A DNA stretch of 64,000 nucleotides from Cheilinus undulatus (lineage: Eukaryota; Chordata; Actinopteri; Labriformes; Labridae): positions 41,404,551 to 41,468,550 of the forward strand of contig NC_054872.1 of the NCBI RefSeq assembly GCF_018320785.1, in the 5' to 3' direction. The notes beneath the pieces are model-generated. The model saw only the letters and a program-made list of their open reading frames with translations. It had not been told where the DNA came from and did not search any database. Position 1 is the first letter of the stretch; each line of letters starts with the position of its first letter. Both the position numbers and the translations under genes were made by a program. Shown here in pieces: positions 1-64,000 of the stretch.

Positions 1-1750
1 AATGGTGCTAATTGGAGCAACAGCATTCCCTGCCGTGTGTGTTCTTAAGAGTGTAGACCACTGCTTTAACACTAAAATATGTTGGAATTCACTTTAAAAA
101 GCATGTGCTGAATGCTTCGCTGTTGCTCCTCCATTGTCTAAAAAGTCTTAAAATGAGCCCTTAAAGTCTGCCACATTTATAGACGTGTTTTATATCCAGT
201 AGTTTTTTATTCCTATGACCATAACCCTGGCAGCTCTTTGCCAAGCAGTAAACACATTCCTCACGTGCTGCCACTCTGTACAGCTCGAGACCACAGACTT
301 TCACCTCTGGAGCTGAGGACATTGCTATTAAAAAACACACACACTGCCAAGAAGACACATCAGGTAAGAGTTGCAATGCATTTATCATAAATGAGATGGT
401 AATACATCTTCTGTTACGCATCATCATCTGCTGTAAAAACACAACCAAAGCCTTTGATGACAGCTATTTATTACCCTTTCAGTCCTCACACAAGCATATC
501 TTCTGTGTCAGTTTGGCTTAATAGTCTTAGTGATTTATATCAAACTATGTGGAGTTTTCATGTCTTGAGGACTTGTTTTTACTATATTTATGTGTAGTTT
601 TTATGTGCCTAAATACGTTTACTTTCAGTGTTAGCAGTGGTGTCATGGACATGATTGTAGCTGCAGTGGCATTATAATTTAATGCAGGGGATCAATATAG
701 TATCTATCATCTTCCTATCAATAATAAAAGTAGATTAAATATCTTTGGGTCGAGGGAAAAATGTGGAAATCATCATGGGTTATCATCAAAATGTTTGGTC
801 TTTCAAAGAAAAATAAATACAGAGAAAATAACAGATTATGCTACAGGTCTATCTTTAACATAGGAGCAGCAAAAGACTAATGAATCTTTATCCTCTGTCC
901 ATGTGACTGATTAAAGTTAACCAAGAGTTTTTGTCAAACGCTGCATTGACAGATATTCTGTCATTAGGGCAGTAATTCACCCTTAACAGAGCAGGCTGTG
1001 TGAATAAGGTGGAGCCTGTTTGGCTGGAGGTGTGTCATTTCCAACACCCCAGGGCTTAAAGTGACATAACCGTACTTTACAACTGACAAGTCGTACACAC
1101 CTAACCACCAGGAATGCTTTTTTTTACAGCGCTAATGTCGGGTATGGCTCTATGCTCCACACTGCATTCCTGGTAGAAAATTAGGGTGTTGCACCGCCTC
1201 AGTTGTTTGAAACAAGCAGGTGTTAACTGTAGACATCCCAGCACAGATATGTGAAATTACAGCATTCAGATCCACATGCTGAGTTTTTCTGCCTTAGCTA
1301 CAGTTATGATGTGGTTTAGGTACAAGGGAACATAATAAAACTTAAAATTCAGAGGTAAAAGTCTGTTAGCTTTTGAACTTTTTAAACTCAATAGACAAAA
1401 ATGAACATAAGAGAGTCAGAGGAGGAATGTTAGAAGGAAGCTGCAGGGGATGATGTGCCATAGCAAGTACAGGAATATGACATGATGTAAAAAAATGTAG
1501 TCATAAATAATGTCACTTGTAATACCTTAGCTAACCTTTGTGGTAAGTTTTAGTCTCTGAGGAAACCATTTATGCAAATTACCTTTTATGTTAGGCCACA
1601 GGGTAAACACACTGGAGCTATAACAGATAATATACAGAAAATCTGACTTTAAAGTTAATACTTTAAGACATTTTTCAAGACCCTCTTTATACATTGTGAG
1701 ATTCTATAGCATCGTTATTTTCTAACCTGTTACATAAACAACAGTTTTGT
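1..1750. other. lmna intron 1 sequence, no gene seen
   Basis: AT-rich intronic sequence. Lamin exon 2, which should encode the continuation of coil 1B, was not seen here in any frame. The only structure noted is an inverted pair of M-CAT/TEAD-like motifs at 1107–1117 and 1164–1174. Confidence 0.6.
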
Positions 1751-1758
1751 CCACAAAC

Positions 1759-2305
1759 CAGTGTTAATTTTGGCAGCTATTTTCAATTTTAGTCTCAGTC
1801 ATAGTCTTTAAATGAAAGCATTTTAGTTTTAGTCACATTTTAGTCATTTCTATCCTTTTTAGTTTTAGTCTAGTTTTAGTCGACAAAAACACTGTAGTCT
1901 AGTTTTAGTCCATAAAAAGTCCTCACATTTTAGTCTTCACTTTCAGTCCAAGCATTTATTCTCTTGCCTTAATCTGGTACCAAACCATGGTAGTGTGCTC
2001 TGTGCACTCTGCCAAACCCGGGGTCCCTGCTTTCAACAGCTGAGAGGCAGAAGAGATACAGATGCATTGTTTTTTGACAGATTTACCCACAGTGGAGAAA
2101 TATTACGGATTTTGAATGCCCGACGAAAACTTCATGTCATTTTAGTCTAGTTTAAGTCATCTTGATGAAAACTAAACTTAGTTTCGTCAGTTTTAGTCAT
2201 CACAGATCTATTTTTGTTAGTCTAGTTTTTGCCATGGAAACAAGGAAAGAAAAGGCTGTTGACAAACATTTTTAGTCGCAGTTTTAGTCCATGAAATTAA
2301 CACTG
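1759..2305. mobile_element. hAT-type miniature element (547 bp) with 8-bp target duplication
   Basis: The ends are inverted: CAGTGTTAATTT at the left, and its near-complement AAATTAACACTG at the right. Flanking octamers CCACAAAC (1751–1758) and CTACAAAC (2306–2313) differ at one position, as expected for an aged hAT target-site duplication. The interior is a degenerate array of TTTTAGTC-like units rather than a transposase, so the element is nonautonomous. Confidence 0.8.
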
Positions 2306-2640
2306 CTACAAACATGCCGCTGCTTCCTCTCTTAAATCTGTGGACTCTGTGTATCATTCTGCCCTGAGATTCATAACAGGAGATCCTGACAACACTCATC
2401 ACTTTGTTCTGTATAACAGAGTTGGTTGGTGTTCTCTGGCACTGAGGTGTGATAAACACATGCACCTTTTTATTTATAAATCCCTTATTGGTAGTACACC
2501 ATCTTAAATATAACATAAGCTTATATGCTAAACTGGTCAACTGGACCCTACCAAACTCGCTCTACTGACTGTCTGATGCTTCATGTCCTGTGGGTTTCCC
2601 TGAGATAATTTGAGTCAGCTATTTCAAATCATATTCATGT
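2306..2640 (+). mobile_element. Non-LTR retrotransposon (L2/Rex1-like LINE) reverse transcriptase C-terminal fragment
   Basis: The plus-strand reading beginning about 2330 gives LKSVDSVYHSALRFITGD, then THHFVLYNRVGWCSLALR and DKHMHLFIYKSLIGS. This block is characteristic of the C-terminal part of teleost LINE ORF2. It is short, broken and lacks the catalytic YxDD region, so it is a dead fragment. The hAT element at 1759–2305 lies directly at its 5' edge. Confidence 0.6.
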
Positions 2641-3174
2641 GGTTTGTGATTGTTTCTCAGAGTAAATCTCTTTTGTGATAATAATTAGATTTGTACTTGT
2701 TTTATTTCTATAAATCTATGCAGACTCTAACCTCATTAATGTAAAAATTAAAAACAACTAAATTTAAGACCTCATACTTGTAGTCTAGACTTTTTAATAC
2801 TTTTTAAAAGCCTTCCTTTAGCTAAATTGATTTATGGACCTTTAACACTGTCTAAGATCACGTGGACACCCTGTGTAATGTGAGGAAGATGCATCCATAC
2901 AGCTCAGGAACTCGTCATAAGTTTCAGTGGTATCACTGCCTGGGGATTCCCCCAACAAAGAAACCACATCACAGAGATGAAATGTCATCCGTACTGTAGT
3001 GAAAAAAACATGAATCTAGTGAAAGATTCACAGACGGCTCCTCGTGGTGCTGCTGACTTTTCTTAACAGCAGCATGAGAGCTCGTTTTAAAACATACTTC
3101 CAGCAGAAAAGACACATGCTCAGAGAGATGCTCAAAATATTTACAACTTGTCTGTACTGAGTGTCTACAATCAA

Positions 3175-3612
3175 GTCTGCCCACAGTGTTTGCTGGACCC
3201 CTGAAAAACACAGTGAATGGGCCCTAGTTGTGTTTTATTGATAGTAACAATGCATGTGTACTGGATCATTAGCATCGGTGCTAGCATCCTGGCTAACAGT
3301 TACTTCATTTTGAGGCTGAAAAGTACGTCTAGCTACTGCTATTATTGCCACTTTTAACCCATTTTAATTCTGTTTTGAGAAAAAGGATTTAAATTTTGAA
3401 GAAGGCTTTATACCGTGGCATAAATAAATAAATAAATAAACAAATAAATGAAGAATTAAATATTGCTTTGATAAGCAACAGGTAAAAGTTAAAATATGGT
3501 TATCTCAATTTAACTAAACCATGGACCATGATTTTGCTGACCTCCATGGGCCCACCATGTGGCAGGGCCCCAGAAAGCTCTCCTCTCTACACCCTCTTAA
3601 GGGTGGCCAACA
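3175..3612. repeat. Composite dispersed repeat, copy 1 (short form)
   Basis: This stretch shares blocks with 17520–18412 and the right edge (63690–64000). The shared blocks are a start near CCCCTGAAAAAC..ATGGGCC, a block with CATCCTGGCTAACAGTT, a GCCACTTTTAACCCATTTT motif, then ATTTTGCTGACC, GGGGCCCCAGAAAG-like and CTTCTTAAGGATGGCC-like blocks. The internal TTTTGCCAC array is nearly absent here. A tetranucleotide AAAT run (3421–3450) lies inside. Confidence 0.65.
3421..3450. repeat. AAAT microsatellite
   Basis: (TAAA)n run of about 30 bp with one interruption. Confidence 0.85.
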
Positions 3613-3738
3613 AAATGTGATGATAAACTTAAAAGGACACATGGCATTTGTTGTTTGTGAAACCATATCCAGTTTGTGAAATTACTATGGTGCCCAAGCC
3701 TCTCCCCTTAAAGCTCCACCCCCAAATGCTCCTCCTAC

Positions 3739-4079
3739 CTGGCTTTGAGCTCCATGTGCTCCTCCCTGAGCTTGCTCAGCTCCAGCTGTAGCCGTGCTCG
3801 CTCCTTGGCCACTTGGTCCAGGGTCTTGCGTGCGTCGGCTAGCTCTGCCTCATAGGTCGCCTTGATGCCAGACAAGTCACGGGTAACCAGGGACTCAGAC
3901 TCTGTGATGCGGAGTCTCAGGCCGGCATTCTCAGCCTCCAAGGAGCGCACCTTATCGATGTAAACAGCCAGACGGTCATTGAGGTTGGACAGGTCCTCTT
4001 TCTCCTGCAGCCTGGTGATACGGGCTGGGGAGACGCCGGCGGCACCTCGGCTGGTGCGTTTCTGGCTTGGGGTTTCCAT
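3739..4079 (-). CDS. lmna: Lamin A/C, coding exon 1 (partial gene)
   Basis: This exon encodes the first 113 residues plus two bases of a nuclear A-type lamin, the intermediate-filament protein of the nuclear lamina. The protein opens METPSQKR, the A-type lamin signature. A short head follows, carrying Ser17-Pro18, equivalent to the mitotic CDK1 site Ser22 of human lamin A. Coil 1A comes next ([21 protein letters not shown], about residues 20–70), then the linker and the start of coil 1B ending [15 protein letters not shown]. The ATG at 4077–4079 has a strong context (A at -3, G at +4). The donor AG|GTAGG after 3739 sits where human LMNA exon 1 ends (phase 2). The head is about five residues shorter than in human, as I recall that sequence. 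Exon 2 was not found in 1–3738, so intron 1 runs off the left edge. B-type lamins are a less likely alternative because of the METPSQ start and the synteny. Confidence 0.96.
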
Positions 4080-4125
4080 GGTAATGATGGCTCAGCAAGA
4101 AGTATAGAGGGGGGTGAGTCACTGT
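4080..4125 (-). other. lmna: lmna 5'UTR portion of the coding exon, with predicted splice acceptor
   Basis: On the minus strand, a long pyrimidine tract (RC of about 4131–4165) ends in CTCAG immediately before 4125. This is a near-ideal 3' splice site, about 46 bases upstream of the lamin ATG. It implies that the 5'UTR is interrupted and that a noncoding exon lies further upstream. The splice site is read from sequence only; no transcript evidence is available. Confidence 0.6.
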
Positions 4126-4142
4126 CTGAGGGGAGGAGGGGA

Positions 4143-4158
4143 AGAAAGAAAGAAAGAA
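4143..4158. repeat. GAAA microsatellite (polypyrimidine tract on the minus strand)
   Basis: Short (GAAA)n run. On the minus strand it is a TTTC tract and forms part of the polypyrimidine tract of the predicted lmna acceptor. Confidence 0.8.
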
Positions 4159-5403
4159 TTAATGAAAACTAAAGTGTACAAGCTGCCTCCCTTGGAAACG
4201 CAGTACAGCAAATCATAGCTGAATCAGTGGTTAAACTTTAATGGAGTTTACGCTGAAGAAATGTTCCAGTCTTGCATAACCCTGGTTCTTGTCTGGGCAG
4301 CCTGCCTTCAGCGCTGGATCTGCTCACTGTGCTCAACGATAATTTATTCCAGAATCCATTTTTTTTTCCACAGCACATCTATAAAATTTTGAAATGTATT
4401 AAATTTCATAAGCTTGTTTTGTACTGTGTGAAACTAAAAGCAACCAACAGAGGCAGAACTTTCAAAAGGAATGACCTCTGTTTTTCTTACTTTTTCTGGA
4501 TTCAAAACTCCCATTATCGTCAGAAAGTGTTAATAGTTTTCCTTCCCCTTTCCTTCTTTTCAAGGCTCCTGATAACATCTCATATTCACAGTGGCATTAT
4601 CACGGTAACACACTGTCATAACATACGCCTCACTGTTCTCTCCTCCGGCTCCATTAAATTGTTGTGGGAGCAGTTTATCCACTTTATGCAGCTCGCTGTT
4701 GAGCAAACATATTTCCCACAAACACAAACTCCCACCTTCAACTCACACACGAAGCAATTAAGCGCTTTCAGCCGAGGACACCAAAATAAATAAAAACATT
4801 TCCCTCCCTCTCGGCTCTCTGGAGAGTTTTTTGGTTGAAAATGAGGCGAACCACTTAAAAAATGCTTCTCATTGCTTCCACTTCTTTTCTGTGATCTGAA
4901 TTTTTCTGCACTAATCGTCTTGCCCAGCCTGCCCAGCATTGATCATACAGTGATACCAAAGTGTTGACTCATAACAGAAATGCATACTGCTGCATGCCCT
5001 GATAAGGACAGGCTTTCACTTAGAGGCTGTTTGGATTTCTGCTGGAGGTGACATGAAGGAAAGAGCATTGCACTGAAGTTTGTCTTTGATGCTGGAATTC
5101 CTTACCTTCTTTTTTAAATATCTAAAATTACAGCTTCATCTATACTTTTTGAAATCCACAAACATTTCAGGCTATAAATCTTCATAAAATTGCATTTTAG
5201 GCATTTTTCTTGCAATATCACAGAGCTGTTTAACAATAAGATTACTTAATTATAAATAAATGAATCACTTGGCTGATTTTTGTTAAATAGTGCAGCTGTG
5301 GCCAAACAGGTGTGACTTGAGAAGTGCTGTATTTCTCAGCAGCTGCACCACTTAAAACCTTTGCCACAGCCTTTTCCACCAAATGGCGGGAAAGCCTCCT
5401 CCA

Positions 5404-5435
5404 ATTTGGTTCGGCGGTGGGCGGACGAACCAAAC
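5404..5435. other. Perfect 9-bp hairpin in a CpG-rich patch
   Basis: TTTGGTTCG (5405–5413) and CGAACCAAA (5426–5434) are exact inverted repeats around a 12-base GC-rich loop. The patch 5385–5465 is CpG-rich compared with flanking AT-rich DNA and contains GGCGGGAA (5385–5392), an E2F-like motif. It lies within the predicted lmna 5'UTR intron. Function unknown. Confidence 0.6.
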
Positions 5436-5873
5436 TTCGCCATCTTTCCCCTCACCGCCCATTACCTAAAGTGCACGCAAGGATGTGCACGCCCATGTGG
5501 GTGGGATGGCACACACACATGCATGTACATGATGCATGCATGCACACGCCCACAGAAGCAGAACCCATTCAATGCCAAGTACTCTCTGTGCAAACTTTGA
5601 ATAAATGAAGCATCCATTTAGGCTCCTAAAACGTGGTGAGCATGCACAGGTGCTGTCTGTTCCACTCTTCAACAACAGTACAATGAGCTCCAACTTTTGA
5701 AAGTTACAAAGTTATTCCAAACCACTCCCTAACAGAATGAAAATGAAAATAACTTTGAGCTGACAGAACAGGTTAAACAAGCGCTGTATTATTTTTATAA
5801 CAGTGTTACTGTCTGCCATAGTAACAAATATAAAAAGTCTCACAGGGAGACTGAACAACTCTCTGAACCTTAC

Positions 5874-6230
5874 CTCAGTTGTGTGAGAACCTCTCGACTG
5901 CAGCCTGCTGAAAGACTAAAAAATGAGTGTGCAGGACCTTTCTAGAAGTTTATCGTCTGCTGTGAGTGTGTGTGAGCTGCTCAGAGTGTGTGTGCCATAC
6001 CCCAGAGGAGCGTAGAGAAGAGGATCCGTTGAATAATGCAGCCTTGCTCTCTGCTAGTGGGTGTGTGCGCCTTTGGCTCGTGCCCTGAACTGCTCTCCTG
6101 GCTGTCGCTCACTGCACATGTACCTACTGCTGGAGAGGGAGAGAGGGGCGGGAGCAGCAGAGATGGGAAGGTGGGGCTGCTGGGAGGAGTCAGGAGGACT
6201 GACTCAGTGTATGGACACACAGAGAGCAGC
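5874..6230 (-). promoter_or_regulatory. lmna: Predicted lmna noncoding first exon and promoter region
   Basis: On the minus strand, CTGAG|GTAAGG gives a strong 5' splice donor, with the exon ending at 5874. It pairs well with the acceptor at 4125, giving a 1.75-kb 5'UTR intron. The stretch 5990–6420 is locally richer in GC than its surroundings and holds an AP-1 motif TGACTCA at 6200–6206. I see no TATA box. The transcription start is not resolved; the upper boundary given is approximate. Lamin A promoters are known to use AP-1 and Sp1 sites, which fits but does not prove the assignment. Confidence 0.45.
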
Positions 6231-6419
6231 TGAGCAGCTGAGCTTTATCTCTCCCTGCACTGGCCCTATCTCTTCCTCTCTCATTTCACTCAGACAGAGC
6301 CCTCGCAGACAGACTGACCTCAGCTGCCGGTGCAAGCGCTCTGTCACTAAAACGCGGTGACACTGATGATACTGAGCGGCTCCCAGGTGGGTGAAAGAGT
6401 GGGAATGTGTGGATCTCGC

Positions 6420-7600
6420 CCCACTTCTCCCCCCTGCTATCAAGACTGTATTCTTAGCTAGTTTTTCCTTGTAAAAAAATAACTGTGACAGCTGACTCTA
6501 AGGCAAATACCTGGAGGCAGAATTTCTGTCTCTCTTTTGTAGAGCCAAAGAAAAGTCCTCCCTGACCTTGGCAAGCATAAACACAACAATACCAGGTAAT
6601 CAAAGAAGCCCAAAGTGCAAAGAAATCATTGATCACCTCAAAGCAGGGTTCAGATGCTATCCATGGCAGAAAAATAGCAGGTCAGGAGGCTCGTCTGCTG
6701 AAACGAAGGAAGAAATAGTCCACAGATATCCTGCATTAGATCCCCAGTACATGACAGGATAATTCCCGCGAGTCATATTGAAAGTCTGAAGGTCTGACAA
6801 TCAACTTGATTCTGGTCTTATATTTGTCTCCTCTGGGTGGAGTTAATGGCATCACAGGTCCAATCAACTTCTGATGCATGAGGAAAAAAAGACGTGTTCA
6901 CTGGTGTGTATGTGTCTTCTCACCATGGAAATGGAGGTTAGTCCATTCATGTGTATGTACGTGTGGTTAAACAAGGGGTAAGACAGAGTCTCTGTTTTTG
7001 GGCATGGGGCAGGCTCAGGGAGTATCCTGGCTTCACTGTGGCCTTCCAGTGGAAAGGAGCAGTCAGTGTCTGAAGCTGCCTCTCTGAGTCACACATCTCC
7101 TCGGCAAACAACCCTCTCAAGCCTCCTCCTCCTCCTCTTTTTACTTTTCCATCTCAAGTTTTCAGCCCTCCTGTTTCCATGGACGTCACACAAAGAGGCC
7201 CTGGCTGGCAGACGGAGCATCACTCGTTAACAAGCCTTTTTACAACAATCATTTTCTTTCCTTTACTTGTCTGTGTGCATGAACAATAATTAAAATCACA
7301 AATGCTTTCATGTTGAAACAGGGCTGCAAGCGTATGATGCAAACTAGATCCCTGAAGCAGAGATGAATGGTACACTTCTCCCATTATATGTCAAAATGGC
7401 AGGGGGAATATAATCATTAAAATCAGGGTTTTAAAACTGTCAGAGTCATACTGCCTCCACCGTTTTTCTGTTTTTTATTAACAGATAAGCAGCGACTTCT
7501 ACTACCTTGAAATGTTTCAGCTGCTTACTTCCAGCAGTCTTCTTCACAAGAGTCACATGATGTAACTGATGTGTCTTATCAGCTGATCTTACACAAGTTT
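6420..7600. other. Upstream region of lmna, no gene seen
   Basis: Non-repetitive sequence with an AP-1-like TGAGTCA at 7085–7091 and a CT-rich stretch at 7110–7180. It may hold lmna regulatory sequence. No coding frame resembles a known protein. Confidence 0.35.
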
Positions 7601-7609
7601 GGTCATCCT

Positions 7610-7810
7610 ATCTTGAGGTCATCTATCTTGGAGAACCACACTGTGGACTGGGAAAACACCAAAGTCATTCCTTTAGAGAGTAACAAGTACCAGCAGTAGA
7701 TCAGGGAAGCCACTGAGTTCCGGACACAGGCCTACAGGAATGTGAAACAGGATGAGAGGGGTTACATGTTGACTCATACATGGGATGCTGGCCTCAAGAA
7801 GCTGCCCAAC
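7610..7810 (+). pseudogene. Fragment resembling the tail of a Penelope-like retroelement (GIY-YIG region)
   Basis: The plus-strand reading gives ENHTVDWENTKVIPLESNKY, then IREATEFRTQAYRNVKQDERG and THTWDAGL. This resembles the frequently seen fish sequence at the C-terminal end of GIY-YIG-bearing retroelements (pattern: HxxDWExxKxxxxESxKxxxWIREAIEIR). It contains an in-frame stop. The family assignment rests on pattern memory only. Confidence 0.45.
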
Positions 7811-7984
7811 AAGCAGGGAGTGGGGATGTTCTGTCAATCAGGACAGGAAGACGGCTGGAAGTCAGCAGCTGAAACATGTCAAGACTTATACGGTACTTAA
7901 AAGATTCAAGATGAATTTCTCAATTTTTGTGTTTTGGCCTTTGTGCCTTGAAGAGAGACTGGAAATCTAAGAGGAAAAGTGGGG

Positions 7985-8100
7985 TAGACATGTATCAAGG
8001 GCCAAGGCTCGAAGTCAAACCTACAGCCAATGAAGTGACTACTTTAAATTGAAGTTTTTAATCTCAAAGAGGTTTTCCCCTGGTCAAATAAAGGTTAAAT
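7985..8100 (+). mobile_element. LINE 3' tail
   Basis: It ends in a TTTTAATCTCAAAGAGG-like block followed by CCTGGTCAAATAAAGGTTAA. This is the usual 3' terminus of a teleost L2-type LINE ("...acctggttaaataaagg"). A related tail occurs at about 33290–33352. Confidence 0.6.
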
Positions 8101-8219
8101 ATTTCACATTTCTCAAATTCAGACAACCCTACAAGCTGACCTTGCCAATGTACAAAAATTGTTCTCCATTACTGTTGAACAAAAAAAAAGTCCTGTAATT
8201 TGTTGTTTGGCCCAAGATT

Positions 8220-9215
8220 TCACACTCAGACCAATGGCGTATTACCTATCTTAATGGTACACCACTTGAGAAGGTAGACAAATATCTAGGGTTATGGTTT
8301 GATTCTCAGTTATCTTTCAAGATTCAATTCGACTCTGTCATTAAGAAAATAAAAAGCATTTTGGGTCAACTGTATCGCTCTATCACCTGCTTCAATGTTG
8401 GACTATGCAGATGTCATCTATCAAAATGCATCAGAAACTAATCTCCATCCTGTCAGTGGCATTTATAACAGCCTGTGTAGATTTATTTTAAGGATGCATC
8501 ATTGCTTCACGTACGACTCAATAAACTGGTTATAACCTAAATCTAGAAGGCATTTTCATTGGTTCTCATTTATTCTCAAATGTATTTACTATAATTAACC
8601 CCCCCATCTCAAACAATACCAAACAAATACAGATCACAGTACAACCTCTGTCACACAATTAATTCATTAGTCTTTGTTCAAAGAATACTTAAAGAGCTTT
8701 GACAGTTTGCCTTTCAATGTAAAGCCCCCTCTAACTGGAATAATCTGTCCATTTCACCTAGATCAATCTCTCATCTCTTTAACAAATTTCCCTTTACTCA
8801 TGTACAAACACTGTGCTCCTGCTTTTAGTTTGACTATAGCCATAGCAACTGTGTAAACATGATTGGTGTTGTGATTTATATCAAATGTTTCTGCTAACAT
8901 ACGTGTGTGTTTCTACTTTATTATGGGTTTGTGTAATTCAGACTTATTGCATACGAATACTGTACATATACCTGTATCCTTAGGTGAGGTGTTTTTCTGT
9001 AATGTTCTGTAATGTCTGTATTGTATTTCTCTCATATTTTCCTGTATTGCCTGTGTTTTTATGCTTCTCTCAATATTTTGTAACGTCTTTATTGCACTGG
9101 TTGTCTTACAATGTTCCTGTCTTTTCCATATCTTTGTTTGGGACACCCTGGTCATCTCAAGGGGCTATCCCTTCAATAGAAATGTAAATTTATATATAAA
9201 TAAAGTTATTAATAT
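8220..9215 (+). mobile_element. Non-LTR retrotransposon 3' fragment (broken ORF2 and 3' end)
   Basis: With frame changes, the plus strand reads YLNGTPLEKVDKYLGLWFDS, SFKIQFDSVIKKIKSILGQL, LDYADVIYQNAS and NSLCRFILRMHHCFTYDS. These correspond to the post-catalytic thumb and C-terminal region of a LINE reverse transcriptase. The stretch ends in GGACACCCTGGTCATCTCAA and an AATAAAG tail near 9200. Stops and shifts show it is dead, and no catalytic YxDD box is present. Confidence 0.65.
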
Positions 9216-9339
9216 TATCTAAAAAACATGAATAAAGGCTTCCTTTGTTGAGCCAGATAGAAGTTTGCATTTTTTTACATGTATGACTATGTTTAGAAAC
9301 TTGCTGTCTTTACAAGGTCACTTTTTTCAAGCTTCTGAC

Positions 9340-9720
9340 AAAAATTTGCATCCCTGGTCTGTCTACAAACCCCCTTGAAATGAGGAAAGTCCCTCCTCTC
9401 CTCCTCTTACTAGCTCCGCCTTCCAGAAAATGTTTACTCAAACAAGCGGTTTAGAGGGTTTCCCCTTGGTGACAGCGTGCGGGAAATTCTATTCTGTTCT
9501 GTTCTGTTCTATAACCAGCTGTATCTACGTGGCCGCTGTAAACATAAGGAGAGCCATAGCAACATCCACTGCCAGTGGGGGGTGTGGTCAGACACTGAAA
9601 CAGCCTGTTTCAACAGAGCTGAACCAAACTCCAACATGAGTGTTTTTAAGCAAAAACTTCACAGAAATTTTCTTGGGAGACACCAGTCAAGTGTTGATAA
9701 CTGTGAAATTGAAGACTAAA
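9340..9720. repeat. Probable miniature DNA-transposon remnant
   Basis: The start CTACAAACCCCCTTGAAATG and the run TCTATTCTGTTCTGTTCTGT resemble a dispersed fish MITE. I could not define both termini or a target duplication. Confidence 0.3.
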
Positions 9721-10207
9721 GAGGACTGATGAAGGTGTAAAGTCCACAAGAACAGGACGAACATGAGGTTATTGTGACTTTAAAAATGTTAATCCTAAAG
9801 TCTAAAAGGTTGTTTTTGTCATGTTTGATAAACTTCTTATCAGTTCTCTGCATTCATGAGACATCTTGATCACTAGAAAGGAACCCAAAACAGAAAGCCT
9901 TGAAAAGGAACTGTGTGGAATAACAGTTTTTCAGGGCTGTAACCAGTTACCATTATCAGTGAAAAGAAAGAAATGTTCACCAAAGTATTTAACAAACCCA
10001 AATTTAACTCTTCAAATTAGAAGTTTTGTCTTACTAACAGTTCTACACCCACATATTTTCATTTATACAGAGGAAGCTCAAACACTATTGTTTCATAATT
10101 TCTTTTCCCCTCAGTCCGTGGCATGACCAGGATACTCAAAGCTGAAAATATTTGCCAAGTAAAATCCTGGTACATATGTGCATATATTTGCTATTCTTTC
10201 TTCAAAT

Positions 10208-11672
10208 ACACTTTCTGGCCATTTTATTAGGTACTCTCTGCTCGTACTATGTTGAACCCCCTTTTGTCTTCAGAACTGCCTCTCTTCTTGGCACAGACTC
10301 AACAAGCTGCTGGAGACACTCCTCATGGATTTTGGTCCATATTGACAAGATGGCATCATGCAGATTTATTAGCTGCACATCCACAGTGTGAATATATTGT
10401 TCCACTACATCCCAAAGGTGCTCTATTGGATTAAGATCTGGAGACTGTGGAGGCTACTTAAGTATAGTGAAGTCATTATTATGATCAGGAAAACCAGTTT
10501 GAGATCATTTTAGCTTTGTGACATAGCATGTTATCCTTCTGAAAGTAGCTGTTAGAAGATGGGTACAATGTGACCTAAAAAGAATGGGCAAGGTCAGTGA
10601 GAACGCTGCTATATTTCTCCGCTTGAAAAATGCAAATATGAAGCAGCATACAAAAAAATACAAATCCTGAAGTTTTTGGCTACAGCTTTCTAAACAGCTT
10701 TATATTTTTTTCAAAAATTAAGTGGTTTTCCTCTTTTGAAGATAAAGGTTCTTCTACAAAGTACAGCAGCAGCACTATAGTAAACTTAAAGGCCGTTCTG
10801 CAGGCATTTTTGTTAACCTTTCCAGTACTACTCAATACAAAAATAACCACTGCCTTTTATGCTATTATGTAATAACACAGCTTGACATTGTTATTGCGGC
10901 TACGTTAATTGGTGCAGCATTAGTCAGCAACAATACTCAGGTAGGCTGTGGCATTAAAACAATGATCAGTTAGTACTAAGGGGCTAATAGTGTGCAAAGA
11001 AGATATCCCCACACCATTACACCACCAGCAGCCTAAACCATAGATATACAGCTGAGTGGATCCATGCTTTCATGTGGTTTATGCCAGATGCTGACCCTTC
11101 CATCTGAAGGTAACAACAGAAATCGAGACTCAGCAGACCAGGCATTGTTTTTCCAATCTTTTTTGTTAAGGTTTGGTGAGCTTGTGTAATTGTAGCCCAA
11201 AATCTTCATAAAATTCAATGTGCTGTACATCCAGAGATGCTCTTCTTTATACCTTGGTTGTAATGAGTGAGATCTGAGTTATTTCTACTTTTGGATCAGC
11301 TCAACCCAGTCAGTCCATTTTCTGCCCTCTGACATTAACAAGGTGTTGAGGCCCAGAGAACTGCTGCTCACCGAATACTTTCTCTTTCTGACCATTCTCT
11401 GCAAACCCTAGAGATGCTTGTGCACGAATCCCGGAAGATCATCAGTTTCTGAATTGCTAAGACCAGCCCTTCTGGCACCAACAACCATGGCACATTCAAA
11501 GTCCTTCAATCACCTTTCTTCACTATTTTGCTGCTCCATTAGAACTTCAGCACATCTACTTGACTATGTCTACTGTATATGCCTAAAGGTACTGGTTGCT
11601 GCCGTGTGGTTGGCTGATTTTATATTTGCATTTACAGGCAGTCTCACATAATAAAATGCCCAGAGAGTGCCA
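10208..11672 (-). mobile_element. Tc1/mariner element, decayed, with nested insertion
   Basis: The terminal repeats are ACTTTCTGGCCATTTTATTA at the left and its near-complement TAATAAAATGCCCAGAGAGT at the right. The transposase runs on the minus strand. Near 11510–11440 it reads DFECAMVVGARRAGLSNSET, the helix-turn-helix start of a Tc1-like transposase, and near 11230–11040 it reads NLNKKDWKNNAWSAESRFLL. Several stops and frame changes make it a pseudogene. A 325-bp block at 10598–10922 interrupts the otherwise continuous element. Confidence 0.85.
10598..10922. mobile_element. Insertion nested in the Tc1 copy, flanked by GTCAG
   Basis: The Tc1 sequence AAGGTCAG (ending 10597) is broken and resumes at GTCAGCAACAATACTCAGG (10923). 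GTCAG is present on both sides, as expected for a 5-bp target duplication. The insert has no coding frame of note and its family is unknown. Confidence 0.55.
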
Positions 11673-12245
11673 GTCAAATAATAAAACTAGAATATGTGTA
11701 GCTACAGTTTGGTTTACTGTAAATGACCTTTATAATTCACTAGAGTTAGTGCACATAGTTCAGATTTTAAACTGATGGATCTTTGTTTTCATTATCCAGG
11801 ATACCTTCCCTCTGCATTATTTAAGATAATATTATTCATAATCTGTGCAATGCTTTAAATGAGAAATCTCATCAATTTTTAAAAAAGCCATCATTTCATA
11901 ACTACCAACCATCTTCCATCAACACATTTAAGCTTCAGCAGCCTGTCAGACAAACAGTTGGGATCTGAATCCCAGATGCACTCATCAAGTATAAAGACAG
12001 GAGCAGGCATGACAGACTGTGATGCAACTCACCAGACAAGCCAGGTAGTGAACAATGTGTTAGCAGTCAGCTTTCTTCCTGTCCCTGTTTTTCTGCTCGT
12101 CTCTCCTTCCCTCGCTCTCAGCCCTCACAACATTCCAGGCGGGCAGCAGCCAACAAGGTGTGCCTGTTGTGCAATCTAAAGGTTTTATTTCTCCATTAGG
12201 GCGACTCACTTGCTTCTAGCCTGGAAAAAAGAGAGCAATGACAAA
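11673..12245. other. Intergenic, nothing recognised
   Basis: Mixed AT-rich sequence with no convincing gene, RNA or repeat boundary. Confidence 0.4.
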
Positions 12246-12279
12246 GAAGAATATATGAAAACAAATATACCATAGGAGG

Positions 12280-13310
12280 GTTTCAGATGTGTTTCCACCA
12301 AGCTGCTGGGTTGGTTTATTACTTCATGCAGCATTGTATAATAACCCTTGGTGTCTTTCCACTGACAGGTCTGGTATTGTTCAGTACTTTTTGGTATAGT
12401 TTGGTATGGTTGGTGCATTTCCATCAAGTCGTCTAGTTTGGTTCAGTTTAATATGGTAAACGCTTGATGCTTTTCCACTACATGTTCTAGTTTGGTTAAG
12501 TACTTTTTGTTACTGTAAACCCTTGGTGCATTTCCATAGAGGGCTCTGGTTTGGTTTAGTACTTTATGGTATACTTAGTTTCAGTCACAAACTGCAAGTT
12601 CACGCAGGAATAGTATGTCAACAGTGGACCTTTTGTGCTTAATTTATCATCCTTTCCGGTATAAGTCCATGATATTATTGCTTCCGCCATTGGTTGAGTA
12701 CATTAGGAAGTTCAAAGGTTAATATTTGCTCAAAGGATCTGTGGTTTTATGTAAAATTCTTTGGCTAAATGTCCTCAAAAGTTACTTTTCCTGGTAACTA
12801 GTGATGATTTGGGACTGGGAGTCCTTGCATTGTGTTTTATTTTGAAAGAACCGGATATTCTACGGTCGTGACTTCTTATTTTGGAGCCTTCTGCTCGACG
12901 GGTATTGACGTGGTTTGGCAGCAAAGCGAAGCAGAATAGAGCAGATTGGCGCTGCCGGTCTTGAGCACTGGCTGTTGAAATGCTCTGATAGACTAGAGAG
13001 GGAGCGATTTACTCCGCAGTAAGATTCACCGATGGTTGCAGCATGTGGAAATTGGAGGTTAGTGGTTTTCTGGTTTATTTCAGTTCTTTTTGATACAATA
13101 AAGCCTTTGTGTGTTTCCATTGAGGGGTCTGGTTTGATTCAGTACTTCTCAGATACGTTTTGGTACGGTAATTCGGTGCGTTATTGTGGAGGGGTCTGGT
13201 CTGGTTTGGGACTTTTGGATACATTATAGTGGGGTAAATCTCGGTATGTGTCCACCAAGCAATCTGGTTTTGGTCAGTACTTTTTTGTACCACTTGGTTT
13301 GGTAAACCAT
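12280..13310. repeat. Degenerate minisatellite, unit about 55–70 bp, split by about 470 bp
   Basis: At least eight related units start near 12280, 12350, 12412, 12466, 12525, 13103, 13172 and 13240. Each carries a GTGCATTTCCAT-like start, then TCTGGTTTGGTTCAGTACTT and a GGTATGGTAAACC-like end. The intervening 12590–13100 is not made of units and is richer in CpG. The pattern resembles known fish MITEs with a repetitive interior, but no terminal repeats were fixed. Confidence 0.7.
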
Positions 13311-13449
13311 GAACTTCCTTGTGTACCACAGCCAACCATACCCTTACTTGGATGGCAGGGGTATAAGCTTTATGGCAAAGCCCCAACATAATAGAGTGAC
13401 ATCATATCATAAGAAGTGCTATTCTTTTGACCGATCAATGACCTGCAGT

Positions 13450-16400
13450 ACACCAACCTCTACCCTTTAGGGTTCAATATATATGCTTGGTACCTCAACA
13501 GAAGGGTGCCGAAAAAGTAGTGCAACAAGGATTGGTTATTTTGGTAACTTTCCCACCTTATATAGCGGAAAAAAACAAATAACTGCAGACAGTTCTGACA
13601 TGAACTGCACCAGATCATTTAGGGCAAATGCACCATAATCTCACAGTCTAATCTATAAACCTGCTAAAATTTGGAAAAGCAAGTAGAATTTCTTGCCCAT
13701 GCATCTCAATACTCACAAAGCTCGTGTCTTCATCTATTTTTGATAATGTGACTTATCAAGAGGGAAAACTGTATGATTTAACCACTGGGACCAGTGGAGA
13801 ACATATCTTTCATACAAACCAACACAGTCACCTGCTTGAGCATTCAGGAGCTATTGTCCTAAAGCTGCTCTCACTGCGTTATCTCTTTTATCCAAGAGAT
13901 CAATGTAGATGTGCTTTAATCATTAATAAAACACTTTTACTGTGTCTTGGTAAAAGCGAGTCTGGCTGGCTTTGGAACACTTCTGGTCTTTCTCAGTGCA
14001 GTTTCATAAAAGTTTAATACTATCTTTACCTCTTCATGCAACACAAACAATAAAGGCAAATAATGGTTGCTATGCAAGTCTTTGTTTTGCTTACCATGCA
14101 AATTACTCTCAACATGATCACAGCAGCCAGTAGTCTTATGTAAATTCATTTCATAATTTTACATGAAGTCTAGGAAATGTAGAGTAAATATTGACGGGTG
14201 ACACAATGCGTTATCAGTGATGTGTTCTCGGGTGGGTCTAAACACAATTAAACACAGCACAGGGAGGATCAGAGGCTTGTCTAATTACTTCAGCCAGTAG
14301 TCAGAGGAAGTCATAATCCCAGGGGGCGATCGAGAAAAAATGTTCATGGGAGAGAAGACTGACATGCAGGACAGTAATCCTTAACCTCTGGGGTATTTTA
14401 AAATCCTTATGTGAGGTATTGCTGCAGGGGAAGATCACACTTCAGGAGCCACACCTGTACAAAGATCACTGCACACATTAAGTTGGTTAAATTTGATTGA
14501 TTGGGCTCTGAGACTTAGTCTGACAAGACCCACACCATTTATGACTTGGATCTAAGAAATAAATCCACTGGAAATACTCTGATACAACACAAGTCCTGAC
14601 AGAAATGTGTTAACACCTAGACCCCCCTTTCACTCCATCTTTTCAATAAAGCATGCAAAAAATGTGTCTCCTCTTAGTCATTTTATTTCTAACCTAAACA
14701 TTGGGCTGTTTGTAACCATATGACCCATTATGTCCCTGTATATTACATTTTAGATTTTACCTCTATTTGTATCAGTACCAAATTGTCTTAACTCAGAGTC
14801 ATAGGCATTGAGGATATATGGATGCATTGGTTTGACAACGATATTGGCCGATACCGGCTCTGTTGACAAACAAACAGATATCAGTTACTAATGTTTATCC
14901 ATTGTGTCCAATCAGTGTAATACTAGCATCTGGTATACCTGACTTTGGAATCAAATAACAGATTTTGTACTAGGCAAAAGAAGTTACCTGTTGGACAGGA
15001 TCTAATCCAACACATGTTGCATACAGTCAGTACATGTGTCACTCAGCAGCCAAGGTCAAGCTCGACGCCATTTCTTTTGTTGGGTCCTTTTGACCTCAGG
15101 TGATATCAACCCAAACCCACCGTGGCAGTTTTCAATTCCTTTAGGCTGTGCTTATTTGTCACTTACTCTGCCCTAGAATTGTGGACTTAGTTAATTTTTA
15201 AACAGATTATTTTCCCATGTCCCCGGTAATATGCAAGGACATCCAGAGCCCAACAGGGATTGTGTCAATCCTCCTTCCAGCCCAGTGGTGCCCACAGGTG
15301 GGCTAACTCACCATTACACACCTTACTTCAGCCTCAATTTCTGGCCCAAGTATGCCTTAAATTCATGCACAGTACTATACATTTTTCACTCATATTAACA
15401 TATCATTGTGGGGCTGTAAATGTAGGTCTGCAAAATGTACATTAGGATAATTATTCAATAGGTTGTGTTGTCTTTACCCCCTGTATATATGTCTGTTTGT
15501 TTTTAGTAGTATGTATTTAAGCAAATCTCATTTATTAAACCATTTAATTCCTCTGTTACTATTTCTACAGTTACCTCTTTTGTTGTTGTTTTCTTTCTTT
15601 GATATTATCAGTGCACTGATCAGTGCCAGTACCAGGTCTAAGAACTCATACTAATAAAACACGACAGATATTGTACTGTGTATCATTTTACAGCATCATG
15701 CTTGCCTCTTTTTATGTGAATACAAGGGTCAAGTTGAAGCCATGTCTGCAGTCTGGTGAAACTTTAACACAATTGAGGATGCCAAAAGCAGAGCACGCTT
15801 TAAATTATGCATAGCTAAAATTTCAGAAGAGGGTGTGTAACATCTGATGAAAAACAAAACTAATTTTCAATCTTAAGAACTGTAAAGATATTATTGAGTA
15901 TTCCTATTTGTACTCGGTATTAGAGAGTACTTAAATCTAAGTATTTGTAGTTGGCCTGGAAAGGGTGTTATCGATGCATTTCTACCTGATATTTTTATTC
16001 ATTTGATTTATTTCCTCCTTTTATATTCCTTTAGGTGTCTGCAGTTGATAGGGGATACATGATATTCTATGTCTGTATACTCATTCTCAAATGGGTGTTT
16101 GTGTTTAACTTTTGGAACAAAGAATTTTAAAAAAGTATGAAAAATACAACATCAAATTTCTTCTTACATGTTCTTGCAGCAATACATTATTCCAGCAGTA
16201 AAAATATGTGAAACTGTTGCTCAAAAGCCTTTCATGTGGTACATTTTTAACATTTTAACTGTAGAACTGAAGTACTTTGCACTACATCTTACATTATATA
16301 TGAGTGCTTTCTACTCCAATTGAAACGCACAGATTTATATTACCATTTTGTCTGTCTTGATACATCGCCAATATGCACAGATGTATACTTAAAGAGAGAA

Positions 16401-16680
16401 TCATTCTTTGTTGCCATACTGGCCATAAAAAAATCATAAAATGTCTCCTATGAAAGAGATTTGGAATAAACACAATCTTCTTTTCATCTAAAACCCACTT
16501 TTAGATTCTACTAATGTGAGCTCGTTTGTAAGCCATGCTAATCAAATTAAATGTTCTAAGTGTTTTAAGCTGATTTCCACAGCTACGGTCTTTTTAAAGA
16601 ATGAATACAATGCTTTTTGGAATCCTGATATTTTGATTGCTGAGCCGCAGTAGAGGAAATGCATCAAAACAGAAGAAATT
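13450..16680. other. Gene-poor interval, no confident gene
   Basis: AT-rich sequence with several short chance frames. 14815–14900 contains TTGGCCGATACCGG-type sequence found in dispersed fish MITEs, with similar sequence at 24365–24480. 14200–14440 is less AT-rich and could be a conserved noncoding stretch; this needs comparison with another fish. Confidence 0.4.
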
Positions 16681-16684
16681 CAAA

Positions 16685-17105
16685 CCATTAAAGGGGACAT
16701 ATTTTACCCTTTTAAAACAACTTTATATTGGTCTCAGAAGGGATTCGAACCATTAATCTCCCAGACCGCAGTCAGCAGGGAACTTTCTTCCAACCAAACC
16801 TAGGGGGTGCTTACTCCCCATATGACATCATGAGAGGAAACTCTAAGAATGGCTTGTTTCAGCACACATTTTCTGAAAGGTGGAGAAAGAGAGGGTGGAA
16901 GGGAATGGATTTTTCTGGTATTTGAGGGGATTGTGGACAAGCCAGAGGCAAATATTTTTGTTAGAGAACCCTGAAAAGGGGTTTTTTGCACAATGTGTTC
17001 CCTATAAGAATGTAAATTAGGGAAATAAATTAACAAAAATACAGCCAAACTCTTTCTCAAAACTGAATTTTGCAAAATAAGAGATGTTTATCCTCATCAT
17101 TTACA
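16685..17105 (-). repeat. MITE-like block with an antisense tRNA-like B box
   Basis: The block begins TTAAAGGGGACATATTTTAC and ends near GCAAAATAAGAGATGTTTAT, resembling the ends of a TTAA-targeted miniature element. On the minus strand at 16740–16752 the sequence GGTTCGAATCCC is an exact Pol III B box. This suggests a tRNA-derived SINE or tRNA relic inside. A complete cloverleaf could not be drawn. Confidence 0.4.
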
Positions 17106-17519
17106 CTAAAAGTCTCTTAAAATGACTATTTTTACAACTGTTGTGGACAAGAGGAAACAAAATAGCAACTACTAACGTCTATGGTGTTCATAGTGGCATT
17201 TCAGTAGCTGTGCGATAAACTATAAATTTATTGAAAGATTCCAACGATATATACAATATAATCAAGTAAACACATCAATCAAAACATATGAATCAGTAAA
17301 ACTATGCTCACTTATAAAACTGAGAGGAAAACCAACTTTAAAAACTACAGCCTTATAACACATCAACAGATTGAATTAAAGCCTCTAAACAGTCTAAAAT
17401 CTTCATGAAAGAAAGACTGTCTGACTTGGCTGCTCTATATCTAGCAAGGCACAATGTTGGAAGATGTATTCTGATATTTAACTTTGATGAAAGTTGATCA
17501 TTAAAAACTTTTGTCACCA

Positions 17520-18412
17520 AATACACAGACATGGCTTGTCCCCTGAAAAACCCAATAAATGGGCCATCCCCAGTAATGATTTATTGATGATGTTGATGAA
17601 TGTGTGCTTGACTAGCATCATGGGAGCTACCATCCTGGCTAACAGTTCCCTCAATTTGGAGCTGAAAAGTGAGTCAAGCTGTTATTGGGTTATAATGTTA
17701 AAATGATTAATTCATGCCAATTTTTAAGCCATTTCCCTACTTTTCTACCTTTTTAACCACTTCTTTTTGCCACTTTTAACCAATTTTTGCCCTTGATTTC
17801 CACTTTTTTTGTCACTTACCATTTTTTTTGCTACTTATTTTTGCCACTTCTAACCCATCTTTCTTGTTTTATAACCCTATTTTACCACTTTTAACCCATT
17901 TTTGCTGCCGTTTGCCCACTTTGCCACTTGTTTAACCACTTTAAGTTCATTTCTTGCCACTTTTTTAGCTACTTTTCTACTTTTACTTTAATTCTATCCC
18001 TTTCTGCCAATTTTTGTCACTTAAAACAAATTTTTGGCCACTTTATGAATCTTTTTTTGGCACCTTTTGCCCAATTTAGCTACTTCGCTTTTGCCACTTT
18101 TCAAAAGTAATTTTTGTCTCTTTTTCACAATTATTCAGTTCCTCTCCATTAAAGTTGTCTAAGTTTCTTCTACTTTATTTTCTGGCATCCTGATGTTTGT
18201 GCACATTATGGCCTAGCTATAAAGTTGACATTATCTTCCTTATCTTGAATTTCCAGTGGAATTAATAAAGTATCTATCTATCTAAAAATAAAATATGGTT
18301 ATCAGAGTTCAATTTAACAACAGATCATGATTTTGCTGACCCCAGTGGACCCACAGTTTGGTGGGGCCCCAGAAAGCCCTCTCCTTTATCCCTTCTTAAG
18401 GATGGCCTTGCC
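17520..18412. repeat. Composite dispersed repeat, copy 2 (expanded form)
   Basis: The blocks match 3175–3612. However, 17720–18110 is expanded into a degenerate array of roughly 20–24-bp units close to TTTTTGCCACTTTTAACCCA. At 18190–18285 a LINE-like 3' end with AATAAAGTATCTATCTATCT is embedded. The closing blocks (ATTTTGCTGACCCCAGTGGA, GGGGCCCCAGAAAGC, CTTCTTAAGGATGGCC) match copy 1 closely. Confidence 0.7.
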
Positions 18413-18870
18413 AAGAACTAAAGTGTGAGCACCAAAATGTAGTGAAAGTACCAAAAGTTTTAGCCATAATAAAGCTCAATTTAGTAAATTTTTGAAAGAA
18501 TATTATAGTAAAGGATTACAAAAATGTATCTGTTTATCTATTGATCAATTCATGTTTCAATCTGAGCTCATTCTAAAACCTTTATTCACAACTAATAGCA
18601 ACAATAAGTCATACTGCACTTTCTATTAATAAATTAGAAGTATTTACTGGTTATTGTATTGCTATCTTTGATTGGAAAAGTGATTTATCACGACAATTAA
18701 CATAAAAGTGTAATATAATACCCTTATAGAAATTTGATGGTAGTGTTTAAAGGTATACAGTAGAAGACAAAAATAGTCACATAGAGTACAGTTACCTCAG
18801 CTGCATCATCCCATTGTCCACAGTCTGTTTTCCTCCTGGATGATGCTGCAGCTCTCACACTGCCTCTCTC

Positions 18871-18885
18871 TGGCGCCCCCTGTCG
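18871..18885 (-). promoter_or_regulatory. CTCF-like motif 1
   Basis: On the minus strand the sequence is CGACAGGGGGCGCCA, close to the CTCF core (CCASYAGRKGGCRS). It is one of three same-orientation motifs within 520 bp. Confidence 0.45.
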
Positions 18886-18940
18886 TCCCTGTTGAACACA
18901 AACATACGTCAAGCCATTCACAAGCACAGAGAAGCTACTA

Positions 18941-18955
18941 AGCGCCCTCTACCGG
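18941..18955 (-). promoter_or_regulatory. CTCF-like motif 2
   Basis: On the minus strand the sequence is CCGGTAGAGGGCGCT, a good match to the CTCF core with the same orientation as its neighbours. Confidence 0.45.
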
Positions 18956-19366
18956 GTTAAACCTCGAATGACACCTGGTGGGTGATGATAACTGTAACCA
19001 GAGGGTCACAGAGTTCATGAATCGGTTTACCAGCCTCTCTGTCTGTCTTCATAACTCAACAACCGCAAACACAACATACACCGTTTACAGCTCTGTTACA
19101 CAGCGACACTCAACAGTCCTACCTTCTGTCTTTGCACAGGAATGGAGCTTTTCTGCACTCGGTTAAAACATGTCCCTGTTTTCCACGGCCGCCATTGACC
19201 TTTCTAAATGTCGGCAGTCCAGTTAATCATGATGTTATCCACTGGGTCGCTTTTTATTTTATGGAGGGAAAAAGTCGTGGAGGGGGAACCCCGACGAGCC
19301 AGCAGCCACCTGCAAATCAACACACTTGATTAGGCTGCCAGTCTCTGCTAATTACAATGCAGCCTA

Positions 19367-19383
19367 CCAGCGCCACCTGGCGG
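19367..19383 (-). promoter_or_regulatory. CTCF-like motif 3
   Basis: On the minus strand the sequence is CCGCCAGGTGGCGCTGG, a strong match to the CTCF core. It lies in a locally CpG-richer stretch (18930–19400) that also holds GGCCGCCATTG, a YY1-like motif, at about 19188. Confidence 0.5.
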
Positions 19384-19805
19384 ACATAATTAACGCTTTT
19401 ACTGGGATTATTTTTAGCTGGTGAGGATTCCCCAGGGGTGCAAAGTAACAGACAGCATTTACTCACATTACAGTCATTGAGTAGCCTTTTTGTGTGCTTT
19501 TTGAGTAGTTTTTAAAATCAGCTATTTTACTTTTACACACATTTTCAGAGGAATATTACTACGTTTTCCATAGCATCTGTTTCTGAGTACAAAAAAAAGA
19601 GAGTTGTGATCTTTTTGTGTGCAACACTAACTTGCCTATTGTTTGGCTTACACTAACACATGACAGTGAGTAGAACACAGCAAGAGAATGGATCCACATC
19701 ATGTCAAAAATTTGCTGTTAAACTGAACTAAATTCATTTTAATCATCAGGGACAGTGCATGCAGCTTAATATAGTCCCAGTACAGAAGATAAAGCAGATG
19801 TACTG

Positions 19806-19910
19806 GCCAAAATTATAGCCATTGTTAGGCCTTTTAGCAAGCATCTTGTGGTTAGGCTGTTCTCCATGTACACAAGCAGCCTGGTTTCAAATCCAAGTGC
19901 AACAGTATGT
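19806..19910 (+). repeat. tRNA-derived SINE fragment (A)
   Basis: Contains TGGTTAGGCTGTTCTCCATG, then AAGCAGCCTGGTTTCAAATC. This matches the head of the SINE seen complete at 51084–51245. The B box is decayed (GGTTTCAAATCC). Confidence 0.5.
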
Positions 19911-19973
19911 AGTCAAAACAGCACAGTGTTTTACAGTTTAGTGATATAATAAATACACATGCAACAGGGCATA

Positions 19974-20130
19974 AGGGTGGCACAGTGGGTGGGGCAGGCG
20001 CCTATAAGCAGAGGCTTTTGTCTCAATGGACTGGTTGTGGGATCAATATCCAGTCTTGGTGCATGTCTTCCCCCATTCATATTTCCTGTCTCTCTCCAGC
20101 TGTCCTATCAAATAAAGGAAAAAAATATGC
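19974..20130 (+). repeat. tRNA-derived SINE (B)
   Basis: TGGCACAGTGG fits the Pol III A-box consensus. A degraded B-box region (GGGATCAATATCC) follows. The body CATGTCTTCCCCCATTC..CCTGTCTCTCTCCAGCTGTC and the tail CCTATCAAATAAAGG are typical of percomorph SINEs. Confidence 0.65.
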
Positions 20131-20435
20131 AACAATAAAACAAAACATAAATTTTATAACCCAGTACAAATTTTCAGGTGTGTTGCACTTCGTAAAGCAC
20201 TTTCTTTGGTTCCCAAACATAGTTCTGCCAGGAGGAAAAAAAAAATATTTTTTCAATACTCACTGTACACATACATAGCATCTCCCACAGAATGACATTG
20301 TACTTGGGTGGTGTGATGACCATCACATCACCTCTATTTGTAAGTTTAATTTAGTGTTACCTCTCTTAACAGTATTCATCAACATGTCAAAAAGACACCA
20401 AATTAAAATCACTCACATTTCGAAATGTTTCAGTT

Positions 20436-20469
20436 GCTCACCTGCTTTGTATAATCAAAGCAGGTGAGC
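20436..20469. other. Perfect 14-bp inverted repeat with 6-base loop
   Basis: GCTCACCTGCTTTG (20436–20449), loop TATAAT, then CAAAGCAGGTGAGC (20456–20469). The stem is exact over 14 bp. No flanking coding sequence explains it. Possibilities include the core of a palindromic miniature element, a regulatory RNA hairpin or a bound palindrome (CACCTG E-boxes are in the arms). Confidence 0.8.
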
Positions 20470-20479
20470 TGCATTTGTG

Positions 20480-22500
20480 AAGGCTTATTTTTGAGGTATC
20501 GTACCCAGTGCAGGAGTAAAGGATGATATCGGCAACAACAAGCTGCAGGAAAATGTCAAAGCAATGGCACATGAAGCTTAAAATTTAGCAAAAGACATAG
20601 CACCTCAATTGGTGCATGCATGGGAGGGAGGGTACTAATAGATGTCTCTCTTGCACATGCAGTAGTGGTGGAAGTTCCAGTTCTTTGTAGTGATTCAGGT
20701 CATTTGGCTCAGCTCAGCAAGAAGAGATGACTCCTTCAGCTCCTAAACGGCTCTTCATTTGGATGCCTGTCTTGCTTCATTTGACCTGCTAAATTTAACA
20801 ACGACATATCATATGATTGATATATGTACAGGTATTTTACTCCAATTCTGCTTGATTTTTCCCACTGTCTCCCACAAATACACTGTGAATCAGAAGAAAT
20901 CTGCTCACTGTCTGGGCTGTATGACTAAACCTAATATAAAACAATGTTACACGGTCAAATTTGTGTCCCTAATGTATGGTAAGCCTTTGGTAGAGCACTG
21001 TGGAGAAAAGATCATACCAATCACATAACACACAGACACAGACAAAATATATATAAATAATAATAATGACGTAAAACAACTCTCAAATGGGATCCGGATC
21101 TTATCGTTCAAAATTGAGTCAGCTCTTTGATCCGACTTGTTCACAAATGGCCCATCATTAACACACAGATGGTGATTAAATATGAATTAAAGAAGGAAAG
21201 AACAGTCAGCAAATATACTTGGGCAGCTTTAAATATACCTTAAAATATAATGGAAAATCACTATAGATATCAATACTTATAAAGGTAGGATGTGACAAAA
21301 AGAAGTATTTTGTCTGGATCTTTAACACCCATCAGTGTGGAGGAGAAGCCAAGGGCTTTGTGAAGATACAAAGATAAAAGTAACTCAGGTGTTGGTTGCT
21401 TACTTTTAACTTTTGCCTGAATAGATCTATAAACCAGCAATTTTACTTTTACTTAAGTACATTTAAATCAAAGTATCTGAACTTTTACTTAAGTTTCCAT
21501 CTACTCTTTCCACCCATGGGATTTCCATCCAAGAAATGTATGATTCGAGGGGGGAAAATGGAAATAAAAAATCAGAGCATGTGTAATCTCAGCGCCTCAG
21601 GATTTCCAACAAATTCGTCACAGATCATGATTTATTTTTTGGTTGTATCTTTTAGGCAGCGCTTGACAATTCAGATACCTGCTATCAGAATCAATGCATG
21701 TGGATCTCAGTGCCTTGGAGTAAACATAGCAGCTGTGTTCATTTTACTTGGGACCCCCTTGAGAGCCCTCAGGGGCTCCTGTGACTCCATGGACCCCACC
21801 TTTTTTTCTGCAAGGACTGATACACTGACCTGAGCCGCAGTTTCACATGAATTGATAATTTAATTAAACTGGCAGCCAGAATTGCGTACAACCATTCCTC
21901 AAGGCAACTGTACCAGCATGACTGCCACTATCAAGCTGTACAGATGGCTCGGTTGAATAGTGCAGTCACTTTAATTCCCTGTGATCCCAAACTCATTCTA
22001 TAACACAAATTTAAAAAATAACAATAATTAAAAGAACTGAAGGGTGCTGCTGGAGATATCTTAGAGCTCTTCCTGGGCATGCTTATCATTATGTAACAGC
22101 TGAACATGAATTTTACATGACCTATGCTGCTGAGCTGTAAATGTTTTGTGTACATTCATAATGTTCATAAATGATGGAGCAAGGCTGAGGGTCATTTGAA
22201 GGCATCATGATCTTGGAGAAAATATGGGCCAGGAAAGTAACCCCACCCACTGTGATTGTGCCTACTGTGGCACTAAAACTGCACCTTCAGGGCAGGATTA
22301 GTTTGTCATGTGCAACTCAGAAATGTTTTATAATCCAACTCACAAAGATACACATATTTTTTCATGCTTTGGTACAAAACTGCCCCCTCAAATGTCCTGT
22401 TAGGACCACCAAACTCACAGAAAGTACTGAGAAATACAGGTGTAGCTTTGTGGGCGTACTGGCCTGCAAAAATAGACCACAAAAGTGAGAATATTTCAAA
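20480..22500. other. Gene-poor interval, nothing recognised
   Basis: AT-rich DNA with chance frames only, including one of about 145 codons at 21396–21833 that shows no recognisable protein features. Confidence 0.4.
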
Positions 22501-22522
22501 TATTGTGGTAATAGTGCAGGCC

Positions 22523-22548
22523 AAAAAAAAAAGAAAAAAAAAAAAAAA
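22523..22548. repeat. Poly-A run
   Basis: A-rich run with one G. It may be the tail of a retroposed sequence, but no body was identified. Confidence 0.7.
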
Positions 22549-22970
22549 TCTATCCCTGAACAACAAACAGTTAGGGAAGAAGTATTCAAATCTTATTAAA
22601 AAAAAAGAAACAAAAGCCCAAAATTCAAATTAAAGTTCTGCAATTCAAAGTTCTTTCAGTAAAATAGCCTTAATTTCCAAAATAAAAGTGCTCACTCTGC
22701 TTTCAGAGTTAGGGTTATCTGCTTTTGAGTTAATATCAGCATTTTAATGCTATCACTGGTCATGCTGAGGCTAATTTTATTTATTAAGTTAGTCCAATTT
22801 AATGTACCTCAGTTGATTTATTCAAAGGGGTTATCAAGGACAAGATAAAAAGAGGAGGCAGTGTTGTTAAAAAAAAAAAAAAGCACAATTCTGGCCATTT
22901 ATGTATTTTTTCAGGAATTACCCTCCATATCAGACAGCCTTAGGATTTTGAAGGAATAATAATTTGGGAA

Positions 22971-23032
22971 TTTCTTTCTTTTTCTTTTCTTTTCTTTCTT
23001 TCTTTCTTTCTTCTTTTTTTTTTTTTTTTTTT
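22971..23032. repeat. TTTC microsatellite running into poly-T
   Basis: (TTTC)n followed by about 20 T residues. Confidence 0.85.
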
Positions 23033-23059
23033 GCTCTTTTTCACATTAAACTGAATCTG

Positions 23060-24480
23060 AATCCCATGAAAGCTCACGGTAAAAGATAATGTCTGCAGCA
23101 GAACCCTCCAACAGACGACCCAAAAAGAATCACTGTGACAAAAAGTGGAAGAATAAGACAAATATGTGCAGCTTGATGCTGTACGGCCAGCGTCTAAGCC
23201 AATCAGACCTCTATTTTGTACAAGTTTGACATTTTTCCTGTGATCCCACTCCCTTTTTCTGAAAATATCATTAACATTTACTCCACCAGTAGGATCCCCT
23301 TCCTTTCAGCGCAGCTTTCCAGGGAATACTTGTGAAAAACAACAACCAAACAAAGAAAATCAAATCAAATCACAGTCATAAAAACATGTTTGTGAGAGTG
23401 CTGGTGTCCATATTTCCATCTGAAAGCCAGTAGACTGCTTCATTACCATGTAGACACCCTCAGATTACTGCAGACTGATGCTTCCTGACACTAAAGGCTG
23501 CATTTGAAAGCTGGGTTAGCAGCTGTATTGTCTATTTAAGGTGAAATGTACCAAAATCTCAACAGTAAAAAATGAAATCTTAGATATAATACATGTAAAG
23601 ATCAAACAACATTAATGCTACTGCAGAGTAAAAATCAGAAGCCCTAGGCATTTGATATCAGATTGTCTTGCTTTTAATCACCAAAACTTGCTGGCAAACT
23701 CCTGCACACTGTCCAAATCACAGAAATACACTGCCAAAGTCACACCAGACCAAAGACACAATGGTCAATTGCTCTCTGTTGCAACTCAAATGTCATAAAG
23801 TTCCTTCTTTCTTAGTGCAACAGTCTGTAATGATTTATTACTTCCTGTTTCTTTGTCTTATTTTCTGTTACTTTAAAGCACTTACTGTTACTTCTGTGTA
23901 TTGTATACATTCTATTGGTGGTTATCTAGATATTCTTTGTACTAATTTCTATGCAAAAGCCAACAAAGCACAAAAAAATGATAAGAAAGATCACATTAGC
24001 AATGTTTTGGTACCAAAATTGGGAACCCCCCATCACCAGTGTTTTGGTCATTTAGTCTCATGAAATGTCCAGAGGGCTGAACAGTGAACTTCATCATCCC
24101 AGACCCCCCCTCCTTTGTGCTAGCTCTAACCAGCCACCATGCCAACACAGAGACATTCTTTGCCCTATCTACCCTACCACATAGCCATCACTTCCCAAAC
24201 AGCTATGCTGTCTTCACCAGACTCACACCAAATCATCCAATCTCAATTATGACTCACCCAAAAGTATGGAGGAGAGAAACCAACAAAAGAGTACAGTGTT
24301 TTCCACATGGTAAAAAAAGGCTGTTTATTAGTAGCAATGCACAATAACATTAGAGTAAAAGTTCATCATCAGTATCGGCAGATGTAAAAATTTCTGTTGG
24401 TATTTACAACTGATATGTAAGCTGTAAATTATCAGCCATATTTACCAATACATTTGAGGAGTCTAGGCTGATCCAACAGA
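23060..24480. other. Gene-poor interval
   Basis: No gene recognised. A plus-strand frame of 131 codons at 23668–24063 shows no motif or codon pattern that supports it. Confidence 0.4.
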
Positions 24481-24483
24481 CCT

Positions 24484-24790
24484 GAAGGTGGTTTCTTTGT
24501 TCATTGTTACTTTAAAGTGTGTCTGAAGCTTATTTGTTCATCCTCAAAATTAAAAGCAGGATTGAAGTCTTAAAGTTTGTTTTTGTTCGTTCATACTTAA
24601 GCTCCAAAGTGTGTTTTAAGAACCTAGAGTTTGTTTCTTTGTTCATCCTAAAACTCTAAAGTGTGTTTTAAGGACTGAAGTGTGTATCTTTAGTCACCCT
24701 TGAACTTTCAAGTGTGTTTAAGTATTACAGTTTGTTTCTTTGCTCATACTTCAACTTTCAAGTGTGTTTTAAGGATTGAGGTTCTATCTC
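24484..24790. repeat. Minisatellite, unit about 60 bp, about five copies
   Basis: Repeating blocks of AGTTTGTTTCTTTGTTCATC followed by CTCAAGTGTGTTTTAAGGA-like sequence. The units diverge but their order and spacing are clear. No gene context. Confidence 0.8.
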
Positions 24791-24959
24791 TGAACACCTT
24801 GTACATATTCGTACCAATATCAAATTATTTTTTTTAAATGATATAAGCAAAAAATAACCAATGTGCATCCCTTTTTATTGATATTATATAGTATCTAGTG
24901 GAAATGTATCAACAGTTAAATTCTTATTTTGATAACCTCAGAGCACACAGACCACATTC

Positions 24960-25022
24960 AGCCTTTCAGATCTTTAGCGCCTCACTAGGGGGCCCTGGAC
25001 CCCAGGTTGGGAGCCAGTGTTT
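24960..25022. repeat. hAT element end remnant
   Basis: GGACCCCAGGTTGGGAGCCA followed by GTG is the usual right end of a fish hAT MITE (mirror of CACTGGCTCCCAACCTGGGG). The left end was not found. Confidence 0.4.
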
Positions 25023-25024
25023 AA

Positions 25025-26500
25025 GCAGATAAACATTTTTTGTATCAGATTTTGTCTGCAAAGCCTGTGAGAAAGAAAAGTCAGAGTATAATATCTGAGA
25101 GCGAGCTTTAAAAAGAATTTGCAATGCTGTAGTGATTTGTATCGGACCAATTTAACTGTATTTTTCTGGTGTCTTGTAAAACCACGAGAGTTGGGCACTT
25201 TGAGTGCATGATGCATGAATAAATGATCACATGAAAATGATCAATCTATCTGCAAACAGAGAAGGGTTAAATGAATGTTGGTGCAATTTTTTTTTTTTTT
25301 TACCGGCGACAGGAGAGTAAACCTGAAATTAAAATACACAAATAAGATACAAAAATCTGAGAATAATCCTGAAGAAAAGCACTTAAATAAACATCTTAAA
25401 CTGTGGTTAATTTATGTTAATTAGCAGCATAAAAAGTAAGCAGCTTCTAGATTTCATTTGTTTAAACTGACTGAATTTTCATCACTTATGATGCATGCCT
25501 GAAGAAGCATAAATGGTTGTCTCATTAACTCAGATAATAAGAGCTCATCTAATTGGAATTTTATCCTTAATGTAAACATTAAATCGGTCAACATTGAAGC
25601 ATTTGACTCTTGTATGAGGGGGTTAAGTTGTAACATGCCATCATAATTCAGTGAGAGCATCAAAGGTGACCTAATCAGTCATTTAACAGTGTGATACAGA
25701 TCCTGTGACTTAATCCTGCAGCGGATTAAAAAATGCAGACTTACATTGTGTACAGTAAAAGCAAATATCTGAATCAGCTGACTGTCTGCGTTTCATTCTA
25801 TATAATGAGGAGCAAATACCAGAGAGAAAGCGAAGGCCCAGCAGGACTCCTGAGTTCAAAGCTCTCAGTGACGCCGCTGAGATCACCAGCATACGGGAAG
25901 CAAGAGGTGAGGTGAGCCTTACTCATCACTAGGCGTGTCACTGGCGCTTACAGCATCAATATGATTAGAGAGGATGGGGTGGGGTGGGTTTGGGTGAGGA
26001 GTGGGGGAAGAGAGTGTGGAGAGATGACCTAATACCCGTAAAAAGCAATGAAGTCATTCTACCTGACTCATATTCCCAGCTGACAGCAGCTCTCCCAATC
26101 ACAACATCCCAGTGCATGCACGTGTGTGTTCATGTTTGTTGTTAGGAGGGCGAGGTGAGAGTGTGTTTGCATGTGTGTGTGTACGTGTTTGGGTCAACAG
26201 CTTCATCTCTATGTGGGTATTTCACAGGAAGTGAGAAAACGCTGAACTTGCCTCTTTCTATGGGTAAAAAAGTGTTAAAAGATGGGAAAAGTCCTGACAT
26301 GTTTTGTCACACCAAATGATTTACAGCAAGTATCTTCAAATGCATAGCTTAGGTGTTAATCACAAGTTTCATCACTATAAGACGTGATTTTAGGGCTTTG
26401 AAAAATTATTGTTTACTGCTAAAAAGTGTATTAAACTGTAACTTTGAACATATACATCAGAAACCTGTTAACTTTAATTTTCATTACACTGGCTCAAAGA
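25025..26500. other. Gene-poor interval with GC-richer 25900–26240
   Basis: No gene recognised. 25970–26020 is G-rich, and 26120–26190 is an imperfect GT-rich stretch that could form Z-DNA. It may include regulatory sequence. Confidence 0.35.
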
Positions 26501-26511
26501 ATATTGACACA

Positions 26512-27816
26512 CAGGGCTGTAAAAAAGCATTACCCCCCTTCCTGATTTTATTTTCTTTGCACATTTTTCACACTTAAATGTTTTGGAAAGTTAAACATAT
26601 TTTAACATCAGACAAAGATAGCACAAGTAAATACAAACATGACAAAAAAAATGTGAAAAAAGTAATTGCCCCCTAACCCAGATAACTGGCTATGCCACCT
26701 TTGGCAGAAACAACTGCAGGTAATAACTGGCCATGAGTCTTCACATCACTGTAGAGGAATTTTAACCCACTCCTCTTTGCAGAATTTTTTTAATTCAGCC
26801 ACATTAGAGGGTTTTTGAGCATGAAGGTCCTATTTAAGTCATGCTACAGCATCTCTATCAGATTGAGTCTGGACTTTGACTAGGCCATTCCAAAACCTTC
26901 CTTTATTTTAAGCAAATCAGAGGTGGACTTACTGGTGTGTTTTGGATCATTTTCCTGCTGCATAACCCAAGCGTGCTTGAGTTTGAGGCCACAAAATGAT
27001 GGCCAGACATTCTCCTTCAGGATTTTCTGGTAGAGAGCAGAATTCATAGTACCATCCATTATGATGAGTTTTCCAGGTCGGGAAGCAGCAAAGCAGACCG
27101 AGACCATCGCACTAACGCCACCATGCTTGACTGTTGGTATGGTGTTCTTTACTGTTATCAGATGTAACAGGATGCACACCTTCCAGAAAGTTCAACTTTT
27201 GTCTTGTTGGTTCACAAAATATTTCCACTAAAGTCTTTAGGATTTGGCAAATGTGAGACAAGCCTCTGTGTCCTTTTTGTTCAGCTGTGGTTTCGGCCTT
27301 GGAACTCTCCCATGGAAGTCATTTTTGCCCAGTCTCTTTCTTAATGTTGAATCGTGAACACTGACTTTAACTGAGTCAAGAGAGGCCTGCAGGTCTTTAG
27401 ATGTTCTGGGTTCTTTTGTGACCTCCTGGATGAGTCGTTGTGGTGCTCTTGGAGTTCAGCACAATTCCAAGTTTTCTCCATTGGTGGATAATGACTTTCA
27501 CAGTGTTGATAATGGCTTTGTAACCCTCCCTAGAGTGATAGATGTCCATGACTTTGGCCCTCATCTGTTCTTGAATTTTTTTAGATTGTTACATGATGTG
27601 TTGATTTTTTAGATCTTTCAGCCTACTTCACTTTGTCAGACAGGTTCTATTCATGGAATTCAACAGGTCTGGCCGAAATCAGGCCTGGGTGTGGCTAATG
27701 AAATTGGACTCAGCGGTTCATCACAGGTAAATTATTATGGTTATCTTTGTCTAATATTAAAATTTGTTTGATGATGTAAATCTTTCAAATGTGACAAATA
27801 CTTTTTCATAGCACTG
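26512..27816 (-). mobile_element. Tc1/mariner element, about 1.3 kb, decayed
   Basis: The left end CAGGGCTGTAAAAAAGCATT and the right end ATACTTTTTCATAGCACTG are inverted. A further matching pair, GACAAAGATA (26611 region) and TATCTTTGTC (27745 region), shows long terminal repeats. The transposase is on the minus strand. Confidence 0.88.
26880..27179 (-). pseudogene. Tc1 transposase fragment (DDE domain)
   Basis: The frame reads VKHGGVSAMVSVCFAASRPG, DGTMNSALYQKILKENVWPS and VMQQENDPKHTSKSTSDLL. The NDPKHTS block carries the second aspartate of the DDE catalytic triad of Tc1 transposases. The N-terminal DNA-binding half and the C-terminal part lie in other frames with stops, so the gene is dead. 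Confidence 0.85.
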
Positions 27817-28082
27817 TGAAAATAAGACTTTTATGACTAATTTTCTCTGGGTGTTTAAAAACAAATATGCTTTCTTTTTTCCCTTTAATACATGCTTCTT
27901 GTTAGCAGTGTGCTGATACATTGGCTAGTGCTACTTGAAGGTTTACCTATTGAATTTTTGATCCCTGAATCATAACATAAATCAATAACTATGTATCATT
28001 TCAACCCTAAGATGCCTTAAAGTGAAATAAAAAGCTCATTTAAGATAAGCAGTTTTGGGGGGCTGATTACTTTAATATGACA

Positions 28083-28215
28083 CAGACACACCCTGAAAGT
28101 AGGGAGAAAGAGGAATGACACGAGGGAAACGAGCCACAAGCCAGATTTGAATCCTGGCCACACACTTCAAGGACAACATCTTCTTAGCATGGGGTGTGGA
28201 GACATAACCACTTGG
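28083..28215 (-). repeat. tRNA-derived SINE (C), antisense
   Basis: The minus strand carries GGCCAGGATTCAAATCTGGC (B-box-like core) followed by a TTGTGGCTCGTTTCCCTCGT body, matching the SINE at 51084–51245. Confidence 0.5.
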
Positions 28216-28439
28216 CTACTGGCACCTCAACAAAAGATTCTGATGACTAATGATTCATTTATCCAGCCAGCATTAACTGGATCCAGTTCTATCAACTTCA
28301 CAACATTTTCAAATGAAACGACTGGATTTAGTGAGGTCAGTAATGAACATAATCTGGTTGTTTCACTATAAAGCAGCCAAAGTTGTGAATAAGGCAACAT
28401 TTGAAGCATTCACACTTAAACAGACAGAGAGATGATGTC

Positions 28440-29830
28440 TAGAGAGAGTACTAGTGGGTCACACTAACAACTGTAAAGGGGGAATCAGCATCCCCTTTTG
28501 GATTGAGTCCAGTGTGGAATAAAAACTTCAATTTGAAGTGAATTTCATCCAAATCAGATCTCTGATTTTTGCTTTTCTTGAAATCATCAGCAATGACTCA
28601 TCCCTTCACAGAGTCTCTGTGTCAAGTCTTGTCTTAAATTATTCAAAGGAGGTCTGGTTTTGAATCTGTGAGAAAACCTTACACATTAAGCTTCCCCTTA
28701 TTTTGTGATGCAAGTGGAGCTGTGAAATTATTTTTGCTTCTGAGCTGGGGACGAGAAGGCCTCATCTTGGTCACATCATGGGCAACAAAAAATAGAGAAG
28801 CTGTTGATCCTGCATAGGATTTCAAACACTTTAAGTATGATGAGTTTTACTTTTTAATTACACTCTAGAAGTTCTTCTCAAAATTCTTGTCTCTTTTTAG
28901 TAAAACTTGTGTTTGCTTGTTGTGTTAAATTTTATTCTTTCATTATGCTCAGTCTGTCTGTCAGTGCCAATGGTGCAGCTGATTTCTGTAAGAAAGAAAA
29001 AAAGGGTCTGGAAAATAAGCCAGCAACAAACAAATACAAGTAAAATTCAGGAGGGGAAAACCCCTCACACACACAAAGTAGCCTCTGCTTTCAGTGGATG
29101 TTTGTTCAGCTGATGGACTTCAGGGCTCCCGTCAGCCTACGAGCACAGGATGTAGTATCATTTGCATGAGGTCTTACATCATCCCTGAGAGCCCGTTCAC
29201 TCTGGCATCAGCACGTGGTGCTTAGCCAACATATCCCTTTGTGCTCGCAGACGCCTCATTCAAGTGACAGCGGGGCACCAGAAAAGTCTTGAAAAGGACA
29301 TCTGGTGGTGGAAGTCAAAGGGATGTCCTTTAGGGATTCTCAGACATGACTTTACAGCCCATTAAGTCTGCCTCCTCTGAAAGACACTCTCCATAGGTAA
29401 GAGATATAGATTTCTATCTAGAGCTCCAGGATAAATACGCTGGTATGTTGTTTTTGCAGCAGTTAACCACAGCACGTCCCCGTCGATGCCACTCGGCCTT
29501 TCATGAGGGAGGAAAAAAGAGAAACAGCACCACTGTGATGGCCAGATGGTCAAGATCATTGAGTTTTTTTATGTGTGAGTAACATGACCTCAGCACTCTG
29601 GGTTTCAGAGGGATCCTGTAGCCAGCACACACTCAACAACACACATGTACAGAGACACAAGTGTGAAAATGACAATAGGTAGCCTCCAGCTACAGGCAGA
29701 GGGGTCTGAATGAAAACCAGAGCTGATGAGGTCCATTCAGAGCCGGAAAAGGTTTAGTTCAGGGTCATAAAGGTGACAGCAGGAGCACCCATCAGACTTC
29801 TAAAAGGCCACACCAAACTCACACATCCTA
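28440..29830. other. Gene-poor interval, possible regulatory sequence
   Basis: No gene seen. 29100–29300 is less AT-rich than its surroundings and contains an exact octamer ATTTGCAT at 29160–29167 (POU/OCT-type site). Candidate conserved noncoding element. Confidence 0.3.
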
Positions 29831-29831
29831 G

Positions 29832-31614
29832 TAGGGCTGGGAAATAGGGTGCGTTTTTAACATTATATTGATAGATTTTCAAATGACAGAACAAGATGAT
29901 ATTGTTTTTTGTTGATAGATGTTATGTTTTGTAAAATGATGTGTTCTTCTTTTTCTGTCTTCATCTGGCTAAGAGTGAGTGCCATGTTGAATCAATTTTT
30001 AAATAAATGAATGCCAGGCCTACTGCTGATTTAGAAGATAGTTTACAATAAGAACAGTTACATGCTTATTGGTCACAATTCAATCAATAAGAAATGTTTG
30101 GTCTAAAGTTGAAGTTATGATTCATTTAATTTGATTCATGGAGCATCTTACTATTACAGTTGGTGCTGTCTGTCTGTATGTCTGGATTTGCACGTCACAC
30201 TGTTGATGCAGTTGTTCTTGAAACTTCTCCGAAGACTTCTTGGGTGTACTGGGTAGAAACTGGGGCCATAAAAAAATCAGAAATATGTACAGATTTTCAA
30301 TAAAATCTTAAAATTTGCTGAGTTATCATTTGAGGACTTCCCATTCTTCTTCTTCCTGAGTTAATGTCGGTTCACAACCAACTAAAGGTGCATATCACCA
30401 CCTACTGTACGGGAGTAAGCAACCTCAGGGTGACATTCCACTGTATACATGTCCATTTGTCTCTTCTCTCCATTCTCCTTTCACATCCATGGGTGGCCTT
30501 TAAGGCACTGGCCCTTCCCTTTTGCCGTTCTTTCACATCGTCAGGTCGTCTTCACACACAAGGTTTTTGGCTGCTTCATAGTCGCTCGCTAATATGCTTG
30601 CTTCTACACCCACTTCACTTCAACAGCATGTCAAGAGGAGGCAGTATTCGCTCTCAAACACAGAAACTACAACAAGCTCAGGTCTGCTGAAGCCACAGGT
30701 CATTACTGTTCCTGCCATGACCAGCTCGCGACAGTAGTAGCTCACGGAAAGTTCAGTGAAACAGGAAAAGTAAAGTTAGCTGTAATGCAGCATTACTTCT
30801 TGCTTTGACACAGCTGATTCAAGTTTACATGCTAAATTTGCTTTACAGTGATAAATGAATGTTTTATACTTCATGCACAATGGATGGATGGATTGAACCA
30901 AATGGAGCCGGTTCTCAACTGGAACTGTTTCTCGATTCTCATTCCTACTAATGTATATATCAGCTGCACATATCAGCAGTAGAGATCTTATATCCTCCTT
31001 AAATACTGGCAAATGTATAAGTGCACCATCAGGTATATGTGGCTGCCAAAAGGCAGTGGTTCTCAACGTGGGGTCTGGACTCCCCTCATGACTTGCAAGA
31101 CAATGCGATGGGGCCACCAGATGCCTTCCAAAAAACAAAGAATATTTTTAAATTATTTTATATTGTGTATTGACCCATTATTATAAAATGTATGCATAAA
31201 TTTAGCTAAATGTAGAATAAAAAACATGGTCATTTGGTTTGATTTATGCTGAAATCAAAGGTCTCTGGCACCTTTATTTTGGGGGTTGCAAACATGTTGA
31301 ATGAGGCTCCAAATGAAAACAAGTACTGGATTGTCTCCCCTCTCAGCGCCGCTTGAGTTAGCCTCCCTTTGGACAGGAGAAACTTCTGTTTGTAACTAAA
31401 AAAGGTGTGCATTTATTGGATTTATCAAATAAAATGGTTTTGGAAATAACAAAATACATGATATGGACAAAAATCCAGTGATGTTTGATTTTCATATCAA
31501 AGTTTAGAATTTTATTGACAATCATTTGTTATTTCTTCACAGAAAAAATTATGGGTTTCACCATTCAGCTAAAAATATTGAGATATAATTTTTGGTCCAC
31601 ATCGCCCAGCCCTA
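29832..31614. mobile_element. hAT-type element (about 1.8 kb) with other repeats nested inside
   Basis: The left end TAGGGCTGGGAAATAGGG and the right end CATCGCCCAGCCCTA are inverted repeats of the widespread fish hAT family. The flanking octamers CATCCTAG and CACTCAAG match at 5 of 8 positions. Inside are other repeat pieces. One is TCACCACCTACTGTACGGGA near 30400; one ends in CTCGATTCTCATTCCTA near 30945; one begins CAGTGGTTCTCAACGTGGGG at 31051. No transposase frame was recognised. Confidence 0.6.
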
Positions 31615-31689
31615 CACTCAAGCAGAAAAGGGTGTGTCGAAACCCGATCCCTGATCCATTTTTGCCATCGATTAGAGCACTGGACTCCC

Positions 31690-33020
31690 AGTAGACCCCT
31701 TTTAATGGAGCCAGACGACCTCTCGGACACACCGGCACACTCTGTGCGCCACTGAGAGGCCGGCTCTTGTGTGTCCCTCATCCGCATCCCATACATCCAA
31801 TCCTCTCACCCTCCTCTGCTCTGGGTGGGGATTGGGGGCAAACACCCCCCTGAGCTCACCCTCTGGTCCTTCATGCATCACGCCATCCTACTCTAGTCCT
31901 GCTCGCTGCTTTTTTATCCATGTTATTGGGTGGAGAGGGGATGTTTTAATCCTGGACTCATAGCAGGAGTCTCCCTGTGAGTCCTCATCTGCAACACACC
32001 CTCGGGGAACGAACCCCGTCCTGATTGGCACCCAGAGCGTGCGTCTAGACTATGATTATGCATGTAAATACACCTGCCCCATCTTTCTGGTACAGTTTTT
32101 ATCACAGCTTTTATATTGTTACTATTCTCAGACCTGATGCTTGGAAAAATTTGTGATTATATCGTTGCATCATTCTGTGTGTTATTAAAAGCAGACGGCG
32201 TTCTCACTAGAAATGCTAAAATATTCATGTTAAATCTCTTGAAGAGTCACATGTCACGCACAGTCTGTCATATAAGCCCAAATGGAAGATAGTGTGTTTT
32301 TGTTTTTACAGAGTGGGAAGACACCACATATGATGGAGAATGATGAGCTGAATTTAATGGACGAGGTTAGACTGCAGAAGTAATCTACTGGGTGAAATCA
32401 ACACCACTCTTGGGAGAACAAAGCACAAGAGATTTTACAGAAATTTCATCCAACAGCAATTCATCAGTGCTCAGTGTTTCCCTAAATACTGTACGCATGC
32501 AAAGACATCTCCATTTGCAAGTGGGGTGAAGAAGGGATAATCTGAAGGATGAAGAGGGGGGGCATGTTTTTCAGAGAGTAAACATCCCCAGAGTTTGCCT
32601 TGTCATTCAGGTATACGTCTTATGCAATACACACTCCCTGTACATCCCACTATGCATATGCACAGATGGTACAGACAGACTAAGCTCCAGTTAAACTGAC
32701 ACTTTGAAGAAGCTGAAAACATGAACATCAGTTGTTGCTTGTGGAAATGTATAACAACTCTAATATTTCCTTAAAGCTTAAATTAGGAGGTGACCCTAGA
32801 GTAATAATAATATAGGAAACTTATTCAAGCAATTTTTTTTGTTTGTAATTGATTATACATTCCTGCTACATCATCCTCCCTGAAAATGTTGGACTTATGC
32901 TGCCTTGTGATTTATCTCTGGTCTGGGTTTTTGCACCCGTCGTTTTGTTTTGTGTGAGAAAATTGGTATGTACTTCTTTATAAGACCATATTACATGTAC
33001 TGCATTCTTATATAAGACTG
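31690..33020. other. Intergenic upstream of mex3a, no gene seen
   Basis: 31690–32060 is GC-richer, unique-looking and contains no convincing exon. The remainder is AT-rich. Possible regulatory sequence only. Confidence 0.35.
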
Positions 33021-33029
33021 AAAGCTGTC

Positions 33030-33352
33030 AGTAGCTGTAGCCAGCTGCTGTAACCTTTGTTACCATAGATTCATCATGTATGGAATTTCTTGAATCTGCT
33101 TTGTCTTTGGTTAGAGCTTTTAATTATTTGGCTCTGCAATCCTGGTCCGAGCTACAGGGTCATCTTAAACTTGAGCGTTGTATTAGTTTAGGAGATTTTA
33201 ATAGGGAGCATGTGACCAGTGTGTGCATGTGTTTTGTGCTGAAAGATGTTGACTTGTTGATTGATGAAACCTTTGTTTTTATGTTATGAACTTATCCATC
33301 TTGGCCAGGACTCCCCTGCAAAAGAGAATTCAGTGGTTAAATAAAAATAAAA
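33030..33352 (+). mobile_element. LINE 3' end fragment
   Basis: The plus-strand frame reads ALSLVRAFNYLALQSWSELQ then LERCISLGDFNREHV. It ends in TGGCCAGGACTCCCCTGCAA and GTGGTTAAATAAAAATAAA, the usual C-terminal coding and tail sequence of a teleost L2-like LINE. Confidence 0.6.
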
Positions 33353-33599
33353 CTCAAGAATAAAATATGCATAAGAAGTATTTCCACTTTTTTTGTCTAA
33401 TACTATTGATTTATGCACATTTTCAGAATTGAGCAAGATTTTATGAAAGTTTATAGTACTTTTTTTCCTGTTTTGAGTCTAAAAAAAAATCTCTAAACAG
33501 GGGGGAAAATCCCTGAAAGCTCTGTCTTCTTTAGTGCATACATTTTTATGTTAATGTTATTTTGCTTTTATCACTGCAGTTGAGTCTTTGTGTTGTACT

Positions 33600-34642
33600 A
33601 CAACCATGCTGTCAGGCGTGGCTTCTGTCGAGGACATCTTGGGGAGTCTGTGAGCGAAACGAACGGCGCGGTTCTTTGTTCACCGGGGCTGCTGCTGCAA
33701 AACCCTCGTGCGTGAGTGTATGTGTGTTTTTAACGGGAAATGTGCGAGGGCTTTTCTGATGTTCCCCCGCTGCATAGGGTCTGCAACGCCTGTCTGACAA
33801 CTCCCTTTCTCTTCTCCTCCTCGTATACAGCCCCCTCCTCCCCCCTCCAGACACTCTCTTTCCCTCCTATACATAACATCCTCATGCGCAACGGCGCCGG
33901 AGACAACAACGCGGTGACCTGCCGCAAAGCACGGCTACATGGAGGTGGGCGGACCCCCCTCCAAAAAACACCGCTAACTCCTCTACTCCCCAAAATAATC
34001 CTGTCATGAAAGTCCACGATATCACTTCATTCAATGCACGACCTGCTTGTTTTTATCCCTAAATGTTGAAGTTGACATCATCTTTTCAGCAGCAGCAGAT
34101 GACCATGTGCGCACTGTACTTGTACCTTTAGCTACGCGACTGTTTACATCCTGGATGGCTGTTCTTACATAAGGTGCAGAAATGCGGGTTTTCAGGCTAC
34201 GCTGCAGCTCCACAGCTCTGAACGGGGGAGTGTGGTGCAGGAACTGAACGATGATGTGTTTTCTTCCTTTCTATAGGTGACTGAAGGAAGCTGGATTTGA
34301 GATGCCACTAGCTCGGGAACCTGAGACGGAATGGTACAACGGGAGGGCGGCTCGTTTTGTCTCGGCGAGGAGGAGAGCTGTGTAAACCAGACTGGGTGGA
34401 GCAACACATCGCCCGCCCCATCTATCGTGCAGACGGCCTTGTGTCCCGTTTGCCTGGAGCTCGGAGAGAGACTACTGTACTGAAAGTCTGGCGGATAGAG
34501 AGAGAGGGGGGCCGGTCTATGGGAGGGACTAGCGCAAAGGGGGGAATTGGAAGGAGGAGGGGGTGAGGAGGAGGAGGCGGCACGGGTGCTGTTTCTCCAG
34601 TCTCTTTCCCCTGTCTTTGTCTCACACACTCTTTTGTTAGCC
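33600..34642 (+). promoter_or_regulatory. mex3a: mex3a promoter and 5'UTR, CpG-rich
   Basis: CpG density and GC content rise sharply from about 33640 and stay high through exon 1 (to about 35130), as in a CpG-island promoter. Two acceptor-like pyrimidine tracts (ending GTATACAG at 33831 and CTTTCTATAG at 34277) hint that the 5'UTR may be spliced, but no exon is proven. The transcription start is not resolved, and I see no convincing TATA box. Confidence 0.55.
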
Positions 34643-35063
34643 ATGCCTAGCCTGCTGGTTCTAGCAGGGATCATGGAGAAAAATGGGGGCTACGGCGGGG
34701 ATCTGGCCGGCTCCGGCTTCGGAAGCGAAGGTCTCCTTGTGCCGCCCGATGAGGAGGAAGACGACTCCCGTGCCCTCAGGGTCGCGCTGGGCCAGTTGTC
34801 TCTGCTGGGGCTCGGGGAAGGCGAGGACGGCGGTGGAGCCCCAACAACAGGAGTACAGGATCGGAGTAACAATAACAACAACCACCACAACCACACGAAC
34901 AGCGTCGGAGGTGGCGGGGATACAGCGATTCTGCAAGGGAAGAGCAAGTTGTGCGCCCTGTACGAGAGCTCCTCAAGTGAGACGAAAGGACGAGGCTGCA
35001 ACATAACAGAATGCGTCCCAGTGCCCAGCTCTGAACATGTGGCCGAAATAGTGGGGAGACAAG
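34643..35063 (+). CDS. mex3a: Mex-3 RNA-binding protein A, exon 1
   Basis: The exon encodes residues 1–140 plus one base of Mex3A, a cytoplasmic RNA-binding protein with a RING E3 ligase domain that controls target mRNAs post-transcriptionally. The protein starts MPSLLVLAGIMEKNGGYGG, matching the vertebrate MEX3A start. The ATG at 34643 has G at -3, and the second in-frame Met (residue 11) has a stronger context. A conserved SRALRVALGQLSLLGLGEGE block follows. Next is a variable Gly/Asn/His-rich stretch with an NNNNNHHNH run. The exon closes with ECVPVPSSEHVAEIVGRQ, the beginning of KH domain 1 including most of its GRQG loop. The donor G|GTAAAC after 35063 is phase 1 and splits Gly141, as in other vertebrate MEX3 genes. 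The same frame is open upstream to 34547, but only from a non-ATG codon. Confidence 0.95.
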
Positions 35064-38000
35064 GTAAACCGCTGGCTTGCAATTTATTCCCCGTCAAAGT
35101 TGTGCTTTTATCCCGCTAACAGTGCTGCATTATCCCCGCCGTGCTTTCCTGAGCGCTTTGTTTTTTGTTCTCTAACTGTTACCTGGTGTTATTTGACAAA
35201 GAAAAGGGAGTGGTGTATGTGTGCTCGCGTGTTTTTTGTACTCCCCCGAGACATCAGCCTCCCACTTTTTCTGCTCCAATGTTGCAAGTTCTCATGTACT
35301 CATCATAAGGCTTTTGCATTAAAACAAAACGTCCTCTGCTGCTTTGTGTTTATTTTTGCTTTTGAGTGAATTTGCACAGAGGCAGAGAGAGAGAGAGAGG
35401 GAGAGAGAGACCCGTTCCCTACTGGGCGAATTATTCTACATCCACGCCATCAATGTCAGCGCACAGACATACACTGGAGCACGGAGAGCACTTGCTTCCT
35501 TTGTCGTCTGAGACGCGCCAGACTGTTCAAAAAGACAACGTGCGGCTGGCGAGGAGAGGAATGTCTCTCGTTTTGAATAGATTTTGCTAGGAAAATCCCC
35601 CCCAAATGCGCACATTTTGGTCCCAGAAGTGGAAGATGTTTTCCTCTTCCCAAATTTATTCAGCTCGTTGTTTATGTTGCGCACTGCCCCAGTGACACAA
35701 TTGGACAAAAGAGCCAGCGTGGTCCACTTTTTTTTCAAATGAGGGAGTTGGAAAGTTCACTTCCAGACATATTAAGGATTCTGCACGTTTTTCTTACAGT
35801 TTGGGGCGATTTATTAAACAAAGAGCTGAAGTTGAATGACAGCAGCTGTCAAACAAAGGTGTGAAAGTCGGGGGAAGAGGGGAGGGGCGCATTAAGACAG
35901 TGTTGCTGTTTGGCACACAGGATGGCCTTAAAGGGTGACTCAGCTAGAAGTTGCACCAGGAGGTGGGAATCCTTTTTTAAAGAGGAGAATATTTTTATTT
36001 TTGCACTTATTTACCATTTAAGATGCTTTTTCACTCTCTCCAAGTTCCATGCTTATGCACAAACAGCTTTGATTAAAGCTGGAAGTTGAAGCCCCAAAGT
36101 AGTTTTCTTCTTTCTTCAGCTGCTGGTGGTGTTAATGTGACCGCCCATTGTTAACTGTTGTGATGAACCCATGGGTGAGAGGGGAAGAGAAAACAAGGAC
36201 AAGGACGGAAGGGCAGTATAGCATCTAAAAAGCTGAATGGGAGTCACGCCTTGGAGCTCAGCACAAGGGGCTCCTCATGAGCCCCACTCCACTGCACACT
36301 CTCAATGCCACATGGTTGTGTGTCAGGAGAGAGGGAGGAATGGGCGGGTGAACAGAGGGAAGTACAAAGACTGCAGGGTGGGCGAGGTAGCAGGAGCAAA
36401 ATTCTGGTACATTTTGCCACAAAAAACAGACAGGTATTGAAAAATGTCAGACAGTTTCAGTGGAGATACCTTCTTTCGCTGGTGCTTCCCCTTTCTGGTA
36501 ATGTGGATTCAGTTTTTGGCTGCTAAACGCCCCTTGTTTCCCATTGCGGCTCCCATTCGTTTACTCTGAAGCTTAAGTTTTGAATTTTAATGGGGTAACC
36601 AAAGACGGCCGGAGGGTTGATCCAGTGAGCACAAGTGCAGCAAAGAGGGCCCTTTTGCCTTGACCGCGAAGAACTGCAGATTTGGGGGGATTTGAGTCGA
36701 GCTGCTTTTGATTCAGGCCCTTCGTTAGCTGGCAATGCGTACACACCCCCTTCTCCTCAGCACCATGCATCACAGTCTGCTTAGTGGATCCGGCAAACAG
36801 AATCCTGTCATGAAGAAAGGGCTGGATATGATTGTTTTTCCCTGTCAAGAGTCACAAGGGTTGATTTCGAGGATGCTCTTGTACCTTCCTGTTCAGCTCC
36901 CCAGGCTTTGTTTTGGATCGCAGCACCTCTTCCGCCACATTTTTAACAGCTGAGGAAAAAATTGTCTCTGGTGACCTTAATTTCTGGTCGTGATTAATTA
37001 ATCTGTGTCTATTTTGTTAACAGACAGTTCTTTCATTGAGACATAAATTTGGAATAATTGAAAGGTGCAATGTAGTCCCAAAAGAGGAAGTTTGCAATCG
37101 CTCTATGATCCCTGTGGCATGGACAGGTCTATTAGACTAATACCAGGCGATGGCCACAATGGGCAAGCTCAGATTTTAGGTGTGAGCATTCTAAAGCTTC
37201 AGTACCACGTTCCCCTCGGTCCCAGAGAAGTAAGTGTTCCTGAGTAAATTGGGCCTATTTGGGGGCATTAGAGTGACATTCGCTCTCAACTTAAGAGTGT
37301 CGTTTTGAGCTTTTGATACCTGCTGCTCTGATTTTTGGATAACTAATGCAGTGATGTGATGTTTGATTTGAAGCAACATGAGTGTAGTAAGATGAGCTCA
37401 GAGTTGCTCACTAGATAGATGCCTGATGATTCTTGCTTGACCGGCCTCTTTAAGATGTGGCCGAGATGAGAAAGGCATATTAAAATCAATAAATGTGGAA
37501 GTCTTAATGGGGAAGCTGCCTGAGTTTCTGAATGAAAACTGACCCGAGGAATGCCTGATGCTTCAAGGAGGGTTTTATAAACAGCTTTGCTCTGTCCTTT
37601 CTTGTAATGTTCTTTTTGACCTCAAATCTACCTGAAAGCACCCAGAAGTACTAGCTGATACAGAGGATGTCCTGTTCTGTCATGAAATAACATTAACTTG
37701 TTCTCTTTCACATTGCCTTTCTAGGTTAAAACACTAAATAGACTAACTGGTACAAACTGATCATAACCACGACAAATGCAGAGCCATAAATGGCACAAAA
37801 ATGAAGCACATGTGGGCTGACTGTATAGTCTCGTAAGTTCAAGGAGAGGTCAGACAGTGATTGCTCACCAGCATCGAGCAAATGTAACGCATCTGCTGTG
37901 GCTCATAAAGCCCAAAAAACAGACAAGTCTACCCCTGCCAAGACCTCTGCATCATAGTTGTATCCTTAAGTGAGATAAGTGTGCCTGATTTAGAGCTAAT

Positions 38001-38246
38001 AAATAGGTTACTGAATAAGTAAGCTAATGCTGAGGTGCTGGACACCTCATAAATCACTGCAATTACTTTGTATCCTTTGCTAGGGAAACATGCTGCATAA
38101 ATCTGAATTTACACTGAACAAAGGAGAGTCGAGGATCCTGTTTGCTCAGGATGATGACACTTGTAGATGTTCCACTCGATTTGTGATTCACAAGATTCTA
38201 CTGATCATGTTTACTTATTTTGAAATGTTTGTTGGTGTCTCTGCAG
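35064..38246 (+). other. mex3a: mex3a intron 1 (3,183 bp)
   Basis: GT at 35064 and CTGCAG at 38241–38246 bound the single coding intron. It includes a GA-rich microsatellite at 35384–35410 and, from 35430 to about 36960, relatively GC-rich non-repetitive sequence that may be regulatory. No other exon is apparent. Confidence 0.85.
35384..35410. repeat. GA microsatellite
   Basis: (GA)n run with few interruptions, within the mex3a intron. Confidence 0.85.
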
Positions 38247-39403
38247 GATGCAAGATCAAAGCCCTGCGGGCTAAGACCAACACCTACATCAAAACCCCTG
38301 TCAGAGGAGAGGAGCCGGTGTTCTTAATCACTGGCCGGAAGGAGGATGTTGCACTGGCCCGGCGTGAAATCATCTCTGCTGCAGAGCACTTCTCCATGCT
38401 CAGAGCATCCCGCAACAAGCTAGGAGTGTCCTTTAGTGGCTCCCCGCCCACGCCTTTGCCTGGTCAGACTACCATTCAGGTGAGAGTGCCATACCGTGTC
38501 GTGGGGCTCGTCGTGGGGCCCAAAGGCTCAACCATCAAACGCATCCAGCAGCAAACCTGTACTTACATCGTCACCCCTAGTCGAGACCGCGACCCCGTCT
38601 TCGAGATCACAGGGTCACCAAGCAACGCAGAGAGGGCCCGCGAGGAGATAGAAGCACACATCGCCTTCCGAACAGGAGGCCTGCACGACCACAATAATGA
38701 AAACGACTGTCTGGGGCCAAATGGTGGAAGCAGCCCAGCGGGCAGCAGCGGTGGTTTGGAGAGCCGACTACAGCAGGTGTGGGGGCTGCAGGGGGGCCAG
38801 CGCAAGCCCCTCACTAGCAGCTACCGCCAGAACTTCTCAGATACCATGGTTGGAGGGGGAGGGGGAGGAGGAGGTGAGGGAGGGGGCATCTATACCAAGA
38901 GCAACTTCTCCAGCAGCTCTGGAGAGAAGCCTTGCTCTTATTTTGGATCAGATGGTACCCAGAGCTGGGGCGACCCCGACTACCCCAAACAGGTGGCCTT
39001 CTATGCCCAGCAGCGCTCTAAGAGCTTTGGAGGCCTCCCTCTGCCCCTGACCAGACTCTCCCCTGGCTTACCTGAGCCCTGTGGAGGCGGAGGAACCAAC
39101 AACTCTTCAGTCACCAGCATTGTGCCCGTATCCGGTTCACCTCATGCCCAGGCTCGCCGCGCCCACAGTGAGCCCACCTCAGCCGGTGAGGGTTTCCCAG
39201 GCCGTCTGCCAGTGCCGGACTCACCGCCGGCCACTGTGCGGGACTGCATGACCTGCTTTGAAAGCAAAGTGACGGCTGCCTTGGTGCCCTGTGGCCATAA
39301 CCTCTTCTGCATGGAGTGTGCCATCCGAATCTGTGAGCTCAACCACCCGGAGTGCCCAGTGTGCCACACCCAGGTCACACAGGCCATCCGAATATTCTCT
39401 TAA
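38247..39403 (+). CDS. mex3a: Mex-3 RNA-binding protein A, exon 2 (KH domains and RING)
   Basis: This exon completes Mex3A at 525 residues, close to the human protein's length. KH1 (about 126–190) contains [22 protein letters not shown]2 (about 214–283) contains [20 protein letters not shown], with its GPKG loop at 231–234. A low-complexity linker holds a glycine run encoded by a G-rich tract at 38851–38888. The C-terminal RING (474–513) has the full C3HC4 set: Cys474, Cys477, Cys489, His491, Cys495, Cys498, Cys510 and Cys513. It is followed by the invariant ending QAIRIFS. The open frame extends upstream into the intron to 38090, but the CTGCAG acceptor and the seamless joining of GRQ-G-CKIK fix the start at 38247. 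MEX3B/C/D are excluded mainly by the exon 1 start and the lmna synteny. Confidence 0.96.
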
Positions 39404-39591
39404 GGAACCACATCAGTTTTTATCATTAGTTTTGTCAGTGTTTGTTCAATAATTATTTCCTGTTATTCTGATTATTATTATTATAATACACATTTTGTTT
39501 TTTCAGAAAATTTAAAACAATCAAGCAGATATTTTAGAAGGCACTGCTTGCTTTACTAAAAAGTATAAGAAATATTTTTAAGTTTTTCTTT

Positions 39592-39616
39592 TATATATAT
39601 ATATGCATATATATTT
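39592..39616. repeat. TA-rich simple repeat
   Basis: (TA)n with one GC interruption in the proximal mex3a 3'UTR. Confidence 0.8.
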
Positions 39617-42600
39617 TATAAAAGTTTTGTTTATAAGAGAAGTATAGTAACTTGCATTTTCAGTTTTTTGGACTGCTGCTGTTTTTCATTCATGAATCAC
39701 AGTGTAGGCAGAGGTAGACAGTAATGTGAACATTTTATTATTCAAATTTTTATTTTACCATGAAGTGGGTTTATATGGAAGGAAAGAAGATGATTGTTGA
39801 GGTACCCAATCTGCACCTGACTGACCGAGAAAGTCAATGTTGTTCTTAGAAGAAAAAATAACCTAGAATTTTCATTGCACCTTACAATCATCTATGATCT
39901 AAAAGAGGATTTCAATCAAACCTAGAAATTTTGGAGCCGATGTGAAGGTGAATTCAGCCTTTTCAGATTTACTGTGATTGTGGTTTTGATATAATTGGTC
40001 TAAAAGAGATATTTTATCAAGATTAAAATGTGAATAGATTGGTTGTAGCCCTGAAACACTGACAAAGAGTAAAGCATGGCCCCTTTTTCTGTCTTATACC
40101 TTCAAGTCTTATGAGAGAGATAATCCTAAAAAGGGATAGGACATGTCATCAATTATTTGAGGTGATTAGTTACATTTGATTGGCATCATTGTTCAGAGAT
40201 AGGCTAAAGTTGTGTTGAGTAAAATCTTTTATCCAGTAGCCATTGATTACACTTTGGTCACTGCAGTTTGTTGAAAAGATTTAGTAATGCTTGCTCCTCG
40301 TGGCACTTGAAAAGCATGTGGTTCCTCGGTTGGCTTAAAGCACTGATTTAATTTGTGAGGCCGAAAGCCTTGGAATTCTTCCAGTTGGCTAGTTCTTGAT
40401 ATCCGTCTCCCCAATGGACTTGTTTCAAAGCCACCTTAGCCGCGCTTTATTGTCTCATGTGGTCATTTGGCCACATTCTCTGAACGATATAGGACAAAGA
40501 AAGAGCTCCAGTCAACAGGCATTTCTCTGAGGTGTGCACTGTAAATAAAGAGGAGAATTAGTAAGTGGACAGAAGCCGAGTAAAACTGTAAATTGTTTCC
40601 TGAATCAGCAGCCGACTTCGGCCAAAATAGTTGACACTGTAAAATACAGAGTCCCAAACCAGTAATCTGTACTCCCCAATACTAACGGCATTATGTGTGA
40701 GCTCCGAGGGGCCAGCTGTCTCCCCTGTAATTAGCAAATCTGTACAGGAGCAGGTGTTTCATGGCACACTGTGGCTGTGACCCCAAGTTGGAGCTCTGGC
40801 CTAGCCCCCTTTCTTTCTCTCTTTTCTTTGGCTTTTATGTCTCCCCCTGCTTACTGTTCGATCGTTTGGTTTCGAAGGCCTCTCTGAGTGGGGCGTATTG
40901 TCTCGGCCTGGTAGTGGCGTGGGCTGCAGAGTGCTCGGACACGGCCTGGATCTCCTCATTCATAATTAGGCAAATGGGTTGGTCCAGGTGCGGACCGTGT
41001 GGGGACTGTATGAGGAGTAAGACAGGGTCCCGCAGCGAGCCCCTTTCAGCCCCACCCCACTGTTACAAGCACAGAGGGTGCTGGATGGACTGGATGCAGC
41101 TGGGCGTTCAGGACCCCCTCCTTCCAGTCCCTCTTGCCCCTTCCTCCCCCTGTTTTCCTCTCCTTTTCTGCTGCTCTGAGCTATCCCTACTGGGGAATGG
41201 GGGCCTCTTTTGTCCTAAAACACACACTCACACAAAATTTGAAAGACAGTGGTGAATTTGGCAGTGCCTGTGAAATAAGGGGAGGCTTAGGAACAAAATA
41301 AATTATCTACAGTTATCAGGAGGGGAACCAGCTACCTATTCTCAATGTTAGTACCACGAAATTTGCTGCACGCACTTTGGAAACAATAAAAAATGTACAT
41401 GTTCACCTACAAAACAAAGATTGCGTGATCACATCGCACAGGGTGCAGCATTATCCACCCCCACCCCCTCCACCTCCCAAACGCACCGCCCTGAAATCTG
41501 GAAGGGGTCGTTTTTGTGCAACAGTGCCAATGCAGATCGCTACTGTATGGGACATCCTGCAGCTGCCTTTTCACTATGGACACCAGGGCTTCAGCCAATG
41601 GCAGCCCCCCTCTGGCTTTGAGCTTGGAGAATGAAATCAGACAATTGTAATTGACAGGAAAGCAGAGGAAACGCCCCATTTAACCAGCACTCATGCTGAA
41701 TCAAATTACACACCCTCTGCGTCTGCCTTAGCCCCAGCCTGGGGATTTCAGAGGGCTAGAGGAGAGCGGATGGGGGTAGGGATTAAAGCTGTTGAATGAT
41801 AGGGGGGGATTCATTTTGGCTGTAAGAAGAGAGAAGTAGGCTCAAAAAAAGCAAAGGAAAAAAACCTTGCAGATCTTGCATTTTTATTGGTCATTCAAGT
41901 CTTGCTGCAAGCTTTGAGTAGTTGTCACATGAGGGCTAGTGTCGGTGATTCAGCAGGCCTCTCTTTTGTTGTACTGGAGAACAATTCAACTCGGCTTCTG
42001 TCTCAAAAAGGAATTAACAATTACAAATTGTGTCTCCTTGCACACAAAGGGCCATTCTTTAAAAAAAAATACACACACACATAAAGCAGACCACTCACAC
42101 TACATGTGGACTGCAGGGAAAGCACCGTACTTGCAAAAGTACCCTGAGATCTATCAAATGTAGGAATAAAGAATAGTTATGGTTTATGGATGGAAAATTG
42201 CACAGTGGTTTGGCTTAAGCTTTCTACGTCAAATTCAAGGCAGTATGACACTGTTCTTTGAACTTAGTATTTTTGTTATTTTGTTTTCTGCCTTAATATT
42301 TTTTATTCAAATATTGCCATTACTTTGGCATACAAGGTAGCAACTTTGGCCTTTGATAGTATCGCCCCTTAGGAAAACTTTTTAAAGTACTTATTTTTGG
42401 AAAAAAAGAATGTGAATCAAACTTCTTGGGTGGGGATTAGAGGGATTCTGAAAATTAGGCTCTTAAAACACTTTACTTAACATAAAGTAGAGCACCTTAT
42501 TAAAAAACATGCGCAATTGATTAAAACCAAACCGACCACTGATGGTGAATACATTTCATAGGATTTGAAAGAAATGCACATAAGGATTCCCTATCATTTT

Positions 42601-45208
42601 TTGTATTATGGTGGTTCTTGTTCTTCTTAATACTAAAGTAGTACTAGTGGTAATTTGGGAGACCTCTCGTCCATTTAGTCAATGCTGATGACTTGGTGGA
42701 GGTTTGCACTGGTTTAATGAAGAGAGGGCTTTTTGGAGATTCTCCCAGTTTAGACGCTGTATAAGTTAATGAGTATTGTACTTTATGGGAAAGCACTCTG
42801 AGCATCTATGTAAATACAGTATGTGTAACCGTTATGAACATCCAGACAAAGGCCCCGCTTCAAGTGAGGTTTTGATTATTTTTAAAGGCTGAAGGTGTCA
42901 TTGTTAATGTTTTAGCAAATGGAATTCAAAATGTTTGAGTTTTTAGGGAGAGTAAATCTTTTATATATGCGCCCCATCATCTTTCTGACTATAATAGTAT
43001 ATTAGATAGATCCATACATTTAAGAAATATTATTTAAACTGATTAACTTAGTACTTCATCCAAATAGAGATAATAAATTAACCAGACACTACTATAAACT
43101 GTAATAATGAATATCCTTTATGAAGCAGCTCATGTATAAATCCAAGCTCAAATAAAAACTCGAAGAAATAGTATGTGTAATAACCTAGCCCTAACGAATA
43201 AATCCGTTTCTATGTATATTAGGATGAAAAGCAATAAAAGGACTATACTGGGATAATAAACAGAGGTGGTCTGCTTAGTCAGTTCTTTAAATAATATTCT
43301 ATACAGAAATTGACCTTGACTATTAGGATGCTGTTGCATATCCATCTTACATCTGCAAAAACATCATTATGGATTCATGCCAGTGTAGAAACAGAGATAT
43401 AATTAATTAGTAACAGTTTCAGGATAAGTAATTGTTCTTGTTGTGTTCATCAGGTTCATTTAGTGAATTGATAGCTTACTTTTTTTATGTTAAAACTCAA
43501 TCAGATGACAGGGTGGGTCAAGACAAGCATTAGGATTCCTTTTCCTGGGTAGCACTGAAAAGATGAAACTGCAATTTTGAAAAACTGAGGAATATTTCAC
43601 TGCGCTGTAAAAGTGATCCTTCCAATGTAAACAAACAAACGAGAGCTGGGTGCTAGCACGAGGGTCTTCTCTCTTTGTTAAAAAGCAGGATAGGATGACT
43701 TTACTTATGACAGACTGATGTCTTGAAGGTCAGAAACGTACACAGCAGGGAGACTTAGGGGGGTAGGGCAACATGATATGATGTACTGTACCAGCTACAC
43801 TCTGACTGCAGTCATGTAGTGACTATTATTCTTCATTAAATTACACCCAGGGGCAGGTGTGTTACTTATAGCATATCTTAAGGTGCTTTCTGTTTACATA
43901 TTAATATTTCTCATTTCATGGCTCTATTTGCACCTACTTTTTCATCTGTAGTGTTTTTGAAAGACAAAAGGTCAGACATAGCCAAAGAACAAAACACAAG
44001 GAGAGGACATGGGCTAAAATCCCACACAAGTTAACTTATTTTAGCATCAGAATCCGCTTGGTTTAGAGTTTATTAAATCAGGATTATTAAGGAGTAATCT
44101 TGTAGCTAGATTTACTGTTTACCCAGAAGTTTTGGAGGCCACTTAGTTGATATCTGTGAAATGAAGGCATATCATGTTTCAGTGTTGTAAGATTAGTTTA
44201 ATACTAAGGGGCGCCGGTAACAGACTTACTTCTCCCCAAAGAGATCAGCCTAAAGCACATCCTGGCACTTCCACAGTCCTTTGAGTGATTTTCTATTGTC
44301 GTGGTGTGGTTGTTTGGGAGAAAAATAGTCCAGGGAGGGTCCTAATCTCTCTGAAAACTTGACTAATGTTAAGGAGGAGATTAAAAGGGACTGTCCAAGT
44401 AATTTGATTAGAAGAAAGACCGCAAAGAAACTGTTCACAATGACATGCCAGTGAAAATCCAAGCCGAATTCCTAATTTTTCAGAGCCTCAGTAAACTGTG
44501 AGGGCTTCCTTTAGATGTACACAAGGTCAGTGTCATAGTGAACAAAACAACACTGTGGTTTTGGTTGATATCATTTAGAGAGCCATTAACTGTATCCTTA
44601 AGTTTAACTGCATGTAAGTAAAGTATAGTACAGTAGGTAAGATTTATCAGAAAAAAAGTTAAGATCGCATAAAGAATTCATCAGCCTGATACCTAAAGTG
44701 TATACAAAGCTTTAAGACCTTAAGTGAACATCGGTCGAAATCATATATTTACCGTGTAGTTTAACTAATCGATACATAAAGTTTAATTATGATTCTTAAG
44801 AATATGCTAAAGTGTAAGTTTCATTTGTCCAGCTCACCCAGTATGAGATACTTTTTGGTGCAACAAAGGGGTGGGGGTGACTCACAGTGACATTTGATGC
44901 ATTAAGTTCTTGTTAGTATTATTTACAATATTGTATTAAGCTTACTATTATAGTAATGGTAGAAACTGTTGATGTTTTTCTTCTCTTGATATGAAAAGGT
45001 CTTTATGCATTTATGTAGAATCCCTTTTTTTAAGGAGTGATAGGAAATCCTTATTTTCAATGGATGCACTTAAGCAATTGTACCAACCTGTCTAAATCAC
45101 ACATTGAGCAAGTAATGCATTTGAATGTAAAAAAAAAAAGACCACTCAACTCGATGCACTCCTTATGCTTATTGTTTTGTCAATTTATAAGTGAGCTTTA
45201 AGTTTATG

Positions 45209-45226
45209 TTTTTTTTTTTTTTTTTT
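45209..45226. repeat. Poly-T run
   Basis: About 18 T residues within the long mex3a 3'UTR region. Confidence 0.8.
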
Positions 45227-47035
45227 AGAAAGAATTTGCGACAGGTTTTCAACGTAGACTATATTTGAGTTCTTCCACATACATTTATAGAAAGTAACTT
45301 AAAATGAATAAAAAAAACATATTACAATTTCTCAAATCTATTTTGCTAACATGGGTTATTATTTCATAGAAAGCAGAGGAAAAAAAAAAGTCAGTATCTG
45401 GATGTTATTTATGAAAAGTAAAAAAAATGAAGCAACATATTTATGAGTAACCTCAAGACATTTTGTTTTTTAATTAAAATTACAAGAAGTTAATATATTT
45501 CTAAACACAGGGAAGTCAGTTTCTACTAATAAGTAAAATGAGAAAAGAAGTTTAGAAGTTTTATTTATAAAAGTTGTGGGTGCGGGTCTTTTCCAGGTGC
45601 TTCATGGTGAATGAAGTAAGTGGAACGAGAGCTCCCCACAGCTTAAATTTTAACTTCAGACGTGCACCACTACAACATCGGTGCAGTCACATTGAAATAA
45701 TTACAGAAAATAATATAATATTTTTTAGAATTTGGAGATATTTTAGTCACAGAGCATCAATTTTGTGCCTCAATTATATATTTTTCCTGCATCAGCATTC
45801 TTTGTGTAGTGCTGCTTGCCGTTACCCCTTTCCCCCCTTCGACTAACCCCATGTTACTGACTGAACCACATTACTCATTTCCTCTGTAATCTAAACTCAC
45901 TTTTACTTATCAATCCTATAAAACATGTTACGACTGCAATGCTTGGAATGAATGAGGCAGCTGTGGCCCTTCTGCCAATAGGGCCACACATAGCTTGTAC
46001 ACACTTTCATTCATACATTTTCTACATCTACTACTCAGTTTGTGATCACTAGCAACAGAGCATAATCAGCCTAAAGGCGGCCTTTATGAGAGACTTTACC
46101 TAATGTGTTAATGAGGTGAAGCGAGCAAATTAAGCGGAGACATCTCAGAGAGGACAACAGCGCACTGTGTAGTAGATCTATGTAACTAGATGCACACATA
46201 TACACACACAACAGATTCATTACCGTACTAGTTTGCATGTATGTTGTATGGTCACTTAGACAGGAGGAACAGGGCAGGTTGAGTGTTATCCTTTAACGCC
46301 GGAGAACCTGGGCTGTTTCTCCTCTGTAGATTTTCATAGTTGGAGTCTCTTTGGAAAGTGTAAAAGTTGACATGAGTTTGGAGCCAGGCAAAGAGACCAT
46401 TTCAGTCCCCACATCAAAGTCTGATTTTGTATTTTCAGTTACCTGTGAGTGATGAAAGACTGTTTGCACCTCATATGAATTAACTTGAAGTTCTTAGTTT
46501 GTGTAAGAATAGATACAGTTCAGAAAACTTGACATAAACACAACAATAGCACACTTTCTGCTGCATGTAAAAGATGGGGACTGAAGTGGCGTTAGCTGGT
46601 GAAACTCGCAGCCATTTCCAAAGAGGCCAAAACAGTCTGACAGTTTGTCTTTGGTAGCGTTTCCAATATTTCCAGCACAGTAGAGGTGTTTCATACCGGT
46701 CTAATAGTGGTTGTAGTGCATTAGTTTTTGGGCCAGCATCACCTGGCAATAGTTTCTGGTTTCTCTGTGAACAGTGAAAGAGGGTTGCCTTCGTGGCCCT
46801 CTGTGGCTGACCGTCAACTTTGATGGATGGAAAAAAAACGAAGTCTTTGAACTCTGTTACAGTATGCCGTGCCCTTACAAGGCATGTGATATTGCAGGTT
46901 TATTTGTTATAGCAAATGTTTTTTTGTGAATTACATTTTTTGGAGACATTTTTATTATTATTATTGTATCTGCGCCATGTTAGTTCTGGTTCTTTGTTAT
47001 TTTTCCAAGATTCAAGATGTATTGTAAATGTTTCT

Positions 47036-47041
47036 AATAAA
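47036..47041 (+). terminator. mex3a: Candidate distal poly(A) signal of mex3a
   Basis: AATAAA on the plus strand. It is the last such signal before the convergent Rab gene's own signal at 47340–47345 on the other strand. Confidence 0.45.
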
Positions 47042-47324
47042 ACAAAAATGAAATGATCTTCAATTGAAACTAATTGCATTTTTTTCCACTTTAAGGGAAA
47101 CTTTACTACATCTAATTGATCCTTTGATAACATGCTGAGTGTATTTTATTCCCAATAATGGGAGCTATTGCTCAACAGTACATACCTTGTTATTAAATTA
47201 AAGTTGAGTAGCAGATTTAATTATATATTCTAAGATAACCCAAACACTTCAAGTAGTAGAAATTCTTGCTTCTTGCTGCCTGCAATATTAAAAAGCATCT
47301 TAAGAAGACATGAGAAGAGGCAGG

Positions 47325-49007
47325 CTATAACAAATGTGATTTATTTTATACATATGCAGTCCAAATATACATATATTAGAATAAATGTTAAAAAGCCCTA
47401 ACCTACACCACCCATTTTAAGACCTGTGAAGTTGACAGAAGTCAGTGTTGATGTGGAAACACAGCAGGATAAACACCATCTGTGTGCATAACCTTTGGAT
47501 TTAATCAAGCACTACCATACGTCTCCTTTTCCTCATCTATTAAACTATTAGATACTAACAACCCCAATCCTGGCTCCTTAAACCAACCCCCGCCCTCTCC
47601 ACAGGAAATAAAGACAAGTGAGAGCGAGGGCAGACCTTAGGGAGATCCCAGAAGGCAGAGTCCTGTTCCAGTTACATACAGCGTAGAGAGAGACAGAAAG
47701 GAGTAGGTGAGCAGGCAGCAGTGGAGGATTTCACTTACAGTAAAACAAGCCATCTCGGGTACATCAGAGACCACAGGAGCAGGGCAGGCTGAGTGCCCTC
47801 ACTACCTCATCCTCTGAAACATTATCCATCCGTCCATCTATCCCAGCTAGCAGGCAGCAGCAGCAAAGGGTGGTCCATGTATTTAAAACAATTCCTTTAC
47901 GTCCCCACTTCACCCAAAGGTAAGGCACAGGGTCTACTAAAGAGTCATCAGCAGAGCCAAAACCTTTATCCCACCAGCATGCCAGGCAGTTAACCCATCA
48001 GCTAGTGATGCAGCTATCTGTTATAAAAGTTGGAGTTTGGAGTTAATGCTGTGCAAAGCCTGCAAGAGCATGACTCATCTGAAAAGAACAAAGTGTGCAG
48101 AGAGCAGGGAAGCCTTCCAAACAAAGATCAAAAGCAATCAAAAAGAAATTACATGTCACTGTTAGAGAGGGATGTTATTGCTCTGAGTGGTCTGGTGGAA
48201 CGCAACATGAACCAACCAACACTGACCAAATTCCACCATGCACATTTAGGAAAAATGACTTTAAGCCCTTTTGCCCCTCTATCAGGGAAGAGTTGCTGTC
48301 CTTATAAGCTTCTTCAGACACCGTGGTAGACGAAAACATTGAAAAGCAAGAAAAGGCTCCCTTTAGAGAGAAGCAATCAGTGTGGAAAATCTAAACCAAC
48401 TACAGTTTAACTGCAACACCTTTTGCAAAACAACACCTGGATCTAGTGTTCAATAAATATTGTTAGGGACATTATTTTCTTAATATCATACATTAGTGGA
48501 AAATGGGAATGACAGTGGGGATGGAGGGGTTGCAGTTCAGTCTTTTAGATGTGGATTTTTTATTGCCCAATATCCTGGTAGTAAAAAACTGAAAGAAAGC
48601 ATTTACTGGCTTATAAAGTGCAGCTTTGAAAGGGAGGCAGTTTGCAAAGACAGAAATCGTGATGACATACAAAAGGGACCTAATATTGGGTTAAATTTGT
48701 CATTAGATTGTGAATCAGTTCAGCACTTCTTTCAAAGCTGAATGCCAAGGGTACAGGCATCTAACCTCACCACAACCCTCCTTGCCTGTCCTTACTATCT
48801 CTCCTTCCCTGGTCCCATCTTTTAAACTGAATCAACTTTTCTTAACTAGACAACAGACAAAGCATTCTCAGTTCAAGTATCCTTGTGTAAAATGATTCTC
48901 TCTACCTGTCTGCCCATTTCCCCTGTCCATCTGCCTGTCTCTGTTTGTCTAGCTGGCTGTTTCTCCAATATAGCCTGGAGGTGAAGGAGGAGGTCAGTGG
49001 TAAGGCC
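47325..49007 (-). other. rab11al: 3'UTR of the Rab11-type gene
   Basis: Downstream of the TGA at 49008–49010 on the minus strand, the first well-placed AATAAA is at 47345–47340. This gives a 3'UTR of about 1.67 kb. The sequence is free of recognised repeats. The end lies about 270 bp from the inferred mex3a end, so the two genes are tail-to-tail. Confidence 0.5.
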
Positions 49008-49147
49008 TCAGTTGTTCTGGCAGCAGACACCCTTACTGGCTGAGTTTTGGGTTGGCTCAACTGTGATCGGCACTACGTTGGAGGCTGGTGAGAAGTCTGA
49101 GTCGTTTCTCCCTGACATCTGCCTCTGTGACACGATGTTGTAGATGG
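49008..49147 (-). CDS. rab11al: Rab11-type small GTPase, exon 5 (C-terminal hypervariable region)
   Basis: Encodes residues 171 (split) to 216: IYNIVSQRQMSGRNDSDFSP, then ASNVVPITVEPTQNSASKGV and CCQNN. The dicysteine Cys212-Cys213 is the geranylgeranylation site that anchors the Rab to recycling-endosome membranes. Human RAB11A/B end CCQNI/CCQNL; here the last residue is Asn. The NNVV/SNVV-PI block is typical of Rab11 and differs from Rab25. The acceptor is CATCACAG before 49147; the stop TGA is at 49008–49010. Confidence 0.93.
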
Positions 49148-50773
49148 CTGTGATGGAGAGAAGGGTGAAAGGGAATGAGTTATGTGTAGATGCCTTTAAA
49201 TCTAGCCAACAGAGGGACATATTGTGATAAGGACAAACAGCATGGCAACATTGAACAACAACTGTTCTATCCAGACTCCTGGCAGCAGTGAAGGATTCTT
49301 TCCATCCTAAACTGGCATCGGTATGTCATGTGGTGGTACCAAGTCTCATTTTAGGCATTCCCCCAATGTAATGAGATGAAATATATTTTAGATTTAAATC
49401 AGAACACCTTACTTATTTACCCAGTATGTTCATGATTAAAAGCCAAAAACACAGAGACACAAACTTTAGCTCACAAACTTGTTTTGTTTCTCTTTATCCT
49501 ACATATTTCTTTTTTAATCTGTTTATTCCATTAAGTTGGTGAGTTCATAAACTTGAGGAAGGAGAGAGGAGGACTAGTGCAAACACTCTACTGGTTTACT
49601 GTTGCATACTGCTGCTTTAACTCTAAACTACAGCCAGATGTGGAAGAAAACAGCCCTGAAATAAAACTGCCTATTAAGCAAGAAGGTTTAAAGCAAAACA
49701 AGACTCCTGGCTGACTGTGACGTGACACGTCAGGTGGTAAAACCATGACTCATTTCTAAGAACTCTACACAGCACAGCTGCTGAGCCCATATAGACAATG
49801 ATCCATCAGGATGACCCTCTCTGACCCACGATCTGTCTGCTGCCGATATCTACACACGTGGCATCTTCCCTGCTTCACTGAGTCTATAGCTGGATGGCTA
49901 ATGTGCTGTGAACTTCCTCTATTCTCCTCCCTTAATGAGCTAATTAGCATCATTAGCTCAATGGGGCTTGTTGGTTTGAAGTTTTTATGAATTAGAAATT
50001 ACAGACAAAGCTGTGGTTTGGGCAGGATGGCTCAAACAGCTCAAGCAGAGGCGCCTGAGTATTGAACATGAAGCACAAGTAGAAAACAAACACGGGTGGC
50101 ACACACTCACACACTGATAGCCCCTGGAGCAATTGAAGTGGAAGCACCACTCACTGTTGAACTGTCCCTTTAAGCACTCCAGGGGTTGACTCAGTCACAA
50201 TGATTGCTACCAAATCTCCAACATCAGATCTCCTTGTTAGCTTAGCTGTACGCTCCCCAGGGACATCACTCATGGACATTTACAAAGGAAATAATATCTG
50301 TGAACCACCATCAGAATTTCTTTCCTGAACAGATATATTTGGTTCAGTAGGTCAAATCATACTTGTTAAATAAATGAAGACCAATTCTGACTGATATTTG
50401 CAGTGACTCTCACTAAAAATTGACCAACTGGCTGTGTTGTTTTTCAGTGTGCCCATTACCTATATTTTTGACCTTTAAAAAACATTCAAGTGGTCTTACC
50501 TAAGACTGCATGTAAGTGATGGACAAGGAGAACCAATAGGGTGGATTTTGCTGCCATCTAGTGGCAGCTAAAGAGTGCTGTTATGTAAACCAAAGTCTTG
50601 ATGAAAATATAAGGCTTTCAGACAAATCAATATATAGTATGAATCAAGAAATACCATAAACCAGCTTCAGAGGTTTAGGAATGCTGCACTCCAGCATCAA
50701 AAGCACTTCTATGAATGAATCAATATAAACAGTAAAAGTGAGGGCAAAAGACAAACTCAAATGTGAAACTCAC
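49148..50773 (-). other. rab11al: Rab11-type gene intron 4
   Basis: Intron of 1,626 bp, bounded by GTGAG (minus strand, before 50774) and CACAG. It contains a 9-bp palindrome with homeodomain TAAT cores (TGAGCTAAT / ATTAGCTCA, 49936–49960) and a strong CTCF-like palindrome at 50550–50567. No other gene seen. Confidence 0.8.
50550..50567. promoter_or_regulatory. CTCF-like palindromic motif in intron 4
   Basis: GCTGCCATCTAGTGGCAG; the minus strand reads CTGCCACTAGATGGCAGC, matching the CTCF core CCASYAGRKGGCRS at every position. The two arms GCTGCCA/TGGCAGC are inverted, so the site can be read on both strands. Confidence 0.5.
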
Positions 50774-50854
50774 CTGTAAGAATAGTTTGGAAAGCCAGCT
50801 CCACATTACAAGAGTCTAACGCTGACGTCTCCAGGAAAGACAAGCCATGCTTTT
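50774..50854 (-). CDS. rab11al: Rab11-type small GTPase, exon 4
   Basis: This 81-base exon encodes residues 144 (split)–171: [20 protein letters not shown] then FQTILT. ETSAL (152–156) is the G5 guanine-binding motif. Acceptor TTCACAG before 50854; donor ACAG|GTGAG after 50774. It is too short to show up as a long frame but joins exactly, by frame and homology, between exons 3 and 5. Its length and phase are identical to the rab25-like exon at 62397–62477. Confidence 0.92.
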
Positions 50855-51083
50855 CTGTGAACAACATGCACATAATGACACAATCAGTTAAACGGCTGCA
50901 TTACTTTTACTTTTATAACAACATTATGGGATTGATATTAAGAGTTAACATTGTACAATCTCATAAAATGCAACAATACTAACACACATCTAAGATTATA
51001 CTTGGTTTAAAATAAAATCTGATGTAATATAAAATATTCTGGTGGTTCATGGTCATTCAATTTAAAGAAATGATATTCCTGGG

Positions 51084-51245
51084 GCACAGAAGGCCATGTG
51101 GTTAGGTTGCACCCAATATACCCAGGCAGCCAAGATTCAAGTCAAGCCTGTGGCTCCTTTCCAGCATATCTCTCCCCCAATCTCTGATCCCTGTTTCTGA
51201 CTCTATACACTGTCCTCCTCTGTCAATAAAGGCATAAAAAGCCCT
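51084..51245 (+). repeat. tRNA-derived SINE (D), nearly complete
   Basis: Head GGCCATGTGGTTAGGTTGCA, B-box relic AAGATTCAAGTC, body GGCTCCTTTCCAGCATATCT, and tail CAATAAAGGCATAAAAAGCC. It is inserted antisense to the host gene. The best copy of the family that also occurs at 19.8, 28.1 and 56.4 kb. Confidence 0.7.
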
Positions 51246-51259
51246 CAAATATATTGTAT

Positions 51260-51282
51260 AATATATATATATATATATATTT
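51260..51282. repeat. AT dinucleotide repeat
   Basis: (AT)n run just after the SINE tail, probably grown from it. Confidence 0.85.
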
Positions 51283-54200
51283 ATTCCTGTATTGTGTGTA
51301 TTGGTAAAGAAATGATGAATCCATTTGAGGTATTTAACTGATCAGGTCCTGTTCGCAACCAAATGAAATACAACTTTACTTAGAAGAAATAACTAAATAT
51401 ATCAGGTTTGACTGTAAATATATTTGGGATAACAGGCACAAATCTCAACAAAATACCAGGATTGACATCTTCCAATTGGTTAATTGGCTGGTCGAAGAGC
51501 TCTGATCCGGCCAAGATCTCCAGAAACAACACGTTTTCAACTCGACACAAAGATGCAGGATGTTTGTATTGAAGTGGTGCTGCGAGTGGCTCTGCTCTGC
51601 CATCATGGCCTACTCCAGCAGCCTGTTTAATTCCACGGTCTCCTGATCATAACGCCCCAACCTGAGGACTTTTTTTTTTACTTCACCTCAGTAAATAGAT
51701 GCTGTCTGAATGTAAATGACAGTGTGGGCAGGAACAAGTGATCCTTTTAATAGTTTTTCATTATAAATGAATACAAAAACAATTATCTGAGGGCATTTTG
51801 TTGGCTATATTCTCTAAATAGTTACTCTGCTGTGATCATGGAAATCATGAGTATAGGCAGGTGCACACTGATCATCTCTGGATCAATTGTTATTTCAGTA
51901 CAACATAATGAGTCAATTAATAAATAATGCTTAAAGAGCTTGTTTTGTTCGTTCAGAAAACCAGAAGGGTGCAATAATGAGCCTATCTAAGATTAAGCTG
52001 ATGTTGAGATAAAATAATGCACCTTTTTTGTCTGATTAGTCGTCGTGTAGATGTAATTTCTGTTGACCAAGTTTTTCTTTGGTTGACTACATGCAAAATA
52101 CACATCACTGCTTAAGTGATCTGTTGAAATTTAATACGTAACTTTGAAATACATCTTTGAGTCAGCGATACATAAAAAACAAGAAAAATTCTGGTCACTA
52201 AAATGTGAGTTTTTGCTGCTTTTCCTTGACTAGTTTACTGAATATCATGTGGTTTTAACATTATCTAATTAAACCAAAGATCTGCCGAAGACACCTGGAG
52301 CAGCAACAAAGAGTAACTGACATTTTTATGTGGTTTTTGACACTGTATATACAAGGAAATATACTGAGGGAAGGATCTGATGATGTCTTATTCAAAAGAA
52401 GGAAAAATGATGAGAATAAGCAAAGAATACGGTAATCCTGAATTCATCAGTAATATAATATATAATAAACTACTTCTGGAAGCCTTATCTTAAGATTTCT
52501 TCTTTTTCTTTGTTCCCTCACAATTCCTATCACATGCTCTGGGAAGACCATGAAGTACATAAGAACTTTGAACTTTAATAAAATATAATATCAATTAAGA
52601 CCTCCTGGGCACCCAAAACTGGTTAAATTCGTTATTTGTGCTCCAAAAAAACATTCTCTTTTCCCTGCTCTCTATCCATCCACAACAGACACTAAAATTA
52701 ACATGAAACTCAAAATTAGAAGCTTAATGAACTTCCAAAACTAATTTGACGACTAATTACTGAGCCATTAGTGAGGTAGTGGCTGTGATGCTGTGTAACA
52801 TTCAGAAAATAGGATCTTATTTCTCTATATCACAGTTTGTTTGCCACTAGTAGTGCTCCACCATTCTTTTTAATCATAATTCTGATCCCCCACCACTGTG
52901 CTCTTTTCCTGCTCACTGCAGCTTTGGGTTGAAAATAAGACTGTATGTTTGTTTTGTCTATCATAATTTTGATACTTTTCAGTACTATGATAATAAAAGT
53001 TGAGGATATTGTATCATGCTAAGTATATGGTATAGATTAAATTTAATAAAATATTAACTGCATGTATGAGGAAATAACTATCACACAGATGTGTAAATAC
53101 AACATCAGATTGGTCTACCATTTCTGGGTTATTGTTTGAGAGAAACACTTTACTCATGAAATTACAAAACTTTGCATAGACATGCCACTCACATGGTCTT
53201 TATGTAAATTAGGCAACTTGAGTATGGTCAACCCCACCCCAAAGCATGAGCTGGTAAAAGTGTTATTTATCCTGCAAAGAAGATTACGTGCTTTAGACTA
53301 ATATGGATCAAGGAGACTCATGTATCTGACTTTCACACTTGCAGTCCAATCAAGAGTCATTTACTAGTCGAAGCAGGTACAACACTGATTCAGGCACAAG
53401 CCAATAAACTCAAGGTCAGGAATAAACACACGGGGCAACCACTCTGAAATAATAGGAATGTCAAAAGGTTGACAATTACACTTTATTTTTCGTGAGGTTC
53501 TGCAGGCTGCTAGTAAAAATCTAACCTGCTCTGAAACAAAGCCTTGAAATTCTCAGAGGGTCGATATAAATGGAAGTTTAATTTATTTAAATGGAGTCCT
53601 TTTGAACTTGTGCTGTGCTTTCTTACATGTAGCCAAGGACACATGCAGCTGTTGGACACATAAAAAAGAAAAAATGCCTAAAAGTATCACAGTGCAAACA
53701 CTTCTAACAAGGGTGTTGCCAGAAGGAATGGGAGAACAAGGCTTTAAAAAGGAACAGCACATAATAAACTGAAAGAAAGTTGATGACACCAGCAAGAATT
53801 TGACTCACGTGATAAGATATAAAGTACCTGAAGATCTAATTAATACAATTTGGGGTAGGCGATTGGCCTATTATCCCAGCTTTAAGAGCAGTTTGTTCTC
53901 TCAATCCAATTTTACAGTAACTGCAGCCAGCTAAAGAAATAAACTTCTCAATATGAATACTGTAATATCCATAAGAAAATTAAGGGAGATATTTGAGTTC
54001 ACCTTTTCTTGGAAATGTGCAGATAGTACTTGCATGTTTTAGGGTGTGTCACATTCATATGTGGGAACGTCATTTTTATTTCCTTTGCACTTTTGTTTTG
54101 GAGGGTTATTTGAAAACAAGCCAATGCAGAGACTAGAAACCAAAGAATCAAGGAAGGGTGTAGTTCTTTTGGGCCACCATCTATGTTAAATAACCCCACA

Positions 54201-54335
54201 GGTGACCAGATTATCAACAGATAGTTCAATTAAATAAAGTTAAAAATTCTCCCAAATTCCTCTTTAACTTTGCAATATTCTAATCAATTTGAGTATTTGA
54301 CCATCACAGGCTAACACTGACTTCTTGTGCTTCTA

Positions 54336-55426
<1,091 letters not shown>

Positions 55427-56223
55427 TTAATAAGAGAAGAATCATCATCAGCACAGTCATACAGTACAGTGTGGAGCCTACCTGCAGAGTTCTTTGTTTT
55501 TTAAATTCTTTTAACTAATCGGTACAGGGCAAAAAACTGCCCTTCTTCACTGCAGCGGCAAATCCATGGTATGTATAACACTTATTCATCCGTGAAGGAG
55601 TTATATTAAACAAGATGAGCTGATTTTTAAATCAAATTTGTTTCTCATTTTATTTGACAGCCTGCTTCACAGATGAAGCACACATTTGGCTCCCAGCCGA
55701 GTAAGAGCAGAAATTCAGGGGACTCCCACTGTGTATACAAAATATTAGAACCACCTGCTCTTTTCAGGAAATACAGGCAAACTGAGAACATTAATCAAGT
55801 TTAAAAGTAATGATTCGTTACAGATTGCTATGTCAAATGTACTCTGAATAAAAACAAATCTAGATTAAAAATAATAAATGGATATTTTCTCTCCTTGAAA
55901 AATGGAGACAAAGATATCTCATCCTGTATGCTTAAAACTCTTTGTTAAAGGATGTTGTGCTTTTGAAAAAGGCTGCACGAAGTCTAAAAAAAAATCAAGC
56001 AAAATTTCTTTCTAATACCCGCCTTCTTAAGTTCTGTGAACATTTGCATATAATTGATTCTGGTGTTGAGGGACACTTTTAGATTGAAGTTTTGTACTTT
56101 TCCCTTACAGATGACAAATCATTTTGAGTAGGCATTGATTGTACATGGGGAAACAATTCATTCAGAGACAAAAGCACAGAAATGCAAAGGCCCAAACCAA
56201 GTCCTGGAACAGATCTGCTGATG

Positions 56224-56750
56224 TAGTTCCCAAACATTTTCTGCCAGCCCCCCCTCCCCGGTATATAAAATCTCATAAAGGTTGGCTGTTGCTAAAGGAA
56301 GGTGTGTGGCTCTCCTTATTACCCATATTTTTTAGATATGTTGTTAGGCCTTTTATGCCTTTATTTTATTTATTTATTTATTTATTGAAAGGAGTACAGT
56401 TGATAGAGTCAGAAATAGGAATGACAGAGTGAGGGTGAGACACTCTGGGCCACTTGTGTACATGGGGTGCAACCTAACTGCAAGGCCCTCAGCGCCCCCC
56501 ATATTTTTATTCTTATGGAGGAAACAAAAGGCAAGATTTGACTTGTCATATTTTCTTGTCTATGTTACGGTCATCATGACGTCAGGTGTGGACTCAATGG
56601 TAGCCCTAAAGTTTTCTTGGAAGTCCTTTCACAAAAATGTACATGCTTTTGCAGTGCAAAACAGCCAATTGTTCTGTGGCCTTGTCAAGCCTCCCCTATC
56701 ACAGCTTCAGGCATCTCATAGGCCACAGGCTCCCCTTTAGGAACCACTAT
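56224..56750. mobile_element. hAT-type miniature element carrying a SINE
   Basis: The left end TAGTTCCCAAACATTTTCTG and the right end TTAGGAACCACTA are decayed inverted repeats of the fish hAT family that begins TAGTGGTTCCCAAAC. A SINE is inserted at about 56355–56495. Confidence 0.5.
56355..56495 (-). repeat. tRNA-derived SINE (E), antisense, with ATTT tail
   Basis: The minus strand reads TTGCAGTTAGGTTGCACCCC, then CACTCTGTCATTCCTATTTC and CTGACTCTATCAACTGTACT, ending in a (TAAA)n tail (56361–56387). Same family as 51084–51245. Confidence 0.6.
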
Positions 56751-57199
56751 GAAGACTAGCTACCTTTATATTAATTACTATAAAAATATATCATATGAGA
56801 GCAATAATATAACCTTGAGGTAAATTTTTATTTTCAACTCCTTCCCTATTTTTGTGTCACAAATTTCTTCTTAATTGTAAACAACAACGAGCACATAAAA
56901 GAAGTAGCATTGGACAGTTATACACATACTGCCTGCTACATCTGAAGGTCTCAGAAAATAAGTCTTTGTCAACAGCAGCATTGGGTTTTGAGAAAGTCTT
57001 TGAAACCTGGCTAAAAACACTTTTGTTGTTAGAGCCACCATTCAAAACTTCCAAAACAGAACCTAAATATTTATAATCCAACATCCCAAATGATAACCTA
57101 ACATAGAAAAAGGACTTCTTTTGGTTCTTACGTTAACATTTGAAAAATTTGCACTGACAAGGGCCAGAGGGGTATATTACTACATTTAATGCCCCAGGA

Positions 57200-58043
57200 C
57201 AGGGGTGTCAAACTCAAGGCCCAGGGCCCAAATCCGGCCTGTGGTACAGTTACATCCGGCCTGCAAGATCATATCATATTTCTATTATAACTGGCCCACC
57301 AGTATGAGGTCTGCAGATTTCCTCCAGAATAAAAATGTAAACCTAACCTTGATGATTTAAAATATCCTCAAGTCATGAAAACCTGAAACAGAGTAAAAAT
57401 ATTATTATAAAAAGTCAAGAAAGTAGGGAAAAATGATTTATTTGTGTGTTCATGTCATATTTGTAATTTTGGATCTCAAAATTATAACTGAAACTTAGTA
57501 TTTTGACTTTTTATTTTATACTTTGACCCTTTCAGCTCATAATTTTGATATTTTATATCATATTGTGACCTTTTAGATACACATTTTTAAATTTTGAGTC
57601 ATTAACCTTTAGACTCATTATTTTTAGTTTTAAGTCATATTTTGACCTTTCAACTCTTAACTTCAGCTTTTCAGTCCCATAATTTGACCATTTAGACTTA
57701 CAATTTGAAATTTCAACTTATAGTTTGACCTTTTAAATTCATGATTTTGACTTTCTCATATATTTGCATTTCTTAAAACATCATTTTGCTATTTTAGTTT
57801 TGTGTTTTTTAACCCTTGAACTAATAAGGCTGACTTTTTATCACAAATTTTGAGCCTTTAAACTTATCATTTTGACTTTTTATTTCAAAGTGATTTATAA
57901 TCAATACTAAGTGTTTTAAAATTTGTTTATTTCTGGCGAAAAAGAGGTTGACAGTTTAAGGTCCAATTTTAACCCTCTCAGGCTCTCAAGTTAGACTTAA
58001 ATCCAGAATCTGACCCCTGGTGTGATTGAGTTTCACACCCCTG
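57200..58043. mobile_element. hAT-type miniature element (844 bp) with perfect 8-bp target duplication
   Basis: The terminal repeats CAGGGGTGTCAAACTCAA (left) and TTGAGTTTCACACCCCTG (right) are inverted over 18 bp with one mismatch. The flanking octamers CCCCAGGA (57192–57199 and 58044–58051) are identical. The interior (57460–57900) is a degenerate array of CTCATAATTTTGACTTTTTA-like units with no transposase. Confidence 0.92.
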
Positions 58044-59326
58044 CCCCAGGATGTCAGTGCCAGTGTGGTATAAACAATGAAAAAGAGGCTTTTAAGCTGT
58101 TTCTCCTTTACTGGATCTTGTCCAAAACTGAAATTTAACAGCCAGTATTAGAGTGAGTGTTACTTCCACAATTATCAGGTGAGTCAGTCCGACAAAAGGA
58201 ACCAACCCCAGCTACTCACCACCCTGCGATTAGGAAATAGGAACTTGTAAAGGAATGTTGAAATTGCATTAACGAATGGACCACTGTGTCTACACTCACA
58301 CACAAGCAATGCAATTCATTCTTGGAGGAAACTGTGTTAATGTTTGTCAGTGTTTCTATGGTGTAACAGACACAGGTAGAAACCGGTTCCCCTAAATCAC
58401 AACTTCTCTCTGTAGAATATGAATTAATACCAAAAAAGGAAAACCTATTGGGTGTACATATCCCAAAAGTAAAAGTATGACTCCACAATGCATCTAAAAC
58501 AGCATCAATGTCATTCTCCACTTTGTCTGACACAAAAGATCTTGGGCGGAGGACAAAAATCATTATGCAACCGTTTTCAGGTGCTCTGCCATCAGACAGG
58601 TATTATCATGGCTTCATTACACACCCATTCACTAGGCCTTTTGTTCAGTTTGCATTCTTCAGCTAAAAAGATATGACACCTTTCTATTACATTGGAAAAA
58701 CCTGCACCCAGCGAGGGACGAAAAGAAAAAACAGCCAGTCTGATAGTCTCTGTAAATGGAATAAAAGATCTGCAAAGGACATCCAATTTCAGTATTTCTA
58801 TTCACGTTATAAATTAAAGCAGTTATAGTGCAGGGTACGAATAGCACTTTAATATAAGAGGAAAACTACTATTTATTAAATATTACAATTGAAAATTTTG
58901 CATAAAGAGCAAAGTATGTTTTTTTTTTTCTAAAAAATGCCCAGCAATTATATTTATTCACATCTTTAAAATGACAATGATGGGTAAAAAGACAGCTTGA
59001 GCAGGAAAGCAGGTTGACTCCCTGCATTGCTGTATCCTTCAGTAGGGAAAGGTTTATATGACTCACTAAAAGCTCACCCAACTTGACTCATGCTATTCCA
59101 GCAGCCAGGGACAAAGGGAGGCTGTAGGGAACAAAGAAAAACTACAACTGCACCCTGGCTCTTTCCTGGTTTGAGAAAGACTGAATGGCAGCCATTGCCT
59201 TATCAGTGTCCTTGCACTGCTGCAAATGATTCAGAAAGACTGCAATAATCATTTTATCAGAAAGGGAGTGAGAAAATCTTGCCGTCCCTGTGCTCAGTGA
59301 CAGAGCTTCTCTGTGACAGCACACAA

Positions 59327-59346
59327 ACACACACACACACACACAC
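59327..59346. repeat. CA microsatellite
   Basis: (CA)n, about ten units, in intron 1 of the Rab11-type gene. Confidence 0.9.
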
Positions 59347-60206
59347 TTCATGCAGGTATTTCCAGTTTGACAACACATGCCTGTTTAGTGTTCTATATTT
59401 GAACAGACCATAGGCACTTTATTTCCCCTTGTTTATGACTAGGTAAAAGTATGAAAAGCTGTTTTAAAGAGATAGCCATATGGGAACAAGCATCTTTGCC
59501 CCTTTGCAAGATAGTATTATGAATATTTGTATTAATTTTTTTTTTTTACCAGATGACAAAAGTTGGGAATACAATACAAATCTATGATCATCAGAGATGC
59601 TCTGACATAAAAAAAAAGCCATTCACTTTCATGATCTAATTTCAAGGCTTCAGGTGATGAATGCAAAGATTAATTGTTAGCTTTAATGATGGTTCCTCCA
59701 AGTGAAAAGACCTGTAATTGCATTCAAACTACAAACAGGTGTTTTCCAGTAAACCATAATGTCCTAAGGTAAAAATCTAAGAGCCAAACCCTTTCATTTT
59801 TTTCAGATATTTAGATAGAGAACTGTTTTGATTCTTCATCCTCCCACAGTTTATGACCCCAGCACGGCATCATGAGATGATTGCATCATAGGCCTGCATG
59901 ATGATGACTCCACCGCAGATGCTACCTGGCGATACATGAAGGTCCTTACCAGTAATATTGCAACCCCGAAAGCAGGCACGTCTATCAAAGCATGTCATAA
60001 CTTCTGTCTCAACTTGAAACAGACAAAGTTAGCTCCTGCTTACAGCAGGTGTCTTTGTCTCCGAGTCTGATAAACGTCGTCTTATAGACCTTGTTGTCAG
60101 GCATGCGGGGGTCAACATCTCGGCATCAAATGACACTTGCTCACAGGTGTAACAAGGCTTGGTGTCGACCTGTAGCCAGCTAGCTTGAAGGTAAAAAGCG
60201 ACTCAC

Positions 60207-60246
60207 CTTTAAAAAGATAGTCATATTCATCTTCTCTGTTCGTCAT
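60207..60246 (-). CDS. rab11al: Rab11-type small GTPase, exon 1 (start)
   Basis: A 40-base exon encodes MTNREDEYDYLFK plus one base. DEYDYLFK is shared with RAB11A/B (MGTRDDEYDYLFK), and the donor AAAG|GTGAGT after 60207 joins in phase to GTG (Val14) of exon 2. The complete coding sequence is 40+196+194+81+140 = 651 bases, 216 residues plus stop, which is the length of human RAB11A. The gene is a full, apparently functional Rab11-class GTPase. I use rab11al because the protein is Rab11A-like but sits at the RAB25 locus. The exact name (rab11al, rab11a or another paralogue) needs a tree. Confidence 0.9.
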
Positions 60247-60249
60247 AGC

Positions 60250-60670
60250 TGCTGTTCTTCGATGTCTCTACGTATTTACTCGAAGTCGAACAAACTTCTG
60301 GTACTTGGAGACCGTCAGACAACCGTTAATAACAGCAGCCTCACGCAAACAACGGTTGATTTACACTCAAATGGCAACAACGCCGAATAACTGTCAAAGT
60401 AATACAATTTTACACTGATGTTATCAAGCATAAAAAATCCTACAGCAGCTACAAGCTTAAAAAAAGTTTCGCCTCGTCTTCCTCACCCTCTGTCACTTGC
60501 CATTACCGAGGCTGCGACGTAACGTCAGTGTCATTGTCCCGCCCCCTGTTCACTCCTAATGGTCAATGGCTGATCGACACCTGTCACGAGCGTTGACGTG
60601 ATTGGCTCACTGAGCTGTCGTTCATGGTTTAACCGCTGGCCGTTGACGTGTATGACGTCTGCAGTTCCAA
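60250..60670 (-). promoter_or_regulatory. rab11al: Promoter of the Rab11-type gene, cluster of CRE-like sites
   Basis: A CpG-richer stretch upstream of the ATG. CRE/ATF-type TGACGT cores occur in GACGTAACGTCA (60516–60527, two facing half-sites) and in TGACGTG (60594–60600), where ATTGG, a CCAAT box on the minus strand, follows at 60601–60605. More lie in 60644–60650 and 60653–60660. A GC box CCCGCCCCC lies at about 60538–60546. No TATA box on the minus strand was seen. The transcription start is probably within 60300–60500. Confidence 0.6.
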
Positions 60671-61234
60671 GCCTCAACAGGTAGTATATCAAGGCTGAGG
60701 TTTACCAGCAGAAGCAGAGCCCAGCAGGCACTGATATCAGAATTATCACATTGCTACAAGTGTTACTGCAGCCACAAAGCAGCTACAGAAAATCGCATTA
60801 CGGAGCATTTATTCCTCTAGGAAGACCCAAGTAATTAGAAGAGAAATACTTTGTTCTTAAAGAAGTCCCGTGCTGCAGCGTAGACTTTTTTCCTCATTTT
60901 TTTCTGTTTCCTGCGTTCTGTTCTCCTATGCATAATACATTTTATTGCATATAGGCTGCTTTACACTGCCACTGCTGATGGATATAGAGTGCAGAGTGTG
61001 ATCTTGCAAATCCACCTTCCCAAATAAGATATTTTTCCTCATGATGTGCCTTTGAAATAAAGGTTGATTTAGCATAAAAGCTTGAGAATGAGCTTTATCA
61101 AACATATTTTGGCTAAAAATGGCTTTATAATCTAAAAATAAACTTAAACAAGCCCACATGTATTTATTGTATTGTAATGTGACATGCTCTGGTTAAAATT
61201 AATTTGTTTCAAAACATAAAATGACACATTTTGA
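60671..61234. other. Short intergenic spacer between the two Rab genes
   Basis: Less than 1 kb separates the promoter of the Rab11-type gene from the inferred 3' end of the rab25-like gene. AT-rich in its right half; no gene or repeat recognised. Confidence 0.5.
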
Positions 61235-61725
61235 GATCAGCTTTGTTCATTTTTATTGTCATTTAACATCAGAAATGAAATCAGACTCTCTTTACATCAT
61301 CAGCTGGAGTACAAGCACATTAAGACTCCTAATATGTTCATACATTTTGCTCCCAATCTGATTAAAAACATTATAAAGTCATGTATCATTTACATTTTTA
61401 CTCCAATTTGTTGCATAGATTATAAATACATTACCACAGCACAGCTAATTGTATTTGACCTATGTTTAATAGTGAATATTAACAATTTGATGTTGGTCTG
61501 CAGATACATTCATTCACATATATTAATCCTCTTCTTAACACAACACCAGCATGCAATTTGTACAACCCGTTTATCAGTCTTTTCAAAGTGGCATCACTTT
61601 AGCCAGCTCAGGACTGTTATTATTGGCACTCAGTATTGCCATGTAGCCCCTATTTGGGCCCTAAGCATTGCAGGTTAAGGAGTTCAGCCACCCTGAGGTC
61701 CGTGGTCAGTTGAAGGTCCGTGGCA
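61235..61725 (-). other. rab25: 3'UTR of the rab25-like gene
   Basis: From the TGA at 61726–61728 to about 20 bases past AATAAA at 61257–61252 (minus strand). The 140-codon plus-strand frame across this stretch is antisense and shows no protein-like features. Confidence 0.5.
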
Positions 61726-61838
61726 TCAGATGTTTCTGCAGCAGGGCCTCCTGTCCTCTGTGTTTTCTGCTCCGCTGTTGTTCAAAGACACAGCACTGAT
61801 TGAGCTGGTTTGCTTACTGCCCCCTTTCTTGCGAATCT
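61726..61838 (-). CDS. rab25: Rab25-like small GTPase, last exon (partial gene)
   Basis: The 113-base exon encodes, after the split Glu, IRKKGGSKQTSSISAVSLNN then SGAENTEDRRPCCRNI and TGA. A C-terminal CC pair for prenylation is present. The hypervariable tail differs from Rab11 (no SQKQ or NNVVPI block), and its SISAVSLN segment resembles fish Rab25 as I remember it. The acceptor TACCACAG lies before 61838. Rab25 is an epithelial Rab11-family member acting in apical recycling. Assignment to Rab25 rather than another Rab11 copy is by tail and synteny. Confidence 0.75.
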
Positions 61839-62396
61839 CTGTGGTAGAAAATTAACATAAATTAAACATTGACATTATGCTACAAGAAAGGAAACCAGGC
61901 ATTCACAAATATCCAAACTACTCACCTCCTCCCTGCATAAAAGTCAGCTGAAAATAAATGCATATGCTAAATTGCTCAATTCAAAGCAAAACTGAACAGA
62001 AAAGTTTCTGCCAAAAGCAGTCAATCAAAAGGCTGCTTTGGGACCAAAGGGTCACTTTTCTGACCTTTTCTAGATAGAAACTTTTTGCAAACCTCTATGA
62101 GCTGGGAAGATGAAAGCTGGCTATGTGAGGTTAAAGTCAGGGTCATATGGGTGGAGCCTAGCACTGCATGCTTATGGGAAATGTGTGTATCCGGCTCATA
62201 TCGTTCATATGTCTTTAGAGGGGAAGAAAGGGAAGGAAGGAGGGGTTTCAGATACACACAGAAAGCTCTAAGGAATTCCATCTTGGCATTGTGGTATAAC
62301 AATTGTACATTACTCAAAAGGAATATGTTCCTTTTTATTGCTGCAGATCTGAAACAGTGTTTTTTAAACAAAAGGAGAAAAGCTCAATCCATTTAC
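61839..62396 (-). other. rab25: rab25-like intron (558 bp)
   Basis: Bounded by GTAAAT after 62397 and ACCACAG before 61838. No repeat recognised. Confidence 0.75.
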
Positions 62397-62477
62397 CTGC
62401 AAGGACATTGTTGAATGCTGCCTCCACATTGGTCGATGCCAAAGCCGAGGTCTCCAGAAACAAAAGACCATTCTTTT
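62397..62477 (-). CDS. rab25: Rab25-like small GTPase, penultimate exon (partial gene)
   Basis: The 81-base exon encodes KNGLLFLETSALASTNVEAA then FNNVLA, with both end codons split. ETSAL is the G5 guanine-binding motif. The residue after it is Ala, where Rab11 and human Rab25 have Asp. The acceptor TCATTTAG lies before 62477; donor GCAG|GTAAAT after 62397. Earlier exons (P-loop, switches, NKxD) are not in 62478–64000, so the gene continues past the right edge of the window. Confidence 0.82.
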
Positions 62478-62507
62478 CTAAATGATAAAAATAAGCAAGG
62501 ATAATTA

Positions 62508-62700
62508 CCTCACAAGGCAAGGCAAGTTTATTTATATAGAACCTTTCATACACAAAGTGATCCACAGTGCTTTACAAAGTTTAAAACCAAATATATACCA
62601 CATTAAGAGCAGTGACAGAAAGCAAAAAGAATGAAAATTAAATATATTTAAATATGAAATAAAAAGAAAGGAAGAAAATGAAATTTATCAGTTAGGAATT
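62508..62700. repeat. Dispersed repeat (TTTATATAG...CTTTACA type)
   Basis: AAGGCAAGTTTATTTATATA then GAACCTTTCATACACAAAGT and AGTGCTTTACAAAG is a very common fish repeat end. The right limit is uncertain. Confidence 0.5.
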
Positions 62701-62749
62701 ACAAAAACATTGTATTATTATGTCATACAGCATACATGATACTTACCAC

Positions 62750-63525
62750 AACCCAATTTTTAAAACAGTTGGATCTCTAAGTAAAATGTAAATAAAAGCA
62801 ATGCAACTATTTGCAAATCTCATTAAACCATATTTTACTCACAATAGAGCATAAACAACATATCAGATTTTGAAACACAGACATTTTATGATTTCATGAA
62901 ATCCCTGGCTCATGTTTAATTTGACATACAAAAAAGTAGTGGCAGGGCAACAAAATGCTGGAAAAGTAAGAGATACTGATTAAACACAGCTGGAGGAGCA
63001 TGTTGCAACTAATTTAATTCATTGGCAACAGGTCAGCAACATGACTGGGTATAAAAGAAGCATTTTAGTGAGGCAATATTTTAGAGAGGGAAAGTCTCTT
63101 TAAAGACAGACAATGCATCTGATAATTGTGGAACGTTTTCAGAAAAATGTTCCTCAACTTTGAATACTCAAACATCTACAGTAGAGAATATCACCAAAAG
63201 ATTCAGAGAATCTGGAGAAATCTCTGTGAGTAAGGGACAAGGCTGAAGGTCAATATTAGATGCTCGTTATCTTCTGCAGCACTGCATTAGAAACCAGCAT
63301 TTGAGTGTTAACATAGTTCACTGGGCCACAAATGTGAGTTAAAGCCGTATCATGCAAAGAAGAAGCCATATGTCAACACAATCCAGAAACGCTGCCATCT
63401 TCTCTGGGACAAAGCTCTGTTTAAATGGACTGAGGCAAAATGGAAAACTGTTCTGTGGTTAGCTGAATCAAAATTTGATATTCTAAAGAGGAGAGGGACC
63501 AGCCACACTATCATCGCTTAAAAGT
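62750..63525 (+). mobile_element. Tc1/mariner element, internally deleted and truncated
   Basis: The left terminal sequence AACCCAATTTTTAAAACAGT and AAAATGTAAATAAAAGCAAT match a widespread Tc1-like family, followed by GGGCAACAAAATGCTGGAAA and a plus-strand transposase relic. The relic contains AAAAGATTCAGAGAATCTGG (helix-turn-helix region), AAGAAGAAGCCATATGTCAA and GGACTGAGGCAAAATGGAAA. The sequence then jumps and stops, so the DDE region and the right terminal repeat are missing. Confidence 0.75.
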
Positions 63526-63542
63526 ATATAAAGGTTTTAGAG

Positions 63543-63690
63543 CAGGGGTCATCAAGGACATCTGCACAAGGGCCAGATTTAGTCTTAGCAGAAATTCTGG
63601 AGCCAGACTTTCAAATAAACAAAAATTAGATCAACATTTTGGTCTGATTAACTTATTATTGTGCAGCAGGCCACAAGGAGACAGGCCTGC
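63543..63690. repeat. hAT element end fragment
   Basis: It begins CAGGGGTCATCAAGGACATC and continues AAGGGCCAGATTTAGTCTTA, the usual start of a fish hAT MITE. It abuts the truncated Tc1 copy. Confidence 0.5.
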
Positions 63691-64000
63691 CCACAGAAAA
63701 GGTCTGGGCCCCTGAAAATCCTAGAAAATGGGCCCTCCCCAGTTGTGATTTAGCGCCAGTATTAACCCCTTTTTGTTACTTTTTGTCCCTTTCTGCCTCT
63801 TTAACCCATTTTTTGACATTCTTTAACATCTTTTGAACCACTTTTCCAGCATGTTTTATTCCCTTCATGTCACTCTTTTATCAATTTTTGCCACTTTTTA
63901 ACCCCTTTTCATTACTTTTTGCATTATTTCTGCCACTTTTAAACCAATTTTTGCCACGTTTCACCCATTTGGCCACTCTTTAACCCCCTTTTTTTTTGCA
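63690..64000. repeat. Composite dispersed repeat, copy 3 (runs off the edge)
   Basis: CCCCTGAAAATCCTAGAAAA then TGGGCCCTCCCCAGTTGTGA matches the start of copies 1 and 2. It is followed by a degenerate TTTTTGCCACTTTTTAACCC array that continues past the right edge. Confidence 0.7.

Follow-up and report, generated by a model that had tools for sequence, protein, structure and literature searches.

Table 1 of PMC7823896 places the human genes RAB11A at 15q22.31, RAB11B at 19p13.2 and RAB25 at 1q22, and gives RAB11A and RAB11B five coding exons each, as in the Rab11-type gene described below. One source regards Rab25 as a paralogue of vertebrates for which the name Rab11C would be suitable (PMC3425129). 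It has also been reported in the choanoflagellate Monosiga (PMC3192815), which, if right, makes Rab25 older than the vertebrates. In zebrafish, rab11al (ENSDARG00000014340, zgc:63565; 84% to human RAB11A) is given as a second RAB11A orthologue, 'rab11ab' (PMC12434753). By RT-qPCR, zebrafish rab11al and rab25 are 6.79-fold and 3.54-fold higher, respectively, in cornea over dermis, and both are reduced in pax6b mutants, the paper giving 'rab25' without an a or b; the mutation lowered 42 of 71 cornea genes, hence the pax6b dependence is weak evidence (PMC4334901). In catfish, a single marker has rab11al, rab25b and mex3a all within 150 kb (table 2 of PMC11760490), and this linkage is therefore older than the split between catfish and the fish studied here. 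Since rab11al and rab25b are already annotated in other fish, finding the genes themselves is not new. The limited library that we searched yielded no statement of rab11al as a separate ohnologue, or of an origin of Rab25 at this locus.

A head-to-tail Rab11–Rab25 pair beside mex3a

The window analysed here, a 64,000-nucleotide stretch of the Cheilinus undulatus genome (C8:41404551-41468550; genome 1.17 Gb), carries two genes in head-to-tail order at the lmna–mex3a locus. Both landmarks named in an earlier note on this DNA are real: exon 1 of lmna (lamin A/C) lies at 3735..4079 on the minus strand, and the large coding reading frame of mex3a, with KH domains and a RING, lies at 38084..39400 on the plus strand. 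The Pfam scan covered three ORFs from the 128 candidate ORFs of the window. This block is the counterpart of human 1q22 (RAB25-UBQLN4-MEX3A-LMNA). The expectation that only RAB25 occupies this position in human agrees with the 11-gene list of the 1q22 interval in PMC4276019, which includes RAB25 and, as far as that list goes, no RAB11.

The left gene runs on the minus strand and is complete, as had been proposed, with five coding exons of 40, 196, 194, 81 and 140 bp in gene order, GT..AG boundaries at every intron and a product of 216 aa. Exon 1 (60207..60246; MTNREDEYDYLFK) runs from ATG to AAAG and is followed by gtgagt. Exon 2 (55212..55407) encodes the P-loop GDSGVGKS, switch I and WDTAGQ with Gln70, exon 3 (54356..54549) the NKCD motif, exon 4 (50774..50854; 81 bp) the ETSAL motif, and exon 5 (49008..49147) a hypervariable tail with the prenylation end CCQNN. 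The GTPase motifs are unbroken (Gln70, NKxD and ETSAL), and the C-terminal double cysteine for prenylation is present.

Against solved Rab proteins, and among the 60 of 128 sequences listed, the left protein scores 401 bits with Rab-11A, 362.5 with Rab-11B, 293.7 with plant RABA1a, 260 with Rab-25 and less than 192 with any Rab outside the Rab11/Ypt31/RABA group. The solved Rab11A structure is ~86% identical to it, and identity is 85.5% to human Rab11A (214 columns) and 85.4% to human Rab11B. Within residues 1-173 there are 13 differences from Rab11A, all of them outside the P-loop and both switches as these elements are usually delimited. Comparison with rab11a gives an NG86 omega of 0.049, indicating constraint, at a dS of 2.40, which is near saturation; dating by synonymous distance was dropped for this reason. 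Because the catfish annotation has rab11al and rab25b near mex3a, the left gene is most likely rab11al, and its sequence reads as that of an ordinary working Rab11 GTPase. Orthology to zebrafish and catfish rab11al rests on neighbours and percent identity.

The right gene, also on the minus strand, begins beyond the window, with exon 1 at C8:41490709-41490745, exon 2 at C8:41476652-41476847 and exon 3 at C8:41470009-41470202, followed within the window by exon 4 (62397..62477; 81 bp) and exon 5 (61726..61838), whose tail reads RRPCCRNI. The earlier note had called this gene Rab25-like from its tail, and the sequence past the window bears this out: switch II reads WDTAGL, with the leucine of Rab25 rather than Gln. 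The P-loop has Glu (GESGVGK), and the letters at both sites are identical in the solved Rab-25 chain, 2oil. This chain is also the best solved match (287.7 bits), with Rab-11A close behind (284.2 bits). In the trees, rab25b, rab25a and human Rab25 group at 100/99 (one tree) or 100/100 (two others). The start MGSDEAY is that of the zebrafish rab25b cloning primer (PMC8034978). By these sequence features, the right gene is rab25b.

The two genes were thought to lie less than 1 kb apart. This is wrong for the coding sequences, since the unstranded gap from the rab25b stop codon to the left-gene start codon spans 1,479 bp (60247..61725), although the transcripts may lie closer once untranslated ends are counted. 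In the rab25b sense, this gap contains AATAAA at 61257, 61168, 60946 and 60813, and ATTAAA at 61470. A CpG-rich stretch over the left-gene start (60200..60699; observed/expected 0.98-1.29 in 200-bp windows) is, from its composition, likely the left gene's own promoter.

Rab11 and Rab25 genes across the genome and their trees

The vertebrate genome searched for Rab11, Rab25 and mex3 loci was the window's own. Among the matches listed, for 150 of 515 candidates scored, Rab11-type genes lie on C1, C13, C7 (two) and C8, and rab25 genes on C8 and C16. The equal 81-bp penultimate exons of the pair, with the same phases, had been noted as a sign of duplication. They are present, but an 81-bp penultimate exon in phase 1/1 occurs in seven of seven modelled Rab11 and Rab25 genes, which rules it out as evidence of local duplication. 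No Rab11-type neighbour or relic was found beside the second Rab25 gene, rab25a, in C16:33005000-33034999. Around rab11a, rab11b and the C7 genes (C1:1773000-1818999, C13:31424000-31442999 and C7:35728000-35797999), both rab25 proteins match known Rab11 exons only (E up to 0.01), with no Rab25 relic. A stretch of left-gene intron 1 (57192-58046) shows a 71% match to intron 2 of rab11a on C1; as the introns differ, it was set aside and is presumably a dispersed repeat. None of 49 candidates on viral contigs was confirmed. Genome contigs gave at least 18 relatives, four of which were looked into and one, L035, used.

One kind of tree took Ypt31/Ypt32, 5ub8 and RABA1a as its outgroups and another a nearer eukaryotic outgroup; further trees were restricted to the ingroup, left out Rab25 or were computed from codons. 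None of these variants fixes the position of the left gene, which leans to rab11a, and none supports a grouping of the left gene with rab25. A tree on codon positions 1+2, with seven genes of this genome and without human rows, joins the left gene to rab11a at 95/99; the all-codon and protein trees single out no placement. As for a position inside the rab11a or the rab11b clade, which the earlier note had taken as pointing to relocation, the left gene is nearest to rab11a, yet AU tests reject no placement: left+rab25, left+rab11a and left+rab11b are all retained, and the lowest p (0.068) belongs to rab11a+rab11b without the left gene. The union of C1 rab11a with human Rab11A gives p of 0.128 and 0.41 in two tests.

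The mex3 neighbourhood and the origin of the pair

mex3 genes lie on C8, C1, C13 and C5, and at three of these four main loci a Rab11-type gene lies less than 2 Mb away: rab11a at 1.47 Mb on C1, rab11b at 1.97 Mb on C13 and the left gene at 9.6 kb on C8. If the loci were placed at random, two or more of the three other Rab11 loci would fall within 2 Mb with a probability of ~3e-4, for a limit set after seeing the data. The pattern parallels the human positions on 1q, 15q and 19p, where MEX3A is at 1q22, MEX3B at 15q25.2 and MEX3D at 19p13.3 (PMC7432607). A neighbour family common to paralogous blocks, as expected of a 2R ohnologue set, is seen here for a single marker family, mex3 on C1, C13 and C8. 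From the linkage at three of four loci and the human match, rab11al is most likely the ohnologue of the 1q22 block and not the teleost duplicate 'rab11ab'; its surroundings speak for a gene that has been here since ancestral times and against a later arrival. A search for the lamin tail family gave one match, on C20, under the cut-off, and recovered no lamin gene; it is uninformative, with introns perhaps splitting the domain.

The reading that we favour, and hold to be probable, is that RAB11A and RAB11B have in rab11al a third ohnologue, that of the 1q22 block, which is missing in human, and that Rab25 is the tandem copy of rab11al. A single ancestral Rab11 gene would have left a copy, rab11al, in the lmna–mex3a block at the early-vertebrate genome doublings, as a sister of RAB11A (15q) and RAB11B (19p) that was later lost in the human lineage. 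Rab25 would then have arisen as a tandem copy of rab11al, with switch II Gln changed to Leu, P-loop Asp changed to Glu and an altered tail. In function, rab11al is predicted from its family to cycle between GDP and GTP, to be anchored by two prenylated cysteines and to connect recycling endosomes with effectors of the FIP and myosin-5 kinds; its unchanged switch sequences suggest FIP binding and a recycling-endosome location. rab25b would play the same role with slower GTP hydrolysis, and the two may have common epithelial control.

The published assignment of rab11al as a RAB11A orthologue (PMC12434753) speaks for another history, in which the left gene is a teleost rab11a duplicate, from the teleost doubling or later, that moved beside an unrelated rab25b. 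The codon positions 1+2 tree agrees with this, AU tests keep left+C1 rab11a (p 0.486 and 0.581), and V60, L151 and S187 are common to the left gene and this genome's rab11a and absent from human Rab11A, with P197 shared the other way, between the left gene and human Rab11A and not this rab11a; of the three, V60 and L151 are seen in some Rab25 sequences as well. Unique changes of the left gene and rab11a stand at 7:1, 4:1 and 3:1 with three outgroups and 2:3 with RABA1a, so that the left gene is faster against three of four, and speed could mask nesting. We nevertheless consider this history unlikely: the left gene sits in the mex3a block and rab11a, on C1, in a mex3b-type one, which are two separate early-vertebrate blocks (1q22 and 15q in human), relocation next to rab25b would need chance, and the left protein is about equidistant from human Rab11A and Rab11B. 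Pairs of smad MH2 genes, which we take to be smad3 and smad6, lie at C1:53.09 and 53.20 Mb and at C9:22.57 and 22.63 Mb, and weakly suggest that the teleost sister of C1 is C9 rather than C8, but they are 51 Mb away from rab11a.

A Rab11–Rab25 tandem predating the vertebrate genome doublings, with Rab25 later disappearing from the blocks of rab11a and rab11b, would keep the left gene as the 1q22-block ohnologue. A tree that unites the Rab11-type genes and leaves Rab25 outside them survives the AU tests (p 0.265 and 0.208), the Rab25 branch, at 0.81 changes per column in one tree and 1.16 in another, is very long, and the Monosiga report points the same way. However, speed alone can yield a long branch, and the C1, C13 and C7 stretches read hold no Rab25 relic beside rab11a or rab11b; we regard so early a tandem as improbable. 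The earlier proposal that Rab25 arose here by tandem duplication of a Rab11 gene, with fish keeping the unmodified copy, therefore stands in part: the pair is real, the human list has RAB25 only and the neighbourhood fits a resident, but the trees give left+rab25 no support, and a tandem of greater age followed by losses would account for the data equally well. An origin of Rab25 at this locus is plausible.

A bolder formulation of the favoured reading, which we put forward tentatively, is that a third vertebrate Rab11 ohnologue, the 'true Rab11C', sits at lmna–mex3a, kept in fish and lost in human, with Rab25 as its tandem offspring. Rab25, an epithelial GTPase of interest in cancer, would then be the sole remaining copy at the human locus. 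On the same formulation, the fish copy would be mislabelled as a rab11a duplicate, and the pair would be parent and daughter with shared epithelial expression.

Comparison with described Rab11 and Rab25 genes

If the favoured reading is true, the origin of RAB25 gains a concrete local parent gene, and rab11al can no longer be classed as a duplicate of rab11a, which bears on zebrafish RAB11A disease models that count it as redundancy (PMC12434753). The fish tandem also offers a natural Gln/Leu pair for studying the divergence of Rab25 from Rab11. Zebrafish and catfish rab11al are the same kind of protein as the left gene (84% for zebrafish and 85.5% for the left gene to human RAB11A), and catfish rab11al shares its neighbours, mex3a and rab25b (PMC11760490). 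Zebrafish rab11al differs in being published as a RAB11A duplicate, whereas the neighbourhood of the left gene argues for a separate ohnologue. The right gene resembles zebrafish rab25b in its switch II Leu, GESGVGKS and MGSDEAY start. Human RAB25 likewise has the switch II Leu and GESGVGKS and lies in the same block (1q22), but the listed 1q22 interval has no Rab11-type gene, and the solved human chain 2oil ends before the tail. Human RAB11A and RAB11B share Gln70 and identical P-loop and switches with the left gene, and Rab11A also its CC prenylation end. In contrast, these human genes lie on 15q and 19p rather than 1q22, and the left gene differs from Rab11A in having its own tail and 13 changes over the first 173 residues.

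The two genes of the pair

Complete gene models were made for all seven Rab11-family genes located in the genome (1,173 Mb, 46 contigs), in which the window occupies C8:41404551-41468550 (C numbers denote contigs). The left gene, rab11al, comprises five minus-strand coding exons (60207-60246, 55212-55407, 54356-54549, 50774-50854 and 49008-49147 of the window) joined across GT-AG introns. Its modelled product of 216 aa carries Gln70 and ends in CCQNN, bearing out the complete canonical Rab11-type gene of the earlier note. The right gene, rab25b, is truncated by the window edge and continues through exons at C8:41470009-41470202, 41476652-41476847 and 41490709-41490745. Its modelled protein reads WDTAGL at switch II, with Leu, carries GESGVGKS and ends in CCRNI; the gene suspected to be Rab25-like is therefore Rab25 rather than another complete Rab11. 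Its N-terminus, MGSDEAY, equals the translation of a zebrafish rab25b primer, ATGGGGTCTGATGAGGCCTA, given in PMC8034978. These identities are close to certain; by analogy with their families, the left gene would have an ordinary Rab11-type recycling function and the right gene a Rab25-type function.

The rab25b stop codon and the left-gene start codon are 1,479 bp apart, further than the spacing of under 1 kb first read. CpG observed/expected is 0.98-1.29 across 60200-60699, around the left-gene start, which argues that the gene probably has its own promoter. A repeat-like block at 57192-58046, in left-gene intron 1, matches at 71% a block in intron 2 of rab11a on C1, and this difference in placement points to what is probably a dispersed repeat. 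Intron 1 of rab25b (C8:41476848-41490708) spans 13.9 kb, versus 338 bp in rab25a on C16.

The left-gene protein is 86.5% identical to rab11a of the same genome, 64.1% to rab25b, 85.5% to human Rab11A and 85.4% to human Rab11B, the human Rab11B and Rab25 rows being partial chains. Against rab11a, NG86 omega is 0.049 at a dS of 2.40, which is saturated. Over residues 1-173 there are 13 differences from human Rab11A, none of them in the P-loop, switch I or switch II, as delimited by residue ranges that we assumed.

Rab11 and Rab25 genes across the genome

The remaining gene models are rab11a (C1:1787321-1808166), rab11b (C13:31426366-31439974), a convergent rab11b pair (C7:35754857-35757212, plus strand, and 35772003-35777414, minus strand) and rab25a (C16:33008723-33011719), labelled by elimination. 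The inventory rests on a genome-wide tail search and a Ras-family search with 150 of 515 candidates scored, so the family has at least these members. No Rab11-type exon was found next to rab25a within C16:33005000-33034999, and its Rab11-type partner seems to have been lost from C16. Likewise, no Rab25 exon was found near rab11a or rab11b within C1:1773000-1818999, C13:31424000-31442999 or C7:35728000-35797999.

The 10 kb upstream of rab11a (C1:1773000-1782999) is mostly a short-repeat array, open in several frames. Downstream of rab11a, reading frames containing NPYDLPRNSHIPSHYDLLP (stretch L054:8247-8585, minus strand) resemble what we take to be the MEGF10/11 C-terminus, which would fit if, as we assume, human RAB11A adjoins MEGF11. 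The C7 rab11b genes lie ~15 kb apart, with a mutual dS of 0.66 versus 1.42 and 1.72 to the C13 rab11b; the near-consecutive numbers of two Rab-11B accessions listed for medaka in PMC6936149 (XP_004068248, XP_004068250) hint that medaka has the same pair.

Placement of the left gene and origin of Rab25

A 14-row tree with four outgroups gave the Rab11-type rows no resolved order, and a 10-row ingroup tree (rab11b clade 98/99, Rab25 100/100) set the left gene beside rab11a without a resolved position. For seven genes, codon positions 1+2 placed rab11a and the left gene together with 95/99 support; the left gene had no resolved position when all three were used, and a nearer eukaryotic outgroup, L035, made its placement no clearer. 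AU tests, in up to three sets, rejected none of the groupings tried: p was 0.126, 0.501 and 0.607 for the left gene with rab25, 0.486 and 0.581 with C1 rab11a, 0.124, 0.158 and 0.185 with the rab11a clade, and 0.145, 0.127 and 0.224 with rab11b; it was 0.068, 0.504 and 0.498 for rab11a with rab11b excluding the left gene, 0.092, 0.128 and 0.41 for rab11a with human Rab11A alone, and 0.265 and 0.208 for all Rab11-type sequences together. At residues 166-167 (QT) and 181 (M) the left gene agrees with rab11a and L035, and rab11b differs; at these few sites its likeness to rab11a may partly reflect old states dropped by rab11b. The left gene matches own-genome rab11a and differs from human Rab11A at residues 60, 151 and 187, with the reverse at residue 197. 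Against the four outgroups in turn, the ratio of unique changes in the left gene to those in rab11a was 7:1, 4:1, 3:1 and 2:3. The L035 sequence (L035:3889-4561) is an intron-bearing, eukaryotic-looking Rab11 gene; its contig is catalogued under a Verrucomicrobiaceae MAG, where it is probably contamination.

Sequence does not decide between a moved rab11a copy and the 1q22-block ohnologue; on its neighbourhood, the left gene is likely the latter. Searched against the entire genome, the window's mex3a protein located mex3 genes on C8 (mex3a, the query itself), C1 (3.28 Mb), C13 (29.45 Mb) and C5 (40.59 Mb), with two weak, RING-only matches on C4. The left gene lies 9.6 kb from mex3a, rab11a 1.47 Mb from the C1 mex3 and rab11b 1.97 Mb from the C13 mex3. 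Under random placement, the probability that at least two of the three other Rab11 loci (C1, C13 and C7, its pair counted once) would have a mex3 gene no more than 2 Mb away is ~3e-4, at a limit chosen post hoc. That search found no mex3 gene on C7, home of the rab11b pair, and the family searches, with 150 of 515 Ras-family candidates scored, found no Rab11-type gene on C5. The pairing is repeated at human chromosomal positions, with RAB11A at 15q22.31, RAB11B at 19p13.2 and RAB25 at 1q22 (PMC7823896 table 1), and MEX3B at 15q25.2, MEX3D at 19p13.3, MEX3A at 1q22 and MEX3C at 18q21.2 (PMC7432607). The 1q22 interval as listed in PMC4276019 (ARHGEF2, RXFP4, LAMTOR2, SSR2, RAB25, UBQLN4, MEX3A, LMNA, SLC25A44, PMF1, SEMA4A) holds RAB25 and no RAB11, in agreement with the earlier note, which has RAB25 alone at the human locus. 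The C1 and C13 mex3 genes are read as mex3b and mex3d from their Rab11 pairing rather than from a tree; on this reading the mex3a and mex3b blocks split before fish and human did, and the left-gene and rab11a blocks would have parted at an early-vertebrate, not a teleost, doubling. Smad MH2 genes, whose names we presume, pair C1 with C9 at 51 Mb from rab11a, a hint that these contigs are a teleost sister pair.

The 81-bp penultimate exons that had suggested a duplication here are indeed present in both genes, but are uninformative on its site, because all seven modelled Rab11/Rab25 genes have one with phase-1 borders. Local tandem birth of Rab25 was the proposal of the earlier note, and a Rab11/Rab25 pair of older date could fit too: Rab25 has been reported from Monosiga (PMC3192815), although according to PMC3425129 Rab25 could be named Rab11C. 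The adjacency of the two genes is most simply explained by Rab25 being a tandem descendant of the left gene.

The pair in other fish

Both rab11al and rab25b are known genes, already annotated at such a locus in a catfish, presumably the channel catfish. There, lamtor2, mex3a, rab11al, rab25b, rpz4, rpz5 and ubqln4 are listed within 150 kb of one marker (PMC11760490 table 2), and the linkage of rab11al, rab25b and mex3a therefore predates the split of catfish and Cheilinus undulatus. Zebrafish rab11al, also named rab11ab, is given as 84% identical to human RAB11A (PMC12434753); a zebrafish Rab11 survey took in rab11a, rab11ba and rab11bb only (PMC6936149). By RT-qPCR, zebrafish rab11al and rab25 (a or b copy unspecified in the source) are enriched 6.79-fold and 3.54-fold in cornea versus dermis, and both are down in pax6b mutants, as are 42 of the 71 cornea genes tested in all (PMC4334901).
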